From a virus, in IMG/VR virus record IMGVR_UViG_3300034190_002401, positions 21,459 to 85,458 of that record: DNA of 64,000 nucleotides, one strand, 5' to 3'. Below the pieces are notes generated by a model, which was not told the origin of the DNA, did not search any database, and was given only the letters and a program-made list of their open reading frames with translations. Shown piece after piece: positions 1 to 64,000 of the stretch. How positions within the stretch are numbered: the first letter of the stretch is position 1; each line of letters begins with the position of its first letter. The translations under genes and the position numbers were made by a program.

Positions 1-3000
1 CTCTTGATGCCGGTGACCTCGACCTCGACTATGTCACCCTCTTCAAATGATTTAGGGCTAGATACCGTCCCTACGTCTAGATACACCTCCCCCTCGTAGT
101 CTACTGTGGCATTCTCTATTCCCTCATCGTCAATCAGAGGTCCTGCGCCTAGCCTGTACGTGATGCTCTTCTTGCCTCTCTTATCGAGAATCCTGAGGTT
201 GACATTCTTGTTGGGTCTGAGTAGAACCCACTTCGGGTGTCTTTTCTCTCCCTTCATGTATGTGCTTTTACCGTCTCTGATGAGTAGGCAGTCATGTTCC
301 TCAAGAAGTGACTTTACCGTGTCTTCCAGACCATCATCGTCAGTCATGCGTGTGTCGTGTGGTCCGGGCACAGTGACGTTGTCGTATCCATCGAACTGTC
401 CCCTGAGTATCTTCAATCTCTCTTGAATAGTCATGTCGGTAACATCGGTGTCATCGTAGTAGGTGATGTCGATGATGTGCAACTCGTCATCTGAGAGTAT
501 ACCGTCCAAGGTGCAGTCCTTCTTTCCGAGATTATTGACACCATCCTTGACCCAATCAGGAATGCTCATTCTTGAGTTATGCTCGTTGTACGCTGATACC
601 TTGTCGTTTAACTTCATGACTACGACCCTCTCTCCCTCATACCACTTGGATACCACCCAAGAGCCAGTGAAACCCCTGAGTTGCTCCATGTCCTTGAAGT
701 TGAATATCCTGTGCATGGGTCGTATCGGTGGTACGAAGTTCGGTGTGTCATCCCCTTTCAGCATCAGTGAGTCTGGGTTGAGAAGGAAGGCTGCGTAGTC
801 CGACGGCTCGCTGGTTGTTATAGAGAAAGGCTGAGTTGCTGGGACAGTACCGTCTGGATAGGACATGAACTGATTAGCACCAGTCATAGAGATGTTCTGG
901 TCATCGAGGTTCTGGACTGCTGATGCAACTTCTCCCCCGAAGTGCCGTTGAATGATTGACATGGGTACTGCGTGCATAGGTTGGGGAGCGGCTGTCGGTC
1001 CTGACGTGAGTTCACCGAAGGTAGCATCGAAGGACTCGGCTGGTTTCCTGAGTCTGTGATTGCTGTGGTCCATAAGTCCTGAATACCCATAGATGTCCAT
1101 GACGGGTGAGCCTTGTACTCCTATAGGGTGCAAATCCCTTGCTCCGAATCCTATGGTCTCACTCTCAATCATAGCAGGTGACGATGACAGGTCGAAGTTG
1201 GGGTCATGCACGAAGAGGTCCTTACTCGCATGTTGGATGTAGTCTGCTCTTCTTTTCAAATCACCACCCTCTGCTTGACCACTTCGTCGTGCTTTGATTG
1301 GTTTATTGGAGAGCAGAGAGCGTCTTTCCTTACCCCTACCTATCTCAGGGGCTGCGAAGTACGTCAGACCTAGATTGTCCTGAACCTCCTTGGGAAGGCT
1401 GTTGACCTGACCCCTGAGTCCTCTTATCTGTGATTCTATGCGCTTTGTGTATCCAAGCCTTTCATCTCTGGAATGTTTGTACTTCTTCTCGTACTCCTCG
1501 TCGGAGAGCGTTTGGTCTCTAGAAGAAGCGAATAATTTACCAGCATGGTCGTGCATGTGTTCTATATCATCGTACCCTAAGAACATCCGTTGGTCCTTTC
1601 CTGCGTATAACTCAGGTGGGTTTGTAGTCATGGAGTTGAGGGACATCAGTACCCTGTGGTCATCCTCGTTGTTCGGGTCGAGTGATGCCTTTATCGAGTC
1701 CAGCACGTTTCCGTAGTGCGCTGAGTGATTACCATCCTCACCCATGCCTAGGTGTTTCACTAGGTCGTCTAGGGTTGTTTTCGAGTCTACTCTGAATCCG
1801 TGCTCTCGCATGTGCTCTGGTAGTCTGTGTAGGCCAGTCCTCTGCAATGGCGTTTCTATTTTATCTAAACCATGCTCCATCACCTTGAGGTTGTTTGTCC
1901 AAGTCTCACCGTTGGGTAGTTCTATCTCCGCTCCCCTCGGTAGGTGCATCAAGACCATGTTGGCATCCCTGAACAGGCCGTCAATCTCCGCATCCAAGTT
2001 GGGGTTGTCAGGGCTGAACGTGCCCTCTGGTTTGAGTTGCCTGAGAACCATCGCCATCTGTTCTATTGCTTTATGATGGGATTGTATCCTACTCATGTGC
2101 TGTCTCATGAGCGTACCTCCCATTCTGTCCTCTAGACCAAAGTGTGTTAGGAACTCCTCAACCGCCTCATCGTCTCCTGTCCTAGCACCGAATGACGGGA
2201 GATTCAACTTGAGGCTGGCTGGTGTCAAACCGAGCATACCAACGGGTCTCCCATCAGTTCCTCTTCCCATCATGGTTGCTATGGAATGAGACCAGAGATG
2301 CTGGAACTTGGAAACTTGGTCTGGGTCTATCTTCTCCTCGTAACTATCCTGCACGTTTTCCCCTGTCGGTAACTCCTCACCCACTCCTATGGTTGATGCT
2401 AGGTTCGTAGCGCCTATGTCTGCCTCTTTCTTGACTGACCTCTTGTACCCCTTGCCGTGCGGTATTCTTGAGTTGGTAGCACCTGAAGAGTACTGAGGTT
2501 TATTGATTCTGTAGTTCTTATTGTACTTCTCCACTAATTCCTCATCTGTCATTCTGGATATGACGTTGACCAGACCGGGTGATAGATGTGACAGGTTTGC
2601 CAGAATCTGGTTCTTCGGGGTTGTACCCTTTATCCCATTAACCTGAGACTGTCCGTACTTAGATAGTATATTTGCTGGGGTGTTGAAGACACCACGCTTG
2701 TGATTGAGGAAAGGTGCAATCATTCCTATGTTGAACTCATTGGGTGTTATGCGCTCACCATCTACCATCCCTAGATGACTCTCACCCTCTGCGTTTGAGA
2801 AGTGCCTGAAAATCATCTCCATCAACGTGTGTGGGTTTCTACCAAGACCACCAGCAGCGAAGGCCGGAGCGAAGAAAGCACCTAGGCCGTAGTGACCTGT
2901 GCTATCGGGAATCCTCAGGTCCTGCATGACCTCGGCCATCTCCGGGTCAATCTCGGACTCATCGAAGTACAGACCTCCATGTAGGAGCATGTCGTTGCGT

Positions 3001-4775
3001 ATGTCCTTGGCATCCTTGCCTAGGTCTCCTTGGGACTTGGCTTTGGCGAGCACCGACATGAGCGTGTCCCTGTCGAGCAGAGGACCTGAGAAGTTGGGAT
3101 AGTGATGGTTGTCATCCTCGCTCATCTCAGTCATGTCCTCGTTGTATCCCAATGCGTAGAGAATCTCCTTCTTGGATAGCCTATCTCCGTGACCTGTCCC
3201 TATTATGTCGTTGATGGACTTGTCATAGTGAGAGGCTATGGCATCCTCCTCGGATGCACCCTTGTTCTTCTTCTGGTATCCCTTGATTGACCTATCACTG
3301 TGCTTCGACAACTTGGGTAGGTGGTTGAACTCCTTGTGTGCCTTGCCGGTCTCCTTGTGGAAATGACCATCCTTGTCAAGGCCGTTCTCATCATTGGCTT
3401 TGACGAACTCCAGACCCAGAGCCTCTCTGAGATTGTTGTGTATGGTATCCCTATGCTCGAAATCGTCATCATGTACTATATCGTGAAGCGCTGCGAAGAA
3501 CTCGTCTTTCTGGTTGTCAGAGAGTTGCTCTTCGTTGTTCTCCTTATGGGGTATGACGTTCTCATTCGTGAAACCATGCTGCCTGCCACCCCAGTTGGAC
3601 ATCGCATTGAGTATGTGCTGTGTTGACCTCTTTATCCTCCCAGCGGATACCGTAGTGCCGTCTGGTAGTTTGATGTCTTGGTTTCCCACCTTGTCCAACC
3701 CATCCTGCATCTTGTTCATTATCGCTGTCCTCTCTCTGGGGGAGAACCACTGTAGTTGGTGTATGAAACCACCAAGACCCAGATTGTATCCGTGGTCGAT
3801 AGTCTCCGCTGGTGGCATCTTGCCTTCCTTGTCTGCTAGTGCGTAGTCGAAGGGTTGCTCCTTGACCTCGGTATCCACGTGCTTGTGATTCCAACTCCTA
3901 GCCCTGTCGTCTGCGTGTAGTTTCCTGAGAGCCAGTTCCTCCTGCGAGTGGAAATGACCTTCTGGTATCTCGTCTGACAGCCCCTCTGCTCTGGCATCTG
4001 CGATAGAGCCTGTCCTCCAAGACCCGTCGTGGTCCACCTCACCAGTCTCAGGGTTGATGCTCTTCCATTCCTCGTCACCACTGAGCCAGCGCTGGTAGTC
4101 CCTCTCGTACACGTCATGCATGGTCTTGAGCGATACGTCCTTCAAACCACCAAGAGGACCGAGACCGTGGAAGTTCCTGACTGTGTTGCCCTCTAGGTCC
4201 AACTTCTGCATTCCCTTGTGGTGTGGGCTGCCCTTCTTCCTGAGCATCTTGTCTTGCGCATGCTCCACAGCCGCTGATATCTTTCCGTGGGTCTTGTGGT
4301 TGGTGAGCGTGGGTAGCATCTGCCTGACCATCAAATCGTCCCTGACTGAGCGCCCTGATGGTAGCATTCTCTTCGATGGGTCGTAGAAACTGCTGAAGGG
4401 GTTGGACTTCGAGTCACCGTAGGGTGCTAGACCAATATCTGCGACCTCAAGGTCGTGATGGTGCGAAGTCCCTCTTCTCTTGACCCTGCCTCTCCAAGGT
4501 TGAGTCTTGGAGAGATGCTGCTGGTTCTGCTCGGCTTGCATGGCTAGGAATTGCTGTTTCGGTATGTATCCTTTACCACTGTAAGTCATTTTTCTGACGA
4601 AGGAGTTGCATATGTTCTCCTTCCAAGTAATGTCATTGGTGAAGCCATCCTGCTCCATCACCGCTTTGGCGATGACGTACTCCTCTATACTCTCATCTAC
4701 GTCTAATCCGTCTAGAATACTAAGCAGGAGTTGTTCTCTTGCCTTCACGAACGTGGATACTGAGTCTTCATACAC
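1..4775 (-). CDS. Giant late-module protein with C-terminal DNA ligase-like domain (partial, 3' end outside window)
   Basis: This is an open frame of about 1591 codons that runs off the left edge. The start is GTG at 4775, with AGGTGGT five bases upstream; the preceding gene ends 10 bases away. The first 1300 or so residues are His-, Asp- and Gly-rich and I recognise no fold in them. From about residue 1360 the pattern of an ATP-dependent DNA ligase appears: a motif I-like KWYEGERVVV, a motif III-like TLDGI followed by QERLKILR, a motif IV/V-like LLIRDGKSTY then PKWVLLRP, and an OB-fold-like tail. The catalytic lysine position of motif I reads Trp, the motif III Glu reads Ile, the motif IV Lys reads Arg and the motif V lysines read Leu and Arg, so ligation activity is unlikely. 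As the last gene of the terminase-portal operon it may be a virion protein using the domain for binding. The ORF is certain; the domain call is an inference. Confidence 0.8.
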   Translation of the reverse strand, partial: MYEDSVSTFVKAREQLLLSILDGLDVDESIEEYVIAKAVMEQDGFTNDITWKENICNSFVRKMTYSGKGYIPKQQFLAMQAEQNQQHLSKTQPWRGRVKRRGTSHHHDLEVADIGLAPYGDSKSNPFSSFYDPSKRMLPSGRSVRDDLMVRQMLPTLTNHKTHGKISAAVEHAQDKMLRKKGSPHHKGMQKLDLEGNTVRNFHGLGPLGGLKDVSLKTMHDVYERDYQRWLSGDEEWKSINPETGEVDHDGSWRTGSIADARAEGLSDEIPEGHFHSQEELALRKLHADDRARSWNHKHVDTEVKEQPFDYALADKEGKMPPAETIDHGYNLGLGGFIHQLQWFSPRERTAIMNKMQDGLDKVGNQDIKLPDGTTVSAGRIKRSTQHILNAMSNWGGRQHGFTNENVIPHKENNEEQLSDNQKDEFFAALHDIVHDDDFEHRDTIHNNLREALGLEFVKANDENGLDKDGHFHKETGKAHKEFNHLPKLSKHSDRSIKGYQKKNKGASEEDAIASHYDKSINDIIGTGHGDRLSKKEILYALGYNEDMTEMSEDDNHHYPNFSGPLLDRDTLMSVLAKAKSQGDLGKDAKDIRNDMLLHGGLYFDESEIDPEMAEVMQDLRIPDSTGHYGLGAFFAPAFAAGGLGRNPHTLMEMIFRHFSNAEGESHLGMVDGERITPNEFNIGMIAPFLNHKRGVFNTPANILSKYGQSQVNGIKGTTPKNQILANLSHLSPGLVNVISRMTDEELVEKYNKNYRINKPQYSSGATNSRIPHGKGYKRSVKKEADIGATNLASTIGVGEELPTGENVQDSYEEKIDPDQVSKFQHLWSHSIATMMGRGTDGRPVGMLGLTPASLKLNLPSFGARTGDDEAVEEFLTHFGLEDRMGGTLMRQHMSRIQSHHKAIEQMAMVLRQLKPEGTFSPDNPNLDAEIDGLFRDANMVLMHLPRGAEIELPNGETWTNNLKVMEHGLDKIETPLQRTGLHRLPEHMREHGFRVDSKTTLDDLVKHLGMGEDGNHSAHYGNVLDSIKASLDPNNEDDHRVLMSLNSMTTNPPELYAGKDQRMFLGYDDIEHMHDHAGKLFASSRDQTLSDEEYEKKYKHSRDERLGYTKRIESQIRGLRGQVNSLPKEVQDNLGLTYFAAPEIGRGKERRSLLSNKPIKARRSGQAEGGDLKRRADYIQHASKDLFVHDPNFDLSSSPAMIESETIGFGARDLHPIGVQGSPVMDIYGYSGLMDHSNHRLRKPAESFDATFGELTSGPTAAPQPMHAVPMSIIQRHFGGEVASAVQNLDDQNISMTGANQFMSYPDGTVPATQPFSITTSEPSDYAAFLLNPDSLMLKGDDTPNFVPPIRPMHRIFNFKDMEQLRGFTGSWVVSKWYEGERVVVMKLNDKVSAYNEHNSRMSIPDWVKDGVNNLGKKDCTLDGILSDDELHIIDITYYDDTDVTDMTIQERLKILRGQFDGYDNVTVPGPHDTRMTDDDGLEDTVKSLLEEHDCLLIRDGKSTYMKGEKRHPKWVLLRPNKNVNLRILDKRGKKSITYRLGAGPLIDDEGIENATVDYEGEVYLDVGTVSSPKSFEEGDIVEVEVTGIK

Positions 4776-4785
4776 ACGTTACCAC

Positions 4786-5253
4786 CTAGTCTCTATCTGG
4801 TTGTTTGTTGTCTGTGGAAACGTCACGGTCTTGGTCTCCGCTTTGATGTGCATTCATCCTCTTTGCAAGTTCTTCGACATTGAAGGAACTGGAAGTTGCA
4901 CCTTTGTTGGCTACGTCCTCCACCTCTAGTAGATGTCCGTTGGTCGAGTACCCTGCGCTCTTAGTCTGCCCACCAGTCTCTGATACGAAATGCATGCCTT
5001 CTGGTTTTGTGGAGAAAGTCTGTTCGTAGTGAGGTTGAGCAGATTTGTTGACTTTACCGTGAACCTTATCGCACTGTGCCTTCTCCTTCGCTGAACACTC
5101 AGAGTATTTCTTGCCAAAGTTCTTCATACAATACTTATCTTTTTCAGCCATGGAAGCCTTCTCTATGGCATCTGCTTTCTTTGCTAAATACTGTGCTTTC
5201 TTCAATAGTGCTTCTGCCTCACTGGAAACTTTTTCATATCTCGGTCTCATCAT
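4786..5253 (-). CDS. Hypothetical helical late protein
   Basis: 155 residues, not recognised. Residues 10-40 are Lys/Ala/Glu-rich and probably form a coiled coil. A Cys-x9-Cys-x7-Cys pattern follows (CMKNFGKKYSECSAKEKAQC region) and the C-terminal half is polar. Two consecutive ATG codons at 5253 and 5250 follow GGAGGT; the second has the more usual spacing. The start overlaps the stop of the preceding gene, so both are on one transcript. It lies between the portal and the giant protein, so a virion or assembly role is plausible but unproven. Confidence 0.75.
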   Translation of the reverse strand: MMRPRYEKVSSEAEALLKKAQYLAKKADAIEKASMAEKDKYCMKNFGKKYSECSAKEKAQCDKVHGKVNKSAQPHYEQTFSTKPEGMHFVSETGGQTKSAGYSTNGHLLEVEDVANKGATSSSFNVEELAKRMNAHQSGDQDRDVSTDNKQPDRD

Positions 5254-5600
5254 AATACCTCCACGTTCTTGGTGCTGTCTGCCAAATCGTGAATGTCATC
5301 CCAAGACATCTGGTGTACGTCTTCGTTGCTCATCACACCAATATCTACTCTTTTGCCTTTCAGTAGAGTAGCCTCTCCCATATCTAGGTCTGCTCTGAAA
5401 TTATCATTTTCTACATCCTCAGAGAGAGGTGTGTTGACTGATATGAAACCTGCTCTCTTGAGTAGGTTTCCGGGTCGTTGAATCATTTTCTTGAGTTCTA
5501 TGTTCTCTTGTTTCAAACTATCGAGAGAACGGTCCATGGACTCCATCTTGTTGATTAGAGCATTCATTAACCGCTCTGTTCCACTCTCTTCGGTTGTCAC
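5250..5600 (-). CDS. Hypothetical coiled-coil late protein
   Basis: 116 residues, not recognised. Residues 10-45 form a heptad-like helix (LINKMESMDRSLDSL continuing into a Lys/Glu stretch), suggesting oligomerisation. The rest is acidic. It overlaps the downstream gene by four bases and starts nine bases after the upstream gene. In tailed viruses small coiled-coil proteins next to the portal are often scaffold or connector parts; here that is only a positional inference. Confidence 0.75.
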   Translation of the reverse strand: MTTEESGTERLMNALINKMESMDRSLDSLKQENIELKKMIQRPGNLLKRAGFISVNTPLSEDVENDNFRADLDMGEATLLKGKRVDIGVMSNEDVHQMSWDDIHDLADSTKNVEVL

Positions 5601-5609
5601 AGTTAATCC

Positions 5610-5966
5610 TCACTCTGGTCTGTATGCTCTTCCGAAAGTACCAGTGTGGGGTCTCATCCTGCTGTTGCTTCGTGCAGAAATGACTGTGCCCGGCAACTGA
5701 CTGTCTCTTTGATTGACATCGAAATTAGTGCCTCTCTCATTGAACTTCATAGGTGCTACACCATTTACGTATTCGGAAAGCGGGTTATCCGCTTTGGTTA
5801 GTTTGACACTTAGGTCCTCGTGCAGGTATCCACCGAACTTCAGCATCTCCTCTAGATGTTGTTTCGCATCATCTGCGTTTCCATTTTCAAAAGCCTTGGT
5901 GAAGGCTTCTGCATGCACGTTTAACTTCCTAGCCATCGGGTCTAACTTCAATAGGTCCATACTCAC
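5610..5966 (-). CDS. Hypothetical late protein next to portal
   Basis: 118 residues, not recognised. The N-terminal two thirds look helical (residues 1-60), followed by a polar, Arg/Asn-rich tail. The start ATG at 5966 lies 35 bases after the portal stop. No metal site, signal peptide or membrane segment is visible. The position suggests a head-connector or virion component. Confidence 0.7.
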   Translation of the reverse strand: MSMDLLKLDPMARKLNVHAEAFTKAFENGNADDAKQHLEEMLKFGGYLHEDLSVKLTKADNPLSEYVNGVAPMKFNERGTNFDVNQRDSQLPGTVISARSNSRMRPHTGTFGRAYRPE

Positions 5967-6001
5967 TCGTGCCCTCCGAAGTGTTGTTCCTTTAATTATC
6001 C

Positions 6002-7750
6002 TTATGCACCACGAGGGCGTTTTGCGTCTGAAATGCCACGTTGTGCTCTCTGAACGGGAGTTTGTTGTGGTCCTCTCTGTTGAACGTTGGAAAACGGTGA
6101 ACCTGCTCCTGCTGTGGCTCTTTGTTCAGGCCTTGCTGGTGGTGCGTTTCTGATACCCATACCTTCACCACCGGGATTTGCTATTCCGGGCGGCATACCC
6201 TGTACTCTCTGCATGACTCCGGGCGGCATTGCCCCTCCCGGTGGCATTCCGGGTGGCATTCCGGGTGGCATTCCGGGTGGCATTCCGGGTGGCATCATAG
6301 GCATACCACCACCTCCGGGTGGCATTCCCTGTCCTTCCATCGGGTCTATCTTCTTGTATACGAAGCGAATGTCCCTCTCTCCTTCTTCGAGTAGTTCGGG
6401 TTTGTAGCCGAGCATCATCATTCGTTGTGCTAGGTTGGCTTCCATCTCGTCTCTCCTGAGTCTGGTTATCTCGTCTTCTTCCTCGTTCGGGTAGAGAGTC
6501 AGTTTCCAGTCGTTGACTCCCATCTCCTTGAGCATACGTGGGAAGAGAACATCGGTGTATACCTTCTGACCATACTCCACAGCCCGATTGGTAACGAGAA
6601 TCTGCATACCCTCGTTGTTGAGACCGCCACTCTTACCGTTGTCAATCATGAAGACTGCTGATACCCCATAGAATGCTGCTATCCTGTTTCTCATTTCGTC
6701 ACGGACAGCGATGTACTGCATCTCCTCAAGGGTGTCCATGAACTTAATCCAATTGACACCCCCTCTTCCACTGGAACTCTCGATACCGACCTTGGGAATG
6801 TAGTGAGGGTCTCTCTCCATCTTCTCATCGACTGTCTTCCAGAAGGATTTCATCGACTCTAGATTGTCGGTCGTGACTGATATGATTCCCTTGGGTGCTC
6901 TTCTTTTCTGATAGGATGTGTACATGTAATTGTCCATCGCTGTGAGTGTCATGGCCTGTCTCCACATCGTGTTGACTGGACTTCTTCCGTAGAGTTTCGA
7001 GGGATTGTACTTGCTGACGTGCAGCACCTCGCCCTTGAGGTAGTACTGACTCTTGCCGCTACCAGCCATGTTGATGTAGTGCACGTCTTCCATCTGCCCA
7101 CCGCAGACTTGGCAGTCACCCTCTTGACCGGGATAGGACACCTCTGTCCTGTGCAATGGGCAGACCTTGTACCTGCCACCTCTGACTCCTCTCTTGTCTG
7201 ATACTATACGCATGAATATGGGGTCGCCACGAATGAGTTCCTTGACTCTGAAGAACTGTATCTCTCCATCATCTGGGTCAACGTAGTACTCCTTCACTAT
7301 AATTAGAAATGCGTCGTCAACGACATTGAGGTCTTTCTCTATCTCATACAGAACATGCATGAAATCTTGCTCCATCGAGTTCTGCTCCTTGAGAAGCCAT
7401 CTTGGGTAGACAATCTCGTCTGGGCTTGGTGGTCTTACCGGACTTTGACATGATGTGCACATCTCTATGTCATGTTGGTATTCCTCGCCGCAGGTGTCAC
7501 ACTTGAATCTGAATCTCTTTTCCCAGAAGTACCCTCTCCTGAATATCTCCTGCTGTAGTTTTGACAGGACTGTTCTGAGAATCAGGTTCTCATGTGATAC
7601 AGCGTACAAGGCTGGGATGGTAATACCCTGTGCCAACACTGGTTCTTGTATACCAGTGGTATACAGGGGCATTTGTGGTTGAGGGGTGGTTCGCCTCTTG
7701 AAGGGGTTCAAAGAGTCTAGGAATCTTCTAACAGGACTCTCATCTGCCAT
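6002..7750 (-). CDS. Portal protein with two internal zinc-binding sites
   Basis: 582 residues. The family forms the dodecameric ring at the capsid vertex through which DNA enters and leaves. Support is the order terminase to portal, the length, and the portal-like core around residues 230-430 (stretches such as VLHVSKYNPSKLYGRSPV, then AFYGVSAVFM and a long helical region). Unusual are two zinc-ribbon-like sites: CDTCG with CTSC at about residues 84-101, and CPLH with CQVCGG at about 197-218. The tail from about 475 is Pro/Gly/Met-rich, including tandem GMPP units encoded by a 12-base repeat. The gene overlaps the preceding one by 11 bases. I am fairly sure of the call from context and sequence feel, without a search. 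Confidence 0.75.
   Translation of the reverse strand: MADESPVRRFLDSLNPFKRRTTPQPQMPLYTTGIQEPVLAQGITIPALYAVSHENLILRTVLSKLQQEIFRRGYFWEKRFRFKCDTCGEEYQHDIEMCTSCQSPVRPPSPDEIVYPRWLLKEQNSMEQDFMHVLYEIEKDLNVVDDAFLIIVKEYYVDPDDGEIQFFRVKELIRGDPIFMRIVSDKRGVRGGRYKVCPLHRTEVSYPGQEGDCQVCGGQMEDVHYINMAGSGKSQYYLKGEVLHVSKYNPSKLYGRSPVNTMWRQAMTLTAMDNYMYTSYQKRRAPKGIISVTTDNLESMKSFWKTVDEKMERDPHYIPKVGIESSSGRGGVNWIKFMDTLEEMQYIAVRDEMRNRIAAFYGVSAVFMIDNGKSGGLNNEGMQILVTNRAVEYGQKVYTDVLFPRMLKEMGVNDWKLTLYPNEEEDEITRLRRDEMEANLAQRMMMLGYKPELLEEGERDIRFVYKKIDPMEGQGMPPGGGGMPMMPPGMPPGMPPGMPPGMPPGGAMPPGVMQRVQGMPPGIANPGGEGMGIRNAPPARPEQRATAGAGSPFSNVQQRGPQQTPVQRAQRGISDAKRPRGA
6231..6294 (-). repeat. 12-base tandem repeat in the portal gene
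   Basis: About five copies of GGCATTCCGGGT (plus-strand reading) encode repeated Gly-Met-Pro-Pro in the portal tail. Such perfect repeats readily change copy number, so the tail length probably varies among relatives. Confidence 0.9.
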
Positions 7751-8888
7751 CTACATCACCCACCTGTTTAGCAGAGTCGTGTAGAGCGTCGTGCTTGAGT
7801 GTTTCCATCTTTTCAAGGACATATTCGGCTTGTTGCCTCTTGGAGGATAGGTATGGTAGCATGTTCTTGAGGATATTAGACACCTCATTGTCCATGCTGA
7901 AGATGAGGCGGTGTTGAGTTGTATGTTGTTTCGAGATTTTTCTATTGAGTTGCAGAGAGCCACCTTGAATCATCTTGTGCAATTGCTCGCAATGCACCTT
8001 GCCTCTTTTTCCCGGTGATATGAAACCCAGTGAGACCTCACCTCGCTCAGAGATTTTGATGAAACCATCCGACTCTAGGAAGTCAGCGGCATATGACCAA
8101 GGATTCTTGATGATGATTCCATCGTCATGCATCTTGACGAATGTGCCCTTCTTAGGACCGCTGATGATATCGTACTCCTCACCGTACATCGAGAGCAACT
8201 TGGACAACTTGCCTGTGGTCATGCTCTTGTGCAAGACCGATTCATCCAGCATTCTCTCCTGTAGTCTCCTGCTGGAAAGAGCACCTTCTAATTGTAGTAT
8301 ATGTGATGCCTTGATTAGTGTGTCCTGCTCCTTCTGTGTCAGACGTTCAGATTGATGTAGAGTGCTTCTCCACATTTTCTTGGCATCGGTTTTGCTCTGC
8401 ATTGCAGTTGCCCAAGCCTGTGATTCATGTTCTCCCCATACATCTGTGAATTGGTCTAGCATCTTCAATGATGAGTCTGCGCTGTCCCATAGATTACAGG
8501 CTTGTATGAGACCGACTCTTCGACTCTCACCGAATCTCCTGAGGCTCTTGAGGTCTCTATCACTAGCACCAAGTTGCTTTATGGTGCTCTCTTTGCCGTT
8601 TGCCCAAGATATTCCTTTGAGTGTGGTCTTCACCTCTAGCGCCTTGAGTGTCCTAACATCGTCAATCAATAGGTCGATGTCGGCCTTTACGTCCTTGTTG
8701 TTTCTCCTCATCTTCCTAAGTCTCAATACGAAATCGGAAGCACTGCAACCCAGATGAGTCTCGAACCAACCGTTGCCTGTATTGGAGAATGCGTATGAGG
8801 GTGTGAACTTCTCCTCTTCCTTCTGTATGGTTTCAGTCTGGAAGTCTATGTCTTCCTTCAGTATTGCACTATACCAGATTGTCTTCAC
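7740..8888 (-). CDS. LAGLIDADG-like protein between terminase and portal
   Basis: 382 residues read from a GTG at 8888. The C-terminal 120 residues match the LAGLIDADG homing endonuclease pattern: a first helix-like WSYAADFLESDGFIKI (about 268-283), a beta region, then the typical end MLPYLSSKRQQAEYVLE (about 342-360). The N-terminal 260 residues are charged, helical and unrecognised. The Asp of the signature motif is kept (ESDG), so nuclease activity is possible; DNA binding for packaging is another option given the position between terminase and portal. It overlaps the portal gene by 11 bases and a possible 30-residue ORF by 20 bases. The start is uncertain because no strong ribosome site precedes GTG. 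Confidence 0.65.
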   Translation of the reverse strand: MKTIWYSAILKEDIDFQTETIQKEEEKFTPSYAFSNTGNGWFETHLGCSASDFVLRLRKMRRNNKDVKADIDLLIDDVRTLKALEVKTTLKGISWANGKESTIKQLGASDRDLKSLRRFGESRRVGLIQACNLWDSADSSLKMLDQFTDVWGEHESQAWATAMQSKTDAKKMWRSTLHQSERLTQKEQDTLIKASHILQLEGALSSRRLQERMLDESVLHKSMTTGKLSKLLSMYGEEYDIISGPKKGTFVKMHDDGIIIKNPWSYAADFLESDGFIKISERGEVSLGFISPGKRGKVHCEQLHKMIQGGSLQLNRKISKQHTTQHRLIFSMDNEVSNILKNMLPYLSSKRQQAEYVLEKMETLKHDALHDSAKQVGDVDGR

Positions 8889-8961
8889 CCCAGTATGTGT
8901 AGAAAACGCCTGTCGTATTGTCTGATATGTTTGTACTGCTGTTACTCTCGTATTTCGCCAT
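8869..8961 (-). CDS. Possible 30-residue protein or leader upstream of the LAGLIDADG-like gene
   Basis: An ATG at 8961 follows GAGGTGAGAGAG, a good ribosome site, and reads 30 polar residues (MAKYESNSST...) before TAG at 8869. It ends inside the start of the next gene in another frame, so it may be a small protein or may couple translation to the following gene, which lacks its own good site. Too short to judge further. Confidence 0.4.
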   Translation of the reverse strand: MAKYESNSSTNISDNTTGVFYTYWGEDNLV

Positions 8962-8971
8962 CTCTCTCACC

Positions 8972-10450
8972 TCAGGGTATTAACCACCCTCCGCCGGACT
9001 GTTCCTTCCCGCCGAACATGCTGTCGAAGCCCGGCATATAATCATCTAGGAGGACAACCGTTCCTTTGAACTCCTTTGATGCCCAATTAGCGAGTGCCAA
9101 ACTCATCGCTAAGTCGTCATGAACACCCACGCTCTCAAGCCTGCCGTTCTTCTGCATGCCGAATCTGTTTAACTGACTCTCAACCTCATGTGTGTACTTC
9201 CTGCTTCTCTCGTCGCCGTATGGTAGTTTGATGTGCCCCTGCTCGAATGCTAGTAGTAGGGACATGAAGAGTGATTCCTTCTTTGCTCTGGTAGTCATGA
9301 AGACACGGATTGGCATGTCTGCCGCCATCTCCCTCATCTCCTGCTCAAGCATCCTCTGGAAGTTGTTACCCTCAAGTTCTATCAATTCTGGACTGAACTT
9401 GTTGTTGAGCATGACCATCATCCTCTTCTGAGCCATTGAGGACATACCACGCTCGTGTACGACGTGCACTATCTGCTTGAACTCCTCATCTGGAATCTGC
9501 CTCATGACAGTCATCGCTGTGAAGTCAGCGTTCTTGTCGGAGGATATGGCCGGGTCGTGTCCTATGAAGTGCTGACCGAACACACCGTCAGGCTCTCCCT
9601 CCTCGTTGTAGTTGGTCTCAGCCCTGTCTATCAGGGTGAGTTCGTTGTCCCTAGCGGCCTCCAGTATGTCCATCGGGAACATACTCGCCACGTCGTGGAT
9701 AGGCTCGCACAGATACTCACGGCTGAATTGTATGGCTGGCATGGAAAGCCTTCTCTGTTCCAGCGCTTCTATGTTCCAACGCTCAGGCCAGAGTGCTACA
9801 CCTTCGGCGTTTATCGCAGGGAAGGTCTCCACACGGAAGGTCTCCTTCTGCTCCAATTCCGCATACAGGTCGTTGTAACTGAATGGAGTTCCTACCATCA
9901 TGAGTTTGCTGCTGTGGTGGAGAACAGGGAGCAGTACACCGTAGAACCAGTCTGCTGTCCTCTGTAGTTCAGTACCGCTAGTGCCCCACAGGATATCGTC
10001 GCATACAACCACGTCAGGGTGGAAACCACGAGTAGCACCACCGACCGACTTGGCCATGATACGAGAGCCGTTGGAGAACTCGAAGTACGATTTAGCCCAA
10101 GGTCTGCCCTCTGGTATCAGACCACGAAGGCAATCGGTCCTGTCGATGTTGCTTTTTATGAAGCGCATGTGCTCAAGCGTCTGCTCAAGGGAGTGTGAGA
10201 AAATCATGATGTGCTTGCCGGGATTGAATGCAGCAAGCCACAATGCATAGGACATGAAGAACACGGACTTGCCGTGGTCACGAGATGCCTTCACGCAGTA
10301 GTACTGCGATTCCTCAAGCCCGTCCTTCCAAGATTGGTGATGACCGCTGAAGAGGAAACCGAGTATGTCAACGAAGAAGTACTCGAATGACTTCCTGCAC
10401 ATCTCCTTGTCCATCTGGATGATGAAGTCATCCATCGACTCGTCACTCAT
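8972..10450 (-). CDS. terL: Terminase large subunit (packaging ATPase-nuclease)
   Basis: 492 residues, a normal length for the family. It powers DNA packaging through the portal and cuts the concatemer. Visible parts are a deviant Walker A, ASRDHGKS (55-62), Walker B VVVCDD (147-152) and the motif III region LMMVGTPFS. The RNase H-like nuclease domain has GHDPAISSDKNADFTA (about 297), an ELEGNN strand, and the final HDDLAMSLALA Asp pair. It overlaps the upstream gene by four bases and is followed by the LAGLIDADG-like gene and the portal. Confident call. Confidence 0.95.
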   Translation of the reverse strand: MSDESMDDFIIQMDKEMCRKSFEYFFVDILGFLFSGHHQSWKDGLEESQYYCVKASRDHGKSVFFMSYALWLAAFNPGKHIMIFSHSLEQTLEHMRFIKSNIDRTDCLRGLIPEGRPWAKSYFEFSNGSRIMAKSVGGATRGFHPDVVVCDDILWGTSGTELQRTADWFYGVLLPVLHHSSKLMMVGTPFSYNDLYAELEQKETFRVETFPAINAEGVALWPERWNIEALEQRRLSMPAIQFSREYLCEPIHDVASMFPMDILEAARDNELTLIDRAETNYNEEGEPDGVFGQHFIGHDPAISSDKNADFTAMTVMRQIPDEEFKQIVHVVHERGMSSMAQKRMMVMLNNKFSPELIELEGNNFQRMLEQEMREMAADMPIRVFMTTRAKKESLFMSLLLAFEQGHIKLPYGDERSRKYTHEVESQLNRFGMQKNGRLESVGVHDDLAMSLALANWASKEFKGTVVLLDDYMPGFDSMFGGKEQSGGGWLIP

Positions 10451-11415
10451 CGCATCACCGACTTCAATAACATAAAAGCCAGTTCCATCGGTTCTCCTGC
10501 GTTTTTCATATTATTCTGATAACCAAAATAACCAGCAGCGCCCTGTGCATCCATCTCAGCAACAAGGTCTTCAGGTGGTACTTGATTCGGGTCTACCGCC
10601 GCTTTTGCAGGAACACCAATTTGAGAAGAGCCGACTTTAGCATTCTGTGTTTGAAGAGGGGTTTGTTCGACCCCCGGTAGCATCTGACCCATCTGTTCCA
10701 TGGTCATGGTAGGCACTCCGGCAGAGCCGGTTGGTGTCTGGTAAACTTGGTCAGCATATGACTGTCCTGCTCTAACATCAGGATTAGGAGCGACATTTTG
10801 CAGCATTGATGGGTCTACGTTGCCTAGTCCTGCTGCTCCAAGACCGGTAGGTGCTGCTGGTGCTGCTGGGTTGAACATATTTCTCTGTATACCCTTTTGA
10901 CCTGATACCACTTGATTACCTCCGGGCATGGGTGTGCCGTATATTCCCAGTTGGAAGTTTTCTGGTATGTTGAAGTCCGGCGAGGCGGCAGGTTGTGCTG
11001 CTCTTTCTCTACGTACTGCTACTTGAGTATCATAATGCTGCGGAGGGGCAACATTACCACCGGGTGGCATTTGGGCGTTGAACGCTTCCATTCCCATTCG
11101 ATTTGCCCTTTCTAACTTCTTTTTCTCTTTGTGCTGTTCTCTAGCCTCAACACCAGAATCTATGGTTTTACCTGCTCCGAGATAAGTACCTACACCACGA
11201 CCAGCAGCCGTTTGTGCTGCGCTGAATGCATCCTGCTGGTTCTCGCTTGCATCTGCTAGGGATGTCAGTGCTGAAAGTCCACCGAGAGCACCACCTACAA
11301 TTTTTCCGGGTTTGGTCTTAACTCTGAATAGGTCTTGGAGTGCTTGTCCCCCGTAGGCGTTTGCTAGAGATGTCATAGCACTAGGGGACTTGACCAGAAC
11401 CTTGCCTTTCTTCAT
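10447..11415 (-). CDS. Late protein with Ala/Gly-rich hydrophobic segment and C-terminal AFMLLK motif
   Basis: 322 residues from ATG 11415, which overlaps the preceding stop as TGATG behind GGGGGAGAG; a longer upstream reading is rejected. Residues 30-90 are Ala/Gly-rich (KIVGGALGGLSALTSL) and could insert in a membrane or pack as helices; the middle is Pro/Gln/Asn-rich and looks disordered. The last residues are EPMELAFMLLKSVMR, one of the recurrent AWxLLK-type motifs of this late block. A virion protein, possibly internal or ejected, is a reasonable guess; no family recognised. Confidence 0.75.
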   Translation of the reverse strand: MKKGKVLVKSPSAMTSLANAYGGQALQDLFRVKTKPGKIVGGALGGLSALTSLADASENQQDAFSAAQTAAGRGVGTYLGAGKTIDSGVEAREQHKEKKKLERANRMGMEAFNAQMPPGGNVAPPQHYDTQVAVRRERAAQPAASPDFNIPENFQLGIYGTPMPGGNQVVSGQKGIQRNMFNPAAPAAPTGLGAAGLGNVDPSMLQNVAPNPDVRAGQSYADQVYQTPTGSAGVPTMTMEQMGQMLPGVEQTPLQTQNAKVGSSQIGVPAKAAVDPNQVPPEDLVAEMDAQGAAGYFGYQNNMKNAGEPMELAFMLLKSVMR

Positions 11416-13655
11416 CACTCTCCCCCCAGTGTGACCTTGACCACCTTGACTACTGATGGTTTGATTTTGTATGCCTTGGCAATCCTGTCCCAATCGCCCT
11501 TGCTGTTGGATATGGTTCTGACATCCTGCTTGGTGATACCGAGTTTCATGGCGAGGAATGACACGTCATCCTCCTTGTTGGCACTCAACTTCTCCTTGGG
11601 CATCTGCTTGAGCACAGCCACGTCCCTTTTAGCCTCAAGCATCTGGACTCTTTCCATTGCTTTCACCAGTCTGTCTTCGATGGATAGTGTATCGAAACTG
11701 GTTGCCACTGGGAAGGAGTCAGTCAACTTTGTTTGATAAGGGCTTTGTGAAGCACCAAAAGTTTTGACTGCTTCCATGAGTTTTTGCCTTTGCTGCTCGT
11801 CAAGAGAAAGAGGGTCTACTGGTTGCTTACCAGTCTGTTGGAAATACGATGGAAGACCGAACATTGGCTCTTTTTGCATTCTTCTGGATATAGCCTCTCC
11901 TACTTTCTTCCGGTATTCGTCATCCATACTAGCGAAATCAGGTGGTGCTGCTTCGGGTTGTGCTTCTGGTTTCGCCATCGGCTCTGAGTCGTCTGCCGCT
12001 AGCGGAGAGTCGTATGCCTCTGTCATTGCGCTCGGCACGAAGTAGTTCTGCATGTGCTCAGGCAGTGGTCTGTTGACATCGAGGTGACCATCTAGATACT
12101 TGGGGACTAGACCGGGAGCGGCCTCGCCTGACACAGGTGCGAACTCACGCACCGTGCCACCGTGACCCAATGTGACGAGAGAACCTAAGAGGGAGAACAT
12201 GTCTTTCTGACTCTGAGAGGTCTCATGAGCAGGCTCTTCTTGGGCGAAGTTAGTGAGAGCGTCTAAACTTCCTATGACACCTGAGAGTGCGAGGAACTCG
12301 GCTGCTGGCATATGAACCGCCTTGCCCTTCTTCTCGTGAGTTCCCAGAGTGTTACCGGCAGTGACCCTCTCCATTGCGTTGTCGAACATCTGCTGTCCTT
12401 GCCCCTTCAAATCGGGGTGTCCTATCAGGGTATCTTTGAGAGTATTCACCAACTTATTGACACGTGATGTCTTCTGAGCGGGGTTGCCGAGCATGAATTG
12501 AAGAGCATCAGGACTCATGGCCATCTGGTCTATCAAATTATCAAGTTTGGGAAACTTCTTTCCAAATCTAGTCTCCTCGTATATCTCCCTGACTGTAGGT
12601 CCTTCAACAGGACCTGATGGGTCTTGTCTCGTGAATATGGGAACGTCTAGCATCTCGGTGTTGTTCTTGTTGAGATTGGAGACAATCGCTGGTAGCAATT
12701 TTAACATGTATTCACGATAGTTTTCTTTCTTTATATTAGTGCCACCCGGATTCTTTACTCCCTCTCCATATTCGGGAAGAGGATTGAAGATGTCAAGAGG
12801 CATGTGTTGAATCATCTCCCAGTTGTGAACGTTGTCGTGCACCACATCACCTACGGATGAGTGTCCCAGCATCTCCCTGAACTCAGGTGGTAGTGTCATG
12901 TCATCTGCTAGGTTCTCACCGACCACGCCTCTCAGTCTCCTAGTGTTGGGGGATATGTGCCTGCCTGAGATGTAGCCATGCGTGATTCCCTCATCGAAGT
13001 TTGATTTGTAGTTGAAGTCCTCCTTGAGAGTATTATGTAGATAGGGTGCGAATGGTATCCTGTACGACTCAGGGTGCTGTGCTAGACCCTGCTTGGAGTG
13101 CTTGAGACGGGCATCGCTGCTCATGTTGAGGTTGATGAAAGTGCCACCCTTGCCACGAGCGGAGAACTGGTTCGCCTGCTCTGTAGTTTTCGGACTGGAG
13201 AAATCACCCTTGGTCAGCCTCCTCCATTCTGGTGACATGATGTCCTCAGGCAGGCTCTGGTTCTTCGCATCCTGATGGTCTTCGTTGTAGTCGCCTATCG
13301 CATCGCTGATTATCTCCCTAGCGAGTTTACCATTGCCGACTATCTTGGACACCTTCGCTATCAGTGCGTCGATTCCGTGTCGGTGCTCGTTGCCGTGTAT
13401 GTCGGTGTAGACGTGCTCGCCATCAGCCCCCATTCCCCAATCTCCCTCTGCTGCCCTGTCACCGTATCTGGCGTTCTTGGGGAGGTCGTATCCCATGTCA
13501 TTGGTGGGGTTGAGGTCGTGGTACTGGTCTGGGTGAGTGTCTCCTAAGAACACCAACTCACCAGTGAGAGGGTCAACGGTGTACGTTCCCTCTCCCTTTC
13601 TGAGCATGCCACTTGCGAGTAAGGCATGTGTGACGGATTTGAAAAGCAGGCTCAT
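11415..13655 (-). CDS. Large hypothetical late protein
   Basis: 746 residues, not recognised. The composition (His, Asp, Gly, Pro) resembles the N-terminal part of the giant protein at the left edge, but I see no clear alignment. Residues 560-640 are Pro/Ala/Glu-rich. The end (about 685-740) looks like a helix-turn-helix: FLAMKLGITKQDVRTI followed by DWDRIAKAYKIKPSVV. It overlaps both neighbours by a few bases, so it belongs to the packaging operon, one gene before terminase. A virion role is likely from position only. Confidence 0.8.
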   Translation of the reverse strand: MSLLFKSVTHALLASGMLRKGEGTYTVDPLTGELVFLGDTHPDQYHDLNPTNDMGYDLPKNARYGDRAAEGDWGMGADGEHVYTDIHGNEHRHGIDALIAKVSKIVGNGKLAREIISDAIGDYNEDHQDAKNQSLPEDIMSPEWRRLTKGDFSSPKTTEQANQFSARGKGGTFINLNMSSDARLKHSKQGLAQHPESYRIPFAPYLHNTLKEDFNYKSNFDEGITHGYISGRHISPNTRRLRGVVGENLADDMTLPPEFREMLGHSSVGDVVHDNVHNWEMIQHMPLDIFNPLPEYGEGVKNPGGTNIKKENYREYMLKLLPAIVSNLNKNNTEMLDVPIFTRQDPSGPVEGPTVREIYEETRFGKKFPKLDNLIDQMAMSPDALQFMLGNPAQKTSRVNKLVNTLKDTLIGHPDLKGQGQQMFDNAMERVTAGNTLGTHEKKGKAVHMPAAEFLALSGVIGSLDALTNFAQEEPAHETSQSQKDMFSLLGSLVTLGHGGTVREFAPVSGEAAPGLVPKYLDGHLDVNRPLPEHMQNYFVPSAMTEAYDSPLAADDSEPMAKPEAQPEAAPPDFASMDDEYRKKVGEAISRRMQKEPMFGLPSYFQQTGKQPVDPLSLDEQQRQKLMEAVKTFGASQSPYQTKLTDSFPVATSFDTLSIEDRLVKAMERVQMLEAKRDVAVLKQMPKEKLSANKEDDVSFLAMKLGITKQDVRTISNSKGDWDRIAKAYKIKPSVVKVVKVTLGGE

Positions 13656-14971
13656 GCTGTTCGACCCGCCCTGCTGGTGTAGATACCAACAGGGTCAGCA
13701 CCATGCATCTCCTCTTCCTCTATGTTCTCTGTTGGTCCATTGGGTTTGCTGGTCTGGTCTCTTGAGTTAGAGGGGTGTTTTGGTAGATTAGAACCACCAC
13801 CTGAAGTGTCCTTGTCTCCCTTCCCTTTCTTCTTGTTCTCCTTCCTGTCAAGTAGCCTTGCCACCTTTTGTGCGAGTATCCTCAGTTCCTGCTTGTCTCC
13901 CCATGTCGTCTTTCGACTCTTGCCTATCATCGACATTGATTGATTAGACATTCTAGGGGAGAAGGATTGTGTAGAGCCACCCATGTTGAGATGCGGCATA
14001 CCACTGATTCTAGGTGGTACTATTGGAGGAGCACGGTGTGGTTTCAGTCTAGGTCTTGGGACTTTCGGCCTCATCTCACCCGGTAGTTTGGATTGGATTG
14101 TACCTGCACCGGTCTCACCTGCCTTGTACGACCTAGGGTTCTTCGGATTGGGTGTTGACTCTGTGACTCTGACGTTTCCTGTTCTTTTCCTACCACCTTG
14201 AGCACCCATGTAACTCCTGTATGCACCGGGGTCTTTGCTCATCGGTTGTTTGGTTGCGATGGCTCTGTGTTCCATCTCGACGGAGAGTGGCGCTTGCATC
14301 ATTCCTCTTTTCTTGCCTCTCGTGACACCTCTTCTCTTGGCCTTGTACGAACGCTCGGTGGCGTTGATACCACCACTCATCCCTCCCGGTCCTGTCTTGA
14401 ACTGCCCTGTGCTGGGCTTGAACTTCTTTCTCCTCTCCTGCACCGCTTCCTTGTCGTCTGCTCTACCTGACTCACTGAGTGGTCTGAGCATAGCGGTATC
14501 CGCATTCTCACCGAATGACTTGAGCAATGAGGACCAAGCATTCTCCATTGGTTCACTTGTGAATACCGGGTGGCCGTATGCCGCTCCCGGTCCTTTTGCC
14601 TGATTTGCTAAACTGGTCATGAACCCACCATTGCCGGGCGGTCCAGTGAATGCGTTGATTTCTCCCTCGTTCGTCAATCTACCTGACAGGCTTCTGGGGT
14701 CTTCTTCGGTATCGTCTCTCGTTTCTGATGGGTCGTCCTTGAATTGTTGGAGCATAGCAGGTGTGACCTTGACGTGTTTTCTGTTCTTGAGTTTCTTCTC
14801 CTGCATGTCCTGCTCCTTCTGCTTCTTCTCCTTCTCAGCATCTAGATACTCAGGGTCACCGGGGTTGTAGCGACTCTCGTATCCATCGTTGTACCTGAAC
14901 ATCGTGGATGATTCGCTTCTTGAGTTGTATAGTCTGGTATCGCTACCACGACCCATCATTCCCTCGGTCAT
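13652..14971 (-). CDS. Basic low-complexity late protein with AWSSLLK motif
   Basis: 439 residues, rich in Lys, Arg, Gly, Ser and Pro and probably mostly disordered. A charged helix spans residues 45-70. The recurrent motif appears as EPMENAWSSLLKS near residue 140. The strongly basic centre (KAKRRGVTRGKKRG) could bind DNA or RNA. It overlaps both neighbouring genes by four bases. A DNA-associated virion protein is possible; no family recognised. Confidence 0.7.
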   Translation of the reverse strand: MTEGMMGRGSDTRLYNSRSESSTMFRYNDGYESRYNPGDPEYLDAEKEKKQKEQDMQEKKLKNRKHVKVTPAMLQQFKDDPSETRDDTEEDPRSLSGRLTNEGEINAFTGPPGNGGFMTSLANQAKGPGAAYGHPVFTSEPMENAWSSLLKSFGENADTAMLRPLSESGRADDKEAVQERRKKFKPSTGQFKTGPGGMSGGINATERSYKAKRRGVTRGKKRGMMQAPLSVEMEHRAIATKQPMSKDPGAYRSYMGAQGGRKRTGNVRVTESTPNPKNPRSYKAGETGAGTIQSKLPGEMRPKVPRPRLKPHRAPPIVPPRISGMPHLNMGGSTQSFSPRMSNQSMSMIGKSRKTTWGDKQELRILAQKVARLLDRKENKKKGKGDKDTSGGGSNLPKHPSNSRDQTSKPNGPTENIEEEEMHGADPVGIYTSRAGRTA

Positions 14972-15387
14972 ATCGCCTCAGTCTCCCCCATCATGGAGTT
15001 AGCGGTCTGTGATATAGCATCTGATAGTTCGATGTAAAACGACTTGACGAATGGCGGGTTGGTGAAGCACTTGCCCATTCTCCTGCATTCGTCCTCGAAG
15101 AGCGGTAGTAGTGATTTGAGATTGTCCCTCACTGGCCAAACCGTCACTGGGTCGTCATCCTCAGATAGGGTCTTCAAAGCATCCACTATGTCATTGAGGA
15201 ACGATGAGTACTCAAGGTTGCCATATGAATCTCGATTGACGTAGAACTTGAATCTCTTGTACACCAAAGTGGCGTAGTCTAGTAGTACGGGTAGTTCGTT
15301 TTCATTGATTACCCTACCATTCTTGATGAGTCTGTAGCCCGGATGGGACATCTGTAGTAAATCAGTAATTACTATTCTCTGCTCCAT
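14968..15387 (-). CDS. Hypothetical globular late protein
   Basis: 139 residues with balanced composition, apparently a folded alpha/beta protein. No motif recognised. Its start ATG lies nine bases after the zinc/HTH gene, and it overlaps the next gene by four bases, so the three are co-transcribed. Position upstream of the packaging genes suggests involvement in assembly. Confidence 0.7.
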   Translation of the reverse strand: MEQRIVITDLLQMSHPGYRLIKNGRVINENELPVLLDYATLVYKRFKFYVNRDSYGNLEYSSFLNDIVDALKTLSEDDDPVTVWPVRDNLKSLLPLFEDECRRMGKCFTNPPFVKSFYIELSDAISQTANSMMGETEAI

Positions 15388-15396
15388 CTCCCCACC

Positions 15397-16074
15397 TCAC
15401 TCGCCTTGCTGTTCCAATAACTGCTCTTTAATCCTCTTCCAACTATCAGGGCTTTCCTTTGCTAATTCGACTTTTAGTATGTTAAACGTCTGGTTGATTT
15501 GAGTACCATCACTGTCTGCCCCCCAACTGTCATTTAACTTCACTAGGTCTTTGATGCTCTCCCTCACCTCTTTGTGTAGTTTCACTGCATCACCGACGAA
15601 ACCATCTTCATGCACACTACCGTAATCTAACAACTCATTGAACTTGTCGTTGAGTTTCTCAACATTAGTACGGAGAACATTGACTTCTTGACCTAGAGTG
15701 ATAGCGACCTCGAATGCTGCTGCCTTCTTGACGAGAGGCTGGAAGTGGTGTTTCATGTGGTGATAGACGGAGTTCTCAGAGCATCCAATGACTTCTGCTA
15801 TATCCTCACTAGGCAGTATACCCTCGAAGTATCCTGTCTCGAACTCCCCTCTCCTGTCATGTGTGCAAACCACACAGGAATGGTTGGAATCCATGTGATA
15901 CTCACCCATGTGATTCTTGAAGTGACGGTCTGCTGTATTGGCCCTCCAATTCATGTCTTTATCCAGTTGCTTACAACTGATTTCACCGTTCAAGAGAGAC
16001 TGTTCTAGTTGCTCTCTATCATCAGATTGGCAAAAGGCGCAGGACCTCTTGACCACTCGCTCTCGCTCGGTCAC
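15397..16074 (-). CDS. Duplicated zinc/helix-turn-helix protein, small terminase candidate
   Basis: 225 residues from GTG 16074. Two copies of one module are visible: CAFC...ISCKQLDKDMNWRANTADRHFKNH (about 12-55) and CVVC...LPSEDIAEVIGCSENSVYHHMKHH (about 67-110). Each has CxxC, a helix-turn-helix-like stretch and closing His residues, suggesting zinc-stabilised DNA-binding domains. A coiled-coil-rich C-terminal half follows. Small terminases join an N-terminal HTH to an oligomerisation region, so this is a candidate terS; a late transcription regulator is the alternative. TATA-like TTATAC lies about 22 bases before GTG, so a new, leaderless transcript may begin here. Confidence 0.7.
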   Translation of the reverse strand: MTERERVVKRSCAFCQSDDREQLEQSLLNGEISCKQLDKDMNWRANTADRHFKNHMGEYHMDSNHSCVVCTHDRRGEFETGYFEGILPSEDIAEVIGCSENSVYHHMKHHFQPLVKKAAAFEVAITLGQEVNVLRTNVEKLNDKFNELLDYGSVHEDGFVGDAVKLHKEVRESIKDLVKLNDSWGADSDGTQINQTFNILKVELAKESPDSWKRIKEQLLEQQGE

Positions 16075-16122
16075 GAGTGACCGGAGGTATAATCACCAAA
16101 TGAACGTTGTTGATTTATAGAT

Positions 16123-16389
16123 TTACATCCGACTTATTCTGGTGTATATCGTAGTCAGTCCCATCATGGAGATAAATATCGCAATCATAGCCATTGAAGC
16201 ATCAGTTTGACTGATGTCAGAGGCCTTGAAGACCAAAACGAAAAGCATGACGAGTATTGCGCTGATGAGTTGAATCATCACCATGTCGATAATGACGCTT
16301 CTCTTGTGGGAGAACATGTTTAACGACAAGTTGGCCACTTGGTTCGGCACTCCTAGGGGAAGCGAACCTCTGCTAGGTCCTGACATCAT
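16123..16389 (-). CDS. Small membrane protein with two transmembrane helices
   Basis: 88 residues. Two hydrophobic segments at about 32-53 and 65-83 with a short polar loop between them; the N-terminus is basic and polar. Last of a run of membrane-related genes that includes the small GTPase. It overlaps the preceding gene by four bases. It could sit in a virion membrane or the host membrane. Confidence 0.7.
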   Translation of the reverse strand: MMSGPSRGSLPLGVPNQVANLSLNMFSHKRSVIIDMVMIQLISAILVMLFVLVFKASDISQTDASMAMIAIFISMMGLTTIYTRISRM

Positions 16390-17027
16390 ACTCTACCCCC
16401 GAATAGTGCTCTGTTGATGAAACCACCAGTGGCTTGTCCTACCGATTCCATCATACCGGGGTCTGCTAATGCTGTGTTCAACATACCCTGCATGAGAGAT
16501 TGGTCAGCCATCTGTAGTATCTGCTGTCTCTCAGCCTCAGCCTTCTGTATTATCTGCATGGATGTATTCTGTAGACTGTTTAGTTGTGCTATAATATTCT
16601 CAGCACTTAGAGTTTGTAGGTCGCTAGGCATAGAAGTGACATCAAGTGAGAGACTACCTGTAGTCTCGTCCATAATGAACTTGGAGTTCTTCAACACGTT
16701 GAGAAGCGAGAATGTAGTGATATTCGACAGCATCTCGATGAATATAGGCATGTTCTGACTGATGATGAACTTGTCAATTGGTTGAATTGTGTTGAGCATC
16801 GAAGCCAGAATCTGAGTTTCCGAAGGTGGGGCTATTGGTGTGTTGTATTGTTGAGGAGATATACCTGCTCCCCCTAGAATACCACCCATTAGAGGGGAAG
16901 TGCCGTATGAATTAGGAGCATACCCGTTTTGCATGGGTTGTTGACCGAAAGTGTTTGATTGACCAGTGCCTAGACTAAGCGAGGAGGTGTTTTGAGTGCC
17001 CCCTAGATTTGAGAGTCCTAATGTCAT
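16386..17027 (-). CDS. Hypothetical Gln/Ser-rich late protein
   Basis: 213 residues. Residues 1-65 are Gly/Asn/Gln/Ser-rich and probably flexible; residues 75-200 are helical with alternating hydrophobics (for example IEMLSNITTFSLLNVLK), ending in a Gly-rich tail. No family recognised. The start overlaps the upstream stop, with AGAGGTGAT as ribosome site. Belongs to the membrane/GTPase cluster by position. Confidence 0.7.
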   Translation of the reverse strand: MTLGLSNLGGTQNTSSLSLGTGQSNTFGQQPMQNGYAPNSYGTSPLMGGILGGAGISPQQYNTPIAPPSETQILASMLNTIQPIDKFIISQNMPIFIEMLSNITTFSLLNVLKNSKFIMDETTGSLSLDVTSMPSDLQTLSAENIIAQLNSLQNTSMQIIQKAEAERQQILQMADQSLMQGMLNTALADPGMMESVGQATGGFINRALFGGRV

Positions 17028-18058
17028 TGTATCACCTCTGCTGGGTTTGCTGCTGTTGCTATAGTGGGCACTACCGGAGGCGGTGCTTGCATAGTCGCAG
17101 CGGGGTTCAGGGTTTGAGCCTGTTGGTTGAGAACTGTATTGAACGCTTGTTGTGCTGCTAATTGTTGTTCATGTGCCTCTCTTTGAAACATTCTCATGTC
17201 AAATTGCACCATGGTGATGTCATTTGAGCCTGTTTCTGGATTTGGTATGTGCCATACGTTGATTCCCTTCGTTCTCTGTGAGTCTTTCTCAATCTCTTGG
17301 AAGAAAGGCTCGTACTTCTGAACTAAGTCGGGTGCTCTAACCTCGTTGGATTGCAGTGATGACACTGGTATAGTAACTAGACTGACTCCTTTCTTCACCT
17401 TGTCCTTGAATCTGCTAGGTCTCATCTCATCTTCCTTGTCTTGAGCGTCTTCCCATTTGCAGAGCAGGTGATAGAGATGTAGATGTTCAGGGCAGTATGT
17501 ACCTTTGAGAGTCTTACCGCTGGTTACTCCACTCCTCGCTAAGAATGCTTCAGTTTGTCCTGAAATAGGATTCTGCCAGTACATGTCCCAAAGACTTCTA
17601 CCTGTGTCTTCGTCTGTGATTCTCGCATAGAGGTTGTCATATTCTATGAGTTGCTTGCAATCACAACCATCGACAACACAAGTGCCGCTGTCTTTGGTGT
17701 ATCTGTATGGACTTCCCAACCACCTTCTTGGGTCTAAAACAGACCTCCTTGTTGGTTTGAGTAGTCTGTATGCCTGTTTGATGTCTTTTCTTCTGGCTTT
17801 GCGAGGGTCAGCGTGATTAGAGGGGTAGAAGTTCACTTTTGGAACTTCGAGATTCTTCTGTCCTGCTATCTGCTGCATCTGCTGCTGCGCTATTGCTTGT
17901 TCCATAATCGCTGCTTGATTAAACTGAGGATTGCCCATTTGGGCCATGTTCAACATTGCTGCGTCATTCAAATTGCTTAGACTCTGAGTTTGCATCGGAG
18001 TTCTTGTTATTGTGCGATACATATTATCGGGTACATCTAAGAGACCGCCTACCATCAT
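17024..18058 (-). CDS. Hypothetical Gln-rich protein with Cys/His metal site
   Basis: 344 residues. Both ends are Gln/Ala/Met/Pro-rich; the central part (about 75-290) looks folded and carries CVVDGCDC (about 125-132) and YCPEHLHLYHLLC (about 183-195), a plausible zinc site. Two start codons ATGATG follow GGAGG, directly on the stop of the AbrB-like gene. Not recognised. Confidence 0.7.
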   Translation of the reverse strand: MMVGGLLDVPDNMYRTITRTPMQTQSLSNLNDAAMLNMAQMGNPQFNQAAIMEQAIAQQQMQQIAGQKNLEVPKVNFYPSNHADPRKARRKDIKQAYRLLKPTRRSVLDPRRWLGSPYRYTKDSGTCVVDGCDCKQLIEYDNLYARITDEDTGRSLWDMYWQNPISGQTEAFLARSGVTSGKTLKGTYCPEHLHLYHLLCKWEDAQDKEDEMRPSRFKDKVKKGVSLVTIPVSSLQSNEVRAPDLVQKYEPFFQEIEKDSQRTKGINVWHIPNPETGSNDITMVQFDMRMFQREAHEQQLAAQQAFNTVLNQQAQTLNPAATMQAPPPVVPTIATAANPAEVIQ

Positions 18059-18279
18059 TCAACCTCCGCTGGTGTCACATGAATAGACATTTGCCCGTTT
18101 TCTGCCGATAAACGCCATTCTAATTTACTTCCAGCAGTCATACCAAACTGCTGAACAATCCACATAGGTATAGTAGTTCTAAGTGAGTTACTACCCCCTC
18201 CTGTGGGGACGAGTGTTGTGGTAGTCTTACCCTTCGCCATGGAGGTCGCACACCCTACTACATCAAAAAGGTCACTCAA
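18055..18279 (-). CDS. AbrB/MazE-like swapped-hairpin DNA-binding protein
   Basis: 74 residues as read from TTG 18279; an internal ATG at 18240 giving 61 residues is equally possible. The stretch SLRTTIPMWIVQQFGMTAG, then KLEWRL and a final beta strand, fits the AbrB/SpoVT fold: a beta-hairpin dimer that binds DNA as a transition-state regulator or antitoxin. No toxin gene lies beside it, so a regulator of late genes or a DNA-organising protein is more likely. It overlaps the small GTPase gene by four bases. Confidence 0.65.
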   Translation of the reverse strand: MSDLFDVVGCATSMAKGKTTTTLVPTGGGSNSLRTTIPMWIVQQFGMTAGSKLEWRLSAENGQMSIHVTPAEVE

Positions 18280-18989
18280 GAGGTCAAGAGTTCTACTAGG
18301 GTTGGTTCAACATTCCAACCCACACGAGTAGCCATGAAAGCACGCTTTGTTGGTAACCTTGCTTTCTGCAAGCGAATTAGGTCATCTCTGAAGGGGTCGA
18401 ATATCTTGTGCTCACCTATTCTGTTCTGCTGCCATAGTTCAGCAGCCTTCTTGTCGAAGAACCTGTCTGCCTTATTAGCCACTAACATGACCATTCTGGG
18501 TGTGTATTTCTTTCCCTTCAATCTGCTTCTGAGAGTTCTATATCTGTAGTCTCTCTGGATAAGTCTATCTACAAGATATTTGAAACCAGCAACTTGCTCT
18601 GCGCCTTCAGGCCCACCAGCAAAGGCTCTGTCATCAAACACAAACATGACACATTCCACTTGTCTAGACACCATATCGTCAATCCACAGATTCCAGAATC
18701 TCTCTTGACCACCTATGTCTGCTGAGTATACCACTCTCTTTTCGCCTTGCCAAGATATTCTCTTCCTAGTGGGTTTTGGTAGCATATACCTTGTTAGTAA
18801 CTTGAAATGTTTGGTTCTCTCATCCTCGTGTATCTCTTCCATCTCACCGGGAGTGGTCATATAGCGGTCTAATGTGGTCTTGCCAACCATGCTAGTGCCG
18901 TAGATACCGACTTTTCTTGGCTTCCATGAGTTGTAGAGGTGTTGTCCGTATATGGCTACACCAACGAGTACACTCCCCCCGCCTACCAT
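18276..18989 (-). CDS. Arf/Ras-like small GTPase with N-terminal membrane anchor
   Basis: 237 residues. Residues 2-18 are hydrophobic and could anchor the protein. The GTPase boxes are complete: G1 GTSMVGKT (31-38), G3 DIGGQ (91-95, Arf-type), G4 NKAD (172-175) and a G5-like ATRVGWNVE near the end. An anchor followed by a GTPase with DxGGQ resembles the SRP-receptor beta/Arf group, which controls membrane recruitment. Neighbours include three predicted membrane proteins. It overlaps the AbrB-like gene by four bases and follows a TM gene by nine bases. The GTPase call is strong; a function in virion membrane assembly or host membrane remodelling is inference. Confidence 0.88.
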   Translation of the reverse strand: MVGGGSVLVGVAIYGQHLYNSWKPRKVGIYGTSMVGKTTLDRYMTTPGEMEEIHEDERTKHFKLLTRYMLPKPTRKRISWQGEKRVVYSADIGGQERFWNLWIDDMVSRQVECVMFVFDDRAFAGGPEGAEQVAGFKYLVDRLIQRDYRYRTLRSRLKGKKYTPRMVMLVANKADRFFDKKAAELWQQNRIGEHKIFDPFRDDLIRLQKARLPTKRAFMATRVGWNVEPTLVELLTS

Positions 18990-18998
18990 TTACTTCAC

Positions 18999-19259
18999 CT
19001 AGTTGGGCAATTTAGAGTAGAGCCAATCAGCAAAACCCTCAACCTGCTGATATGTCCACTCAACTGTCCAACCCCAAAGCGTGAAATCACTGTATGATTC
19101 CATTGCACTAACTGCTAGCGATGCTCCTAGTGCCGCAAGTATGGTTCTAAGCCAACCGACACCCCATTCGTAGGTGTTATCAACAGTGTTAGCAAGGTGC
19201 ATTGCGCGTAGAGTTTCCTCTACAGAGTCGTCTTTTGGAGTCTTGAATATCCTACCCAT
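18999..19259 (-). CDS. Small single-span membrane protein
   Basis: 86 residues with one likely membrane helix at about 37-54 (TILAALGASLAVSAM) and a Trp/Tyr-rich amphipathic C-terminus that could lie on the membrane surface. It sits between the coiled-coil membrane protein and the GTPase, with a one-base overlap and a nine-base gap, pointing to joint function. Confidence 0.7.
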   Translation of the reverse strand: MGRIFKTPKDDSVEETLRAMHLANTVDNTYEWGVGWLRTILAALGASLAVSAMESYSDFTLWGWTVEWTYQQVEGFADWLYSKLPN

Positions 19260-19897
19260 TAGTTATCGCCACTACCCTTCGTATATCTAAGGTCTGGCGT
19301 TCCGTCCTTCTTCAAACGGACATTATTCGATGATATGTCTCTAGGCGGAACTACTGATTCACGAACCATTTCATCAGCCAGAGAATCTAAGCCAAAACTT
19401 GTTGATTGAGTAACATTAGCGTTATGAGACGGAGGTTTTGATGTGTTAAATAGGTCAACTCCTAATCCTGAGATACCGGATTGACTGTTAGACATCATGG
19501 AAGGGGGCATCTTACCGGGATTCTGCTGCATCCAAAGCAGTTCCTTCTCCAACTGCATCTCCTGCATTCGTAGTTCCATGTCCGCTCTACGCTGGTCGTA
19601 ACTGAATTGCTGCTCTCTGAAACGGTAGTCCCTCTGCCTCTGCATCTCTGACATTCTAACTCGCTCTTGCATCTGTTCTTCAAAGAACATCTTGAACAAG
19701 TAATACGCTAGAATCTGAATTGCTAACGCTCCCATAGCGTATGTCATTCCGTTGACATACTGATTTGCATTCTCTCCACCGGGCAACCACAATCCGGCAT
19801 CGTAGATACCTATTGCGACTCCCACTAGAGCCGACTGAGTTAGTATCAACCCAGTCAATCTCATTTCTGATTTATCCGAAGGGTCTTGTCTGCTCAT
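19259..19897 (-). CDS. Two-span membrane protein with long coiled coil
   Basis: 212 residues from ATG 19897, chosen because AGAGGTC lies six bases upstream; a GTG 18 codons earlier has no such site. Membrane helices at about 14-37 and 50-70, then a highly charged Gln/Arg/Glu/Met coiled coil (about 71-120) and a polar tail. The arrangement suggests a membrane-anchored scaffold. First of the membrane-protein group around the small GTPase, which may be its partner. Confidence 0.7.
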   Translation of the reverse strand: MSRQDPSDKSEMRLTGLILTQSALVGVAIGIYDAGLWLPGGENANQYVNGMTYAMGALAIQILAYYLFKMFFEEQMQERVRMSEMQRQRDYRFREQQFSYDQRRADMELRMQEMQLEKELLWMQQNPGKMPPSMMSNSQSGISGLGVDLFNTSKPPSHNANVTQSTSFGLDSLADEMVRESVVPPRDISSNNVRLKKDGTPDLRYTKGSGDN

Positions 19898-19951
19898 CTT
19901 AGTGACCTCTAGAAAGACCCCACGAGGGTGGCTATCATAAGCCTTCTGCAC

Positions 19952-20980
19952 CTAATTCAGTGTCTGGTAAAGATTAGAACCCGGATAATTAGTATAATAA
20001 TCAGGTTTCTTCGGAGTAATAGATGACGATTGATATTGTTCGGTAATATCACCACGAGCATCTCTGAAAGATGGTTTTTGCTGACCAGCAGTATACATGA
20101 CTGCCTCTTGGCCATACTTCGCTGCCAACTCCAGAAGTTTGGCCTGTTGCTCTGGGTTTACTCTAGGTATGGTGAATGAGGGTTCTGTGTCTCCCCCCTC
20201 TGTCCATTTAGAACCCCCCTCGGCTGATATTATGTCTGGTAGTTTAAGCCCCGCTAGTTCTGCAAGCATTTGATTACTCAACCCTTCTGCTCTTTTCCTA
20301 CCCACGGTTGTTGCTCCCGGTTTAGTGCCTATGGTCATGGTGGGGTACTTGTGAGGTCGATGTGCACCCTCTATTTTAGAGGGGGAAAACTCAGAAAGAG
20401 TAGTCTGCTTTGATTTTATCACTCTCAAAGTCCCTTTGTCTTTGAAGTGTCTAGCCCTGTTCGCGTGCTCCCCCTCTAACGTGAGCCTCCCACCTTGTGT
20501 GTGACTGACATCCTTACGATTGTGAGACCCGTAGATGCCTCGTCGTCTTCTTTCCCTATTGAGTTCTTCACGGTACTTCACACGTTCAGGGCTGGACTCG
20601 TATTTTGTGTCATATTCCTTCTTATGACGCTGGGCTTCTGGTGATAACTCCCTTGCTTTGAGGACTGCAACCCCCTTAACAATCGTCGGTTTCCCACCAA
20701 TCCCCTGTTTCTTGGCTCTTTTGCGTTTTGTGGCTGACCTTTTCTGTCCACTTGACATCGAACCAGAAGTCTTTGGAGTTTTGTCTGAAACTTTCACCGA
20801 TGGCCTGCACTTCGGGTATCCTTTTCCAGACAATTTTGCTTTCCCCCTCCCGCATGGTGGGTGTTTCCCATCCTTGTCCTTTCTCGATACGTCTACCCAC
20901 TTCTCCTTGAACCATCGGTTCAGGTTCTTTACCACTAACGTATTGTGGCAGGTGCAGCGGGAGTCTGAATCGGTACTCAT
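19952..20980 (-). CDS. DUF5872-like basic protein with charged C-terminal module
   Basis: 342 residues. Residues 17-75 (NRWFKEKWVDVSRKDKDG, CGRGKA, YPKCRPSVKV) look like the DUF5872 family, whose role is unknown. A very basic linker (SATKRKRAKKQ) follows. About 115-185 is a second module, SPEAQRHKKEYDTKYESS and ERVKYREELNRERRRRG, which I recall as recurrent in uncultured marine viruses; it is preceded by VAVLKA, a weak version of the late AWxLLK motif. Likely a nucleic-acid-binding virion or late protein. It overlaps the next Cys-containing small gene by four bases. Confidence 0.65.
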   Translation of the reverse strand: MSTDSDSRCTCHNTLVVKNLNRWFKEKWVDVSRKDKDGKHPPCGRGKAKLSGKGYPKCRPSVKVSDKTPKTSGSMSSGQKRSATKRKRAKKQGIGGKPTIVKGVAVLKARELSPEAQRHKKEYDTKYESSPERVKYREELNRERRRRGIYGSHNRKDVSHTQGGRLTLEGEHANRARHFKDKGTLRVIKSKQTTLSEFSPSKIEGAHRPHKYPTMTIGTKPGATTVGRKRAEGLSNQMLAELAGLKLPDIISAEGGSKWTEGGDTEPSFTIPRVNPEQQAKLLELAAKYGQEAVMYTAGQQKPSFRDARGDITEQYQSSSITPKKPDYYTNYPGSNLYQTLN

Positions 20981-21168
20981 TTCTTCTTACCTTTCCCTCG
21001 AAACTTTCCCCTGCAATATTGTACAGCCCATCCATTAGCATAGGCAGACGGATAGACCTTGAACTTTCTTTTTGCAGCGGCTTTACCTGCTGGACAGAGT
21101 TTCTTTTCAAGTGTGTCCCATGCACCATTCATACCGACGCAATGACCACAATCACAAGAACCTATCAT
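20977..21168 (-). CDS. Small basic Cys-containing protein (CPAGKAAAKRK type)
   Basis: 63 residues. Pattern CDCGHC near the N-terminus, AWDTLEKKLC, then PAGKAAAKRKFKVYPSAYAN, another Cys and a Lys/Gly tail. The AAAKRKFKVYPSAYAN type sequence also occurs in marine phage proteins of unknown role, as far as I recall. Basic and Cys-rich, it may bind zinc and nucleic acid. Overlaps both neighbours. Confidence 0.65.
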   Translation of the reverse strand: MIGSCDCGHCVGMNGAWDTLEKKLCPAGKAAAKRKFKVYPSAYANGWAVQYCRGKFRGKGKKK

Positions 21169-21341
21169 ATCACAAACACCATTTTAGTAATTTTATCAGC
21201 GGCTTTTCTCTGAGCATACAGTAAACTGTAGCAGGGACATCGAGGTGGGGTCATTGAGCATTTCATCACTCCCTTTTCCATGCATTTGCATGGATTCTTC
21301 TTATTTCCACCACAACAACAACTATCTCTTTTCAATGCCAT
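21165..21341 (-). CDS. Small Cys-rich protein
   Basis: 58 residues from ATG 21341, which overlaps the preceding stop as TGATG with GAGGTGG upstream. It has nine Cys in the first 37 residues (CCCGG, PCKCMEKGVMKC, RCPC), suggesting one or two zinc clusters, then a short helix. No family recognised. Confidence 0.65.
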   Translation of the reverse strand: MALKRDSCCCGGNKKNPCKCMEKGVMKCSMTPPRCPCYSLLYAQRKAADKITKMVFVI

Positions 21342-22120
21342 CAGCAGTTCCACCTCTTCAGTGCTGCACCCTTTGGTGTGAGTTTGCCGTCCTTGCTGGT
21401 AGGACCTTTACTCCCACCCATGCGAGCGCAGAAGGACTTTCTTCTCTTCGCCTTTTTACTACCCGGTTTGAGTTTGGATGGTTTTGTCGTGACCGGGGGT
21501 TTGAGGTTCGCACCGGTTTCTCTCTTGAACTTGGCACGCCCCTTTGCGTTCAGACCGCCCTTCTTGTGATGCCTCTTCGGGTTGTATCCGTGAAACGGCT
21601 TGGATTTCTTCTTGGCCTTCTCGAAATAGTCCTCAATCAGAGTGCCGAATGCCTGTGTGGAAGGAGAACAGCAGTCACAAGTCGCTGTGACTTGCACGTA
21701 AGCGTCTGATTTCATCGTCATGGGGGCTAGATTGGCCCTAGGAATGCCTCCACTCCTCACATTACTTTCAGTACCACTGAAAATACCACCGCTAGGCTCT
21801 GGTTGTGCGACTGGGTTAGCCAGTCCTCCACCCCTCACGCCTACTACACCCACATTGCTCTGAGGCAGACCGAACTTTTTGGCCCTTTCTAATGCGAACT
21901 GGTACGCTAGTTCTGGATTGTCGGTTGTGTAGGACACCCTGTCCTCATTCCTGAGGCTGGGTGGGACGTAGTGTTTCGAGCGTTTTTTCGGGTCTCCACC
22001 CATGATTCCTTGGTCGAGAACGCCCTGCATGTCGATTGTTCCGTGGTACTCACTGACTGGACCAAGGCTGCTGGGAAAATCAGAGTGGAACTCACCGAGT
22101 TCTGTCTGTCTGCTTACCAT
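21341..22120 (-). CDS. Late protein with C-terminal DUF6321-like basic domain
   Basis: 259 residues. The last 70 residues (GLNAKGRAKFKRETG, a Lys/Pro linker, KRRKSFCARMGG, then LTPKGAALKRWNC) resemble DUF6321, a small basic domain found in many phage and viral proteins, of unknown function. The N-terminal part is polar with a CDCC site near residue 147. Such domains may bind the packaged genome. The stop overlaps the next start. Confidence 0.65.
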   Translation of the reverse strand: MVSRQTELGEFHSDFPSSLGPVSEYHGTIDMQGVLDQGIMGGDPKKRSKHYVPPSLRNEDRVSYTTDNPELAYQFALERAKKFGLPQSNVGVVGVRGGGLANPVAQPEPSGGIFSGTESNVRSGGIPRANLAPMTMKSDAYVQVTATCDCCSPSTQAFGTLIEDYFEKAKKKSKPFHGYNPKRHHKKGGLNAKGRAKFKRETGANLKPPVTTKPSKLKPGSKKAKRRKSFCARMGGSKGPTSKDGKLTPKGAALKRWNC

Positions 22121-22132
22121 GAATAGCCCTCC

Positions 22133-22678
22133 TTAGAGTCTCTGTGGAGGACTCCTTCGCTCGATTGGCGAGTTTTGTCGATTCACCTGTGATAGAATCT
22201 CATTTATCGCATTCCGGTAGTAGTCTGTGGCTTCCGGTGGTGCTTCTCTACGTGGAGGACTTGGGTCTGGCTTCTTGTCCATGGGGTTGGGCATCTCGAA
22301 CAGGTCTGGCCTTTCTCTCTTGAGTTGCTCTTGGTCTATGTGTAGACCTGCATTAAGTTTTTCTTCCAAGTCTTCTCTTTCTGGAGAATGGTCGAGGTAG
22401 TCATATTTAGACTCAAAAAAGTCCCCTCTATGCATCTTTTCTTCATCCGGTATAAGTGGTAGACCATATTCGTCAAAGTTCTCGTTTTCTCTGCTCAGAG
22501 GCCTGCCCATTGCGTCTATGAGAGGCTCGCCCGGCTCGAACTTGAGGAACTCCCATGCTTTCTTCATGGCTTTCTCGTCTGGTTTCGAGGTTTCAGTAGG
22601 CTTCTTGGGCATCTTAGGGCCGACAGCGATAACCAGTGTCATCCCTGCTTTCTTACCCTTGTCCTTCATACATATCAC
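22133..22678 (-). CDS. Hypothetical acidic late protein with AWEFLK motif
   Basis: 181 residues, read from GTG 22678 overlapping the upstream stop; an ATG at 22669 is an alternative. The motif MKKAWEFLKF appears near residue 40. The middle is Asp/Glu-rich and the end Pro/Arg-rich. No family recognised. Confidence 0.65.
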   Translation of the reverse strand: MICMKDKGKKAGMTLVIAVGPKMPKKPTETSKPDEKAMKKAWEFLKFEPGEPLIDAMGRPLSRENENFDEYGLPLIPDEEKMHRGDFFESKYDYLDHSPEREDLEEKLNAGLHIDQEQLKRERPDLFEMPNPMDKKPDPSPPRREAPPEATDYYRNAINEILSQVNRQNSPIERRSPPQRL

Positions 22679-23220
22679 TGGTTATTTCTCTGCTCTGGTA
22701 TCTGAGGGGCGGAAACTCCTATTTTTGATGGTGCGCTGTCCCTACCGGTCATACCGGTGTTCATGGCATTCATGTCCCTCATGTGCTCTACAAAGTACTC
22801 TTGAGCGATATCAGAACTCAATTGGTGCTCATCATCATCCATTCCCTGCTCTACCGCAGACAAACCGGGGATGATGCCTAGTTTGTTCATGTAGTGATGT
22901 AGTATCTGCTGCTCCTTCTCGTTCCTAGGCTTGTGGTCATCGAAGATAGTGCCACCATGTGCGTCGAAGTCAGCCTGAGCCTGCTCGAACTCATCCAATT
23001 CAGGACCATCCGAGTAGTCCTCGTACTCATCTCTGTACGATTTCCTGAGTGTGTTGTAGTCGTATTGTAGTTTGAGGGCGGCCTTTCTCATGACATAGGC
23101 CTTCTTCATCTCGCCGCCGCAGCCCATCTTCTGCATGCAGTGTGCTTTTTTCATGCCGCATCCGGGGCACTTCTCATTGTCTGCTTTCAATAGAGTCCAT
23201 GCTGTGTCAAATGCGCTCAT
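22675..23220 (-). CDS. Late protein with N-terminal FDTAWTLLKA motif and zinc site
   Basis: 181 residues. It opens with MSAFDTAWTLLKA, then CPGCGMKKAHCMQKMGCGG (about 18-36), a probable zinc site. The remainder is acidic and helical. The arrangement of motif plus zinc site is shared with the gene at 24240-24518. Six bases separate it from the upstream gene. Not recognised as a known family. Confidence 0.7.
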   Translation of the reverse strand: MSAFDTAWTLLKADNEKCPGCGMKKAHCMQKMGCGGEMKKAYVMRKAALKLQYDYNTLRKSYRDEYEDYSDGPELDEFEQAQADFDAHGGTIFDDHKPRNEKEQQILHHYMNKLGIIPGLSAVEQGMDDDEHQLSSDIAQEYFVEHMRDMNAMNTGMTGRDSAPSKIGVSAPQIPEQRNNQ

Positions 23221-23226
23221 ATTCTT

Positions 23227-23466
23227 CTATCTCCTTCTGGATACTCTTACTAGGCCTGTCTGCCTACGCATCCTCGGACGTGTGTTACCCCTATCTAGGT
23301 TGCGTTTGTAGCGAGCCTTCGTCTTGCGATTCTTCGTCTTCCTCGCTAGACGCTGGACCTTGGCTTTAGCCCTCGCTTTTGGTCTATTTGAGATATATTG
23401 AGAGGTTTTCATCCCGAACTGACCCTTCTTGAGTGACTCGAACGCCAAATCGAACTCAAACCCCAT
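23227..23466 (-). CDS. Small Arg/Lys-rich nucleic-acid-binding protein
   Basis: 79 residues. It opens with a variant of the late motif, EFDLAFESLKK, then is almost entirely basic (RPKARAKAKVQRLARK and more), ending SRRR. Likely binds DNA or RNA, perhaps condensing the genome. ATG 23466 lies about 28 bases from an ATAATTAG element, which fits a leaderless transcript. Confidence 0.7.
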   Translation of the reverse strand: MGFEFDLAFESLKKGQFGMKTSQYISNRPKARAKAKVQRLARKTKNRKTKARYKRNLDRGNTRPRMRRQTGLVRVSRRR

Positions 23467-23519
23467 GATTGCAGCGTATAAGGCGACACCATAATTAGTT
23501 TCTGCTTCTCCGACGTGTT
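23467..23519. promoter_or_regulatory. Candidate bidirectional promoter
   Basis: The 53 bases between divergent genes contain ATAATTAG at 23491-23498, centred about 28 bases from the minus ATG and 25 from the plus ATG; TATAAGG at 23478 is an alternative for the plus gene. Spacing fits archaeal TATA boxes with leaderless starts in both directions. Confidence 0.45.
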
Positions 23520-23870
23520 ATGGACTCGGATTACGACATTGAGAAGTTTCTTCCGGCTCTAGTCGCTGGATTGGCCAGAATAGGTCCAGCAGCGGCAAAA
23601 TTAGGCTCAAAAGGCCTACAATCCGCTAAAAAAGTAGGTGTAGCGGCCAAAAACTCGAAAATGGGCCAAAATATGGCCAATTTAGCCGATAAAGGCAAGG
23701 AAATGAAGGAAACTTTGGATGCAGCGAAGGAAAGTCCGATGGGACAGGCCATGAGCAGCCTGCAAGAGGCAGCAGCACGAAATCAGCAGGATACAGCCAG
23801 AATGGAGCAAGAAGCACGTCAAAGGATGATGTCTGGTGCTTCCACTGGAAGTACAACCACTCGTTCTTAG
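23520..23870 (+). CDS. Plus-strand Ala/Lys/Gln-rich helical protein inside the late block
   Basis: 116 residues on the opposite strand to its neighbours. Residues 10-60 are Ala/Gly/Lys-rich amphipathic, and 60-105 are Gln/Glu/Arg-rich helix. No family recognised. It starts from the shared divergent promoter and ends four bases into the end of the convergent gene. No ribosome site is visible, fitting a leaderless message. Its isolated orientation suggests a different expression time from the late genes. Confidence 0.7.
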   Translation: MDSDYDIEKFLPALVAGLARIGPAAAKLGSKGLQSAKKVGVAAKNSKMGQNMANLADKGKEMKETLDAAKESPMGQAMSSLQEAAARNQQDTARMEQEARQRMMSGASTGSTTTRS

Positions 23871-24058
23871 GTTCTCATGCCCTTGTAGCGTGCGTAAAGC
23901 ATGCCTGCTTCCTCTTGAAGCCTCAAATCATCGGAGTTCATCATCTTGAGGATAGTCCCAGTGATGAATTGGTCCTCTTTAGAGGTGAAATCTACCCCAT
24001 TCTCCTGATGCTTGAGTAGAAGCCACGCCGCAGCGAAGGCGCTCTCGGATACTGTCAT
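23867..24058 (-). CDS. Small late protein with FAAAWLLLK motif
   Basis: 63 residues. The N-terminus SAFAAAWLLLKHQENG carries the shared late motif; the rest is a single helical region. No family recognised. ATG 24058 lies about 28 bases from a TTAATA box, fitting a leaderless transcript. Confidence 0.65.
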   Translation of the reverse strand: MTVSESAFAAAWLLLKHQENGVDFTSKEDQFITGTILKMMNSDDLRLQEEAGMLYARYKGMRT

Positions 24059-24134
24059 CGGGAATACTATGTATGGTGCTGCTTTAATAAGGGTTTAGTT
24101 AAAAGACCGTCTTTTGCTCGATGAAACGTCAGTT
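24059..24134. promoter_or_regulatory. Second candidate bidirectional promoter
   Basis: TTAATA at 24084-24089 serves the minus gene (28 bases to its ATG). For the plus gene, AGTTAAAAG around 24101 is the only AT-rich candidate, about 34 bases from its ATG. No ribosome site is seen on either side. Confidence 0.35.
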
Positions 24135-24254
24135 ATGGGTATCAGCGAAGTTATTTTTGACAAGTTTAGAATGGTAGTGATTGATTTACTAATCAAAATA
24201 GGACTAACAGGTGTGGTTCTGCTGTTCGGAGTCAGTTGGTTACTGTCCCTCTGA
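24135..24254 (+). CDS. Small single-span membrane protein on the plus strand
   Basis: 39 residues: a charged N-terminus then one hydrophobic helix (about 13-38, for example KIGLTGVVLLFG). Second plus-strand gene in the late block, with the same arrangement as 23520-23870: divergent start and an end overlapping the convergent gene (here by 15 bases). Small holin-like or membrane-disturbing proteins look like this, but size alone does not prove it. Confidence 0.45.
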   Translation: MGISEVIFDKFRMVVIDLLIKIGLTGVVLLFGVSWLLSL

Positions 24255-24518
24255 CCTTTTCTGCGCTTCCATGGCCTGCCTTGCCCTCTCAATCATGGAT
24301 TTCTGGCCTTCTGAGTGAGTATTTCCGTCTCCCATGACGTTTCTCATGCTCATTCCGCTGGGTGCGCCACAGTTTTCGCACTGTGGGTTGCCGGGATTGA
24401 GACCCTGCTTGCAACTCTGGCAGAACATCGAGTCCATCGCCCGTGCGCCCATCGGGTCGTCAGGAGATGTGGGCATGATGTTTTTCAGAACAGCCCAAGA
24501 CTTGTCGAAAGCGCCCAT
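24240..24518 (-). CDS. Small late protein with FDKSWAVLK motif and zinc ribbon
   Basis: 92 residues from ATG 24518; an earlier TTG is rejected because a TTTTATT box lies 27 bases before this ATG. It opens GAFDKSWAVLKN; at about 34-55 it has CQSC and CENCG, a zinc ribbon. The tail is a charged helix. The combination parallels 22675-23220. Confidence 0.7.
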   Translation of the reverse strand: MGAFDKSWAVLKNIMPTSPDDPMGARAMDSMFCQSCKQGLNPGNPQCENCGAPSGMSMRNVMGDGNTHSEGQKSMIERARQAMEAQKRSEGQ

Positions 24519-24710
24519 GTCCGAGCGCAAGGGGGGTCAGAATAAAATCATTGCTGGTTTTTAGGTGCAGTCGATGCCATCTGCGTAGAAACATGAAAGA
24601 GTGTTGTCAATTTCGGAACAGGTTGAGAGATGACAAACAGATGACACCGACCACGATGTATGATTACATGCATTCTACTTGTATGTTCTTACTCTCTTGG
24701 TCGAAAGGAT

Positions 24711-25640
24711 TTATGTCACAGCCACCTTGTCTTGCCAATCGAAAAGGCGATTGTCTATATTTCTTGAAACCGTATTTCTGTCACCGAACATCATACGTTG
24801 AGTTGCCTCATCATATTCCGGCTCATCCCCCATGAAGACAGGTGCGGACTCCTCGTCTCCGACATGCCAAGCCGATAGGTACGGGGTATCGCCCATTTGA
24901 GCCATTATCGCTTGATTTAGTTTATTCAACTCAGGTACTTGCCTAGCAGCAGAATCCAGTTTCTCGTTGAATCTCTGCCAAACGGGGGGACGACTAATCC
25001 TTGAACTTCGCTCAGGATGCAAGACGTAATCCACACCAGCATTGGCGAGCAACTCATTCAAATTGTTCATTCTCATGTGGCCCGGAGAAGAAGTGTATGC
25101 GCTTTCCAGTTGCTGTGCCCTCTCCATGGCACTTGCTGGCGATATGTTCGACCCCTCTGCCAATCTCTGTACGACAGGCGATTCGATATCATTCAACGGC
25201 CCTCCATGGTCAAACGCCCTCCTACCGAGATTCAACACGGAATCGTCGTTGAATGACACTGGCATCTCGAAGCGACCTATCCGCCTTGGCTTCGCGGGGT
25301 CTCTCCATGCTTCGGAGTATTGCTGGGCGGTTATCCTCTGTGGGCTAAAGTACCTCTTTGGGTATTTGTCGCCTATCTTGAGTTCAGGCTCATCTTTCGA
25401 CATAGACCTAAAGACGCTAGGGGTTCTAGCAGTCGGATACGTCGGTCTGTTGGTGATGTCCCGCATGGCTTCCCTGAGTATCCTACTGTATCTGTCCCTG
25501 TCGCTATCACTGGCAAGACTAGCGAGAAGGCCATAATCCACAGCCTTCAGCAGAGACCACGCTTGGTCGAAGGGCGTGCTGACAGGCGACTTGCCGATGC
25601 GTGCAGCCATGCTTTTACCGACAACGCCTCCTGCCAACAC
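24711..25640 (-). CDS. Hypothetical late protein with FDQAWSLLKA motif, first gene of the minus block
   Basis: 309 residues from GTG 25640; an ATG 10 codons later is the alternative. A TATA-like ATCAATAAT lies about 25 bases before the GTG, consistent with a leaderless GTG. The shared motif PFDQAWSLLKAVD is near residue 25. The rest is soluble and polar, with Arg/Asp/Ser-rich stretches; no family recognised. A 192-base gap separates it from the next gene; I see nothing convincing in the gap except the promoter of the following gene. Confidence 0.7.
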   Translation of the reverse strand: MLAGGVVGKSMAARIGKSPVSTPFDQAWSLLKAVDYGLLASLASDSDRDRYSRILREAMRDITNRPTYPTARTPSVFRSMSKDEPELKIGDKYPKRYFSPQRITAQQYSEAWRDPAKPRRIGRFEMPVSFNDDSVLNLGRRAFDHGGPLNDIESPVVQRLAEGSNISPASAMERAQQLESAYTSSPGHMRMNNLNELLANAGVDYVLHPERSSRISRPPVWQRFNEKLDSAARQVPELNKLNQAIMAQMGDTPYLSAWHVGDEESAPVFMGDEPEYDEATQRMMFGDRNTVSRNIDNRLFDWQDKVAVT

Positions 25641-25745
25641 GCTAGAGGGGAGGGGGGCTGGATTATTGATTTTTTTCTGTAATTTTTTTTCGGGAAAGGG
25701 CCTTCCACCGAAAAAATGGTGCAGCGCTGTGTGCGACTAAAAGAT

Positions 25746-25831
25746 GCGATTAACCGTTGCGATTAACATCGCCTCCGGCGATTAACCCTGCGATTAACCC
25801 CGCGATTAACTGTTTTCAGGGTGCGATTAAC
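25746..25831 (+). repeat. Six direct copies of GCGATTAAC (iteron-like array)
   Basis: Exact copies begin at 25746, 25759, 25778, 25790, 25802 and 25823, all in one orientation, with steps of 13, 19, 12, 12 and 21 bases. Several share the longer TGCGATTAAC. Regular short direct repeats at a divergent promoter suggest binding sites for an initiator or repressor. Confidence 0.9.
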
Positions 25832-25917
25832 TAGGCCACTGGGGATACAAGTATCCCAACACATGTGTGTACACACGTGAACGTACCGTTCCAAGGAACG
25901 GAACGTTTAGACTAGGG

Positions 25918-25937
25918 CTTTCCCATTTAAAGTCTCA
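25918..25937 (+). promoter_or_regulatory. Early promoter element, copy 1
   Basis: CTTTCCCATTTAAA followed by GTCTCA. The TTTAAA centre is about 24 bases before ATG 25952, the archaeal TATA-to-start distance, so the first early gene is probably leaderless. Confidence 0.75.
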
Positions 25938-25951
25938 ACACATGAGAGTCG

Positions 25952-26707
25952 ATGGCCAAGAAATCAGACATCCTAAGAAGCATAAAGACGACCGCCGAGT
26001 TCCTAGGGAACTCAGACAGACCTTCGGTCTGTACTCTCAGAGTAGACTCATTGTCTACTCTAAAGAGGAACACCAAAGGTGTTCAATACACAAGGAAAAG
26101 CCTTAGGGCTTTTGCCAAAGCAGTACTGACGGAACGTCAGTCCTTCAGAGAAGGTATCTACATCCTTAAGGATGTAAACATCAAGGCTCTGAAAGACTCT
26201 CAACTCGGAGAGTTGCTTTCGGCTACTAACCCCAATGGGGATAGTAAGTATTACACCACAGTCCGAAGGATGACCTATCAGAACATCCTTGCTGATGCCA
26301 TAGCATCAGCAGAAGAAGAAGATGAGCCTGAGGCAAAGCCTCAGAAGAAGACAACCAAGAAGGCTAGGAAGCCTAAGGCTTCCAAGAAGCCTAAACTCAC
26401 ACCTGTTGAAGAGGAACTCTTCGATGAGGATGGCAACCTTGACCCTCAGCCAAAGGCTGAAGCAAAGCCAAAGGCTACCAAGCCAAAGGCTTCCAAGGTC
26501 AAGAAAGCAGTACCCAAAGGTACTGTCACCTTGACTGCCGTTATCAACGGCAAGAAGAGAGAAGCCACACTGCCAAAGGCAGACTGGGAAGGAAGCAACC
26601 ACTCCCAATGGGAGTTCAAGGCTGATTCCAGAGACATCCCTACCAAAGGTAGGAGCAAGAAAGAACTTGCAGTGCTCGTTGGAGTCCATGACTCCATCTT
26701 CGAGTGA
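25952..26707 (+). CDS. Lys/Ala/Pro-rich protein encoded by hairpin-dense DNA
   Basis: 251 residues. Residues 1-110 look folded; about 118-190 is an Ala/Lys/Pro-rich histone-H1-like tail (KKTTKKARKPKASKKPK, then repeated KAxAKPKATKPKAS); about 190-250 is a small beta-like domain (TVTLTAVINGKKREATL, QWEFKADSRD). The basic tail suggests DNA binding. ATG 25952 is set by the promoter spacing; an ATG 10 bases upstream is in another frame. It is the first early gene, directly beside the iteron array, and might act on it. The DNA sequence is unusual: see the hairpin entry covering it. Confidence 0.8.
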   Translation: MAKKSDILRSIKTTAEFLGNSDRPSVCTLRVDSLSTLKRNTKGVQYTRKSLRAFAKAVLTERQSFREGIYILKDVNIKALKDSQLGELLSATNPNGDSKYYTTVRRMTYQNILADAIASAEEEDEPEAKPQKKTTKKARKPKASKKPKLTPVEEELFDEDGNLDPQPKAEAKPKATKPKASKVKKAVPKGTVTLTAVINGKKREATLPKADWEGSNHSQWEFKADSRDIPTKGRSKKELAVLVGVHDSIFE

Positions 26708-26716
26708 ATCGAAGAT
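25997..26716 (+). repeat. Dense array of short perfect inverted repeats across a coding gene
   Basis: At least 20 perfect stem-loops with arms of 5-9 bases, mostly with 3-base loops (often AAA, AAT, CAT, TTA), lie within about 720 bases. Examples: 25997-26013, 26016-26032, 26039-26061 (9-base arms), 26068-26084, 26125-26141, 26159-26176 (8), 26291-26310 (8), 26328-26344, 26367-26383, 26536-26552, 26680-26696 and 26696-26716 (8, enclosing the stop codon). A typical unit is GAACACC AAA GGTGTTC. About 14 have arms of 7 or more; chance predicts about 0.2. Confidence 0.9.
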
Positions 26717-27232
26717 TCCAACACACAAGTGTTCGGACATACGTAAGTGTTGGAGAGTGAGTCTAACGACTCGCTCTTCAGCATGCCAACTGACCTGTGC
26801 TCCCACGTGTTAGAACACACACAGGTTGCCCCCCAAAAAAAACGTCAAACTCCGAGAGGCATAGCCTCCCAGTGCTTTGGCTTATCAATGCCTAGCCTTC
26901 GGCTTAGGCTTCTTCTCCAGCACATACGTGTGTTGAACACGTGCTGGTATACATCTACACATATACGTATACGTGAATACGTGTTGCCTTTCCTGTGTGT
27001 TGGATACCTTTGGTATAACTATCCAACTGTCTAACTGTATTGTCTATACAATAGACTGTACATACATATATGTAGAGACTACAATGAAACTTGTATTCTT
27101 AGACACATGTATATTGTATGAATGAACCATCGGACTATTGAACATGAGACACATCAACATGCACGCAGGAAGGAAATGGAATACGTATGATTGGAATCGT
27201 TTAACACTCATGCAATAGAATCAACTTCGTGG
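26708..27232. other. 525-base non-coding stretch with palindromes
   Basis: No convincing gene. It holds further stem-loops (26758-26777 around GAGTC TAAC GACTC; GCCTAGCC with GGCTTAGGC at 26891-26909; GTTGGATA with TATCCAAC at 26999-27027, with an inner ATACC TTT GGTAT), a T-poor purine/pyrimidine mix, and alternating TATACGTATACG-type sequence near 26960. It ends at early promoter copy 2. It could be a structured RNA, an origin part or a spacer; I cannot choose. Confidence 0.5.
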
Positions 27233-27252
27233 CTTTCCCATTTAAAGGAACA
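27233..27252 (+). promoter_or_regulatory. Early promoter element, copy 2
   Basis: Exact CTTTCCCATTTAAAGGAACA. TTTAAA is centred about 24 bases before ATG 27267, fitting a leaderless start for the four-gene overlap group that follows. Confidence 0.85.
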
Positions 27253-27266
27253 TAATAGTAGCAGCG

Positions 27267-27554
27267 ATGCCGATGGTAATCAGTGTAAACAAAAACGAAA
27301 GAAGCCCTGCTAACGAATGCCGATATCCCAACACGATTGTTGTAAGACCGAGGTCTGACTTCCGTATGTTGGGAAGTGGAATCTCAGTGTCGAGTTCCAA
27401 AACATACACAGCAATTGACGCTGTCAATCAGCCAGACTGGAAGACCAGAGGTTTGGTCTTCATCTTAGATGCCGAAGGAGATACAACTAACTTGGGTTTC
27501 CTGATTGACAAACACGACTATGTTGTGGTCGATGATGATGAGGTGGTTCAATGA
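27267..27554 (+). CDS. Hypothetical early protein
   Basis: 95 residues with several beta-strand-like stretches (NTIVVRPRSDFRM, RGLVFILDAEG, DYVVVDDDEVV). No family recognised. First gene after promoter copy 2, and it overlaps the next gene by four bases. Confidence 0.7.
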   Translation: MPMVISVNKNERSPANECRYPNTIVVRPRSDFRMLGSGISVSSSKTYTAIDAVNQPDWKTRGLVFILDAEGDTTNLGFLIDKHDYVVVDDDEVVQ

Positions 27555-28456
27555 GTATTGAACACACGAGACTTCTGACAACCTCCCGTAAGAGATGGGT
27601 TGGACTGGAGTACTCCACTCTAGTGGACAAGATGAAGTGGGTTGATGTCCCAACACACATAGGTGAATGGCTGGAAGCCATTGGTGGGACTTGGGACTTG
27701 GGTTGGACTATGCCGAAGGGCTTGACCAGTTTCATGGCTGACAAAGACATGTCCGTGTCCCAACTTGATACTGTGTTGAAGTGGTTCGTTGACCACAGTG
27801 GTCACTGCTTCACGTATTACTGCCGGAACGAACATCCGTTTGGTAGGAGATACAGAATGTCGAAGAAGCCATTTACACACAAGTCTCACAACTACTCTGC
27901 AAAGGGATTGGCTGGAACCATCCAAGACAACCAGTTCTATGTGAACACAAGTGTGTTCGGTGATGGTGCTATCACCATGGACAATGCAACACTCAAGGAT
28001 TGGTACAACCAAGTGTTGGTTGATTTGCCCAAGGCGAGGTTGCAAATGTTGTTAGCAAACGACAACGAGAAAGTTGAGCAAGTGACAAGCAACTATGCAG
28101 ACCTTGCGGTCTACGACTCGAAACTGAGCAAGAGACTGGCGGAGTTAGACATACACAAGTTGCTGAAGGTGACCATTGAGAGCCACTTCGACAACATGCT
28201 CCACGAGAGTTGGGACATGCATCCGTTGGCTAAGGCCGATGACTTCGTGGCGACACTCAAGAGTGACTACTTGATTGACACACAGAGCATGTCCTTCGAT
28301 GAGCAGATTGAGAAGGTCAAGGCTGCCAACACACAGGTGAAGCAACTCGGAGCGAGCGTGTTCAGCAACATACTTGCGATTGAGTCAGCCAAGGAACAGG
28401 CACTGGCTAGCATAGCCAGTCTAGCAACTACAACACAGGAGAGTGAAGAGGAATGA
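27551..28456 (+). CDS. Hypothetical early protein
   Basis: 301 residues, soluble, mixed alpha/beta, not recognised. Residues 75-110 contain a His/Cys/Tyr-rich patch (HSGHCFTYYCRNEH) that could bind metal; the C-terminal third is helical. It overlaps both neighbours (ATGA), so it is co-translated with the swivel-domain protein that follows. Its DNA carries several perfect stem-loops (for example 27666-27682, 27943-27958, 28402-28420). Confidence 0.7.
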   Translation: MSIEHTRLLTTSRKRWVGLEYSTLVDKMKWVDVPTHIGEWLEAIGGTWDLGWTMPKGLTSFMADKDMSVSQLDTVLKWFVDHSGHCFTYYCRNEHPFGRRYRMSKKPFTHKSHNYSAKGLAGTIQDNQFYVNTSVFGDGAITMDNATLKDWYNQVLVDLPKARLQMLLANDNEKVEQVTSNYADLAVYDSKLSKRLAELDIHKLLKVTIESHFDNMLHESWDMHPLAKADDFVATLKSDYLIDTQSMSFDEQIEKVKAANTQVKQLGASVFSNILAIESAKEQALASIASLATTTQESEEE

Positions 28457-30816
28457 GCATTGAGAAGATGATGAATATGGAAAAGAACACACAGGTGATT
28501 GAGATGAACGACGAACACAAGACATACACAGACGAAGACACGTGGAACACACACAGGTTGAAACTGGTGAAGTCACAGAAGGCTATCGCCTTAGACCACT
28601 ACCGGGACTTCGGCAAGTCTTACGCAGGCTACCGTGTTCCCAAGACGCTCTACGTGTTGGTTGACGACGACCCTTGGGAGGTTGTCAAGTGGTGTGAGTC
28701 TACCATATCAGTGGACACTGATATCTTCGTGAGGACTTGCCCTCTCAATCCAAGGCACGGCGTGTTGGAAAGCACGAGGTGTGCCAACCACAAGAATGCC
28801 ATAGTCAAGACGATTCAACACCTACAGGCAGTCATGTTGGAACACGACCCTGAGGGTTGCTTGATTGTTCAGCCTTACCAACCTGCGATTGCCTCGTGTG
28901 TCCTTGCTCCGAACATGTATGTTGTATTCGGTGAGGGTCACGACGGAGTGACTGCCGGAACTAACTACTCTGACGCAGGTACATCTCTGATGTTCCCGCT
29001 ATCAGAGAAAGACCGTGTGTTTGAGGGAGCACTCGTCAAGATGAGCCTTGGAAGTGGACACATATACAATACCGACAAGCATGAGATTGAGATGGTCTTC
29101 AACGATGAGGAGCATTACAACAGACAGTGGGGTGACGATTACATCAATTCGGTCAAGGCAATACTCACACAGATACGTGGGTGTGACGAACACATACAGG
29201 TTGGGACACCACCGGAAGGAGTCAGCATCAACGGCTCTATCCCCTCTGGGGATGTAGTGGTGACTGAGACTGTGGTCATGACTGGACTTGAACAAGTCCA
29301 GTGGCTTGAGGAGAACATCACGAAGGAACTTTGTCCTGATGGCTTCGTTGTCGTTGAGCCTAACGGCTCTCTGTTGAGTCACATCAACGCACACTGCCGA
29401 ACACATGGCATCCCGTATGTCATAACAGACGAGGTGTGTGTTGGAGACACATGGACTGAGGTTGCTTCGGGATGGGTCATTCAGAACAATGACGGTGACT
29501 TCGTTGCCAATCCATACAACCCTTGGCAACACGTCAGTGCGTTCAGGGATGGGGTGACATACGGCAATGCACATTGGAACAGGAAGCAGTCAGCATTGTC
29601 TACGTTCTTCCATCAGTGGATGGGTCAGCCTTGCAACGACCCACAACTCAGTGCGTTCCTTGGTGGTGTGTTCTGTGCATGGATTGTCAAAGCCACAATC
29701 GGTGCGACTGTTGGAGAGATGAGACACGCTAGGTCTCAGAAGAAGAACTACCGAGTCACCATACCACTGGCCACCAACTCGTTCATGGGTGTTGAACCCA
29801 TGGATGATTGGGACATGGACAGTGGGATTGGGATACCTAACAGTCGAACACCATACCACCGATGGATGAGAGACACCATCGTGGATTGGGAACAGGCATC
29901 GCACCTTCTGACATACATGCATGACGAATACAAGACCGGTTGGTCATCAGCCTACGGTGGGCCGAAGTGGGGAGACGGAGCGGAGAAAGGTGCTCGTGTT
30001 GCAACACTCATACACCAACTCGTGAGTGCATCAGATGACGTGTTGGAAGACGTGGGCAAGGAACTGGTCGAAGCAGTCAACGCCTTGGAGAATGCACAGC
30101 ACAACAACGGTGGTCTACTGAACAAGTTCGGTGGTGATACCATGACTCACTTCAATGCTGGAACACATGGCTACGCAGAGAGTGAGATGAGGCATGCTCT
30201 TCACTCATACATGATTGCGATGGACATCGTGAACGACCGTGTTGAGACAAACGCACGGGAATGCAACATACTATGGGGAGATGTCGTTGCCTTCCTCGGC
30301 AAGAGTCCTTCGTACTTCAGGAACAACCCTGTGTTCAAACACACGGATGCACCCAAGGATGTTCAGGTTGTCCTTGACAAGTGGAACGAGACCGGAGACC
30401 TAACACACATGTTCCACGGCGACTCAAACCACCAGTACAACAAGACTGGCCACGAGTCTTACATCCCTACGGGACACAGTTGTGATGGTTCAGACACACA
30501 TCACTTCAACAAGGTGAGCATGCAGGCCAACAAGTCCGTGCCTTCCAACACATACGACGTGTTCCTGCTTGGGAAGCAACAGACGCAGGTTATCAAGGTC
30601 GAGTCAGATGTGGTCAAGAGTGTGAAGAAATTACAGGCACTGGTCGGCAACGACTGGAATCTATCGAACTTGATAGCACAAGTCTGTCAACACGTAGAGG
30701 ATGGAACATGGGAAGAAGTCGAACACTTGTGGGCTACGTATGTGTATGGACTTGAGACGAGTGAGTTCGTGACATACATGAACGCATTGAAACTAGCACA
30801 GGAGATGAAACAATGA
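28453..30816 (+). CDS. PEP-synthase-like protein with phosphohistidine swivel domain
   Basis: 787 residues. Residues 265-345 match the PEP-utilising mobile (swivel) domain: GFVVVEPNGSLLSH (His 310 in the phosphohistidine position), NAHCRTHGIPYVITDEV, then a Gly-Trp-Val end. Residues 60-200 (IFVRTCPLNPRHG, GCLIVQPYQPA, YVVFGEGHDGVTAG) look like a diverged ATP-grasp domain, as in PEP synthase or rifampin phosphotransferase. The C-terminal half is unrecognised and helical. If active it would transfer phosphate from ATP through His 310 to an unknown acceptor. Two phosphatase-like genes follow within 5 kb. The swivel domain is fairly clear; the overall reaction is unknown. Confidence 0.65.
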   Translation: MSIEKMMNMEKNTQVIEMNDEHKTYTDEDTWNTHRLKLVKSQKAIALDHYRDFGKSYAGYRVPKTLYVLVDDDPWEVVKWCESTISVDTDIFVRTCPLNPRHGVLESTRCANHKNAIVKTIQHLQAVMLEHDPEGCLIVQPYQPAIASCVLAPNMYVVFGEGHDGVTAGTNYSDAGTSLMFPLSEKDRVFEGALVKMSLGSGHIYNTDKHEIEMVFNDEEHYNRQWGDDYINSVKAILTQIRGCDEHIQVGTPPEGVSINGSIPSGDVVVTETVVMTGLEQVQWLEENITKELCPDGFVVVEPNGSLLSHINAHCRTHGIPYVITDEVCVGDTWTEVASGWVIQNNDGDFVANPYNPWQHVSAFRDGVTYGNAHWNRKQSALSTFFHQWMGQPCNDPQLSAFLGGVFCAWIVKATIGATVGEMRHARSQKKNYRVTIPLATNSFMGVEPMDDWDMDSGIGIPNSRTPYHRWMRDTIVDWEQASHLLTYMHDEYKTGWSSAYGGPKWGDGAEKGARVATLIHQLVSASDDVLEDVGKELVEAVNALENAQHNNGGLLNKFGGDTMTHFNAGTHGYAESEMRHALHSYMIAMDIVNDRVETNARECNILWGDVVAFLGKSPSYFRNNPVFKHTDAPKDVQVVLDKWNETGDLTHMFHGDSNHQYNKTGHESYIPTGHSCDGSDTHHFNKVSMQANKSVPSNTYDVFLLGKQQTQVIKVESDVVKSVKKLQALVGNDWNLSNLIAQVCQHVEDGTWEEVEHLWATYVYGLETSEFVTYMNALKLAQEMKQ

Positions 30817-31901
30817 AATGGAAGAAGTACCTTACAGGAAAGAATGGAGATGAGAAGATGAAACAGAGAAAGATATGCAAACACGAGACATGCCAGAATG
30901 ACGCACCGAAGGTCGGGGACTACTGTGCTACGCACAAGTCCAAGTCCAAGTCCAAGGGACACACGTATGTATCCAAGAATGGATGTCACACAGGCAACGT
31001 GCTTGTGTTCACAACACCTGAGGGTATCAAGGTCTACGGTGGTGGCTCAAGCCGTCAAGGTGGTTGGTGGTTGATGAACCCACTACCGGATGTTGCAATA
31101 GGTCCGAGTGAGATTGTGTCCAAGGGTCACAGGTATCTCAAGAGTGGTGACCATGACTTCCCCGAAGGTTGGAAGGCATCCAACACACAAGCGTCTGACA
31201 ACACGACTGCTGTGTTCAGCATCGACTGGCCGGACTACTCCATCCCTACGGGGCTGGGTCGTGAGTTCTGGCTCGCACTTGTTGAGGACATCTACACCAA
31301 GGGTGTCATGACTGTCTCTTGCCAGTGCATGGGTGGACATGGTAGAACTGGTGTGCAGTTGGCTATCCTTGCTCACTACCTACTGCCTGAGTCCCAACAC
31401 TCATGGAGGGATGCAGGTCAGTTGATTGACTGGGTCAGGGAACACATGTGTGTCCATGAGGTCGAGGCATCGAGTCAGCAGAAGTACATCGCTGATGTGT
31501 GTGGCTTGCCTGTTGGAGACTCACGTGTGTCATCCAGCAAGTGGGGTGGCTACTCAGGTGGATGGGGCAATCACTATGCGAGTATCAACACGCAGAGCAT
31601 ATACAAACAGGTGAATGATTCCCTTGAGGATGGCGACGACTTCGATGACTGGGAGTACACTGAAAGTGGTTGGTCAAGGAAGGATGATAGTGAAGAAACA
31701 GACGTGCTCGACAGGGTATTTGAGTGTCTGAATTGCGATGCTCAAGAAGTCATCGGGCCGCACATAGAGCGAGACAGCAACGGTGAGATACCGTGCATCA
31801 CATGTGGTAGTTCCAACATGATAGATGTGACAGACGTAGGTGTGGGTAAGGTTGACCTTTCCCATTTAAAGGAACAAGATAAGAAACAGGAGAGTGAATG
31901 A
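30813..31901 (+). CDS. Tyrosine/dual-specificity phosphatase-like protein with zinc sites at both ends
   Basis: 362 residues. The CX5R phosphatase loop is CMGGHGRTG (Cys 172 to Arg 178), following a strand VMTVSC, as in protein tyrosine and dual-specificity phosphatases. Residues 22-41 (CKHETC...CATH) and about 305-330 (CLNC...CITCG) look like zinc sites. The final LSHLKEQ tail is a by-product of a promoter embedded in the gene end. It overlaps the previous gene by four bases and the next by four. Substrate unknown; another phosphatase lies 1.3 kb downstream. Confidence 0.7.
   Translation: MKWKKYLTGKNGDEKMKQRKICKHETCQNDAPKVGDYCATHKSKSKSKGHTYVSKNGCHTGNVLVFTTPEGIKVYGGGSSRQGGWWLMNPLPDVAIGPSEIVSKGHRYLKSGDHDFPEGWKASNTQASDNTTAVFSIDWPDYSIPTGLGREFWLALVEDIYTKGVMTVSCQCMGGHGRTGVQLAILAHYLLPESQHSWRDAGQLIDWVREHMCVHEVEASSQQKYIADVCGLPVGDSRVSSSKWGGYSGGWGNHYASINTQSIYKQVNDSLEDGDDFDDWEYTESGWSRKDDSEETDVLDRVFECLNCDAQEVIGPHIERDSNGEIPCITCGSSNMIDVTDVGVGKVDLSHLKEQDKKQESE
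31857..31876 (+). promoter_or_regulatory. Early promoter element, copy 3 (inside the end of the phosphatase-like gene)
   Basis: CTTTCCCATTTAAAGGAACA, read in frame as LSHLKE. The TTTAAA centre is about 30 bases before ATG 31898 and 36 before ATG 31904. Confidence 0.8.
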
Positions 31902-32332
31902 ACATGAATGAACAAACGAATGGAAATGGAATAATGGAAAGAATGCAAGTGAGAACGGAATACAGCAGTGAGTATGCGATGCATATTCAGATACTTGGGA
32001 GTATCAATGTGAACCGTGAGTATGGATATGCGAACGAGTTGAGAGCACCACAGGTTGTGATTGACTGGCTACGTGAGCAAGAGCCAATCTTGGAGAGTGC
32101 AGCGAGCAAGGGACACAACTACTACATCCGCATGGATGCGGTTGAGTTCGATGACAACACGCATGCGTTGCTGATACACGGCACGCCTTTGAATCACGAG
32201 AAGGGTTGCCTCTTGGGTGTGAACCCCAGTCCCTCAGTGACACAGGTGTTTGACTACGCCAAGCAAGGCGAGTGTGTTGTGTCAATGGACAAGGCTGATG
32301 CTATGGCATCAATGGTAGGTGAGGAAGAATGA
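31898..32332 (+). CDS. Hypothetical early protein
   Basis: 144 residues, soluble, not recognised. The core (about 25-115) appears alpha/beta; the end is a short acidic helix. ATG 31904 is an alternative start. First gene after promoter copy 3; the four genes from here to 33628 overlap by four bases each. Confidence 0.65.
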   Translation: MNMNEQTNGNGIMERMQVRTEYSSEYAMHIQILGSINVNREYGYANELRAPQVVIDWLREQEPILESAASKGHNYYIRMDAVEFDDNTHALLIHGTPLNHEKGCLLGVNPSPSVTQVFDYAKQGECVVSMDKADAMASMVGEEE

Positions 32333-32616
32333 TTGACACAGACAAATACGAAGGACATACACAGGGTCATTGGGCTATCACTACTCGTAAAGGAACATGG
32401 GTAGTCTATACACAGGACAACGGTGATGTTGCTACCATGAATGATTACGAAGATGCAAGACTCATAGCAGACGCACCACTTCTCCTTGAGGAAGTCCAGC
32501 GGTTGCGTAAGCAATTGAGCGAGGCAGAGGATGTTATCCAATACGCTCTTGACATGACAAGTGATGATGATGCCAAGAATGTGTTTGAGGATTTCTTGGG
32601 GGTGAAAGAAGAATGA
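32329..32616 (+). CDS. Small phage-type protein of the ARLIADAP kind
   Basis: 95 residues: a beta-rich N-terminus (GHWAITTRKGTWVVYTQDNG), then DARLIADAPLLLEEVQRLRKQL, a sequence pattern common in small phage proteins of unknown role, and an acidic helix. No enzymatic motif. Confidence 0.65.
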   Translation: MIDTDKYEGHTQGHWAITTRKGTWVVYTQDNGDVATMNDYEDARLIADAPLLLEEVQRLRKQLSEAEDVIQYALDMTSDDDAKNVFEDFLGVKEE

Positions 32617-33158
32617 TTGACACAAACGAGTACAAGTTCTACGTGGGAGACCCATGCTACGTGATTGACAGCAGGAGATGGAGCGAGTTCTGTGACAAGT
32701 TGTTTGCCCTTGAGGGATTCAAGAAGAACGAGGACTACTATGGCATAGTCAAGTGGGAAGTGAATGGTCGAACATACGACGTTGAGTGTCACGCATCACC
32801 CGGTGGTGATAACACGTGGTACTTCAACGAGAAAGATGATTCAGGCAACGACATCGAGTTGGGTGTTGACGCAGGCATGTTGGCAATCGTGCCCATGGAG
32901 TGCGTGTGTCCTGTACAGGTATCAGGGTACGGTGGTGGCATCACTGGTCTAGGTGCGGTGTTCAACACAGTCCCGATTCTGGTGACGTCCAATCACAGTT
33001 GTGGTTGGGTCGAACTCAACGGAGTCAAGGACACGCAGTACACAGACAACTTGTGTGAGGAGTGTGGTGGCCATGACTTCAACCTTGAGTACTGTGAGTA
33101 CTACGGTGCTATGGTATGTTGGGGATGCTACGAAGAAGAGGAGAGTGAGGAAGAATGA
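32613..33158 (+). CDS. Beta-rich protein with GDPCYV motif and C-terminal zinc site
   Basis: 181 residues. FYVGDPCYVIDSRRWSEFC then a Gly/Asp-rich beta region ending VDAGMLAIVP resembles a widespread phage-type small domain of unknown function. The end CEECGGHDFNLEYC...CWGC (about 147-172) is a probable zinc ribbon. No catalytic role can be assigned. Confidence 0.6.
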   Translation: MIDTNEYKFYVGDPCYVIDSRRWSEFCDKLFALEGFKKNEDYYGIVKWEVNGRTYDVECHASPGGDNTWYFNEKDDSGNDIELGVDAGMLAIVPMECVCPVQVSGYGGGITGLGAVFNTVPILVTSNHSCGWVELNGVKDTQYTDNLCEECGGHDFNLEYCEYYGAMVCWGCYEEEESEEE

Positions 33159-33628
33159 CACACAGATACATAGGTCTTGGATACATGAAAATTACAGACA
33201 ACGTTTTCTGTGCCGATGGTAAGAAGTTCATCGAGGGTGATGACACACATCGCATGTTGAACACGGAGCGGATAGACACAGTCGTGTCCCTTGACAGGAG
33301 AGCAGGTAAGTGGGTTGAAAACAACTCGCACACAGTGTATGTCAGTAGGATTGTCAGACACATCGAGAATCCCTACGGGAAGAAGAACTACGTCAAGGAC
33401 GAGGACTACATTCGTGACACTGCTCAGTTGATACTGACACTGGCACAAGACGCACCAGTGTTCTTCCACTGCTTGCATGGCAAGGACAGGACGGGCTTCG
33501 TCAGGGATGCCATCGAACGCATGCTTGACCCCAAGCGTGTTCCAACAGGCATGCGTGAGGATGACGAGTTAATCATACGTGTTGAGGATGGAGAGACAAT
33601 TCACGAGAGGTGGGAACTTGACTCTTAA
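33155..33628 (+). CDS. Dual-specificity phosphatase-like protein
   Basis: 157 residues, a normal size for a minimal enzyme. The signature is FFHCLHGKDRTGF (Cys 106 to Arg 112), the classic HCX5R loop, with an upstream IDTVVSLDRR strand typical of the fold. It would remove phosphate from protein Tyr/Ser/Thr or another phosphorylated molecule. Overlaps the previous gene by four bases; the SNF2 helicase follows after seven bases. Confidence 0.82.
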   Translation: MTHRYIGLGYMKITDNVFCADGKKFIEGDDTHRMLNTERIDTVVSLDRRAGKWVENNSHTVYVSRIVRHIENPYGKKNYVKDEDYIRDTAQLILTLAQDAPVFFHCLHGKDRTGFVRDAIERMLDPKRVPTGMREDDELIIRVEDGETIHERWELDS

Positions 33629-33635
33629 GGCAGAC

Positions 33636-35705
33636 ATGTACACAGAGACGTACTACACGAATAACGACACACAGCGTAGGTATCCAAGACAGGCGAAGCG
33701 TGTTGCACTGTCCTTCCCATACAACCCTGAGATAAACAATGCCATGAAGACTGAGTTGAAGTCCCTTGAGGGATTCTACAACGTCAAGTGGAGCAACAAC
33801 ACATGGAGCGTGCGTTTCGACAGGGATGTGTTGCAGGTCACTGCTTCCATCTTTGAGAGGTTCGGCTACGACAGTTCACCTATCACTGAGCACATAGCAT
33901 CCGCTCCTTCAAACACGAGTACTGCGAGCAAGTGTTCAGCATACATCGTGGATGGTGCGTTGGCATTGGAGTGGCCTTTCATTAGGGATGAATCCCTGAG
34001 GGATGAGGTCAAGGAGATTGTCAAGGGCATTCCTAACAGGAAGTGGGACAAAGACAACAAGCGTTGGATGATACCGATAAAGCAAGCAGGATTCCTAGTC
34101 AAGAGACTGGAGGATGTCTACGAGCCACTGGCCACAGTGGTGAACGAACTTGAGGATGTTCAGATGTACATCACCAAACATGCGGAGCGTGTTGCAATCA
34201 GCAGTGCAGTGGAGTTGTCAAACTCACACACAGTAGATGATATGCAGAAGAGGTTGTCTGAACACTTCCACGAAGGCCGTGAGTTGTACCCCTTCCAATA
34301 CGTGGGTGTTCGCTTCGCTGAACTGGCAGGTGGTAGATGCCTCATCGGAGACGACATGGGCATAGGCAAGACCATCCAAGCGATAGCATACGCATCCCTT
34401 CACAGGGAACTATGGCCTGTGTTGGTGGTCTGTCCCTCTAGCGTCAAGTACAACTGGGCCAAGGAGATAGACACATGGCTCAAAGACGTGAGTGTCGAGG
34501 TGGTCAATGGCTTCAAGGGTGAGATAGCAGATGCTGACTTCACTGTGGTCAACTATGACTTGATGGGTAAGAGAGAGGAGCAACTCACGGGCATGGGATT
34601 CAACCTATGCGTGTTCGATGAGTCACACTTCCTGAAGAACAAGACAGCCAAGAGGACACAGGCTTGTCTCAACATAGGGAAGCAGTCACAGAGCGTGCTC
34701 TGTCTCAGTGGTACTGCCATAACCAGTCGGCCTGAGGAGTACTTCACCACGCTGAACCTACTCAGGCCTGTTGACTTCCCGTCATGGCTCAAGTATGTTC
34801 GGAGGTACTGCGATGCGTATCACAACGGGTTCGGTTGGGACACACGTGGCTCTTCCAACGAGAAGGAACTACACAATGTGAGTAGAGACTTCGTGCTTCG
34901 CAGACTGAAGAAGGAGGTCATGGAGGAACTGCCAGACAAGATAAGGCAGGACTTCGCAGTCGAGCCTTCGGCATCTGGGGTCAAGTCCTACCAGACCTTG
35001 CAGTCTGGGTGGTTGGATGAGTACAGGCAACACAAGCAGAACAACACACTCCCTGCGGGATTCGTGTTGAACATGCTCACGAGTCTGAGACATCACTGTG
35101 GGATGCTCAAGGTGCAGTCGGCTTGTGAATGGGTGGCTCAGTACCACGAACAGACAGGCAAGCCTGTCATCGTGTACACGCATCACAGGGATGTGTTGAA
35201 ACGAGTAGTGGACACACTCAACCCTGATTTCCTACGTGTTGCAGTCATCGAAGGTGGAGTGACAGCACAGAAGAGGCAGTCCATAATAGAGGACTTCCAA
35301 GCGGGGAACGTAGACGTGTTGGTTGCTAACATACTGTCGGCCAACATGGGAATAACACTCACCAAAGCAGACACGGTTGTGTTCGTGGAACGTGAGTGGA
35401 CTCCTGCCGTAGAGGAACAGGCGGAGGACAGAGTGAATAGGATAGGTCAGGATGCGAGTGTTGTTCACGCAGTCTACCTGTCTGTCTCCAACACGATTGA
35501 CGAGAGGTTCTCTCGCATCGTCTCTCAGAAGAGAGATGTAGTCAAAGGGATACTGGATGGAGGAGAGAAGGAACAGAGGAAGGCCTTGGCAACAGAGTTG
35601 CTCATGGGCATGGTTGATTCAGGTGAGATACCTGCGAGCATGCTAACCGATTTCATCGGTGGAAAAGGGTCTTCCCCATTTAAAGGAACAACAGAGGAGT
35701 GGTGA
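33636..35705 (+). CDS. SNF2-family helicase (SMARCAL1/HARP-like)
   Basis: 689 residues from ATG 33636; the frame is open further upstream but would run into the phosphatase gene. The N-terminus has two HARP-like repeats (NVKWSNNTWSVRF at about 45; NRKWDKDNKRWMIP at about 135). The SNF2 core follows: motif I GDDMGIGKT (about 237), motif II DESH (about 328), the CLSGTAI strand, then helicase C with EEQAEDRVNRIGQ (motif VI). SMARCAL1-type proteins anneal DNA strands and remodel forks, so a role in viral replication or recombination is likely. The end overlaps promoter copy 4, read in another frame than the LSHLKEQ genes. Confidence 0.9.
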   Translation: MYTETYYTNNDTQRRYPRQAKRVALSFPYNPEINNAMKTELKSLEGFYNVKWSNNTWSVRFDRDVLQVTASIFERFGYDSSPITEHIASAPSNTSTASKCSAYIVDGALALEWPFIRDESLRDEVKEIVKGIPNRKWDKDNKRWMIPIKQAGFLVKRLEDVYEPLATVVNELEDVQMYITKHAERVAISSAVELSNSHTVDDMQKRLSEHFHEGRELYPFQYVGVRFAELAGGRCLIGDDMGIGKTIQAIAYASLHRELWPVLVVCPSSVKYNWAKEIDTWLKDVSVEVVNGFKGEIADADFTVVNYDLMGKREEQLTGMGFNLCVFDESHFLKNKTAKRTQACLNIGKQSQSVLCLSGTAITSRPEEYFTTLNLLRPVDFPSWLKYVRRYCDAYHNGFGWDTRGSSNEKELHNVSRDFVLRRLKKEVMEELPDKIRQDFAVEPSASGVKSYQTLQSGWLDEYRQHKQNNTLPAGFVLNMLTSLRHHCGMLKVQSACEWVAQYHEQTGKPVIVYTHHRDVLKRVVDTLNPDFLRVAVIEGGVTAQKRQSIIEDFQAGNVDVLVANILSANMGITLTKADTVVFVEREWTPAVEEQAEDRVNRIGQDASVVHAVYLSVSNTIDERFSRIVSQKRDVVKGILDGGEKEQRKALATELLMGMVDSGEIPASMLTDFIGGKGSSPFKGTTEEW
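35671..35690 (+). promoter_or_regulatory. Early promoter element, copy 4
   Basis: CTTCCCCATTTAAAGGAACA, one base different from the consensus, inside the end of the SNF2 gene. The TTTAAA centre is about 29 bases before ATG 35711. Confidence 0.75.
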
Positions 35706-35710
35706 TTGAT

Positions 35711-36916
35711 ATGGATATGAACATTGATACAAACGAGATGACGAATGACGACGAAAGCCCGAACTGGGATACACACACTATTGCTAGTGGTGCTATGCAA
35801 GTTCACGAAGGAGAAGGCTTTGCCTTCTTGACCAAAGGTGGTAGGACTAAAACAGTCTGTGACTGGGACTTCAAACCCTATGTGTTGCCTGCTGTGATAA
35901 ACGTTGACCAACATCCTGAGGACTCAGGTGTGGATGACGGACTGTACACAGTAACAGATGCATACAACGGTGAGAACAACCTGTTCATTATCATGAACCC
36001 CAAGGTCAGGACAGAAAAGCAACCTGTCGGTGCTATACTAGGTGCTGTCTCCAAGAGATACGCAGGTGTGTCTTACCCAGAAGTGTTTGCTCCATTGGCA
36101 ATGCACTGCAACGAGAAGGGATGGGACTTCAAGATAACAGCCTACGACTTCGGCAAGAAAGCACGAATGGACATCAACGTGGTTGCTAACGAGAAGTCAG
36201 AACTCACACAGGTTGGAGACTTGTACAAGTATGGTGTGTCTATTCACAACAGCCTTGACGGTAGTGGCTCTCTGAAAATCAACGGAGTTGCAGAAAGGCT
36301 TGCCTGTACCAACGGTATGGTTGCTACATCCACCAAGAACCTAGCGAGTTTGAGACACACGAAGAATGGTGTTGGCTCAATTGACTTCGCAAAGTTCAGC
36401 AACTCGATTGCGGGTATGATTGAAGACGTGGTGAAGGAACTCGAACTCGTTGAGTCTATGACTTCCTTCGGGATGGACAACGACCTGTTCGGCAAACTTC
36501 TAGTTGCGGCACGAGAGAGAAAGATTCTCTCCCTGCCTCAAGCAACACCCATGATAAACAAGCAGACCGATACAGTTGTGGACTACTCCATCTCCAGAGG
36601 CTACGGTTTCCGTGCGGCACTCATGGGTTGGAACAGACCTGAGGCTGACTTCGTGAAGGTTGAGGGTGAGGCAATCGGTACGGCATACCATGCTTACAAC
36701 GTACTCACTGGTGTTCTAACACACAAGCCTACATGGAGTGGTGCTAACACACTGAGTGGTAAAGGCAACGCTGTCCTTACAGGAAGTGCCCTAGCAATCG
36801 GTGCTCTTGACACACGACTACATGCAGTCCACAAACTCATGTCGGATGTTGTATCCGGTGTTGTGGATTTGAACGAGTACGTCACCCCTATGGAAGCCAT
36901 GGGGGTGACACTCTGA
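35711..36916 (+). CDS. DUF932-like protein
   Basis: 401 residues from ATG 35711, chosen by promoter spacing; GTG codons at 35699 and 35702 sit closer to GAGGAG. The middle, GVSIHNSLDGSGSLKINGV followed by RLACTNGM (about 178-210), is the pattern of the DUF932 phage/plasmid family, which is often encoded near replication or anti-defence genes; its molecular function is unknown to me. Helical C-terminus. Confidence 0.6.
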   Translation: MDMNIDTNEMTNDDESPNWDTHTIASGAMQVHEGEGFAFLTKGGRTKTVCDWDFKPYVLPAVINVDQHPEDSGVDDGLYTVTDAYNGENNLFIIMNPKVRTEKQPVGAILGAVSKRYAGVSYPEVFAPLAMHCNEKGWDFKITAYDFGKKARMDINVVANEKSELTQVGDLYKYGVSIHNSLDGSGSLKINGVAERLACTNGMVATSTKNLASLRHTKNGVGSIDFAKFSNSIAGMIEDVVKELELVESMTSFGMDNDLFGKLLVAARERKILSLPQATPMINKQTDTVVDYSISRGYGFRAALMGWNRPEADFVKVEGEAIGTAYHAYNVLTGVLTHKPTWSGANTLSGKGNAVLTGSALAIGALDTRLHAVHKLMSDVVSGVVDLNEYVTPMEAMGVTL

Positions 36917-36942
36917 GCACTGAATACGGCAAGAAGACAGGT

Positions 36943-37371
36943 GTGTTGATTCGCACCAACGGGAAGGTCGAACCAATCAACGTGTACGACCTTGACGACA
37001 TGCAGAATGCCGTAGGTGGGAACATCGAATACGCATTGACTGGGGGTGATGACATCACCCTCAACGGTGTCAAGCAGACATGGGACTTGATTGGGAACGA
37101 GGAAGGCAGGCTACGTGAACTGCCCCTCAACCCAATCGCTCGTGAGTTCATCGCAGAGATGTGCAACATGCCCCTTGGGAGTGTGTTGTCAATGCACGGT
37201 GACTTCCTGTTGCTAGGCCACGATGATGAGGGTGCTACCACAGACTGCCCGACACACATCCGTGAGCGAGTCATGCAGATGAGCATGTTCGATGCTCCCT
37301 TCGCATCAGTGACCACAGTCGATGCCGATGGGACATACGATGTGCAACTGTTCGGAGGTGATGAGGAATGA
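36943..37371 (+). CDS. DUF3846-like small protein
   Basis: 142 residues from GTG 36943. The pattern LIRTNGKVEPI, then MQNAVGGNIE, NEEGRLRELPLNPIA and a late GDFLLLG resembles DUF3846, a phage family of unknown role. The start is uncertain because no ribosome site is clear. It lies 26 bases after the DUF932-like gene. Confidence 0.6.
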   Translation: MLIRTNGKVEPINVYDLDDMQNAVGGNIEYALTGGDDITLNGVKQTWDLIGNEEGRLRELPLNPIAREFIAEMCNMPLGSVLSMHGDFLLLGHDDEGATTDCPTHIRERVMQMSMFDAPFASVTTVDADGTYDVQLFGGDEE

Positions 37372-37553
37372 AGGTAGCGAGATACCAGTACAAGCCTGAC
37401 GGCATGCGGTGCTCTCCTGTGTTTGATACACACAAGGGTAAGGAGTGGTGCAACGCTGGCTTTGGGACTCATGGACACATAGGTGCGACAGAGGGTATGT
37501 CCTTCTGCTCCGCTTGTGGCCAAGAGGTAGGCAAGGAGAAGGTGGTTGAATGA
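37368..37553 (+). CDS. Small zinc-ribbon-like protein
   Basis: 61 residues with CSPVFDTHKGKEWC and CSACGQE near the end, suggesting one zinc site. Overlaps both neighbours by four bases. No family recognised. Confidence 0.6.
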   Translation: MKVARYQYKPDGMRCSPVFDTHKGKEWCNAGFGTHGHIGATEGMSFCSACGQEVGKEKVVE

Positions 37554-37729
37554 GTTACTGGGAAAGCCTGACAGAGACACACGAGATACTGGCATGGGAG
37601 GAAGGCAGGCTTCAGGGGATGAAGGACATTCGTATGCTCGCCTTCTCTGTGCCTGCTCCTAAGTGTGTGCTACAAGCCATCAGAGAGCAACAGGAGGTTA
37701 TCGATGAGATACGAGGTGAGGAAGAATGA
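37550..37729 (+). CDS. Small hypothetical protein
   Basis: 59 residues, start ATG overlapping the previous stop, stop overlapping the next start. A helical protein with a Trp-rich beginning (SYWESLTETHEILAWEEG). Chained overlaps on both sides support a real gene. Confidence 0.6.
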   Translation: MSYWESLTETHEILAWEEGRLQGMKDIRMLAFSVPAPKCVLQAIREQQEVIDEIRGEEE

Positions 37730-37986
37730 GTGGAGCATCCATAGCACTGAACATAGTCAGGAAGCAATACAGGGAGATACGTGAGGCACTTGTTGGAGAT
37801 GGGATGTTTACCCACTCCGAAGTTTTGCAGAAAGCCTTTTCTGTATATGACGACAGTCAGGAACTGCTCAAGGTGCAGGACAGGCTAGCCAAGGCGGAGC
37901 AACTCATACACGAGTTGACTGGAGAGTCGGACAACTACTACTGGGATGGTGACGAGTACAGATTCCACTACGAGGTGACAACATGA
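37726..37986 (+). CDS. Small helical hypothetical protein
   Basis: 86 residues: two helices (about 5-25 and 38-65), then an Asp/Tyr-rich tail. Not recognised. Overlaps neighbours by four bases. Confidence 0.6.
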   Translation: MSGASIALNIVRKQYREIREALVGDGMFTHSEVLQKAFSVYDDSQELLKVQDRLAKAEQLIHELTGESDNYYWDGDEYRFHYEVTT

Positions 37987-38492
37987 ACATATTCGTGTTG
38001 GATGAAGACCCAGCGAAGGCAGCACAGGCGATTGATTGTGTGCGAGTACCGAAGATGGTCACCGAGTCAGCACAGATGATGGCATCAGCCCTGCGTAGGT
38101 GGGGTGCTCCTGATGAACGGATGCCGTTGACGAAGGCTGGACGTCCATACAAGGGCGGGTACAAAAATCACCCATGCACAATTTTTGCGGGAGATACACG
38201 CACTAACTTCTTGTGGCTTGCGACACACGCCTTGGCTTTGTGTAGAGAGTATGAGCAACGCTTCCTCAAAGAACACGCATGTAAGCAACCAATCATACAC
38301 ATGATAGAATGGATAGAATACATCCCTGAAGGCGACCTTACTCCATTCGCTCAGGCCATGCCTGACGAGTTCAAACACGAGGATGCAGTACAGGCATACC
38401 GTCGCTACTACCACAGCAAGATACACAGTGCAGGTGGTGTGCATTACAGACACACAAGCCCGCCTGACTGGTGGATGGGGGTGACGGCATGA
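37983..38492 (+). CDS. Phage-type protein of the MNIFVLDxDPxxAA family
   Basis: 169 residues. The start MNIFVLDEDPAKAAQ, VPKMVTESAQMM, then HPCTIFAGDTRTNFLWLATHALAL matches a phage family I recall from many genomes, sometimes labelled pyrimidine-dimer glycosylase-like without good proof. The usual Cys-Asp-Lys-His patch reads DCVRVPK here. A DNA-related role is possible. Confidence 0.6.
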   Translation: MNIFVLDEDPAKAAQAIDCVRVPKMVTESAQMMASALRRWGAPDERMPLTKAGRPYKGGYKNHPCTIFAGDTRTNFLWLATHALALCREYEQRFLKEHACKQPIIHMIEWIEYIPEGDLTPFAQAMPDEFKHEDAVQAYRRYYHSKIHSAGGVHYRHTSPPDWWMGVTA

Positions 38493-38710
38493 ATAGTGGA
38501 ATGATTGGGGATACGGAGGTCCAGATGCATGCAATCTATGAGCATGTTTGGGCCATCGATATTATCGAACACACATCTGAGGACACGAAGGAGTTGGTCG
38601 AAGGATGGGAAGTCGAAGGATGGGAAGAGGCACTTGCATTGTACAATAAAAAGGTAGAGGAAATAGAAGAGGCACATGCAATGAACGAGAGCGAGGAGGT
38701 GACGGCGTGA
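38489..38710 (+). CDS. Small acidic hypothetical protein
   Basis: 73 residues from ATG 38489, overlapping the previous stop; a longer reading upstream is rejected. Acidic and helical (ELVEGWEVEGWEEALALY). Not recognised. Confidence 0.6.
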   Translation: MNSGMIGDTEVQMHAIYEHVWAIDIIEHTSEDTKELVEGWEVEGWEEALALYNKKVEEIEEAHAMNESEEVTA

Positions 38711-39084
38711 GTAAGACACAGGTGTATTGGCACGCTAGTCCATACGAGAACCTAACAAGCATACTGGGCAACGGCATACAACCACGCTTCGGTGAGGTGT
38801 ACTGCTCGACTAACCTAGAGGCAAGTGCGAGGTGGATTTGCTTTACCAGACGAGATGCAGAAAAGGTTGTCCTGATTCCATTCACGGCTAACCCTGATGA
38901 CATGAGTCTGGGTATAGACCACTCGCCTATGATGACCAAGATGCTAGGCGTTCCTGACGAGGGTGCGTCGTATGTCTATGGTCAGACCGTGAACTTCAGG
39001 CAGATTGTGTTTGATGATATCAGAATTGTAGACAACCCCTTCTACAACAAGAACGTAAAGGAGATGATGCAAGGTGAGGAATAG
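38707..39084 (+). CDS. ADP-ribosyltransferase-like protein
   Basis: 125 residues. QVYWHASPYENLTSILGNGI, then RFGEVYCSTNLEASARW and later GQTVNFRQIVFDDIRIV follow the ART-fold order (a His in the first strand, an NxxSIL helix, a Tyr/Ser strand). Viral ARTs modify host proteins, as T4 Alt and ModA do, and some reverse or trigger defence; small Tpt1-like enzymes act on RNA phosphate. The catalytic Glu is not certain to me. Overlaps the previous gene by four bases and a zinc-ribbon ORF at its end. Confidence 0.5.
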   Translation: MSKTQVYWHASPYENLTSILGNGIQPRFGEVYCSTNLEASARWICFTRRDAEKVVLIPFTANPDDMSLGIDHSPMMTKMLGVPDEGASYVYGQTVNFRQIVFDDIRIVDNPFYNKNVKEMMQGEE

Positions 39085-39196
39085 GCTCTCATGCAGATGG
39101 TGTGGGGCTAAGGTGCACTGGGGGCACGACCGAAGGGGAAAGTGCGATAGTTGTAGGCTTTCCCATTTAAAGGAACAAGAGAGGAGAGATGTATGA
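39074..39196 (+). CDS. Very small zinc-ribbon protein with LSHLKEQ tail
   Basis: 40 residues from GTG 39074: CRWCG...CDSC, an almost minimal zinc ribbon, then RLSHLKEQERRDV. The tail is created by promoter copy 5, which lies inside the frame. The stop overlaps the next ATG as ATGA and the start overlaps the previous gene end, supporting a real gene despite its size. Confidence 0.6.
   Translation: MRNRLSCRWCGAKVHWGHDRRGKCDSCRLSHLKEQERRDV
39158..39177 (+). promoter_or_regulatory. Early promoter element, copy 5
   Basis: Exact CTTTCCCATTTAAAGGAACA. The TTTAAA centre is about 24 bases before ATG 39193; GAGGAGAG lies between, so either a leaderless or a short-leader message is possible. Confidence 0.85.
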
Positions 39197-39813
39197 AACA
39201 AGCAGAACAGATGAAATGGACAGATGGTGTGGGTAAGGCACTCGCATCACTAGGAGCAGTAATAACGAAAGCGGAGAAGGCTCGCTATGATGATAGTGAG
39301 GAATACTTCAGTGACCCTGAGATAATGGTCATGGATATGAGGACAGGTTCGACCGTCATGGTACAGACAGAGCCACACACAGGTGGCAGGACACAGGGAC
39401 ATGGATACAGGAAGGAAGCCGGATGGGAGCAGAGGATACCGATGAAAGTGCCTTTGACCCTACAGAGGAACATCCTGTTGGACATGCTTGTGGGTATGCT
39501 AGTACCTGCGGATTCAGACACAGCAGGTCCACTGGGCAAAGCGGCATACACACGTATTGCTGAGGCACTGAAGGAAGGACTTGAGATGTCTATCAGCACT
39601 GACAAGGAATTGGCCAAGCACTGGAAGGACAAGTATGCGAAGCATGCTAAACTGGTGGATGAGATATCATCACAAATCAATGATTTGACTATGACCAAGA
39701 TGTCAGGCAGACAACAGATACGTGTTGAAGCCGTACCTGTGACCAATGCAATTCTTAACCCTGAACTCGTAGGAGAGAGCATCTCAACACAAGAGGCAGA
39801 GGTGATTCAATGA
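39193..39813 (+). CDS. Hypothetical early protein
   Basis: 206 residues, soluble. Residues 85-155 are helical; no motif recognised. First gene of the three-gene overlap chain after promoter copy 5. Confidence 0.7.
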   Translation: MKQAEQMKWTDGVGKALASLGAVITKAEKARYDDSEEYFSDPEIMVMDMRTGSTVMVQTEPHTGGRTQGHGYRKEAGWEQRIPMKVPLTLQRNILLDMLVGMLVPADSDTAGPLGKAAYTRIAEALKEGLEMSISTDKELAKHWKDKYAKHAKLVDEISSQINDLTMTKMSGRQQIRVEAVPVTNAILNPELVGESISTQEAEVIQ

Positions 39814-40073
39814 ATGAGATAAGATTGTCAAAGGACATGAAGTCTATGTTGCTACATCTAGTGGGCTTCGATGATACGCCTAAGAGAATGGCAGGTCAAA
39901 TACACAATGAGTTTTGTGATAAACCAACAGAGTTGCCAGACTCTAAACTTGTGAAAGATACCATACGACTTTTGAAACACTGTGGTGACTTTTGGGGAGT
40001 AGATTTGGTTGAGCCTTTCATAACACACTTGAACGAGATGATGGAATGGGCAGACGTGAAGGTGGAAGTATGA
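39810..40073 (+). CDS. Small hypothetical protein
   Basis: 87 residues, mostly helical, with a basic middle (KRMAGQIHNEFC). Could be a small DNA-binding protein, but no clear HTH. Overlaps both neighbours by four bases. Confidence 0.65.
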   Translation: MNEIRLSKDMKSMLLHLVGFDDTPKRMAGQIHNEFCDKPTELPDSKLVKDTIRLLKHCGDFWGVDLVEPFITHLNEMMEWADVKVEV

Positions 40074-40645
40074 TTACGACTCAGAACATATACGACATAC
40101 TCCATGGTGTTGCAGAAAAGGTGAACGACACACCAATACCCGAAGAGGCTATGTCTTACACTAGGATGAGGAACAAAGCCAAGGAACGCATACACAATGA
40201 GGCACATGACACTGCTCACATGCATTCCATGTACGTTTTGGATTCGGTCATGTTGAACCAAGTCGATACTATGGATGACATAGGTTGGGAGATTCTCTAC
40301 AGCAACGTAAGTGAGAGGGAGAACATACCCCTGTCATTTGCACGTGGCCTTTCCTACAATCTGAACCCTGACCCGATGGTCAAGAAGTTGTATTGCAAGG
40401 TGGATAAAGAAAGCATAGAAGACAATCAGAGGATTTTGATTGGTATTGTATTCGATGGTGTCAAGAATGGATTCTGGGAGTTGGATGATGCGAGGTCATT
40501 CGCAGACAAGAAATGCCCAGACATACCGTACTTTGACAAGGATGAGTGGGTGAAGACACTCTCACAGATGATGGGCGGTCATGTTATAGAAGACCTTATT
40601 GACACAGATATCCCAGAGGGTGGTGACGATGTCTACCTATTCTAA
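40070..40645 (+). CDS. Hypothetical early protein
   Basis: 191 residues from ATG 40070 overlapping the previous stop. His-rich stretch HNEAHDTAHMHSMY (about 41-54) might bind metal, as HD-type or ferritin-like helices do, but the pattern is not complete. Last gene before a 120-base gap. Confidence 0.65.
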   Translation: MITTQNIYDILHGVAEKVNDTPIPEEAMSYTRMRNKAKERIHNEAHDTAHMHSMYVLDSVMLNQVDTMDDIGWEILYSNVSERENIPLSFARGLSYNLNPDPMVKKLYCKVDKESIEDNQRILIGIVFDGVKNGFWELDDARSFADKKCPDIPYFDKDEWVKTLSQMMGGHVIEDLIDTDIPEGGDDVYLF

Positions 40646-40721
40646 TTTACATTCCTTGATTGCTGTAGTCTCGTGGTGGCGGGGGCTACAAAAAGCAGTC
40701 ATCGGAAGTTTCGTTTGTGTT

Positions 40722-40752
40722 TTATACATCCCTACCGTCACCACCAAAACAC
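40722..40752 (+). promoter_or_regulatory. Candidate TATA promoter
   Basis: TTATAC at 40722-40727 in the 120-base gap, about 40 bases before the next genes ATG 40766. It does not share the conserved element. Nothing else is visible in the gap. Confidence 0.35.
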
Positions 40753-40765
40753 ATGGATGTGATGC

Positions 40766-41077
40766 ATGATGGCTGAGAAGTATGTTGAACACACGTTGAC
40801 TACGAAGTCGTTTCTCCCCTATGGTAAGTTCATCAATCACATGGGAGAGATAGCCGAACTGTGTGAGGAAGTCATGTACATCACCTACAATGGTGAGGAA
40901 CGTGAAGTGCTTCTGGCTATGCCCGCTAAACCAGTTTTGGAATGCTGTCCATTGTGTAAGGGTAAAATACATGATGGGAGTGTGGTGGTAATTACCGACT
41001 CGCACAGTCTATTCCCATGTTGGGAATGCGAGCAGTTGGTGGAACAGGAAAACACAGGAGATGCAATAGATGAGTGA
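40766..41077 (+). CDS. Small zinc-ribbon protein
   Basis: 103 residues. CCPLCKGK (about 62) and CWECEQL (about 86) form a likely zinc ribbon on an otherwise beta-rich protein. ATG 40766 or 40769 may be the start. Overlaps the next gene by eight bases. Confidence 0.65.
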   Translation: MMAEKYVEHTLTTKSFLPYGKFINHMGEIAELCEEVMYITYNGEEREVLLAMPAKPVLECCPLCKGKIHDGSVVVITDSHSLFPCWECEQLVEQENTGDAIDE

Positions 41078-41792
41078 GTTTGAAATAAATGAAGAGATGA
41101 AGACATGGGCGAAGAACCATTTCGATAACATGGGTATCGGTGGTGTGTGGAGTCCAGAAGGAACGGGACTGACATACCAGAAGGTGACAGACGACAGTTG
41201 GAAGGTGATTCGTATGATGAATCATCCTACAGTTCAGGAGAACCACATGAGGTTCTCTACAATCATGATGAGTGTTGGGATAAACATGGTCATGGGCGAT
41301 GAGGTGGCATACGACCCACCTGCATCATCTGAGGAAGCCTATGCACAGGAGACAGCACACAGGATGGAGATAGCGAAGTCTTGGGCGTGTTCTGAATGTG
41401 GACACAAACTAGCCGAACTGGATTTGGAGACGGCTCGCCCTAGTTTCGAGGGGGAACAGGAGATTCTACTTGAAGATGGCAACACACATGAGGTTGAGGT
41501 ATGGGCCTATGGTCTGTCATGCTCATGCGGTCATGTCACTAAGATAGACCCTGATGACTTCCATCTACTAGCAGGTGACTATCTGTTCATGAGGTATGTC
41601 AACAGCGAGGGAACTCTAAGACAATGTATGACTAGGAAGCAGATGGTCGAGATGGCTGACGCTGAGAATCCTGAGTTAGGTGTAGTGCTTGGGAGCAAAG
41701 ACCCAGACACAGGAGAGCGTGTTCCCTCATGGATGTGGGGTACGTACTGCATGAGTGTTGAGAGATGGGGACTGACTGACGAGGAGGAGTGA
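41070..41792 (+). CDS. Hypothetical protein with central zinc ribbon
   Basis: 240 residues. CSECGHK (about 108) and CSCGHV (about 151) likely bind zinc. N-terminal third helical. No known family. Overlaps neighbours. Confidence 0.65.
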   Translation: MSEFEINEEMKTWAKNHFDNMGIGGVWSPEGTGLTYQKVTDDSWKVIRMMNHPTVQENHMRFSTIMMSVGINMVMGDEVAYDPPASSEEAYAQETAHRMEIAKSWACSECGHKLAELDLETARPSFEGEQEILLEDGNTHEVEVWAYGLSCSCGHVTKIDPDDFHLLAGDYLFMRYVNSEGTLRQCMTRKQMVEMADAENPELGVVLGSKDPDTGERVPSWMWGTYCMSVERWGLTDEEE

Positions 41793-42073
41793 AGATGGGC
41801 GAAGAGCACGTCTGGCGTTCAGTGAGCATGGAAGGCAAGTGGAAGGATGGCAAGGGAGACGTTGCTGTCAGGCGTGTTGATTACTATGACAAGGTCTGGT
41901 TGGATTTCAGAATCATGAATGTTCAAGATGGTAAGAACCAACACACACGACACGGAGTCAGACTCACAGCAGAGCAAGTGAAGGAACTCATACCCAGACT
42001 TGTTGACTTCATCAATGAGTATGAAGACCAGAAAGAACAACAGGAAAGACAGCCCGAAAAAAATGTGGCTTAG
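41789..42073 (+). CDS. PC4-like single-stranded DNA-binding protein
   Basis: 94 residues, or 92 from ATG 41795. VAVRRVDYYDKVWLDFRI, a short gap, HTRHGVRLTAEQVKELIPRLVDF follows the PC4 fold: curved beta strands then one helix, with the conserved Gly-x-x-Leu-Thr before it. PC4 proteins bind single-stranded DNA and act in transcription or repair; dimers form through the helix. A viral ssDNA-binding role during replication is a fair guess. Confidence 0.55.
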   Translation: MKMGEEHVWRSVSMEGKWKDGKGDVAVRRVDYYDKVWLDFRIMNVQDGKNQHTRHGVRLTAEQVKELIPRLVDFINEYEDQKEQQERQPEKNVA

Positions 42074-42133
42074 GTTATCCTGTTAGAAATGAAAGTGAAA
42101 ACCCTGAGAGTATATGAACTAAGCAAACTACAG

Positions 42134-42150
42134 TTATAAGGCAACAACAA
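42134..42150 (+). promoter_or_regulatory. Promoter variant TTATAAGGCAACAACAA
   Basis: In the 90-base gap, TTATAAG lies about 27 bases before ATG 42165 and is followed by GCAACAACAAA, also found at 45862 after TATAAA. The AACAACA part is shared with the main element copies 4 and 6. Confidence 0.5.
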
Positions 42151-42164
42151 AATGAAAAGGAGAG

Positions 42165-42404
42165 ATGAAAGTGAAAGAAGAAAGAGCAACAAGTGTATCT
42201 CATGTTGAGTTTGAGATATTGAATGAATTAATCGAGACTGTAGACCTAGAGTCTCTGAAGCAGATTATGGTTGACGACAAGGTGACAGGCAAGCGTTGGG
42301 ACTCAGGTGCAAAGAACGTGCTCCTGTTGCTTGAGAACATGAAGGATAGGAGGCGACATAGATTGAAGCCTGACCATCCTGACTACAGGGGGAAGGAGAA
42401 ATGA
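42165..42404 (+). CDS. Small hypothetical protein
   Basis: 79 residues, helical, ending in a basic Arg/His/Lys stretch (DRRRHRLKPDH). Possibly nucleic-acid-binding. GGAGAG precedes ATG. Overlaps the next gene. Confidence 0.65.
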   Translation: MKVKEERATSVSHVEFEILNELIETVDLESLKQIMVDDKVTGKRWDSGAKNVLLLLENMKDRRRHRLKPDHPDYRGKEK

Positions 42405-42703
42405 TTCACTTCCGTATATTAGACAAGACGCTTTGCGGTGCTGACTACAAAGAGCCTAGCAAGAAAGTAGCGAAGGATGGTAGATTCTGTGATGAATGCA
42501 TACAGGTAATGTGGCAAGAGCAGTACAGGCGAAACACACTCATGCCATATGTCAGAAAGGCTAGCAAGAACAAACCGAAAGTAGAACCTGTTGAGGAGCA
42601 TGTAGTTGAGGAGATAACAACAAAAGGAAGTGGTTTGTTTTTGGCCGATTATAGGCTTTCCCATTTAAAGGAACAACATAGGAGAGGTGTGAAAACAGTA
42701 TGA
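42401..42703 (+). CDS. Small zinc-site protein with LSHLKEQ tail
   Basis: 100 residues. CGADYKEPS...FCDEC (about 12-33) suggests a metal site; residues 45-70 are Lys-rich. The tail YRLSHLKEQ is encoded by promoter copy 6. Not recognised. Confidence 0.6.
   Translation: MIHFRILDKTLCGADYKEPSKKVAKDGRFCDECIQVMWQEQYRRNTLMPYVRKASKNKPKVEPVEEHVVEEITTKGSGLFLADYRLSHLKEQHRRGVKTV
42656..42675 (+). promoter_or_regulatory. Early promoter element, copy 6
   Basis: Exact CTTTCCCATTTAAAGGAACA inside the end of the preceding gene. TTTAAA is centred about 33 bases before ATG 42700, with GGAGAGG between them. Confidence 0.8.
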
Positions 42704-43011
42704 TGAGTGAAAGAGAACAAGATGAAAGAGATGAATACAGGGCAGACGCTGCGTGGGAAGCCGCACAGGAAGATAGGTACTGGAACTGCGAGCATGAGAA
42801 CTGGTCTATTACAGACGAGGGTATCGTGGATGTCGAGAGTTGGAAGAACGGCAAGAAGTTGGATGAACCAATAGCGTGCATCGAAGTAGAGTGTGATGAC
42901 TGTGGTAGAACCAACTACCTGAGAGTACACTACAGCAGAATCCTAGAACTCCTGAGAGGAGTGGATTGGAGCAACGATGGTATAGACGAGGATGGGTGGT
43001 CTGAATGTTAA
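42700..43011 (+). CDS. Small zinc-site protein
   Basis: 103 residues. CEHENW (about 30), then VECDDCGRTNYLRV (about 64), likely one zinc site in an acidic protein. Starts ATGATG after promoter copy 6. Not recognised. Confidence 0.65.
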   Translation: MMSEREQDERDEYRADAAWEAAQEDRYWNCEHENWSITDEGIVDVESWKNGKKLDEPIACIEVECDDCGRTNYLRVHYSRILELLRGVDWSNDGIDEDGWSEC

Positions 43012-43262
43012 GTGAAGAGCAGAGCAGACTGAACATAGGTAGGACGATAATCAAGGCGATAGAGGAGCATGATGAGAAGTTCTACGAGGAGTACATCGAG
43101 AAGTACACTGAGTACCCCGATGAAGAGGCTGACAAGTACTACGATGGTACTGCTAACTACGATGACGACGTAGACATAGCAGAGATGAATGCAATCATCG
43201 ACATACTACACTACGTAGTCACCAACCATCACCCACACAAGGTAGGAGGTGTGGAAGAATGA
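43005..43262 (+). CDS. Small acidic protein
   Basis: 85 residues, rich in Glu, Asp and Tyr (YEEYIEKYTEYPDEEADKYY). Could mimic DNA by its charge, as some anti-restriction proteins do, but this is only composition. Overlaps neighbours. Confidence 0.6.
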   Translation: MLSEEQSRLNIGRTIIKAIEEHDEKFYEEYIEKYTEYPDEEADKYYDGTANYDDDVDIAEMNAIIDILHYVVTNHHPHKVGGVEE

Positions 43263-43396
43263 GAGCGGGGAAGTTCGATAGACACGAGTCAGCAGTCGAG
43301 CGTAAACTCGACCGCATCATACAACTGTTGGAAGCACACTTGAAAATACTGACAGCCTTTTCTGTGGCTGAGATGTTATTGGAGGATGAGGAATGA
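43259..43396 (+). CDS. 45-residue helical protein
   Basis: Start overlaps the previous stop and the stop overlaps the next start (ATGA at both ends). One amphipathic helix (AVERKLDRIIQLLEAHLKIL). Unknown role. Confidence 0.55.
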   Translation: MRAGKFDRHESAVERKLDRIIQLLEAHLKILTAFSVAEMLLEDEE

Positions 43397-43605
43397 ATCA
43401 CGTGAGTATTGAAACCACATCAGGTAATACAAGCATCAGACTGTCTGATGTGTCGGCAGTCACACATACAGTCGAATCGAAGTATCTGAAGAAACATGCA
43501 ATATTGGACATTCACATGTCTAATGGTACGATATTTACAACCAAACCTATGAAGGTAGAAGAGGCTATCCTCTTTCAGAATCAGGTATGGAGTGGTGAAA
43601 GATGA
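43393..43605 (+). CDS. Small beta-rich hypothetical protein
   Basis: 70 residues, with alternating strand-like sequences (NTSIRLSDVSAVTHTV, AILDIHMSNGTIFTT). No family recognised. Overlaps both neighbours. Confidence 0.6.
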   Translation: MNHVSIETTSGNTSIRLSDVSAVTHTVESKYLKKHAILDIHMSNGTIFTTKPMKVEEAILFQNQVWSGER

Positions 43606-43934
43606 TTGAAGACAAGATAAGGCAGATTGAGGAACAGGCAAGACAGATGATTGAGGAAGGTCAGAAACTGGCTAACCTGAAAGACACACTACAGAAGTTG
43701 GAGCAGTGTATGCAAAGCGGTCACGTGTGGCAACTAGGTATGGGTAACACATCAGAACTGTCACCTAATGGTGGAGTGCAAGGCAACATATCCGACGTGT
43801 TCGAGATACCACTGTATTGCACCAACTGCGGAGCGAGAGTCGTGATGAAGGATAGTGATGGGGCAGATGTGTACTACGCTATGGGCAACAAGGTAAGCGA
43901 GTTGCTTAGGAGTGATGATGATGAACAGGAGTGA
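43602..43934 (+). CDS. Coiled-coil plus zinc-site protein
   Basis: 110 residues: a coiled coil (about 1-35, IRQIEEQARQMIEEGQKL), a Cys at 36, then YCTNCG (about 73). Likely a dimer with a zinc knuckle. Not recognised. Confidence 0.6.
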   Translation: MIEDKIRQIEEQARQMIEEGQKLANLKDTLQKLEQCMQSGHVWQLGMGNTSELSPNGGVQGNISDVFEIPLYCTNCGARVVMKDSDGADVYYAMGNKVSELLRSDDDEQE

Positions 43935-44308
43935 TGGAGATGGCAAACGAAGGTGGGAAACCAGAGCAGGTAATCGGTAAGTCTGAGATAGTCAAGCAGA
44001 CATACGAGACGCATGTTGATGATGGGAAGAAGAAGATTGCGTCTTCACTCGAACTACCACTGAAGGTGATTGTTCTCGCTGAGGTACTACAGAGAGAGGT
44101 GCAGAAGCATCCCCATTGGGATTGTAGGAGAACACCACACGCACTGTTCGTTGATTGCATATACATCGTATGCAAGAAGATTGGAGTCAAGGTGACATCC
44201 AGAGGGATAGCCACCAAGACCAAAGAGGCTCTGGGAGTAGGCACTCAACCGAGACCCAGAGAATGGTCGTCACAGTTTCAACAATTGATAGACAAGGTGT
44301 TGGGATGA
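43931..44308 (+). CDS. TFB-cyclin-like small protein
   Basis: 125 residues from GTG 43931; ATG 43934 or 43940 are alternatives. LPLKVIVLAEVLQREV then RRTPHALFVDCIYIVCKKIGVKVTSRGIAT resembles one cyclin-type repeat of the archaeal transcription factor TFB (the arginine-x-proline-x-alanine, IYI, late T-xx-IA spacing). A single-repeat TFB-like protein could redirect host RNA polymerase to the viral promoters. Weak similarity by eye; it might instead be an unrelated helical protein. Confidence 0.4.
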   Translation: MMEMANEGGKPEQVIGKSEIVKQTYETHVDDGKKKIASSLELPLKVIVLAEVLQREVQKHPHWDCRRTPHALFVDCIYIVCKKIGVKVTSRGIATKTKEALGVGTQPRPREWSSQFQQLIDKVLG

Positions 44309-45714
44309 ACTTCCTGAAGGCCTCTAGACTATACGAGTCACTGAGGCAGGGGAGCAACAAGAGAGAAGTGCTCTCGAAGATAGAGGATGAAAACTCCGCC
44401 CAAGATTTTTACAGACTGCTTTATCCACAGAAGGCACTACTGACGAAGAACGGACTAGCATCGCTTTTCGCTGAAGAGGTAGGTGTGTTCATTGATGTGG
44501 TTATGGATGTGTTAGGTGAGAACGACCTAGCACTCACACTCGCACAGGAGAGCAACGCCAGCACGTCACAAGGCTGGTCAGTCAAGGATGCGTTCAGGAT
44601 GATGGAGAGCCTATCTATGAATGCAGTCGAGGTGCTAGACACAGCACACAAGATGGATGAGATTGAAGCCAGACTGTTCTGGAGTCATGTCTTGGCCAAC
44701 AAGCCTCCAATCACATCACGAGCATTCGTGATACACTTAGGCATCAGCAGAGGCATCCACGCTGATGTGATGAAGAGACATGCGTCTCTGAAGGATGCCA
44801 CAGAACTTATTCATTTGATATTCCAAGACCCTCAGGGTCTAGACATACCAGACAGGTGGTATGAAGAACCTAATCTGGCTCTATCACCTAGGAGGTATCT
44901 ACCCTTTCATCCACATGATTCAATGGAGAAACTTGAGGAGTTTAATTACTCTCGATACCAAAGAATACCCAACAAGGGTTCGACAAAGATGTTGTATGTG
45001 ATTAGAGAGCAGGATGGAGTTCGCTTCGTCTGGAGAGACAGGAGTGGGAAGATTGTGTCCAACGGGCAAGCACCTGACTCGTCGTGGCTTCCAGACACTC
45101 CTATGATATTGGAGACGGTGACTGATGGCAATAACATACATGTGTTCGATGCTATCTTTCCAAGATACCACACTCTCACTCTTGAAGAGAGACTGGCTAA
45201 ACTACAGGAGCATACGAAAGACACACCTATCATTGTACACCAACCAACACGTATAGATAGTATGGTTGACCTAATTAGCAGTCTCAAAGATGATGAGGCT
45301 ATAAGATTCCCAGAAATAGGTGAATACAAACCACTGGAGAGTGGTGGCTACGTTATGATGTCATCTCTATCCAAGATGATTCTGAGACTACATTCTGTGA
45401 GAAATATACAGGACACCTTGTCTGTAAGACTCTCATGTGTTGATGGTTATGATGACTTCATAGTGGTTGGTGAGGTCGATGTAGTCAGTGATGTGAAGAA
45501 CACTATACGAGGTATGGTAGACAGGCTATGCACTATCATGCCCAGCAAAGACTGGGAAGACATACCAGACGAGATTATCATACCGATAGAGGCGGTTGTT
45601 CCCAGTATATTGAAAAACCCACTGTCAATCCCAGACGCCCTTGTCGTCTCAGCAAGAGATGATTTGGGTATGAGTGACGTGACTCAATACGTCGATTTCA
45701 TACATGCGAGTTGA
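44305..45714 (+). CDS. ATP-dependent DNA ligase-like protein, probably inactive
   Basis: 469 residues from ATG 44305 overlapping the previous stop. Residues 30-155 look like the helical DNA-binding domain of archaeal ligases (GLASLFAEEVG, GENDLALTLAQ, EARLFWSHVLANKPP). The nucleotidyl-transferase core follows: motif I region REQDGVRFVW, where the catalytic lysine is Glu; motif III region MILETVTDG then HVFDAIF and EERLAKLQ, with the DGE acid lost. Length fits a ligase lacking part of the OB domain. Without the lysine it cannot form the enzyme-AMP link, so a structural or DNA-binding role is more likely. It is the gene before the replication module. Confidence 0.6.
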   Translation: MNFLKASRLYESLRQGSNKREVLSKIEDENSAQDFYRLLYPQKALLTKNGLASLFAEEVGVFIDVVMDVLGENDLALTLAQESNASTSQGWSVKDAFRMMESLSMNAVEVLDTAHKMDEIEARLFWSHVLANKPPITSRAFVIHLGISRGIHADVMKRHASLKDATELIHLIFQDPQGLDIPDRWYEEPNLALSPRRYLPFHPHDSMEKLEEFNYSRYQRIPNKGSTKMLYVIREQDGVRFVWRDRSGKIVSNGQAPDSSWLPDTPMILETVTDGNNIHVFDAIFPRYHTLTLEERLAKLQEHTKDTPIIVHQPTRIDSMVDLISSLKDDEAIRFPEIGEYKPLESGGYVMMSSLSKMILRLHSVRNIQDTLSVRLSCVDGYDDFIVVGEVDVVSDVKNTIRGMVDRLCTIMPSKDWEDIPDEIIIPIEAVVPSILKNPLSIPDALVVSARDDLGMSDVTQYVDFIHAS

Positions 45715-45718
45715 TACA

Positions 45719-46153
45719 ATGACATTACATCCTGATAATTTCTGGTTTGGTTTAGGCTTCCTCTGTGCTGATTTGAAGTTCAACTTCAGCATCCAGAAGA
45801 GTGCCTCATCCGCAAATGGATTCAGGGTACTGCGTTCTATTTCGTTTCGCTCATATATAAAGCAACAACAAAGTAAAAGCGAAAATGGTTTTCTTTTTCT
45901 GAACGAGGTATTGGAGAAGTTCGGATTACCTTTTGATGAGAGAGTGACCAAGCAGAAGGACATAGAGAAGTGGATGACTATGATTGCTCACTTCAAGTTA
46001 GAGGACAGGCTACTAGACAGAGATGGCTATCTATCTCTGAAGTGGGTGCTGGACAACCCACCACCAAAAGAATATGAGACCTTCGTAGAATGGGTCAAAA
46101 ATGCAGATGAGAGGCTTTCCCATTTAAAGGAACAAGAGAGGAATAGTGTATGA
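45719..46153 (+). CDS. Hypothetical protein with LSHLKEQ tail
   Basis: 144 residues from ATG 45719; the frame also allows ATG 45704. The N-terminal part (FWFGLGFLCADLKFNF, GFRVLRSISF) has a faint LAGLIDADG-like look; the rest is helical. A TATA-type site lies inside the gene at 45853. The tail ERLSHLKEQ comes from promoter copy 7. The true start is unclear. Confidence 0.55.
   Translation: MTLHPDNFWFGLGFLCADLKFNFSIQKSASSANGFRVLRSISFRSYIKQQQSKSENGFLFLNEVLEKFGLPFDERVTKQKDIEKWMTMIAHFKLEDRLLDRDGYLSLKWVLDNPPPKEYETFVEWVKNADERLSHLKEQERNSV
45853..45872 (+). promoter_or_regulatory. TATATAAAGCAACAACAAAG promoter variant
   Basis: ATATATAAAG followed by CAACAACAAA, the same downstream block as at 42134. 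The ATG about 27 bases later (45885) is out of frame and opens only six codons, so what it drives is uncertain; the downstream transcript may start here. Confidence 0.4.
46115..46134 (+). promoter_or_regulatory. Early promoter element, copy 7
   Basis: Exact CTTTCCCATTTAAAGGAACA. TTTAAA is centred about 24 bases before ATG 46150 of the clamp loader, so it drives the core replication genes. Confidence 0.85.
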
Positions 46154-47103
46154 AGTCATGGAATGAGATTGGTAGACCCACCGAGTTTGAGGATATAGTT
46201 GGACAGCATGCTTTCACTAAGGATGCTCTGAACTGGAAGGCGAACGACTCCTACCCAGACTCCCTACTCTTCGTAGGTCAGAGTGGTGTGGGTAAGACTA
46301 CAGCAGCACGTGTGATTGCCAGACAGATGCTAGACAGAGCGATAGACTGTGATTACTATGAGTGCAACGCCAGTGACGAAAGGGGCATCGAGTTCATTCG
46401 TGTATTCCTGAAGCAGGCTGCACAGACTAGCCCATACATGGCAGATAGAAAGGTCATCCTTCTTGATGAGGCTGATGGTCTGACTCCTGCTGCACAGGAT
46501 GCATTGAGACAGATTATAGAGAACAGCACAGAGAACTGTCTATTCATATTCACAGCCAATGATGAGAGCAAGATACGACCTGCCATCAAGAGCAGGTGTG
46601 TAGTATACAAGTTCAAGGCTGTTGACAGCAAGGAGGGTGCGAAGCATCTCCACAACGTATGTGAGAAGTGTGGAGTGCCTGAGGCTGTCCTCAATGTGTG
46701 GAAGGACTACTTCCCAAGACTCGTCACCTACATGGGTGGGGACTTGAGGTCAGCAGTAGGTGTGTTGGAATCGTTGCAGAAGCATGACATGCATGCCCTG
46801 AAAGACAGGGTGAGTGACTTCAGTGGACCGAGCCAAGCAGCCCTGTCTGCTTTGACAGACGAGTGGATGGACATGCGTGTGCAGTTCCACAAGGCAGTCT
46901 CCAACGGAAGGGACAGGTTCTTCGTGATGCGTTCCTTCTATCAGAATCTATCATCCCTGTTTGATATGGATGACGATGAGAAAGTCTGGACAGTGCTCTC
47001 TGTGTATGGTGATATGATGACACACATATACGAATGGCCTGACAGCGACCAAGCATTCCTCGACTACTTCGTAGCGAGATTAAGAAAGGAAGTGAAACAA
47101 TGA
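46150..47103 (+). CDS. Clamp loader small subunit (RFC-S-like AAA+ ATPase)
   Basis: 317 residues, the usual RFC small-subunit length. Walker A GQSGVGKTT (43-51), YYECNASDERG, Walker B ILLDEAD (about 101), sensor 1 FTANDES, and the arginine finger SRC (about 153) are all present. It loads the PCNA-like clamp encoded 3 kb downstream. No large RFC subunit is seen in the window, so the virus may use the host one or a homo-oligomer. Confidence 0.95.
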   Translation: MKSWNEIGRPTEFEDIVGQHAFTKDALNWKANDSYPDSLLFVGQSGVGKTTAARVIARQMLDRAIDCDYYECNASDERGIEFIRVFLKQAAQTSPYMADRKVILLDEADGLTPAAQDALRQIIENSTENCLFIFTANDESKIRPAIKSRCVVYKFKAVDSKEGAKHLHNVCEKCGVPEAVLNVWKDYFPRLVTYMGGDLRSAVGVLESLQKHDMHALKDRVSDFSGPSQAALSALTDEWMDMRVQFHKAVSNGRDRFFVMRSFYQNLSSLFDMDDDEKVWTVLSVYGDMMTHIYEWPDSDQAFLDYFVARLRKEVKQ

Positions 47104-47237
47104 ACAGCGGTGTAATAGAAGAATTAGATAGAACGATACAAGGTGGTCTACTTGGTATACAAGTTAGCATAGACAACCTGAATATAACGATGAAGGCAGT
47201 CCTTAATGAGATAAAGGAGATGAAGAAAAATGAATGA
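47100..47237 (+). CDS. 45-residue helical protein
   Basis: Start overlaps the clamp-loader stop; the end overlaps the next gene by eight bases. Amphipathic helix (NLNITMKAVLNEIKEMKK). Unknown role. Confidence 0.55.
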   Translation: MNSGVIEELDRTIQGGLLGIQVSIDNLNITMKAVLNEIKEMKKNE

Positions 47238-48606
47238 AGAAAACCATGAATACGAGTATGAAGACGTACCAGAGAAAGCCAACGACAGTCCACTTGCTAT
47301 GCCAGAGGGTGTCATAGAACGCATGCAGAAGCACGCAGAAAGAACAGGAGACAAGTTGCCTGATGTAATCAAGCACTTCCTCTCTTTCATTGAGAGCGAG
47401 CACTCATGTGAAGATTGGATGGAAGAGGATGAGGACTTACTCATCGACTGGGCAGAGCAGTGTTTCATCCAGTTGAGGCGAAGCACAGTAGGTGGTGGGG
47501 CTAACACAGTTCCATTCGTAGGTTGCTTCGTAGGTGTAGACGCTAAGAAGACAGACCGCAGAGGTGGTATGGTTAGCAGGGCAACTAGAGAGTTCGTCAT
47601 GAATAACAAGGAAGCAGTTGACAACGGAGTTGTAGGAGAGTACTTCCATCAAGGAAACTTCTGGGGTATCAAGACTGCTAATGGTGTGATAGATACCAAC
47701 GACCCGATTGAAGAAGAACCTTCGATGGGTATCAGAGTAGATGGAAAGTACATCTGTCTGATGGGAAGAACAACAGGGAGACCAATGTATCCTTCCCTAC
47801 TAGGTAGAAACTATTACTTCTTGGGCAACCATGAGAATGAGTTCGACAAAGATATCAAACTATGGAGAGTAGATGCTCTAGGAGAGTCTTCTGATATGAA
47901 AGTAAAGGTAGGAGAGGCATGTAGGATACAGGTCAGGCCACCTAACGCTGAAGCAGCAGAGGCATTCAGAGATGTACTTGGTACTGGTATAGGTTTCCAT
48001 GAGAACATAGAGTATACCACTAACTTCGTAGATGAGGATGAGGTGAAGTTCCTCCATCCACACAAGTTCCTAGCATCTGATTTGTTCCATCAACTGTATG
48101 TGCCACTTGAATCATTGAGTGATGCTTATGCTACTGGTAGTAGAACCTTTGAGATAAATGGTGAGGTAGGTAAGGCAGGACCTATTGTATTCACAAAAGG
48201 TAGCGTGAGCAGACTATCTACAGAGGGTAGAGAGAGTGCGTATGATGAGTCTGGTAGAAACTTCAGCCTCAATCTAACTAACATATCCCTACAGAGTCAG
48301 TATGGAGATAAGCCACAAGCAGAGGTATCGTGCTGGATTAGTGGAGCATGCCATGACAACTCGAATCCGTTCGTTGCTAGAAAGGGCGATGAGGAAATAC
48401 CTTGGGCTGAGAAGTCATCAATCATTGTGATTGGAAGAATAGGTATGAGTGTGAGGGATGGTGTGGAGAGTCCTAAGATGAATGTCTTTGGTATCTATGC
48501 AGACCCAAGGAGAATACGAAAGAGGACACAAGGTGGTAACACCAACATGTCCCAATTCATAGGAGAAGAGTCCAAGTCGGAAGATGAAGAAGACAAACAG
48601 GAGTGA
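47230..48606 (+). CDS. Hypothetical replication-module protein, RPA-like candidate
   Basis: 458 residues. Acidic ends around a beta-rich centre (FVGCFVGVDAK, KYICLMGRTTGR, AEVSCWISGACHD, SIIVIGRIGMSVRDG, MNVFGIYA). The strand pattern could be one or more OB folds, and the position between clamp loader and RadA-like ATPase suggests a single-stranded DNA-binding replication protein. There is no decisive motif, so this remains a guess. Confidence 0.5.
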   Translation: MNEENHEYEYEDVPEKANDSPLAMPEGVIERMQKHAERTGDKLPDVIKHFLSFIESEHSCEDWMEEDEDLLIDWAEQCFIQLRRSTVGGGANTVPFVGCFVGVDAKKTDRRGGMVSRATREFVMNNKEAVDNGVVGEYFHQGNFWGIKTANGVIDTNDPIEEEPSMGIRVDGKYICLMGRTTGRPMYPSLLGRNYYFLGNHENEFDKDIKLWRVDALGESSDMKVKVGEACRIQVRPPNAEAAEAFRDVLGTGIGFHENIEYTTNFVDEDEVKFLHPHKFLASDLFHQLYVPLESLSDAYATGSRTFEINGEVGKAGPIVFTKGSVSRLSTEGRESAYDESGRNFSLNLTNISLQSQYGDKPQAEVSCWISGACHDNSNPFVARKGDEEIPWAEKSSIIVIGRIGMSVRDGVESPKMNVFGIYADPRRIRKRTQGGNTNMSQFIGEESKSEDEEDKQE

Positions 48607-48611
48607 TATAA

Positions 48612-48872
48612 ATGACTGAAAAGAAAATGAGTAAAAAAGAAGTAGAAACGATGAACGCACAACTGAAAGAGCAGTTGGCTACGGTGACATCCGAGGCACA
48701 GAGAATCTCTGAAGCAGCACAGGAGATACAAGCACAATCTGCTAACAGACTGATTATTATCAGGCTGCTAGAGACATTCGTAAACAGTGTCAATGTGAGT
48801 CTTCAACAACTACAGAGAGACTTGAATGAGATACAAGGTTCTCCTCAACAACAAGTGGAAAGTGAGGACTAA
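48612..48872 (+). CDS. Small coiled-coil protein
   Basis: 86 residues, nearly all helix with heptads (MNAQLKEQLATVTSEAQR and LETFVNSVNVSLQQLQRD). Six bases after the previous gene, one-base overlap with the next. Perhaps a partner of the RadA-like ATPase. Confidence 0.6.
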   Translation: MTEKKMSKKEVETMNAQLKEQLATVTSEAQRISEAAQEIQAQSANRLIIIRLLETFVNSVNVSLQQLQRDLNEIQGSPQQQVESED

Positions 48873-49888
48873 TGGCTGGATTCGGTAAAGCAAAGCAGAT
48901 GGAAGCGTCGAGAGACATACCACCTGCACTACAGAACACCCAACCTGATGTGGCCCCACTACAACAGGCGAAAAAGCCCATGACTCAGAAGGCTGACGCC
49001 TTCGCAGACTTGAGGGCTGAGTTGACTAACCTGCATCAGAACAGACCCAAGACTCACATGTTCGTGGGTATCGCCGGTCATGAGAACACAGGTAAGTCAG
49101 CCATTGTGCTTGACGCATTCGTCAAGGATGAGGAAGCAACCAAGAGGGGAGACACTCTTGAGATTGTGGACTTCGATGGTGGGGGGTCGGCATCAGCCAG
49201 TGCCTTCTACGCAGACAATGACCGCATTCAGTGTTGGGACCCTTGGGTCATGCAGACTGGTGACAGGACTGCGTATGATTATCCAGAGACTCACAATCGT
49301 GTCATGAAGATTATGCAGTTCGCCTTGCAGAGAGCCAAGGAACAGAACGCACCTGACTATGACGGACCTCGACTATGGGGTGTGTTGGTGACAGGTGTTG
49401 ACCTCTGGGACAGCGTATGTGTCAACAACATGCGTATCGTGGATTTGAATCTCGCTAAGGATGGTATCGACAGTGCTGATTGGAATAAGAAAGTGGGTCA
49501 CCAGTGGGATTGGGCGATACGCAAGACTCGTTTCCATCAGTTGACTGCTGTGTGCAAGGGACTGGTTAAGCAGGGTGTACGTATCTTCTGGGAAACCCAT
49601 CTTAGGATTACCAACTACTCTTTCGGAAAGAATGAGGAAGCGGCTAAGTGGAGGCCTGATTGGGAGAAGGCAAGCAACAACTTCGTGTTCCAGATTATCA
49701 CCATGAACAGGGAAGACTCCTATGATGATGAGACAGGTAAGTTAGTCAAGAGTGAGTACACTGCTACGTTCGACAAGTGTAAGACCAACGCACAACTACA
49801 GGGGCAGAAGAGGACAGTTCTAGTTACTGAAGTAGGTAAGCCTGCTGTGTTCCTTGGACTGCCTGAACTATACGACGGAAGTCTGTGA
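48872..49888 (+). CDS. RadA/RecA-like ATPase
   Basis: 338 residues. Walker A GHENTGKS (about 69-76), then LEIVDFDGGGS and LWGVLVTGVDLW, which fit a RecA-type core; the end contains FDKCKTNAQLQG. Such viral ATPases act in recombination or as helicase-loading factors. The N-terminal 60 residues are polar. PCNA follows directly. Confidence 0.7.
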   Translation: MAGFGKAKQMEASRDIPPALQNTQPDVAPLQQAKKPMTQKADAFADLRAELTNLHQNRPKTHMFVGIAGHENTGKSAIVLDAFVKDEEATKRGDTLEIVDFDGGGSASASAFYADNDRIQCWDPWVMQTGDRTAYDYPETHNRVMKIMQFALQRAKEQNAPDYDGPRLWGVLVTGVDLWDSVCVNNMRIVDLNLAKDGIDSADWNKKVGHQWDWAIRKTRFHQLTAVCKGLVKQGVRIFWETHLRITNYSFGKNEEAAKWRPDWEKASNNFVFQIITMNREDSYDDETGKLVKSEYTATFDKCKTNAQLQGQKRTVLVTEVGKPAVFLGLPELYDGSL

Positions 49889-49889
49889 T

Positions 49890-50639
49890 ATGACACACGT
49901 GACTCTTGATAGGAAGAAGGCGTTAGCCTTCCTCTCATCGTTCGGTGAGAATGTGGAAGACCTGTTAGTGATGGTAGCGGGTGCTAGGTTAACTGGTACT
50001 ATCGCATACGACACACACTACCTACGCAGGCACATGCTAGTACCACATGATGATGTCAAGAGCGAGGGCAACCTAGGCATATCCGACCTGAAGAAGGTGG
50101 TGCAGTTCTGCAAGAAGGCCAAAGGTGCTAAGGTGGTGTTCACCCAACAGGACATGGGGAAGCAACTGACAGTGAAGTGTGATTCAATGACACTGAAAGT
50201 ACCCACCATGAGTAGCATCAACAGTTATTCCAAAGTCCCGTTCGTTGAGAAGATTCTCAAGCAGACGGAGAAGAGCATGTTCACCACGTACAAGGACAAG
50301 CAGTTAGAGGCTCACGGTACGATAGACATAACCAACCTGAAGTCGGTATCTAGTTTCAAGAACTTCTTCGCATATCCTAACTTCATGATATCATTACACC
50401 CAGAGGAGAATGAGTTCTTCCTCAGGGCAGGCAAACAAGGCACTATGCAATTGACAATCGACATCGAGTTGACAGATGCAGAAGGCCCGAACCAGAGATA
50501 TGAATCTAAGTTCGGGAAGTGGCTGATGGAATGTACCTCTCTTCTAGACGAGGGGAGTGCAGTTCTACACATGGGGGAAAGCACCTTCTTGTTCATTCAA
50601 CAAGATAACAGTTTCCTCGTTATCAAGAACGAGGCATGA
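49890..50639 (+). CDS. PCNA-like sliding clamp
   Basis: 249 residues from ATG 49890, close to PCNA length (about 245-250). The pattern is diverged, but the two-domain beta/alpha repeat (LGISDLKKVVQFCKKAKGA, then LTVKCDSMTLKVP) and placement between RadA-like ATPase and polymerase support it. It would tether PolB. The alternative is an unrelated replication protein. Confidence 0.65.
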   Translation: MTHVTLDRKKALAFLSSFGENVEDLLVMVAGARLTGTIAYDTHYLRRHMLVPHDDVKSEGNLGISDLKKVVQFCKKAKGAKVVFTQQDMGKQLTVKCDSMTLKVPTMSSINSYSKVPFVEKILKQTEKSMFTTYKDKQLEAHGTIDITNLKSVSSFKNFFAYPNFMISLHPEENEFFLRAGKQGTMQLTIDIELTDAEGPNQRYESKFGKWLMECTSLLDEGSAVLHMGESTFLFIQQDNSFLVIKNEA

Positions 50640-53017
50640 GTATGATAGTGGATTGGTTTCACCCTGACTTCGACAGGACTGAGTTACCTCACATATACGA
50701 ACGCACGAGAGGTGCGGATGGTGTATTGAAGGAGAGGATAATCACATCTGAGGATGATGATTACATCAAACCGTTCTGCTGGGTCAGGAAAGACATCAAT
50801 CCTAGATTGCAGTCAAGGGTATGTGCAGACTTCCAAGGCACTGAGTTCCACTTCGATGAAGAGGCTGAGGGTATTGATGGTGTACCGCTCATCAAGATGA
50901 CGACTACTTCACCAGACAACTTGTGGAACATCAAAGACAGGATAGATACCTATGAGGCCGACCTAGACTACAGAGACCAGTATATCATCAACGCATACCC
51001 AGATGGTATTCCTGAGTTCGTACCACGCATATGGTACTATGACTTGGAGTGGGATGTCGAAGAGGACTTCACAACTGTCATGGCTGTTGTTGATACCTTT
51101 GAAGACCATCCTGTGGTTTTCGCATGGAAGGAAGGAGTGCAATACTTCTCCACTGATTGGATAGACAGACATGGTGGATATGTATTACATCTATATGGAA
51201 GTGAGGCTGCGATGCATGAGGGCTTCCTTCAGTATCTTGATGCCTGCAATCCAGACATAATGGTAGCACACGCTGGGAACTGGGCTGACCTTCCACACAT
51301 GGCTAGAAGGCTAGAGGACATGAACAGACTAAGCCCTCTGCATTACATGACACCTTTGAGAGAGGGGGGTCAGGGTTTCTATGATGATACTGCACAACCA
51401 CTGAGAGGTCGTCTGGTGTACGACAGTGCCGCACGTGGTATGACTGGTAGTGGTTTCGAGTCCATCTGGCAGAAGTCAGGAAGGGGACAGATGTCTAGTA
51501 GGAAACTAGACTGGGTGGCACAGAGACTAGAACTCGGTGAGAAACTCACTAACAGGATAGAGGGAATGACTGTACACAATGGGTGGAGAGAATACTTTGA
51601 TGAGTTCGTTGACTATTGTCTGGTGGATACCACATTACTCAGAGATGTTGATGAGAAACTACACGCAATCGACTTCCACCTAGCCATGCAACAGTTGTGT
51701 GGTGTGGCTTTCCCAAGCACCAATAGGGTAACCAGATACTTCAGGGGTCTGATTGCTAGAAGGACAGACAAGAAAGCACCATCAGGTAGGGCTAACTCAA
51801 GAGAGGAACTACAGGCTGCTTTCATTCCAGACCCCAAGTACGGGAGACATGATGGTGTTGCTCTCGTAGACTATGCATCGCTTTACCCTAACATCATCCT
51901 CAGTGATAACCTGTCATGGGAGACCAAGAGGAGACATGGTGGTGAGGGAATAAAGACAGTGGGTAATGGTACGCACTGGGAGCAAACCAAACAAGGCCTT
52001 CTGCCTAGCGTCGTTGTCGAGATGCTGGCTCTGAGGAAGGAGTACAAGAAGAAGATGTACGAAGCGACTGACCCAGATGAGAAACTGGGATACGACATGC
52101 TACAGACTGCTACCAAGGTTGCAGTCAATGCTCTCTACGGTATGGTTTCCATGCGAAAGATAGGGGGTATGTGGTCTGACCTAGACATTGGTAAGACCAT
52201 CACCTACAGAGGTAGGGAGAGTATCAAGTTCCTAATGACAGAGAGTGAGGAACAGGGATACAAAGCCCTGTATGGACACACAGACTCTGCATTCATTCAA
52301 GTCCCATTCGATGAAGCCGAGGCATTAGCAAAGCACCTGACCAAATCTGCTCAGGAGAAATTAGACATGCCTTATCTTGATGTAGAGTTAGAGGCATACT
52401 TCGACTATTGGATTAGCACCAAGACGAAGAACAGATACTTCGGTATCAAGACTTGGCCTGAGTCTGAGAAGGGTAAGATGAAGGTCACAGGTTTCGAGTT
52501 GAAGGCAGCCAACGCTGCTCCTATTACCAAGCAAGTGCAGGACATAGCATTCAATCTCATAGGAACAGGTGCTTCTGAGGATGATGTGAATGCAGCAATC
52601 AGACCCATAGTCAACTCTCTTAAGGATGGTACGGTCAACATAGAGGATGTCGCTACATTCGGTAGAGTCAAGAAACCATTCCATCAGTATACAACAGTAG
52701 TACCCATGGCTGTTAGAGCAGCCAAGTATTACAATGACAACATGCAACCAGATGAGCCTTTCAGACCCGGAGACGGAGCACAATGGATATACATATCAAA
52801 CACGCCTGAGTCTCTTCCTAACCAAGTAGAGTTCAGTAAGAGAAAACCCATGTGGGCAGAGGTAGTTGCGTTCAGAGACCCATCTGAGATAGATGAGTTC
52901 GACATTGATTACGAGAAAATCACAGAGAAGATGATACACAAGAAACTGGAATCTGTGTACAGTGCCATGGAATGGAAGTTAGATTCTCTATCAGGTAGTA
53001 TACCGGAGGAGTGGTGA
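50636..53017 (+). CDS. polB: DNA polymerase family B with proofreading domain
   Basis: 793 residues. Exonuclease: DLEWD (about 136, ExoI), AHAGNWADL (ExoII, unusual NWAD), YCLVDT (ExoIII). Polymerase: motif A DYASLYPNII (about 412), motif B KVAVNALYG (about 493), motif C YGHTDS (about 545; the common form is YGDTDS, so the first Asp is His and the essential one kept), and KNRYFGI. All catalytic polymerase acids needed for metal binding appear present. Overlaps the clamp gene by four bases. Confidence 0.95.
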   Translation: MSMIVDWFHPDFDRTELPHIYERTRGADGVLKERIITSEDDDYIKPFCWVRKDINPRLQSRVCADFQGTEFHFDEEAEGIDGVPLIKMTTTSPDNLWNIKDRIDTYEADLDYRDQYIINAYPDGIPEFVPRIWYYDLEWDVEEDFTTVMAVVDTFEDHPVVFAWKEGVQYFSTDWIDRHGGYVLHLYGSEAAMHEGFLQYLDACNPDIMVAHAGNWADLPHMARRLEDMNRLSPLHYMTPLREGGQGFYDDTAQPLRGRLVYDSAARGMTGSGFESIWQKSGRGQMSSRKLDWVAQRLELGEKLTNRIEGMTVHNGWREYFDEFVDYCLVDTTLLRDVDEKLHAIDFHLAMQQLCGVAFPSTNRVTRYFRGLIARRTDKKAPSGRANSREELQAAFIPDPKYGRHDGVALVDYASLYPNIILSDNLSWETKRRHGGEGIKTVGNGTHWEQTKQGLLPSVVVEMLALRKEYKKKMYEATDPDEKLGYDMLQTATKVAVNALYGMVSMRKIGGMWSDLDIGKTITYRGRESIKFLMTESEEQGYKALYGHTDSAFIQVPFDEAEALAKHLTKSAQEKLDMPYLDVELEAYFDYWISTKTKNRYFGIKTWPESEKGKMKVTGFELKAANAAPITKQVQDIAFNLIGTGASEDDVNAAIRPIVNSLKDGTVNIEDVATFGRVKKPFHQYTTVVPMAVRAAKYYNDNMQPDEPFRPGDGAQWIYISNTPESLPNQVEFSKRKPMWAEVVAFRDPSEIDEFDIDYEKITEKMIHKKLESVYSAMEWKLDSLSGSIPEEW

Positions 53018-53148
53018 TGACTGAGTATGAGTATTGTTCAAAGTGTGGTGAGGAGATGAAGGGTAGACTTGGTAAGAGACTTGGACTCTGTGACTACTGT
53101 GCAAAGAAATGGTATCAAAAAGAAATAAGGGAGATGAAATACAAATGA
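53017..53148 (+). CDS. 43-residue zinc-ribbon protein
   Basis: CSKCGEE and CDYCAKK, a minimal zinc ribbon, with start overlapping the PolB stop and end overlapping the next gene. Confidence 0.6.
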   Translation: MTEYEYCSKCGEEMKGRLGKRLGLCDYCAKKWYQKEIREMKYK

Positions 53149-53489
53149 GTAGAATAGAAGATGAGGTATGTAATAAGATAAAAGGAAGAGCGGCAGTAGG
53201 CAAGGAGAAGTACGGAGTGACCATGGAGACCGCTCCTCTTACCACGATGGAGTGGTTGACTCATGCACAGGAAGAGGCCATGGACTTAGCCGTATACCTA
53301 CAGAAACTCATAGAGAAGCAGCAACACCTGCGTAGAGATGTGTGTTGGTGGTGTGGTGGTAGACTCATCTGGCAAAGCGATTTCGATAAGGAAGACGTGG
53401 TTGGTGAGGGTGAGGGTATGGTGACATTCTTGACATGCAGCGACTGCAACGCTGAAGTTCAGTACACGACGGGGGATGAGGAAGAGTGA
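53145..53489 (+). CDS. MazG-like helical domain fused to a zinc ribbon
   Basis: 114 residues from ATG 53145. GKEKYGVTM, EWLTHAQEEAMDLAVYLQKL (about 39-58) has the EExxD arrangement of all-alpha NTP pyrophosphohydrolases; then CWWCGG and CSDCNAE (about 68-103). Phage MazG-type proteins adjust nucleotide or alarmone levels. Half-length, so dimerisation would be needed. Confidence 0.5.
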   Translation: MSRIEDEVCNKIKGRAAVGKEKYGVTMETAPLTTMEWLTHAQEEAMDLAVYLQKLIEKQQHLRRDVCWWCGGRLIWQSDFDKEDVVGEGEGMVTFLTCSDCNAEVQYTTGDEEE

Positions 53490-53611
53490 TATCGAAATGC
53501 AACTGTGGATGGCAAGGTCTCACTACCACACATATGGTGAAAGGTACACCTATGTGTCCCAACTGTGAAAGACCTTTCTCACAATTCAAATGCGAGGGGT
53601 GTGGAGAATGA
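53486..53611 (+). CDS. 41-residue zinc-binding protein
   Basis: From GTG 53486: CNCGWQG, CPNCERP and CEGCGE give up to six metal ligands. Overlaps on both sides support it. Confidence 0.55.
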   Translation: MISKCNCGWQGLTTTHMVKGTPMCPNCERPFSQFKCEGCGE

Positions 53612-54585
53612 GGTACAATCCTAATGAGGACATTAAGGTAGACAGGACTGAGAGGGATGACTATCCCTTTGATGACCTGCTTGAATCGTACAGTAAGAGT
53701 ACATACGCTTGGCAACCCGGCATGGTGGTTGATGGTGTGGAGCAGATACTGAGAGTGACTAAGAGCAGTCTAGGTACATTCGGTTTCTGTGCAAAGCAGT
53801 ACGAGTTTCAGAACATAATGAAACTACCCACTGAGGAGAAGGACCACCATGTTCGTGGAAACAACGTGCATGATTTTACTGAGTACTTCTTTGAGCAGAT
53901 GTACGAACACTATGATGAAGTGATAGAACTGATAGAAAAAGGGGAGATAGAGAAGGCTAGAGACCGTATGCACTCGGTCATCCCCACACCGCCTGAACCA
54001 TATCAGTATGGTGAGCCTGAGCAGATTACTGCTTGGGTTGATTGGCAGTTCAATAGACTGCTAGCCTGCGAAGGAGAGAACTGGTTTCCTGCTGGTAATG
54101 AGGCGGAGATACATGGGTCAAGAATCGTAGAGGTGAAGAACGATAATGGTGATACAGTCAATGTACCTATTCACATGCGTGGTTTCATCGACAGGATATT
54201 CGAGGATGGAGAAGGGGGCTTCGCTCTGATGGAGTTGAAGACCGGCAAGTGGAAGACTAGGAAGTCATCTGACATGAGGGCTGAGATGCAGTTCTACAAG
54301 ATGATGCTAGAGAACAGCCCACACGGTGAGTATCTCCCCATCACACACTGGGGATGGGAGTTCCCCGGTGGGGACATAAACGAGGGTGACGGCAAACACT
54401 GGGACTACCAGTCTGTCAATGACAGAAGTGCCAAGAACACCCCAGCAGTAGTGGAGCGTAGGCTGAAGAAGTTAGTCAAGGCCCACTTGGATAAGTCATT
54501 TCCCGCAAGCAGAAACGAGTTTAAGTGCGCTTGGTGCGACTTTCTGGATATCTGCCCTGCGTGGACATTGGAGGAGTTAGAATGA
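53608..54585 (+). CDS. Cas4-like PD-(D/E)XK exonuclease
   Basis: 325 residues from ATG 53608. Nuclease core: GFIDRI, then ALMELKTGK (about 208) and the QFYKMML helix. Cys at about 61 plus CAWCDFLDIC near the end make the four-Cys iron-sulfur site of the Cas4/AddB type. It would resect or process DNA ends during viral replication. No CRISPR array is present, so it is not part of an adaptation module here. Confidence 0.85.
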   Translation: MRYNPNEDIKVDRTERDDYPFDDLLESYSKSTYAWQPGMVVDGVEQILRVTKSSLGTFGFCAKQYEFQNIMKLPTEEKDHHVRGNNVHDFTEYFFEQMYEHYDEVIELIEKGEIEKARDRMHSVIPTPPEPYQYGEPEQITAWVDWQFNRLLACEGENWFPAGNEAEIHGSRIVEVKNDNGDTVNVPIHMRGFIDRIFEDGEGGFALMELKTGKWKTRKSSDMRAEMQFYKMMLENSPHGEYLPITHWGWEFPGGDINEGDGKHWDYQSVNDRSAKNTPAVVERRLKKLVKAHLDKSFPASRNEFKCAWCDFLDICPAWTLEELE

Positions 54586-54914
54586 ACAGAGAAGACAACG
54601 AAGAGAGAAGAAATTGCCAGAGAATGCTAGAGAAGGTCTTGACAGGAGTAGTATCTAGATTAGTACCATACATGAATGTGAATGTGAAAATGAAAATGAC
54701 AGGTAGAGATAACTATACCATATCGTTAAGCAGACAAACTACACTACACGAGTATGGTGACATAGGAGTACAAGCACCAGAGGATGAGAAGTACGATTAT
54801 CTAGATATAGCAATTAACAAGACTCTATTGAACAATCCTGACATTGGGAGCATTGTCGGTAATTTGATTGATGATGTGGAAGTGAAAATGGAACACCTAA
54901 GGCAGAAGGATTAG
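54582..54914 (+). CDS. Small hypothetical replication-module protein
   Basis: 110 residues from ATG 54582 overlapping the previous stop. N-terminal helix, then a beta-like region (NVNVKMKMTGRDNYTISL). Not recognised. Confidence 0.6.
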   Translation: MNREDNEERRNCQRMLEKVLTGVVSRLVPYMNVNVKMKMTGRDNYTISLSRQTTLHEYGDIGVQAPEDEKYDYLDIAINKTLLNNPDIGSIVGNLIDDVEVKMEHLRQKD

Positions 54915-54915
54915 G

Positions 54916-56022
54916 ATGGGATTCATCACATTGGACTTCCCAAGAGAAGTTCTTGAGTTGAACTCTGAGGGTAACAAGGGCTTCAGGAGACTGGTAAAGA
55001 ACTCCGAAGAACTAGAGGCTTACTGGAGGGGTAAGAATGGGAGTGGTAACGTATACTTCACTGCGTATGGATACAGAAGCCTGACCCCACCTCGTAACCA
55101 CAGAGTTGACTACAACACACCAATCATCAGACACTTCGTATGTGACTTTGATTGCAAGAACTTCAGGAAGAAAGGTGAGGATGTACCGTTTGATGAGATG
55201 CAGGAACAGGTACGTGCCCTCCATACTCACTTAAAAAGCAGCAACAAAATCCACTATATTTGGTTTAGTGGTGGTGGTTTTCATTTTTGGATACCACTTA
55301 GCAAAACCCACACACCCTCTACAGGGTATGACGTGGCTATGGTCAAGGAAGCAGGTAGACATCTTCTCTCCGACTGGCATAAGAAGTTAGACTTGTATTG
55401 CAACGACCCTACTGTTGCCTTCGATACTGCTGGTATGATTAGGATACCTAACTCCTACAACAGCAGAAGAGGCTGCTGGACAATCCCTCTTACTTCCCAT
55501 GAAGTGATGACGTGTAACCATGATGACCTCATAGAAATGTCACAAGAGTCACGTTCTGGTTTTATCAAACACGGCACTGAGACTGTCAAACTACAAATCA
55601 AGAAGAGAACCAAGAAGTTCAAGGGTAAGGAGTACAAGAACATCGACTTGCCTGAACTGGCTATTGACAATATGATTATCCTACCATGCCTAGCACAGTC
55701 AGCAATGGGTGGTGGTAACCCCACACACAAGGCTAGGGTTCACTTCGCATCATACCTAGCGGGTAGACTGAGGTGGTTCTTCCCGCCTGATTATCCTTCA
55801 TTAGAAGAGAAGGAAACTCACATCAACCAGATTGTTGATATCATTGAGGCTCAAGAATGGGTTGACTTCAATCCATCAGTCACTAGACATCAAGTCAAGA
55901 GTATAGTGATAGGCAGTGGTGGTAACAACGGATATATCCCAGCCACCTGTCGCACGTTAATACACGACGGTATCTGCACTGGAAGATGCAGATACTATGA
56001 TGGGACAGCGGAGGATGATTGA
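54916..56022 (+). CDS. Archaeo-eukaryotic primase (PriS-like)
   Basis: 368 residues. The AEP motifs are visible: catalytic CDFDCKN (about 76-82, DxD), SGGGFHFWIPL (about 117-127, the sxH motif), and GMIRIPNSYN. The C-terminal CRTLIHDGICTGRCRYY (about 342-358) is a Cys cluster that could hold iron-sulfur or zinc, as in PriL-type ends, so both parts may be joined in one protein. It makes primers for PolB. Confidence 0.88.
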   Translation: MGFITLDFPREVLELNSEGNKGFRRLVKNSEELEAYWRGKNGSGNVYFTAYGYRSLTPPRNHRVDYNTPIIRHFVCDFDCKNFRKKGEDVPFDEMQEQVRALHTHLKSSNKIHYIWFSGGGFHFWIPLSKTHTPSTGYDVAMVKEAGRHLLSDWHKKLDLYCNDPTVAFDTAGMIRIPNSYNSRRGCWTIPLTSHEVMTCNHDDLIEMSQESRSGFIKHGTETVKLQIKKRTKKFKGKEYKNIDLPELAIDNMIILPCLAQSAMGGGNPTHKARVHFASYLAGRLRWFFPPDYPSLEEKETHINQIVDIIEAQEWVDFNPSVTRHQVKSIVIGSGGNNGYIPATCRTLIHDGICTGRCRYYDGTAEDD

Positions 56023-56241
56023 ATGAATACCAAGAGGATTTGTAAGGAATGTGGAAAGAAACTACCAAGTAGGAATGGTAATAGAAAGTCATTCACCAAT
56101 CTATGTCAGTTTTGTTTCACACACCCACCAGACGATTATAGGTGTCACGCTATCACACAAAAGGGTAACAGATGTGCTTTCAGAATAACAGGTAAATCTA
56201 GGAAGTTATGTAAGATACACTCTAGGAGGCAAAAAGAATGA
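56023..56241 (+). CDS. Small zinc-finger protein
   Basis: 72 residues, directly after primase. CKECGKK, CQFC, then CHAITQKGNRC and LCKIH form two probable zinc sites; the second resembles the treble-clef type common in phage proteins. Basic tail. Overlaps the next gene. Confidence 0.65.
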   Translation: MNTKRICKECGKKLPSRNGNRKSFTNLCQFCFTHPPDDYRCHAITQKGNRCAFRITGKSRKLCKIHSRRQKE

Positions 56242-56942
56242 GAAGACCTGCCATGATTATTGATAGCAATGAAAGGGGTGTACTGTGTGATTCAGTAATA
56301 CGTAAGGCAGAGAAAGCGGGCTTGTCTGTGATAAGAAAACCGCTAGTGGTAGGGGACTATCTTCTAGGCGAGGCTTGTGTTGAGGCCAAGAGCATCAACG
56401 ACCTATTCCTATCCAGTCACAGCGGTCATCTATGGAGACAACTGGAGAACATGGACATCAACTACCAACGCTTCTTCTTAGTCATACACGGTGGTATAGA
56501 CAAGTATGTCGCTATGGCTAAGAAGACAGGCAAGAAGGTGACATACACTAGGATACAGAATGAGTTGACTGGTACTATTGCACGCATCATGAGTGACTTT
56601 GAGTGTCAAGTATTCTACACACCAAACGTCAGTGAGGCTGCTTTGTTCATTACCAAACTTCACAACAAGTTGCATAAGCCAGCGTCTAGCCACGGTGCTA
56701 GAACAATACGAAGAGTGGCATCCAACGACATCAGAGCCGACATGTTACTGGCCATTCCCGGTATAGGTAAGGACATGGCTGATAGGATTCTAGAACAGTG
56801 CGGGAGCATAGAAGAGATGTGTTTCCCTGAATCTTTGAAGAAGATAAAGGGTCTAGGTGATGTGCTGCGTGGCAGAATAGTACAGGCACTCACATCTGAA
56901 GAGAAGATGGTAGTAGAGAGAAAGGTGAAAAGAAGTGTATAA
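56238..56942 (+). CDS. ERCC4/XPF-family nuclease with HhH domain
   Basis: 234 residues. The nuclease domain has IIDSNERG (7-14), VGDYLLG (about 38) and CVEAKSINDLF, a variant of the usual ERKxxxDL with Arg replaced by Ala; then the SGHLWRQLENM helix. Two HhH motifs follow (LLAIPGIGKDMADRIL about 172 and KIKGLGDVLRGRI). XPF-type proteins cut branched DNA, useful for resolving replication intermediates. Confidence 0.88.
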   Translation: MRRPAMIIDSNERGVLCDSVIRKAEKAGLSVIRKPLVVGDYLLGEACVEAKSINDLFLSSHSGHLWRQLENMDINYQRFFLVIHGGIDKYVAMAKKTGKKVTYTRIQNELTGTIARIMSDFECQVFYTPNVSEAALFITKLHNKLHKPASSHGARTIRRVASNDIRADMLLAIPGIGKDMADRILEQCGSIEEMCFPESLKKIKGLGDVLRGRIVQALTSEEKMVVERKVKRSV

Positions 56943-56954
56943 TGTACGACTGTC

Positions 56955-57003
56955 TTGTATATACATAGTATGTATTAAGTACTGACCCCGTTTGGGGTCA
57001 ATC
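56955..57003 (+). promoter_or_regulatory. Intergenic TATA region with hairpin
   Basis: TGTATTAAG at about 56970 lies about 30 bases before ATG 57004; TATATACATAG is nearby. Between box and start is GACCCC GTTT GGGGTC (56983-56998), a six-base stem that may be an operator or a terminator of the previous transcript. Confidence 0.5.
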
Positions 57004-58404
57004 ATGCGTCACTACTCAGAGTACCAAGCAGTGCAGAAGTTTCCTTTGTTCAAGGGGTACTTGGAGCACTTTAGACAGACATCAATGGAAAACGACATAC
57101 CCGGTATGCTTTCCTTCTTCTTCCTACAAGGACAGGTTGCTGTTCCTTTTGTGAGGATACCTTGGGGTTCATCACATCTAGACCCACGTGTGCACGTGTT
57201 CTGGATTCAACCAAGCAGGTCTGGTAAGTCTGTGTCTTGGGAGTTCATAGGTGACATCTGTAGAGAGGCCGAGATACCCACTGAGATGTACACCACAGGG
57301 ACTGACGCTGCTCTGATAGGTGGATGGGAAGAAGAGATTGTTGATGGTGAAACAGTCAAGCATCTCAAAGAGGGACTGTTAGATGGGCGTAAGGCACTCA
57401 ACTTCGATGAGGGTTCAATCATACTCAACCCCAACAAGCACAGTCAGGAGACTGTGTTGTATCTACAGTCTGCCTGCAACCCCGTAGGTAGTAACAACAA
57501 CGTACTTGTCAAGCATACCAAAGCAGGGAGGATAGAGACTGAGTCTCTGGTTTCGATGTGGATTACCACTTTCCCACCGAAGGGTGTCAAGGAGTACGTT
57601 CTGACCAAAGGTATCTTCCAAAGGGTTCTGCTGTATTGGGCAGACTGGGATACAGACAAGAGGATGGGTGTGAGCATGAAGAGGATGGAGATGGCATTCA
57701 AGAAGATACCCAAGTTGTCTGTCGAGCATGACGACATAGTGGATTACTTCAAAGGGTTGACTAAGAGGGTGAGAGATAGATTACTCAACATCAGTGAGAC
57801 TTCCTTCTCAGACTGGGACACTATGAATAGATACGACCAAGAGGAACTGCTACAGTCTCATATGCATCAGATGTTCACAGCAGGAGATGACTTCTACGCT
57901 GCTGCGTATGACTCCATAGAAGACTACTACTCTCTACTAGACGGTCTAGGGCCGGGTATCGGTGATGTGGTTGCTTCATTCATGCCTGCTGTTGAGAATT
58001 ACACAGTCATCTTCGCAACGCACATGGCCATGCTAGACGAGTCATGGGAAGTGACAGGAGAGCACGTTGACATGGCTAAGGACATTCTATACGACCTGAC
58101 TAAGAATCTGATTCTATGGTTAGAAGACGAGGTTGAGGTTGGATACAAGAAGACAGAGGTGTCTGAGTACAAGAAGAGATTTGCAATAGCGTATCAGAAC
58201 ACAGATGCTGTAGACTTCGATGACTCCAGAGGAGCAGGTTGGCACAGGAAGAACAACGTGATACAGACGTACATGAAACTCAATTCAGTCACTAGAGGCA
58301 CTGGGTGGAATCACTTTGGTAAGTACGCTAAAGATATGTTTGACACCGTAAAGGAGAACAAGGTAGTGTATCTCCGAATGAAAGAGGGCGCTAACGATGA
58401 GTGA
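57004..58404 (+). CDS. P-loop ATPase, replicative helicase candidate
   Basis: 466 residues from ATG 57004. Walker A QPSRSGKS (about 74), Walker B-like ALNFDEGS (about 137), and later TKGIFQRVLLY with a possible arginine finger. The overall look is DUF3987/viral helicase-like, and no other replicative helicase is seen in this window, so it is the best candidate. It may instead be a packaging- or repair-type ATPase. Confidence 0.6.
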   Translation: MRHYSEYQAVQKFPLFKGYLEHFRQTSMENDIPGMLSFFFLQGQVAVPFVRIPWGSSHLDPRVHVFWIQPSRSGKSVSWEFIGDICREAEIPTEMYTTGTDAALIGGWEEEIVDGETVKHLKEGLLDGRKALNFDEGSIILNPNKHSQETVLYLQSACNPVGSNNNVLVKHTKAGRIETESLVSMWITTFPPKGVKEYVLTKGIFQRVLLYWADWDTDKRMGVSMKRMEMAFKKIPKLSVEHDDIVDYFKGLTKRVRDRLLNISETSFSDWDTMNRYDQEELLQSHMHQMFTAGDDFYAAAYDSIEDYYSLLDGLGPGIGDVVASFMPAVENYTVIFATHMAMLDESWEVTGEHVDMAKDILYDLTKNLILWLEDEVEVGYKKTEVSEYKKRFAIAYQNTDAVDFDDSRGAGWHRKNNVIQTYMKLNSVTRGTGWNHFGKYAKDMFDTVKENKVVYLRMKEGANDE

Positions 58405-59014
58405 CATACTTTCCTTAGACATAGAGACCGAGAACTACTCTTGGGACATTGGTGGGTGGAACAACATGAACCTATTCAAGACAAGTGTAATTGCAACTTG
58501 GGATGGTACTCAAGGTACTTTGTTTAGTAATAAAAATATACAATTAGAAAACGTGAATGTACTTCCATTACATGCATCAGATATAGGTAATCATATATCA
58601 GAACATATAGAGAAAGGTGGTAAACTACTAGGTCACAATATAATTGGTTTTGACCTACCAGTTATCAGAGATTCGTTAGACTGCTGGGCTGCTGGAGATG
58701 TAATGTCAAAGAGTTCAGATACAATAATAGATACCAAGAACCTAGTTTCAAAAGCATCTAAACTATTATCAGATAGTATAGTGACATCGTTAGATGTACT
58801 TTCAAAATGCACTTTGAAAGAAGGTAAGATAATGCAGAGTGTAGATGCACCTGAACAATGGGCTTTGGGTAAATACAATGAGGTAGCGGAGTACTGCCTT
58901 AAAGATGCACAACTAACATACGAGTTGTACAAGTACGGCGCTGAATATGGTGTAGTAAAGTCACTTTCCTTAGATACAGGAAAAGAGATAGAGATAGAGG
59001 TGGATTGGAAATGA
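58397..59014 (+). CDS. DEDD-family 3'-5' exonuclease
   Basis: 205 residues. ExoI SLDIETEN (6-13), ExoII HNIIGFDLPVI (about 79-89), ExoIII YCLKDAQLTYELY (about 166-178): a complete DnaQ-like set. The middle (58500-58900) is clearly AT-richer than its neighbours, suggesting a recent gain from another genome. It may proofread, degrade host DNA or process RNA. Overlaps the helicase-like gene by eight bases. Confidence 0.85.
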   Translation: MSDILSLDIETENYSWDIGGWNNMNLFKTSVIATWDGTQGTLFSNKNIQLENVNVLPLHASDIGNHISEHIEKGGKLLGHNIIGFDLPVIRDSLDCWAAGDVMSKSSDTIIDTKNLVSKASKLLSDSIVTSLDVLSKCTLKEGKIMQSVDAPEQWALGKYNEVAEYCLKDAQLTYELYKYGAEYGVVKSLSLDTGKEIEIEVDWK

Positions 59015-60510
59015 CCGATAATGACAAAACAAATAACGCACAAGTGATGAATATACGGGCAGCAAAGGCTATTGTCGAAACTGTACGTACTACCTTAGGA
59101 CCGATGGGTATGGACAAAATGATGGTGGACGGTGCTGGAAACGTGATAGTGACCAACGACGGTGCTACCATCCTACGTGAGTTAGACGTAGCACATCCCG
59201 GTGGTAAGATGATGATAGAGATATCAAAGACACAGGAGACGATATGCTATGACGGTACTACCAGCACAGTAGTGTTGGCCGGTCAACTACTCTCCAACAG
59301 TGAGATGCTTTTCGAGAAGGGACTACATCCCAATGTGATATGCAGGGGATATCGTGAAGCATCGCAGATGGCGATAGACTACTTGAACAGAGAAGTGTCA
59401 TTGGAAACAGGTAATGAGTTCTTGCACGACATAGCCAAAACTGCAATCACCGGTAAGACCGTAGAGGCTGCTACTGATATCGTAAGCACCCTTTGTGTGG
59501 ATGCAGTCATGGCTGCTGGTGATGTGGACAAGGTCAGGGTAGTCAGTCTACCCGGTGGTAGCATCGAGGAATCTTACTTGTTCAATGGTGTGATTGTGAG
59601 TAAGGACTTCGTACTAGACTACGACTTGGATGACGAGACCAACATCCTTCTACTCAACACAGGGCTTGAGGAGGAGAAGAGCAAGGAGAACGTACAGGTT
59701 CAATTGAACGCAGCAGATTACTCTCAGTTCCAGAAGTCAGGTAGGGACAACCTGCTTGAGCGTGCACAACACATAGTGACGAAGATGGAGGGGAAGGGTG
59801 TTGTGTTCGTCAGAGATGGTGCACATGACCACGTCTGCGCTTATCTAAGGAAGAACGGCATAGGTGTGATAAGAAGAGTACCTGAGAGTGTGATGAAAGC
59901 ACTAAGAGGATGCCTAGGTATCAGTGTAGCGCAGACACCAGAAGAACTCGAAGAGGCAGCCTTCGTCAAAATATCGAGGCAGAAGCACAATGACGTGCAG
60001 TACATTTTCGTACATTCAATCGTTGAAAGTGACCAGTCCACTCTGGTTCTAAGAGGGGCAACACAATCTACCTTAGACGAGGTGGAGAGAGGATTCGATG
60101 ACGCATTGGGTGTAGTCAGCCTAGTCAAGGAAGACGGAAAGATAGTCGCTGGTGGTGGTTCATCATTCGTGGCTATGGCTTCCTATCTGAGGAATCATGG
60201 TGCTAGTGTAGGCGGAAGGCCTCAGATGGCTATAGAGGCCTTTGCAGACGCTCTAGAGATTATTCCTGCTACCATAGCAGAGAATGCGGGTCACGACCCA
60301 CTCGACGTGGTGCTGGCTATGAGACACGAAATACAAAGTGGAAATCTACACTACGGTCCTAATGTTACTGATGGTGGAATTACCAACATGAAAGACGCTG
60401 GTGTATTCGAGCCTACCAAACTAATCAAGCAGGCTTTGCTTAGTGCGACAGAAGTCACTACTGCCCTACTAAGGATAGATGATATCGTTGGTAGGAGACC
60501 TGTAGAATAA
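59011..60510 (+). CDS. Group II chaperonin (thermosome subunit)
   Basis: 499 residues from ATG 59011. Clear motifs: TLGPMGMDKM, NDGATIL, YDGTTSTVVLAG (usually GDGTT, Gly to Tyr), GGGSSFVAMA, NAGHDPLDVV, NVTDGGITNM and the end TALLRIDDI. It is slightly shorter than cellular thermosomes (about 540), lacking the C-terminal Gly-rich tail. It folds proteins in an ATP-driven double ring, probably viral capsid or replication proteins. Magroviruses are known to encode one. Overlaps the exonuclease gene by four bases. Confidence 0.95.
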   Translation: MTDNDKTNNAQVMNIRAAKAIVETVRTTLGPMGMDKMMVDGAGNVIVTNDGATILRELDVAHPGGKMMIEISKTQETICYDGTTSTVVLAGQLLSNSEMLFEKGLHPNVICRGYREASQMAIDYLNREVSLETGNEFLHDIAKTAITGKTVEAATDIVSTLCVDAVMAAGDVDKVRVVSLPGGSIEESYLFNGVIVSKDFVLDYDLDDETNILLLNTGLEEEKSKENVQVQLNAADYSQFQKSGRDNLLERAQHIVTKMEGKGVVFVRDGAHDHVCAYLRKNGIGVIRRVPESVMKALRGCLGISVAQTPEELEEAAFVKISRQKHNDVQYIFVHSIVESDQSTLVLRGATQSTLDEVERGFDDALGVVSLVKEDGKIVAGGGSSFVAMASYLRNHGASVGGRPQMAIEAFADALEIIPATIAENAGHDPLDVVLAMRHEIQSGNLHYGPNVTDGGITNMKDAGVFEPTKLIKQALLSATEVTTALLRIDDIVGRRPVE

Positions 60511-60686
60511 TGGGAAGACTTCTAGACAAACTAAACGTCACTTGTCGTGCTTGTGGTTACAAGCATATCCCAAGAAGGCTGAATGCACGTTATCAAGATG
60601 CTGAAAAAAGGAGAATCAATCTTTGGCAGTGTAAGCAATGTGGTCACTTTTGGCAGGATTCGGTATACAAAAAGACGAAACAATAA
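60510..60686 (+). CDS. Small zinc-ribbon protein
   Basis: 58 residues, start overlapping the chaperonin stop. CRACGYKHI and CKQCGHFW form a zinc ribbon; otherwise basic. Unknown role. Confidence 0.65.
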   Translation: MGRLLDKLNVTCRACGYKHIPRRLNARYQDAEKRRINLWQCKQCGHFWQDSVYKKTKQ

Positions 60687-60715
60687 TTTACCTTCGGTGT
60701 AGAATCTACACCAGT
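60682..60715 (+). promoter_or_regulatory. TATA box plus hairpin before a small gene
   Basis: AATAATTTA at about 60683-60691 is about 29 bases before ATG 60716, and the perfect stem GGTGTAG AAT CTACACC (60696-60712) sits between, as in the hairpin-dense early region. Confidence 0.45.
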
Positions 60716-61006
60716 ATGTTATGGCGATGGTTTGTTCGTAAACTCATGAGAGTAATGGGACATGTCTACGTGTGGTTAGACAAGCGTGTAAAATACTCTG
60801 AAGATGAGGTCAAAGAAGTACTTGGTCTGAAGATAGACAAAGACCTCCAAACCTCCTCAAGATACGAATTATGTCAACTAATAGAAAAAGAGTTCAAAGT
60901 AGACAAAGATTCATTCTGGCATCTACACAGCACTCAGAAGATAAGATTCGCAGCACAGCAGATTCGTGAGATGAAGAAGCCGAGTAAGTTCGAGTTGGGG
61001 TATTGA
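60716..61006 (+). CDS. Small hypothetical protein
   Basis: 96 residues from ATG 60716, chosen over an upstream start by promoter spacing. A hydrophobic, Trp/Arg-rich beginning (MLWRWFVRKLMRVMGHVYVW) then a charged helical domain. Not recognised. Confidence 0.55.
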   Translation: MLWRWFVRKLMRVMGHVYVWLDKRVKYSEDEVKEVLGLKIDKDLQTSSRYELCQLIEKEFKVDKDSFWHLHSTQKIRFAAQQIREMKKPSKFELGY

Positions 61007-61070
61007 TGGATTTGAGTTTAAGGAAAGTTAAGACAAGTAGTAGATTTAATTGGTGGAGGTGTAAATTGAT

Positions 61071-61145
61071 ATGAAAAGATATAGTAAGACTGCAATGTTT
61101 ATCAGATGTATGAATGAGATTTTTGAGGATTGGGACGAAGAATGA
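61071..61145 (+). CDS. Possible 24-residue peptide
   Basis: ATG 61071 preceded by GGAGGTG and ended by a stop overlapping the next start. Charged and helical. Kept because of the good ribosome site; very short. Confidence 0.35.
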   Translation: MKRYSKTAMFIRCMNEIFEDWDEE

Positions 61146-61279
61146 TTGTTGACCAGCGTGTGATAGACAGTATAGTCAACGACATGGAGATAGAGATACC
61201 TTTAGGATTCCCTTTGCTTCTACTGGCTACGACAGGATTGCTCATCTATTTTGTATGGTCTAGTAGGGATAGTGAATGA
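61142..61279 (+). CDS. 45-residue single-span membrane protein
   Basis: A polar N-terminus and one hydrophobic helix (about 21-39, LGFPLLLLATTGLLIYFVW). Overlaps the previous stop and the next start. Unknown role. Confidence 0.6.
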   Translation: MIVDQRVIDSIVNDMEIEIPLGFPLLLLATTGLLIYFVWSSRDSE

Positions 61280-62127
61280 ATGCCATATCTCTGTACGAAG
61301 TGAGTCCTAGAGATGGTTTACAGGGTTTACCAAGAACCATCCCTTTGAGGAAAAAAGTCAAACTAATCAAGAAACTAAAGGGTGCAGGTATAGAAGACAT
61401 AGAAGTGGGAAGCCTAGTGCACCCCTCTATACTACCAATGAGAGAAAGTGGTAAACTGTATAGAAAGACAGGCGGAGACTTACTGGTGGTGAATGAGAAG
61501 GGCTTCGATAGAGCGATAGAACTAGGTCTTGAAAGTGTGAATGTAGTGATAAGCCCCGACAACGACTTCAACAAAACAAATCAAAAAAATACATATCAGA
61601 ATATAATGAGTGTATATCAAAATAAATGTAAAGATATACCAATAAATAGATTGTACATTAGTTGTGCATTTAGTAAGGGTGTATCTAAAAAAGCCGTTTT
61701 AGAGTGTGTTAAGTGGGGAAAAGACATATCAAAATGCATTGTACTATGTGATACAGATAGTAATGCAACTGTCAAAAGCATTGCATCTTTGTGTAAGGAA
61801 GCAAAAAAGATTACACACAATCTAAGCATACACCTACACGTGAATGAAGATAGTACAGAATACATCAAAGCCGCCTATGACTCAGGTATCAGACAGTTCG
61901 ACTGTTCTGTGGGGGGGTTAGGTGGTTGCTTCTCTGTGGATTCAGCGCAAAGTAATCTGAGAACAGAGTCATTGGTATCATGGGCATTGACCAATGACAT
62001 ACCAATAGAGGAGAACATACACGTGGACAGATTAACCTCAACAGGTGAGTATGCATACAACTTAGCATATTCATACAGTCAAACTAGACTGGAGAAGATT
62101 ATGTCTAAGATAGGAATCTTGCTTTAG
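61276..62127 (+). CDS. HMG-CoA lyase-like TIM-barrel protein
   Basis: 283 residues, normal length for the family. Motifs: YEVSPRDGLQG (7-17), IEDIEVGSLVHPS (about 39-51), ISCAFSKG, VLCDTDSNAT, SIHLHVNEDS and FDCSVGGLGGC (about 211-221). The acids and His residues expected to bind metal and acyl-CoA are present (Asp in SPRDG, HLH). Cellular versions split HMG-CoA or related acyl-CoA. This would be an unusual metabolic gene in a virus. The middle (61560-61900) is strongly AT-rich compared with the window, suggesting recent acquisition. Last plus-strand gene before convergence. Confidence 0.82.
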   Translation: MNAISLYEVSPRDGLQGLPRTIPLRKKVKLIKKLKGAGIEDIEVGSLVHPSILPMRESGKLYRKTGGDLLVVNEKGFDRAIELGLESVNVVISPDNDFNKTNQKNTYQNIMSVYQNKCKDIPINRLYISCAFSKGVSKKAVLECVKWGKDISKCIVLCDTDSNATVKSIASLCKEAKKITHNLSIHLHVNEDSTEYIKAAYDSGIRQFDCSVGGLGGCFSVDSAQSNLRTESLVSWALTNDIPIEENIHVDRLTSTGEYAYNLAYSYSQTRLEKIMSKIGILL

Positions 62128-62147
62128 GGGAACATGATGTGGAAAAA

Positions 62148-62702
62148 TTACTCAGACCACTCCCAGCCACCTACGTTATCACAGTAAGGGCCGAACTTCT
62201 CTCTCATTCTTGATGAGTAGTCATCTATCCTCTCCTCATGAGTGAGCCATGTATCCAACCAAACCACGTCCCAACTGCTTCCTTCGGGTATCTCCCACGT
62301 ATTGATGTCCGCATGGATTATAGTGAATCTGTCATCCTTAGCACAGTGCTCCCAAACCAAGTCAATGACATCCTGCTCCTTCTCGATTATTGTTACGCTG
62401 GTCACATCATCAGAGTCAAGCAGTGGTATGTGTATCATACCAATACCGAGGCCACCTAGCAACACATCCCCCGACATCCTCTCCACGAGCCAGTCATGCT
62501 CACTATACTCCTGCTCCGTGTCCTGCATTATATTGAGCCAAGACTCACCGAACTTCCTGTATAGGACGGTGTAGTTACCCTCTGCTATGTTGCGAAAGTT
62601 CACGTAGTTCAACCAAGAAGGCTCACCAGTGGTAGCGGTGCACTGCTCGACCTTGTAGTCCCCACTCTCGCCATCGGGTATACCCGTTACTTCCCATCTC
62701 AT
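62148..62702 (-). CDS. Methyltransferase/spermidine-synthase-like protein
   Basis: 184 residues. Rossmann pattern VLLGGLGIGMIHIPLL (about 80-95, SAM- or nucleotide-binding loop), VTIIEKEQDVIDL (acidic residue after strand 2), FTIIHADINTW and WDVVWLDTW. Closest in feel to class I methyltransferases or spermidine synthases. Overlaps the upstream fibre gene by four bases, so it belongs to the virion block; it might modify a host or fibre molecule. Confidence 0.65.
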   Translation of the reverse strand: MRWEVTGIPDGESGDYKVEQCTATTGEPSWLNYVNFRNIAEGNYTVLYRKFGESWLNIMQDTEQEYSEHDWLVERMSGDVLLGGLGIGMIHIPLLDSDDVTSVTIIEKEQDVIDLVWEHCAKDDRFTIIHADINTWEIPEGSSWDVVWLDTWLTHEERIDDYSSRMREKFGPYCDNVGGWEWSE

Positions 62703-63565
62703 GGTATCATCACCCTCACTGTCACTGTTGGAGATGACAGAGTAGTACCATTGGAATTAATGGCACTGCAATTCACGGCCCAACTGAATCCATCACCTGA
62801 TTGTTGCAACAACAAATACCCTCTTCCTCCTGAATTGTGGGTTATAGATGCGGTTATTCCAATATGTGTGGAAGTACTGTCTTGTGCAGAAGAACCACTA
62901 CCACTCTTGGAAGTACTGTTTATTGCATTATTGGTGTCTTGCACTACCGAAGGAGTCCCCATGCCCCATGAAAAGGAGGTCGCTCCTGTCGCTCTGCAAT
63001 ATCCGAAGGTTCTAAATTGAAGAACACCACTACCAGCGTTTAACGCAGAAGTGTAAGAAGGGCCATAAATCAATTCGACATCTCCCGTACCACTAGAAAA
63101 AGTACTACCTGAGTTTGCGGGTATCACACCACTTCCTGTGATACAATCTATTATCACGGCATCGTCATAGTTACCAGTAGATGAAGTAGCCACGCTAACA
63201 TTGGATGGTGCGCTTCCTGCCGATTGCGTAGTACCACTAGCAACTGAGGAGTAAGACCCATCTCCAGCAGAGTTGCTTGCTCTGACTCGATAGTAGTAGG
63301 TGGTGGATGCGCTCAACCCTGTGTTGTTGAAAGTGGTAGACCCCGTGCTTGTGATTTGGGAATATCCGCTTCCTGAACTCGTAGACCTCTCCACCTTGTA
63401 CGTGGTAGCACCGCTGACGGCATTCCAACTGAGGTTCAATTGACTACTGGATACCACACTCACACTCAGACCAGTCACTTGTCCCGGTGCACTGACAGTA
63501 CCCGCACCGCCTGTACCATCCTCGCAAGTGCCGTAGAATCCGGGTATGAAAGGCATCTCAATCAC
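62699..63565 (-). CDS. Fibronectin type III fibre/adhesin protein
   Basis: 288 residues. One FnIII domain is clear at about 27-115 (PGQVTGLSVSVVSSSQLNL, WNAVSGATTYKVER, TTYYYRVRASNSAG). The remainder is Ser/Thr/Gly-rich beta sequence typical of fibre or decoration proteins. No signal peptide. Likely exposed on the virion and involved in host attachment. Confidence 0.8.
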   Translation of the reverse strand: MIEMPFIPGFYGTCEDGTGGAGTVSAPGQVTGLSVSVVSSSQLNLSWNAVSGATTYKVERSTSSGSGYSQITSTGSTTFNNTGLSASTTYYYRVRASNSAGDGSYSSVASGTTQSAGSAPSNVSVATSSTGNYDDAVIIDCITGSGVIPANSGSTFSSGTGDVELIYGPSYTSALNAGSGVLQFRTFGYCRATGATSFSWGMGTPSVVQDTNNAINSTSKSGSGSSAQDSTSTHIGITASITHNSGGRGYLLLQQSGDGFSWAVNCSAINSNGTTLSSPTVTVRVMIP

Positions 63566-64000
63566 CCTATCGCTGCGAAGTTTCCATCCGATACCGCGAT
63601 ATACGTCCTCGCAGTGTTTGTCGGCATATCAGCATGAGTACCCAAGATGTGGGTATTACCATTATCACCGATGGTCTCATCGCTGCCTGTGTCGTTGATG
63701 ATGACGAACTGTACGCCTGTCGCCATGCTGGATGGGAGTGTCACTGAACCACTGCCGGTGATATAGACCACAGAGCCGGACTGAGCGTTCGTGAGCGTGG
63801 TGGCCCCTGTCGCTGCTATGATGTTAGCCTTGTTGCCTACTGCTGCCACTCTACACATGGTCAGCATCGTTCCATCAGTCTGCACTCTGACAGTGTTGCT
63901 GGAGTCATCAGCATCGTTCTGCCTTACTCCAAGTTTTATCTTGTCACCAGCCCCTAGCACTAGAGCACCAGCGAAGTTCAACTGTATATCGAAATCATAT
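63562..64000 (-). CDS. Fibre-like beta-rich protein, partial (5' end beyond the window)
   Basis: At least 145 residues; the frame stays open to the edge and includes upstream residues before the first start-like TTG. The sequence is of the fibre type (VGNKANIIAATGATTLTNAQ, VVYITGSGSVTLPSS, FVIINDTGSDETI), Gly/Thr/Asp-rich and repetitive in feel. Overlaps the FnIII gene by four bases. Confidence 0.7.
   Translation of the reverse strand, partial: YDFDIQLNFAGALVLGAGDKIKLGVRQNDADDSSNTVRVQTDGTMLTMCRVAAVGNKANIIAATGATTLTNAQSGSVVYITGSGSVTLPSSMATGVQFVIINDTGSDETIGDNGNTHILGTHADMPTNTARTYIAVSDGNFAAIG

What the first reader, a model, noticed from the sequence alone, without database searches (positions are those of the whole stretch)
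61276..62127. HMG-CoA lyase-like gene, AT-rich, at the end of the early block
All family motifs are present and codon use in the middle is much AT-richer than neighbours, so it looks newly acquired. A viral acyl-CoA lyase could affect host leucine or lipid (isoprenoid) metabolism; archaeal lipids depend on HMG-CoA.
Basis: partly seen in the sequence, partly recalled or inferred. Interest (0 to 1): 0.66.

Follow-up and report, generated by a model that had tools for sequence, protein, structure and literature searches.

The report
HMG-CoA lyase gene of archaeal viruses
The gene encodes a divergent but catalytically intact HMG-CoA lyase in a tailed virus of marine archaea (magrovirus type); such genes are already reported in this virus group, and it is an old, common viral gene rather than a fresh acquisition.

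Summary
The ORF is real (61276-62127, 283 aa) and encodes an HMGL-fold protein: Pfam HMGL-like is above its cutoff, and the AlphaFold2 model (pLDDT 91) matches solved HMG-CoA lyases first. The eight residues named as catalytic or Mg-binding in human HMG-CoA lyase are all present. Two family motifs have changed: the signature GLGGCP[YF] reads GLGGCFS, and HxH-[D/N]-T reads HLHVN. The AT-rich middle is real (lowest GC of the window) but is shared by relatives 79-93% identical (dS 0.5-0.7, dN/dS 0.06-0.12 against the window), so the gene is not newly acquired. The contig looks like a magrovirus. HMG-CoA lyase in magroviruses is published (ICTV Aoguangviridae 2023; Xu 2023). New here: an IMG/VR signature scan reached its limit at 119 hits, nearly all viral HMGLs; all 71 representatives keep the eight residues and form one clade apart from 14 sampled cellular-type enzymes. 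The gene occurs in 11 of 13 large thermosome-bearing viral contigs; a sister virus lacks it at this junction. Best reading: a Mg-dependent lyase cleaving HMG-CoA to acetyl-CoA and acetoacetate during infection. Substrate and purpose are inferred, and host homologues could not be sampled.

The parts
61276..62127 (+). HMG-CoA lyase-like CDS, 283 aa (DRE-TIM metallolyase fold)
61309..61314 (+). codons of R12-D13 (human R41 catalytic, D42 Mg ligand)
   Evidence: coordinates by arithmetic from the ATG
61831..61839 (+). codons of H186-L-H188 (human H233, H235, Mg ligands)
   Evidence: coordinates by arithmetic from the ATG
61900..61929 (+). codons of DCSVGGLGGC, loop ending in the catalytic Cys218 (human C266); followed by FS instead of P[YF]
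61558..61860 (+). AT-rich middle of the gene (codons 95-195), lowest GC of the window; shared by all close relatives
61142..61279 (+). 45-aa ORF with a hydrophobic, probably membrane-spanning stretch; its stop overlaps the HMGL start (ATGA), conserved in 5 of 6 clade loci examined
60638..61006 (+). 122-aa ORF, no confident family, conserved upstream of HMGL in the window clade
59005..60510 (+). viral group II chaperonin (thermosome) in the block ERCC4 - 470-aa ORF - exonuclease-like - thermosome that precedes HMGL
62148..62702 (-). methyltransferase-like gene, first gene of the convergent block; also found downstream of thermosome in sister L154, which has no HMGL between

Best explanation
The ORF is a functional viral HMG-CoA lyase of a magrovirus-like tailed archaeal virus. 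The TIM-barrel enzyme binds a divalent metal through D13, H186, H188 and N227, positions (S)-HMG-CoA with R12, E43 and Y127, and uses C218 on the mobile loop to cleave it into acetyl-CoA and acetoacetate. Shown: the gene, the fold by prediction, the active-site set, purifying selection, viral monophyly in this sample, and a conserved place at the end of the early block in its clade. Inferred: the substrate, and that the virus gains by pulling carbon from leucine catabolism or the HMG-CoA pool into acetyl-CoA, which would also lower HMG-CoA for archaeal isoprenoid lipids.
For: Human catalytic R41, E72, Y167, C266 and Mg ligands D42, N275, H233, H235 (PMC6941031) map to R12, E43, Y127, C218, D13, N227, H186, H188, each conserved in 71 of 71 viral sequences. 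The RxYxS strand holding Y167 is shared with human, Pseudomonas, Brucella and Bacillus HMG-CoA lyases but not with the 6nds-type lyases, which read NGTVAT. The 14 best PDB fold matches are all HMG-CoA lyases (TM 0.77-0.84), ahead of synthases. dN/dS 0.06-0.12.
Against: Only 120.9 bits against the 246-bit NCBIfam cutoff. In all viral members S/T201 is replaced by V and the [D/N]-T after HxH, universal in the 14 cellular-type sequences, is absent; the window clade further lost CP[YF]. No metabolic partner gene was seen beside it. No expression or activity data.
Confidence: 0.66

Rival explanations
1. It is an acyl-CoA lyase of the same fold with a different substrate (another 3-hydroxy-acyl-CoA such as a longer 3-alkyl or 3-methylmalyl-type CoA ester), the pocket having been remodelled in the viral clade.
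For: S/T201V and the lost [D/N]-T in all viral sequences, CFS loop in the window clade; score under the HMG-CoA lyase cutoff; many bacterial genes named HMG-CoA lyase sit beside CoA-transferases and may act on other esters.
Against: Y167 and the RxYxS strand of the structurally characterised HMG-CoA lyases are invariant in viruses, unlike 6nds-type lyases.
Confidence: 0.22
2. The gene is a recent capture from a cell (host or bacterium), still with donor composition.
For: Lowest GC in the window, GC3 0.37; sister virus L154 lacks it at the same junction and in its whole 86.7-kb record.
Against: The same GC dip is present in relatives at 79-93% identity with dS 0.52-0.70; nested in a viral clade, SH-aLRT 100; across 71 viral members mean gene GC equals mean locus GC.
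Confidence: 0.06
3. A non-enzymatic or decaying relic of an HMGL.
For: Altered signature loop in the window clade.
Against: Catalytic and metal residues invariant in 71 of 71, dN/dS about 0.1 or less, intact frame in all full-length copies examined.
Confidence: 0.06

Closest known systems
HMG-CoA lyase of Aoguangviridae / magroviruses (ICTV profile PMC10768690; Xu et al. PMC10160649)
   Same: Same kind of gene in tailed viruses of marine Poseidoniales archaea with opposed replication and structural blocks
Human mitochondrial HMG-CoA lyase (2cw6, 3mp3, 3mp5)
   Same: TIM barrel; R41, D42, E72, Y167, H233, H235, C266, N275 all conserved; TM 0.77-0.84
   Different: 24% identity; loop after C266, the [D/N]-T after HxH and S201 differ; shorter
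Acinetobacter baumannii lyase 6nds (CoA and 3-methylmalate complex)
   Same: Best PDB hit by sequence and by fold E-value
   Different: NGTVAT instead of RxYxS, so Y167 is missing; separate branch in the tree
Klosneuvirus KNV1 HMGL-like protein (A0A1V0SKU2)
   Same: 282-aa HMGL fold in a virus, TM 0.83, 26% identity
   Different: Giant virus of eukaryotes, unrelated virus group
2-isopropylmalate / homocitrate synthases
   Same: Same DRE-TIM superfamily
   Different: No GLGGC catalytic-Cys loop, extra C-terminal domains; 13-19% identity by fold match

Membership tests
Pfam HMGL-like PF00682 (DRE-TIM metallolyases) | Score above the curated cutoff | tested here: met
   49.9 bits against 29, residues 4-256
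HMG-CoA lyase | Mg ligands D42, H233, H235, N275 | tested here: met
   D13, H186, H188, N227; 71 of 71 viral sequences (roles from PMC6941031)
HMG-CoA lyase | Catalytic R41, E72, Y167, C266 | tested here: met
   R12, E43, Y127, C218; 71 of 71
HMG-CoA lyase | Fold closest to HMG-CoA lyases rather than synthases | tested here: met
   Model pLDDT 91.3; first 14 PDB hits are HMG-CoA lyases
HMG-CoA lyase | Strict signature loop GLGGC-P-[YF] (diagnostic pattern) | tested here: not met
   GLGGCFS in the window clade; GLGGC with the catalytic Cys kept; 67 of 71 viral representatives keep P
HMG-CoA lyase | NCBIfam NF004283 curated cutoff (246 bits) | tested here: not met
   120.9 bits; hence 'HMGL-like, probably HMG-CoA lyase', not a curated member
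HMG-CoA lyase | Cleaves (S)-HMG-CoA to acetyl-CoA and acetoacetate | not testable with these tools
   Needs an enzyme assay
Isopropylmalate / homocitrate synthase | GIGxRxGN loop and C-terminal domain | tested here: not met
   Has GLGGC loop, 283 aa only; synthases are the outgroup in the tree
Magrovirales (host virus) | PolB, ERCC4 nuclease, chaperonin, tailed-virus terminase, two opposed gene blocks | tested here: met
   no MCP or PolB phylogeny was made, so the family within the order is open

The most novel reading that the evidence does not exclude
The viral clade is a virus-specific lyase subfamily with a remodelled pocket, kept across most magroviruses as a way to drain the host HMG-CoA pool and so switch off archaeal isoprenoid membrane synthesis during infection, rather than as a leucine-breakdown helper.
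Probability: 0.12. Interest if true: 0.75.

Novelty: new member of a known kind. Interest (0 to 1): 0.36.

Why it matters
HMG-CoA is the entry point of archaeal membrane lipids. A lyase for it that is widespread in viruses of abundant surface-ocean archaea, with an invariant active site, is more than a sporadic passenger gene and makes a direct test of viral control over archaeal lipid or acetyl-CoA metabolism possible. The gene as such is not new to science.

Tried and rejected
GenBank records ON649702 and OR863078 are not in the collections. Recombination of the AT-rich middle was considered: segment-wise nearest neighbours differ, but at only 32-52% identity this is inconclusive. Defence role: no PADLOC hit for the HMGL. 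A bacterial contaminant origin was rejected: the upstream gene order is shared by other viral contigs.

Full report
Observation. The ORF at 61276-62127 (+) is intact and encodes 283 aa. It matches Pfam HMGL-like over residues 4-256 and, among NCBIfam models, hydroxymethylglutaryl-CoA lyase best, though at half the curated score. Sequence searches of the PDB return HMG-CoA lyases only. The AlphaFold2 model from 71 viral homologues is confident (pLDDT 91.3, pTM 0.90) and its first 14 Foldseek matches in the PDB are HMG-CoA lyases, ahead of isopropylmalate and homocitrate synthases.

Active site. Using human numbering, the residues listed as most critical for catalysis (R41, E72, Y167, C266) and for Mg2+ binding (D42, N275, H233, H235) (PMC6941031) are R12, E43, Y127, C218, D13, N227, H186 and H188 here, and each is identical in all 71 viral sequences aligned. 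The strand RxYxS that carries Y167 is shared with the human, Pseudomonas, Brucella and Bacillus enzymes and differs from 6nds-type lyases (NGTVAT), which argues for HMG-CoA rather than a 3-methylmalyl-type substrate. Against a plain copy of the cellular enzyme: all viral sequences have V at the S/T201 position and lack the [D/N]-T that follows HxH in all 14 cellular-type sequences, and the window clade alone reads GLGGCFS instead of GLGGCP[YF].

Composition and age. The gene has GC 0.385 and its middle is the lowest-GC stretch of the window. All close relatives checked, 79-93% identical plus one identical copy, show the same dip. Pairwise against the window, dS is 0.52-0.70 and dN/dS 0.06-0.12. 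Across 71 viral HMGLs the gene's GC tracks the locus GC (mean difference -0.005). So the composition is an inherited peculiarity of this clade, not a sign of recent entry.

Setting. The window is 21459-85458 of an 85,458-bp IMG/VR virus record. It carries a group II chaperonin, PolB, a clamp-loader ATPase, an ERCC4 nuclease and a PD-(D/E)XK nuclease on the + strand and a terminase on the - strand, which matches the published magrovirus plan. Assignment to Magrovirales and a Poseidoniales host is inference from gene content. In relatives the order ERCC4, 470-aa ORF, exonuclease-like, thermosome is conserved. In the window clade a 122-aa ORF, a 45-aa hydrophobic ORF overlapping the HMGL start by ATGA (in five of six loci examined), and HMGL follow. 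In L154 (thermosome 74% identical) the thermosome is followed directly by the opposite-strand block including the same methyltransferase, with no HMGL, and none elsewhere in its 86.7-kb record. HMGL therefore entered this junction, or was lost from the sister, after that split.

Breadth. The pattern recruits by that signature, so invariance inside it (F, D, GLGGC) is built in; the other key residues are not in the pattern. Seventy-one representatives form one clade against 14 cellular-type and 4 synthase sequences (SH-aLRT 100, stem 1.08), with the window clade nested inside on a long branch. Among 45 thermosome-bearing viral records 18 have the gene, and 11 of 13 records of 70 kb or more do (8 of 10 without the three close kin of the window). 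In some of the other viruses it lies near portal or terminase genes or among accessory ORFs rather than beside the thermosome.

Function. Best reading: a Mg-dependent HMG-CoA lyase giving acetyl-CoA and acetoacetate. Two purposes are possible and not separable here: fuelling the infected cell by finishing leucine breakdown (the pathway named by Xu et al.), or lowering HMG-CoA for isoprenoid lipids; Poseidoniales are described as having a complete archaeal lipid pathway (PMC6461757). No partner enzyme beside the gene was seen that would decide.

Novelty. HMG-CoA lyase in magroviruses is published in the ICTV Aoguangviridae profile and in Xu et al. 2023. The main gap is the missing host sequences: a Poseidoniales clade could lie inside or beside the viral one.

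Noticed in passing
window 22678-23220 (-), 24243-24530 (-), 24714-25640 (-); L126, L038, L065, L015, L024, L124 and others: Many adjacent, otherwise different ORFs share an N-terminal tag of about 10 residues, F[DE].AW.[LIV]LK ('MTAFDQAWSLLKMP'). 142 of 1367 ORFs carry the AW..K core in residues 1-45 against 4 in residues 61-105. It looks like a sorting or virion-packaging signal; one literature search found no account of it. HMGL lacks it.
   Followed up: partly
window 61142-61279 (+): A 45-aa hydrophobic ORF overlaps the HMGL start codon (ATGA) and is conserved in 5 of 6 clade loci examined; in L008 a different small hydrophobic ORF takes its place.
   Followed up: partly
window 58451-58800 (+): The second-lowest GC region of the window lies in the exonuclease-like ORF 58397-59014 (GC 0.369, GC3 0.316), so HMGL is not the only AT-rich early gene.
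   Followed up: no
BFVD A0A1V0SKU2: Klosneuvirus, a giant virus of eukaryotes, also has an HMGL-like protein with a close predicted fold (TM 0.83).
   Followed up: no
L139 (CAKLQH020000001): A record named Acinetobacter phage MD-2021a (328 kb) carries a lyase annotated leuA next to a CoA-transferase and a transporter; the lyase is nearly identical to the 6nds enzyme of Acinetobacter baumannii, so the record probably holds bacterial chromosome.
   Followed up: no
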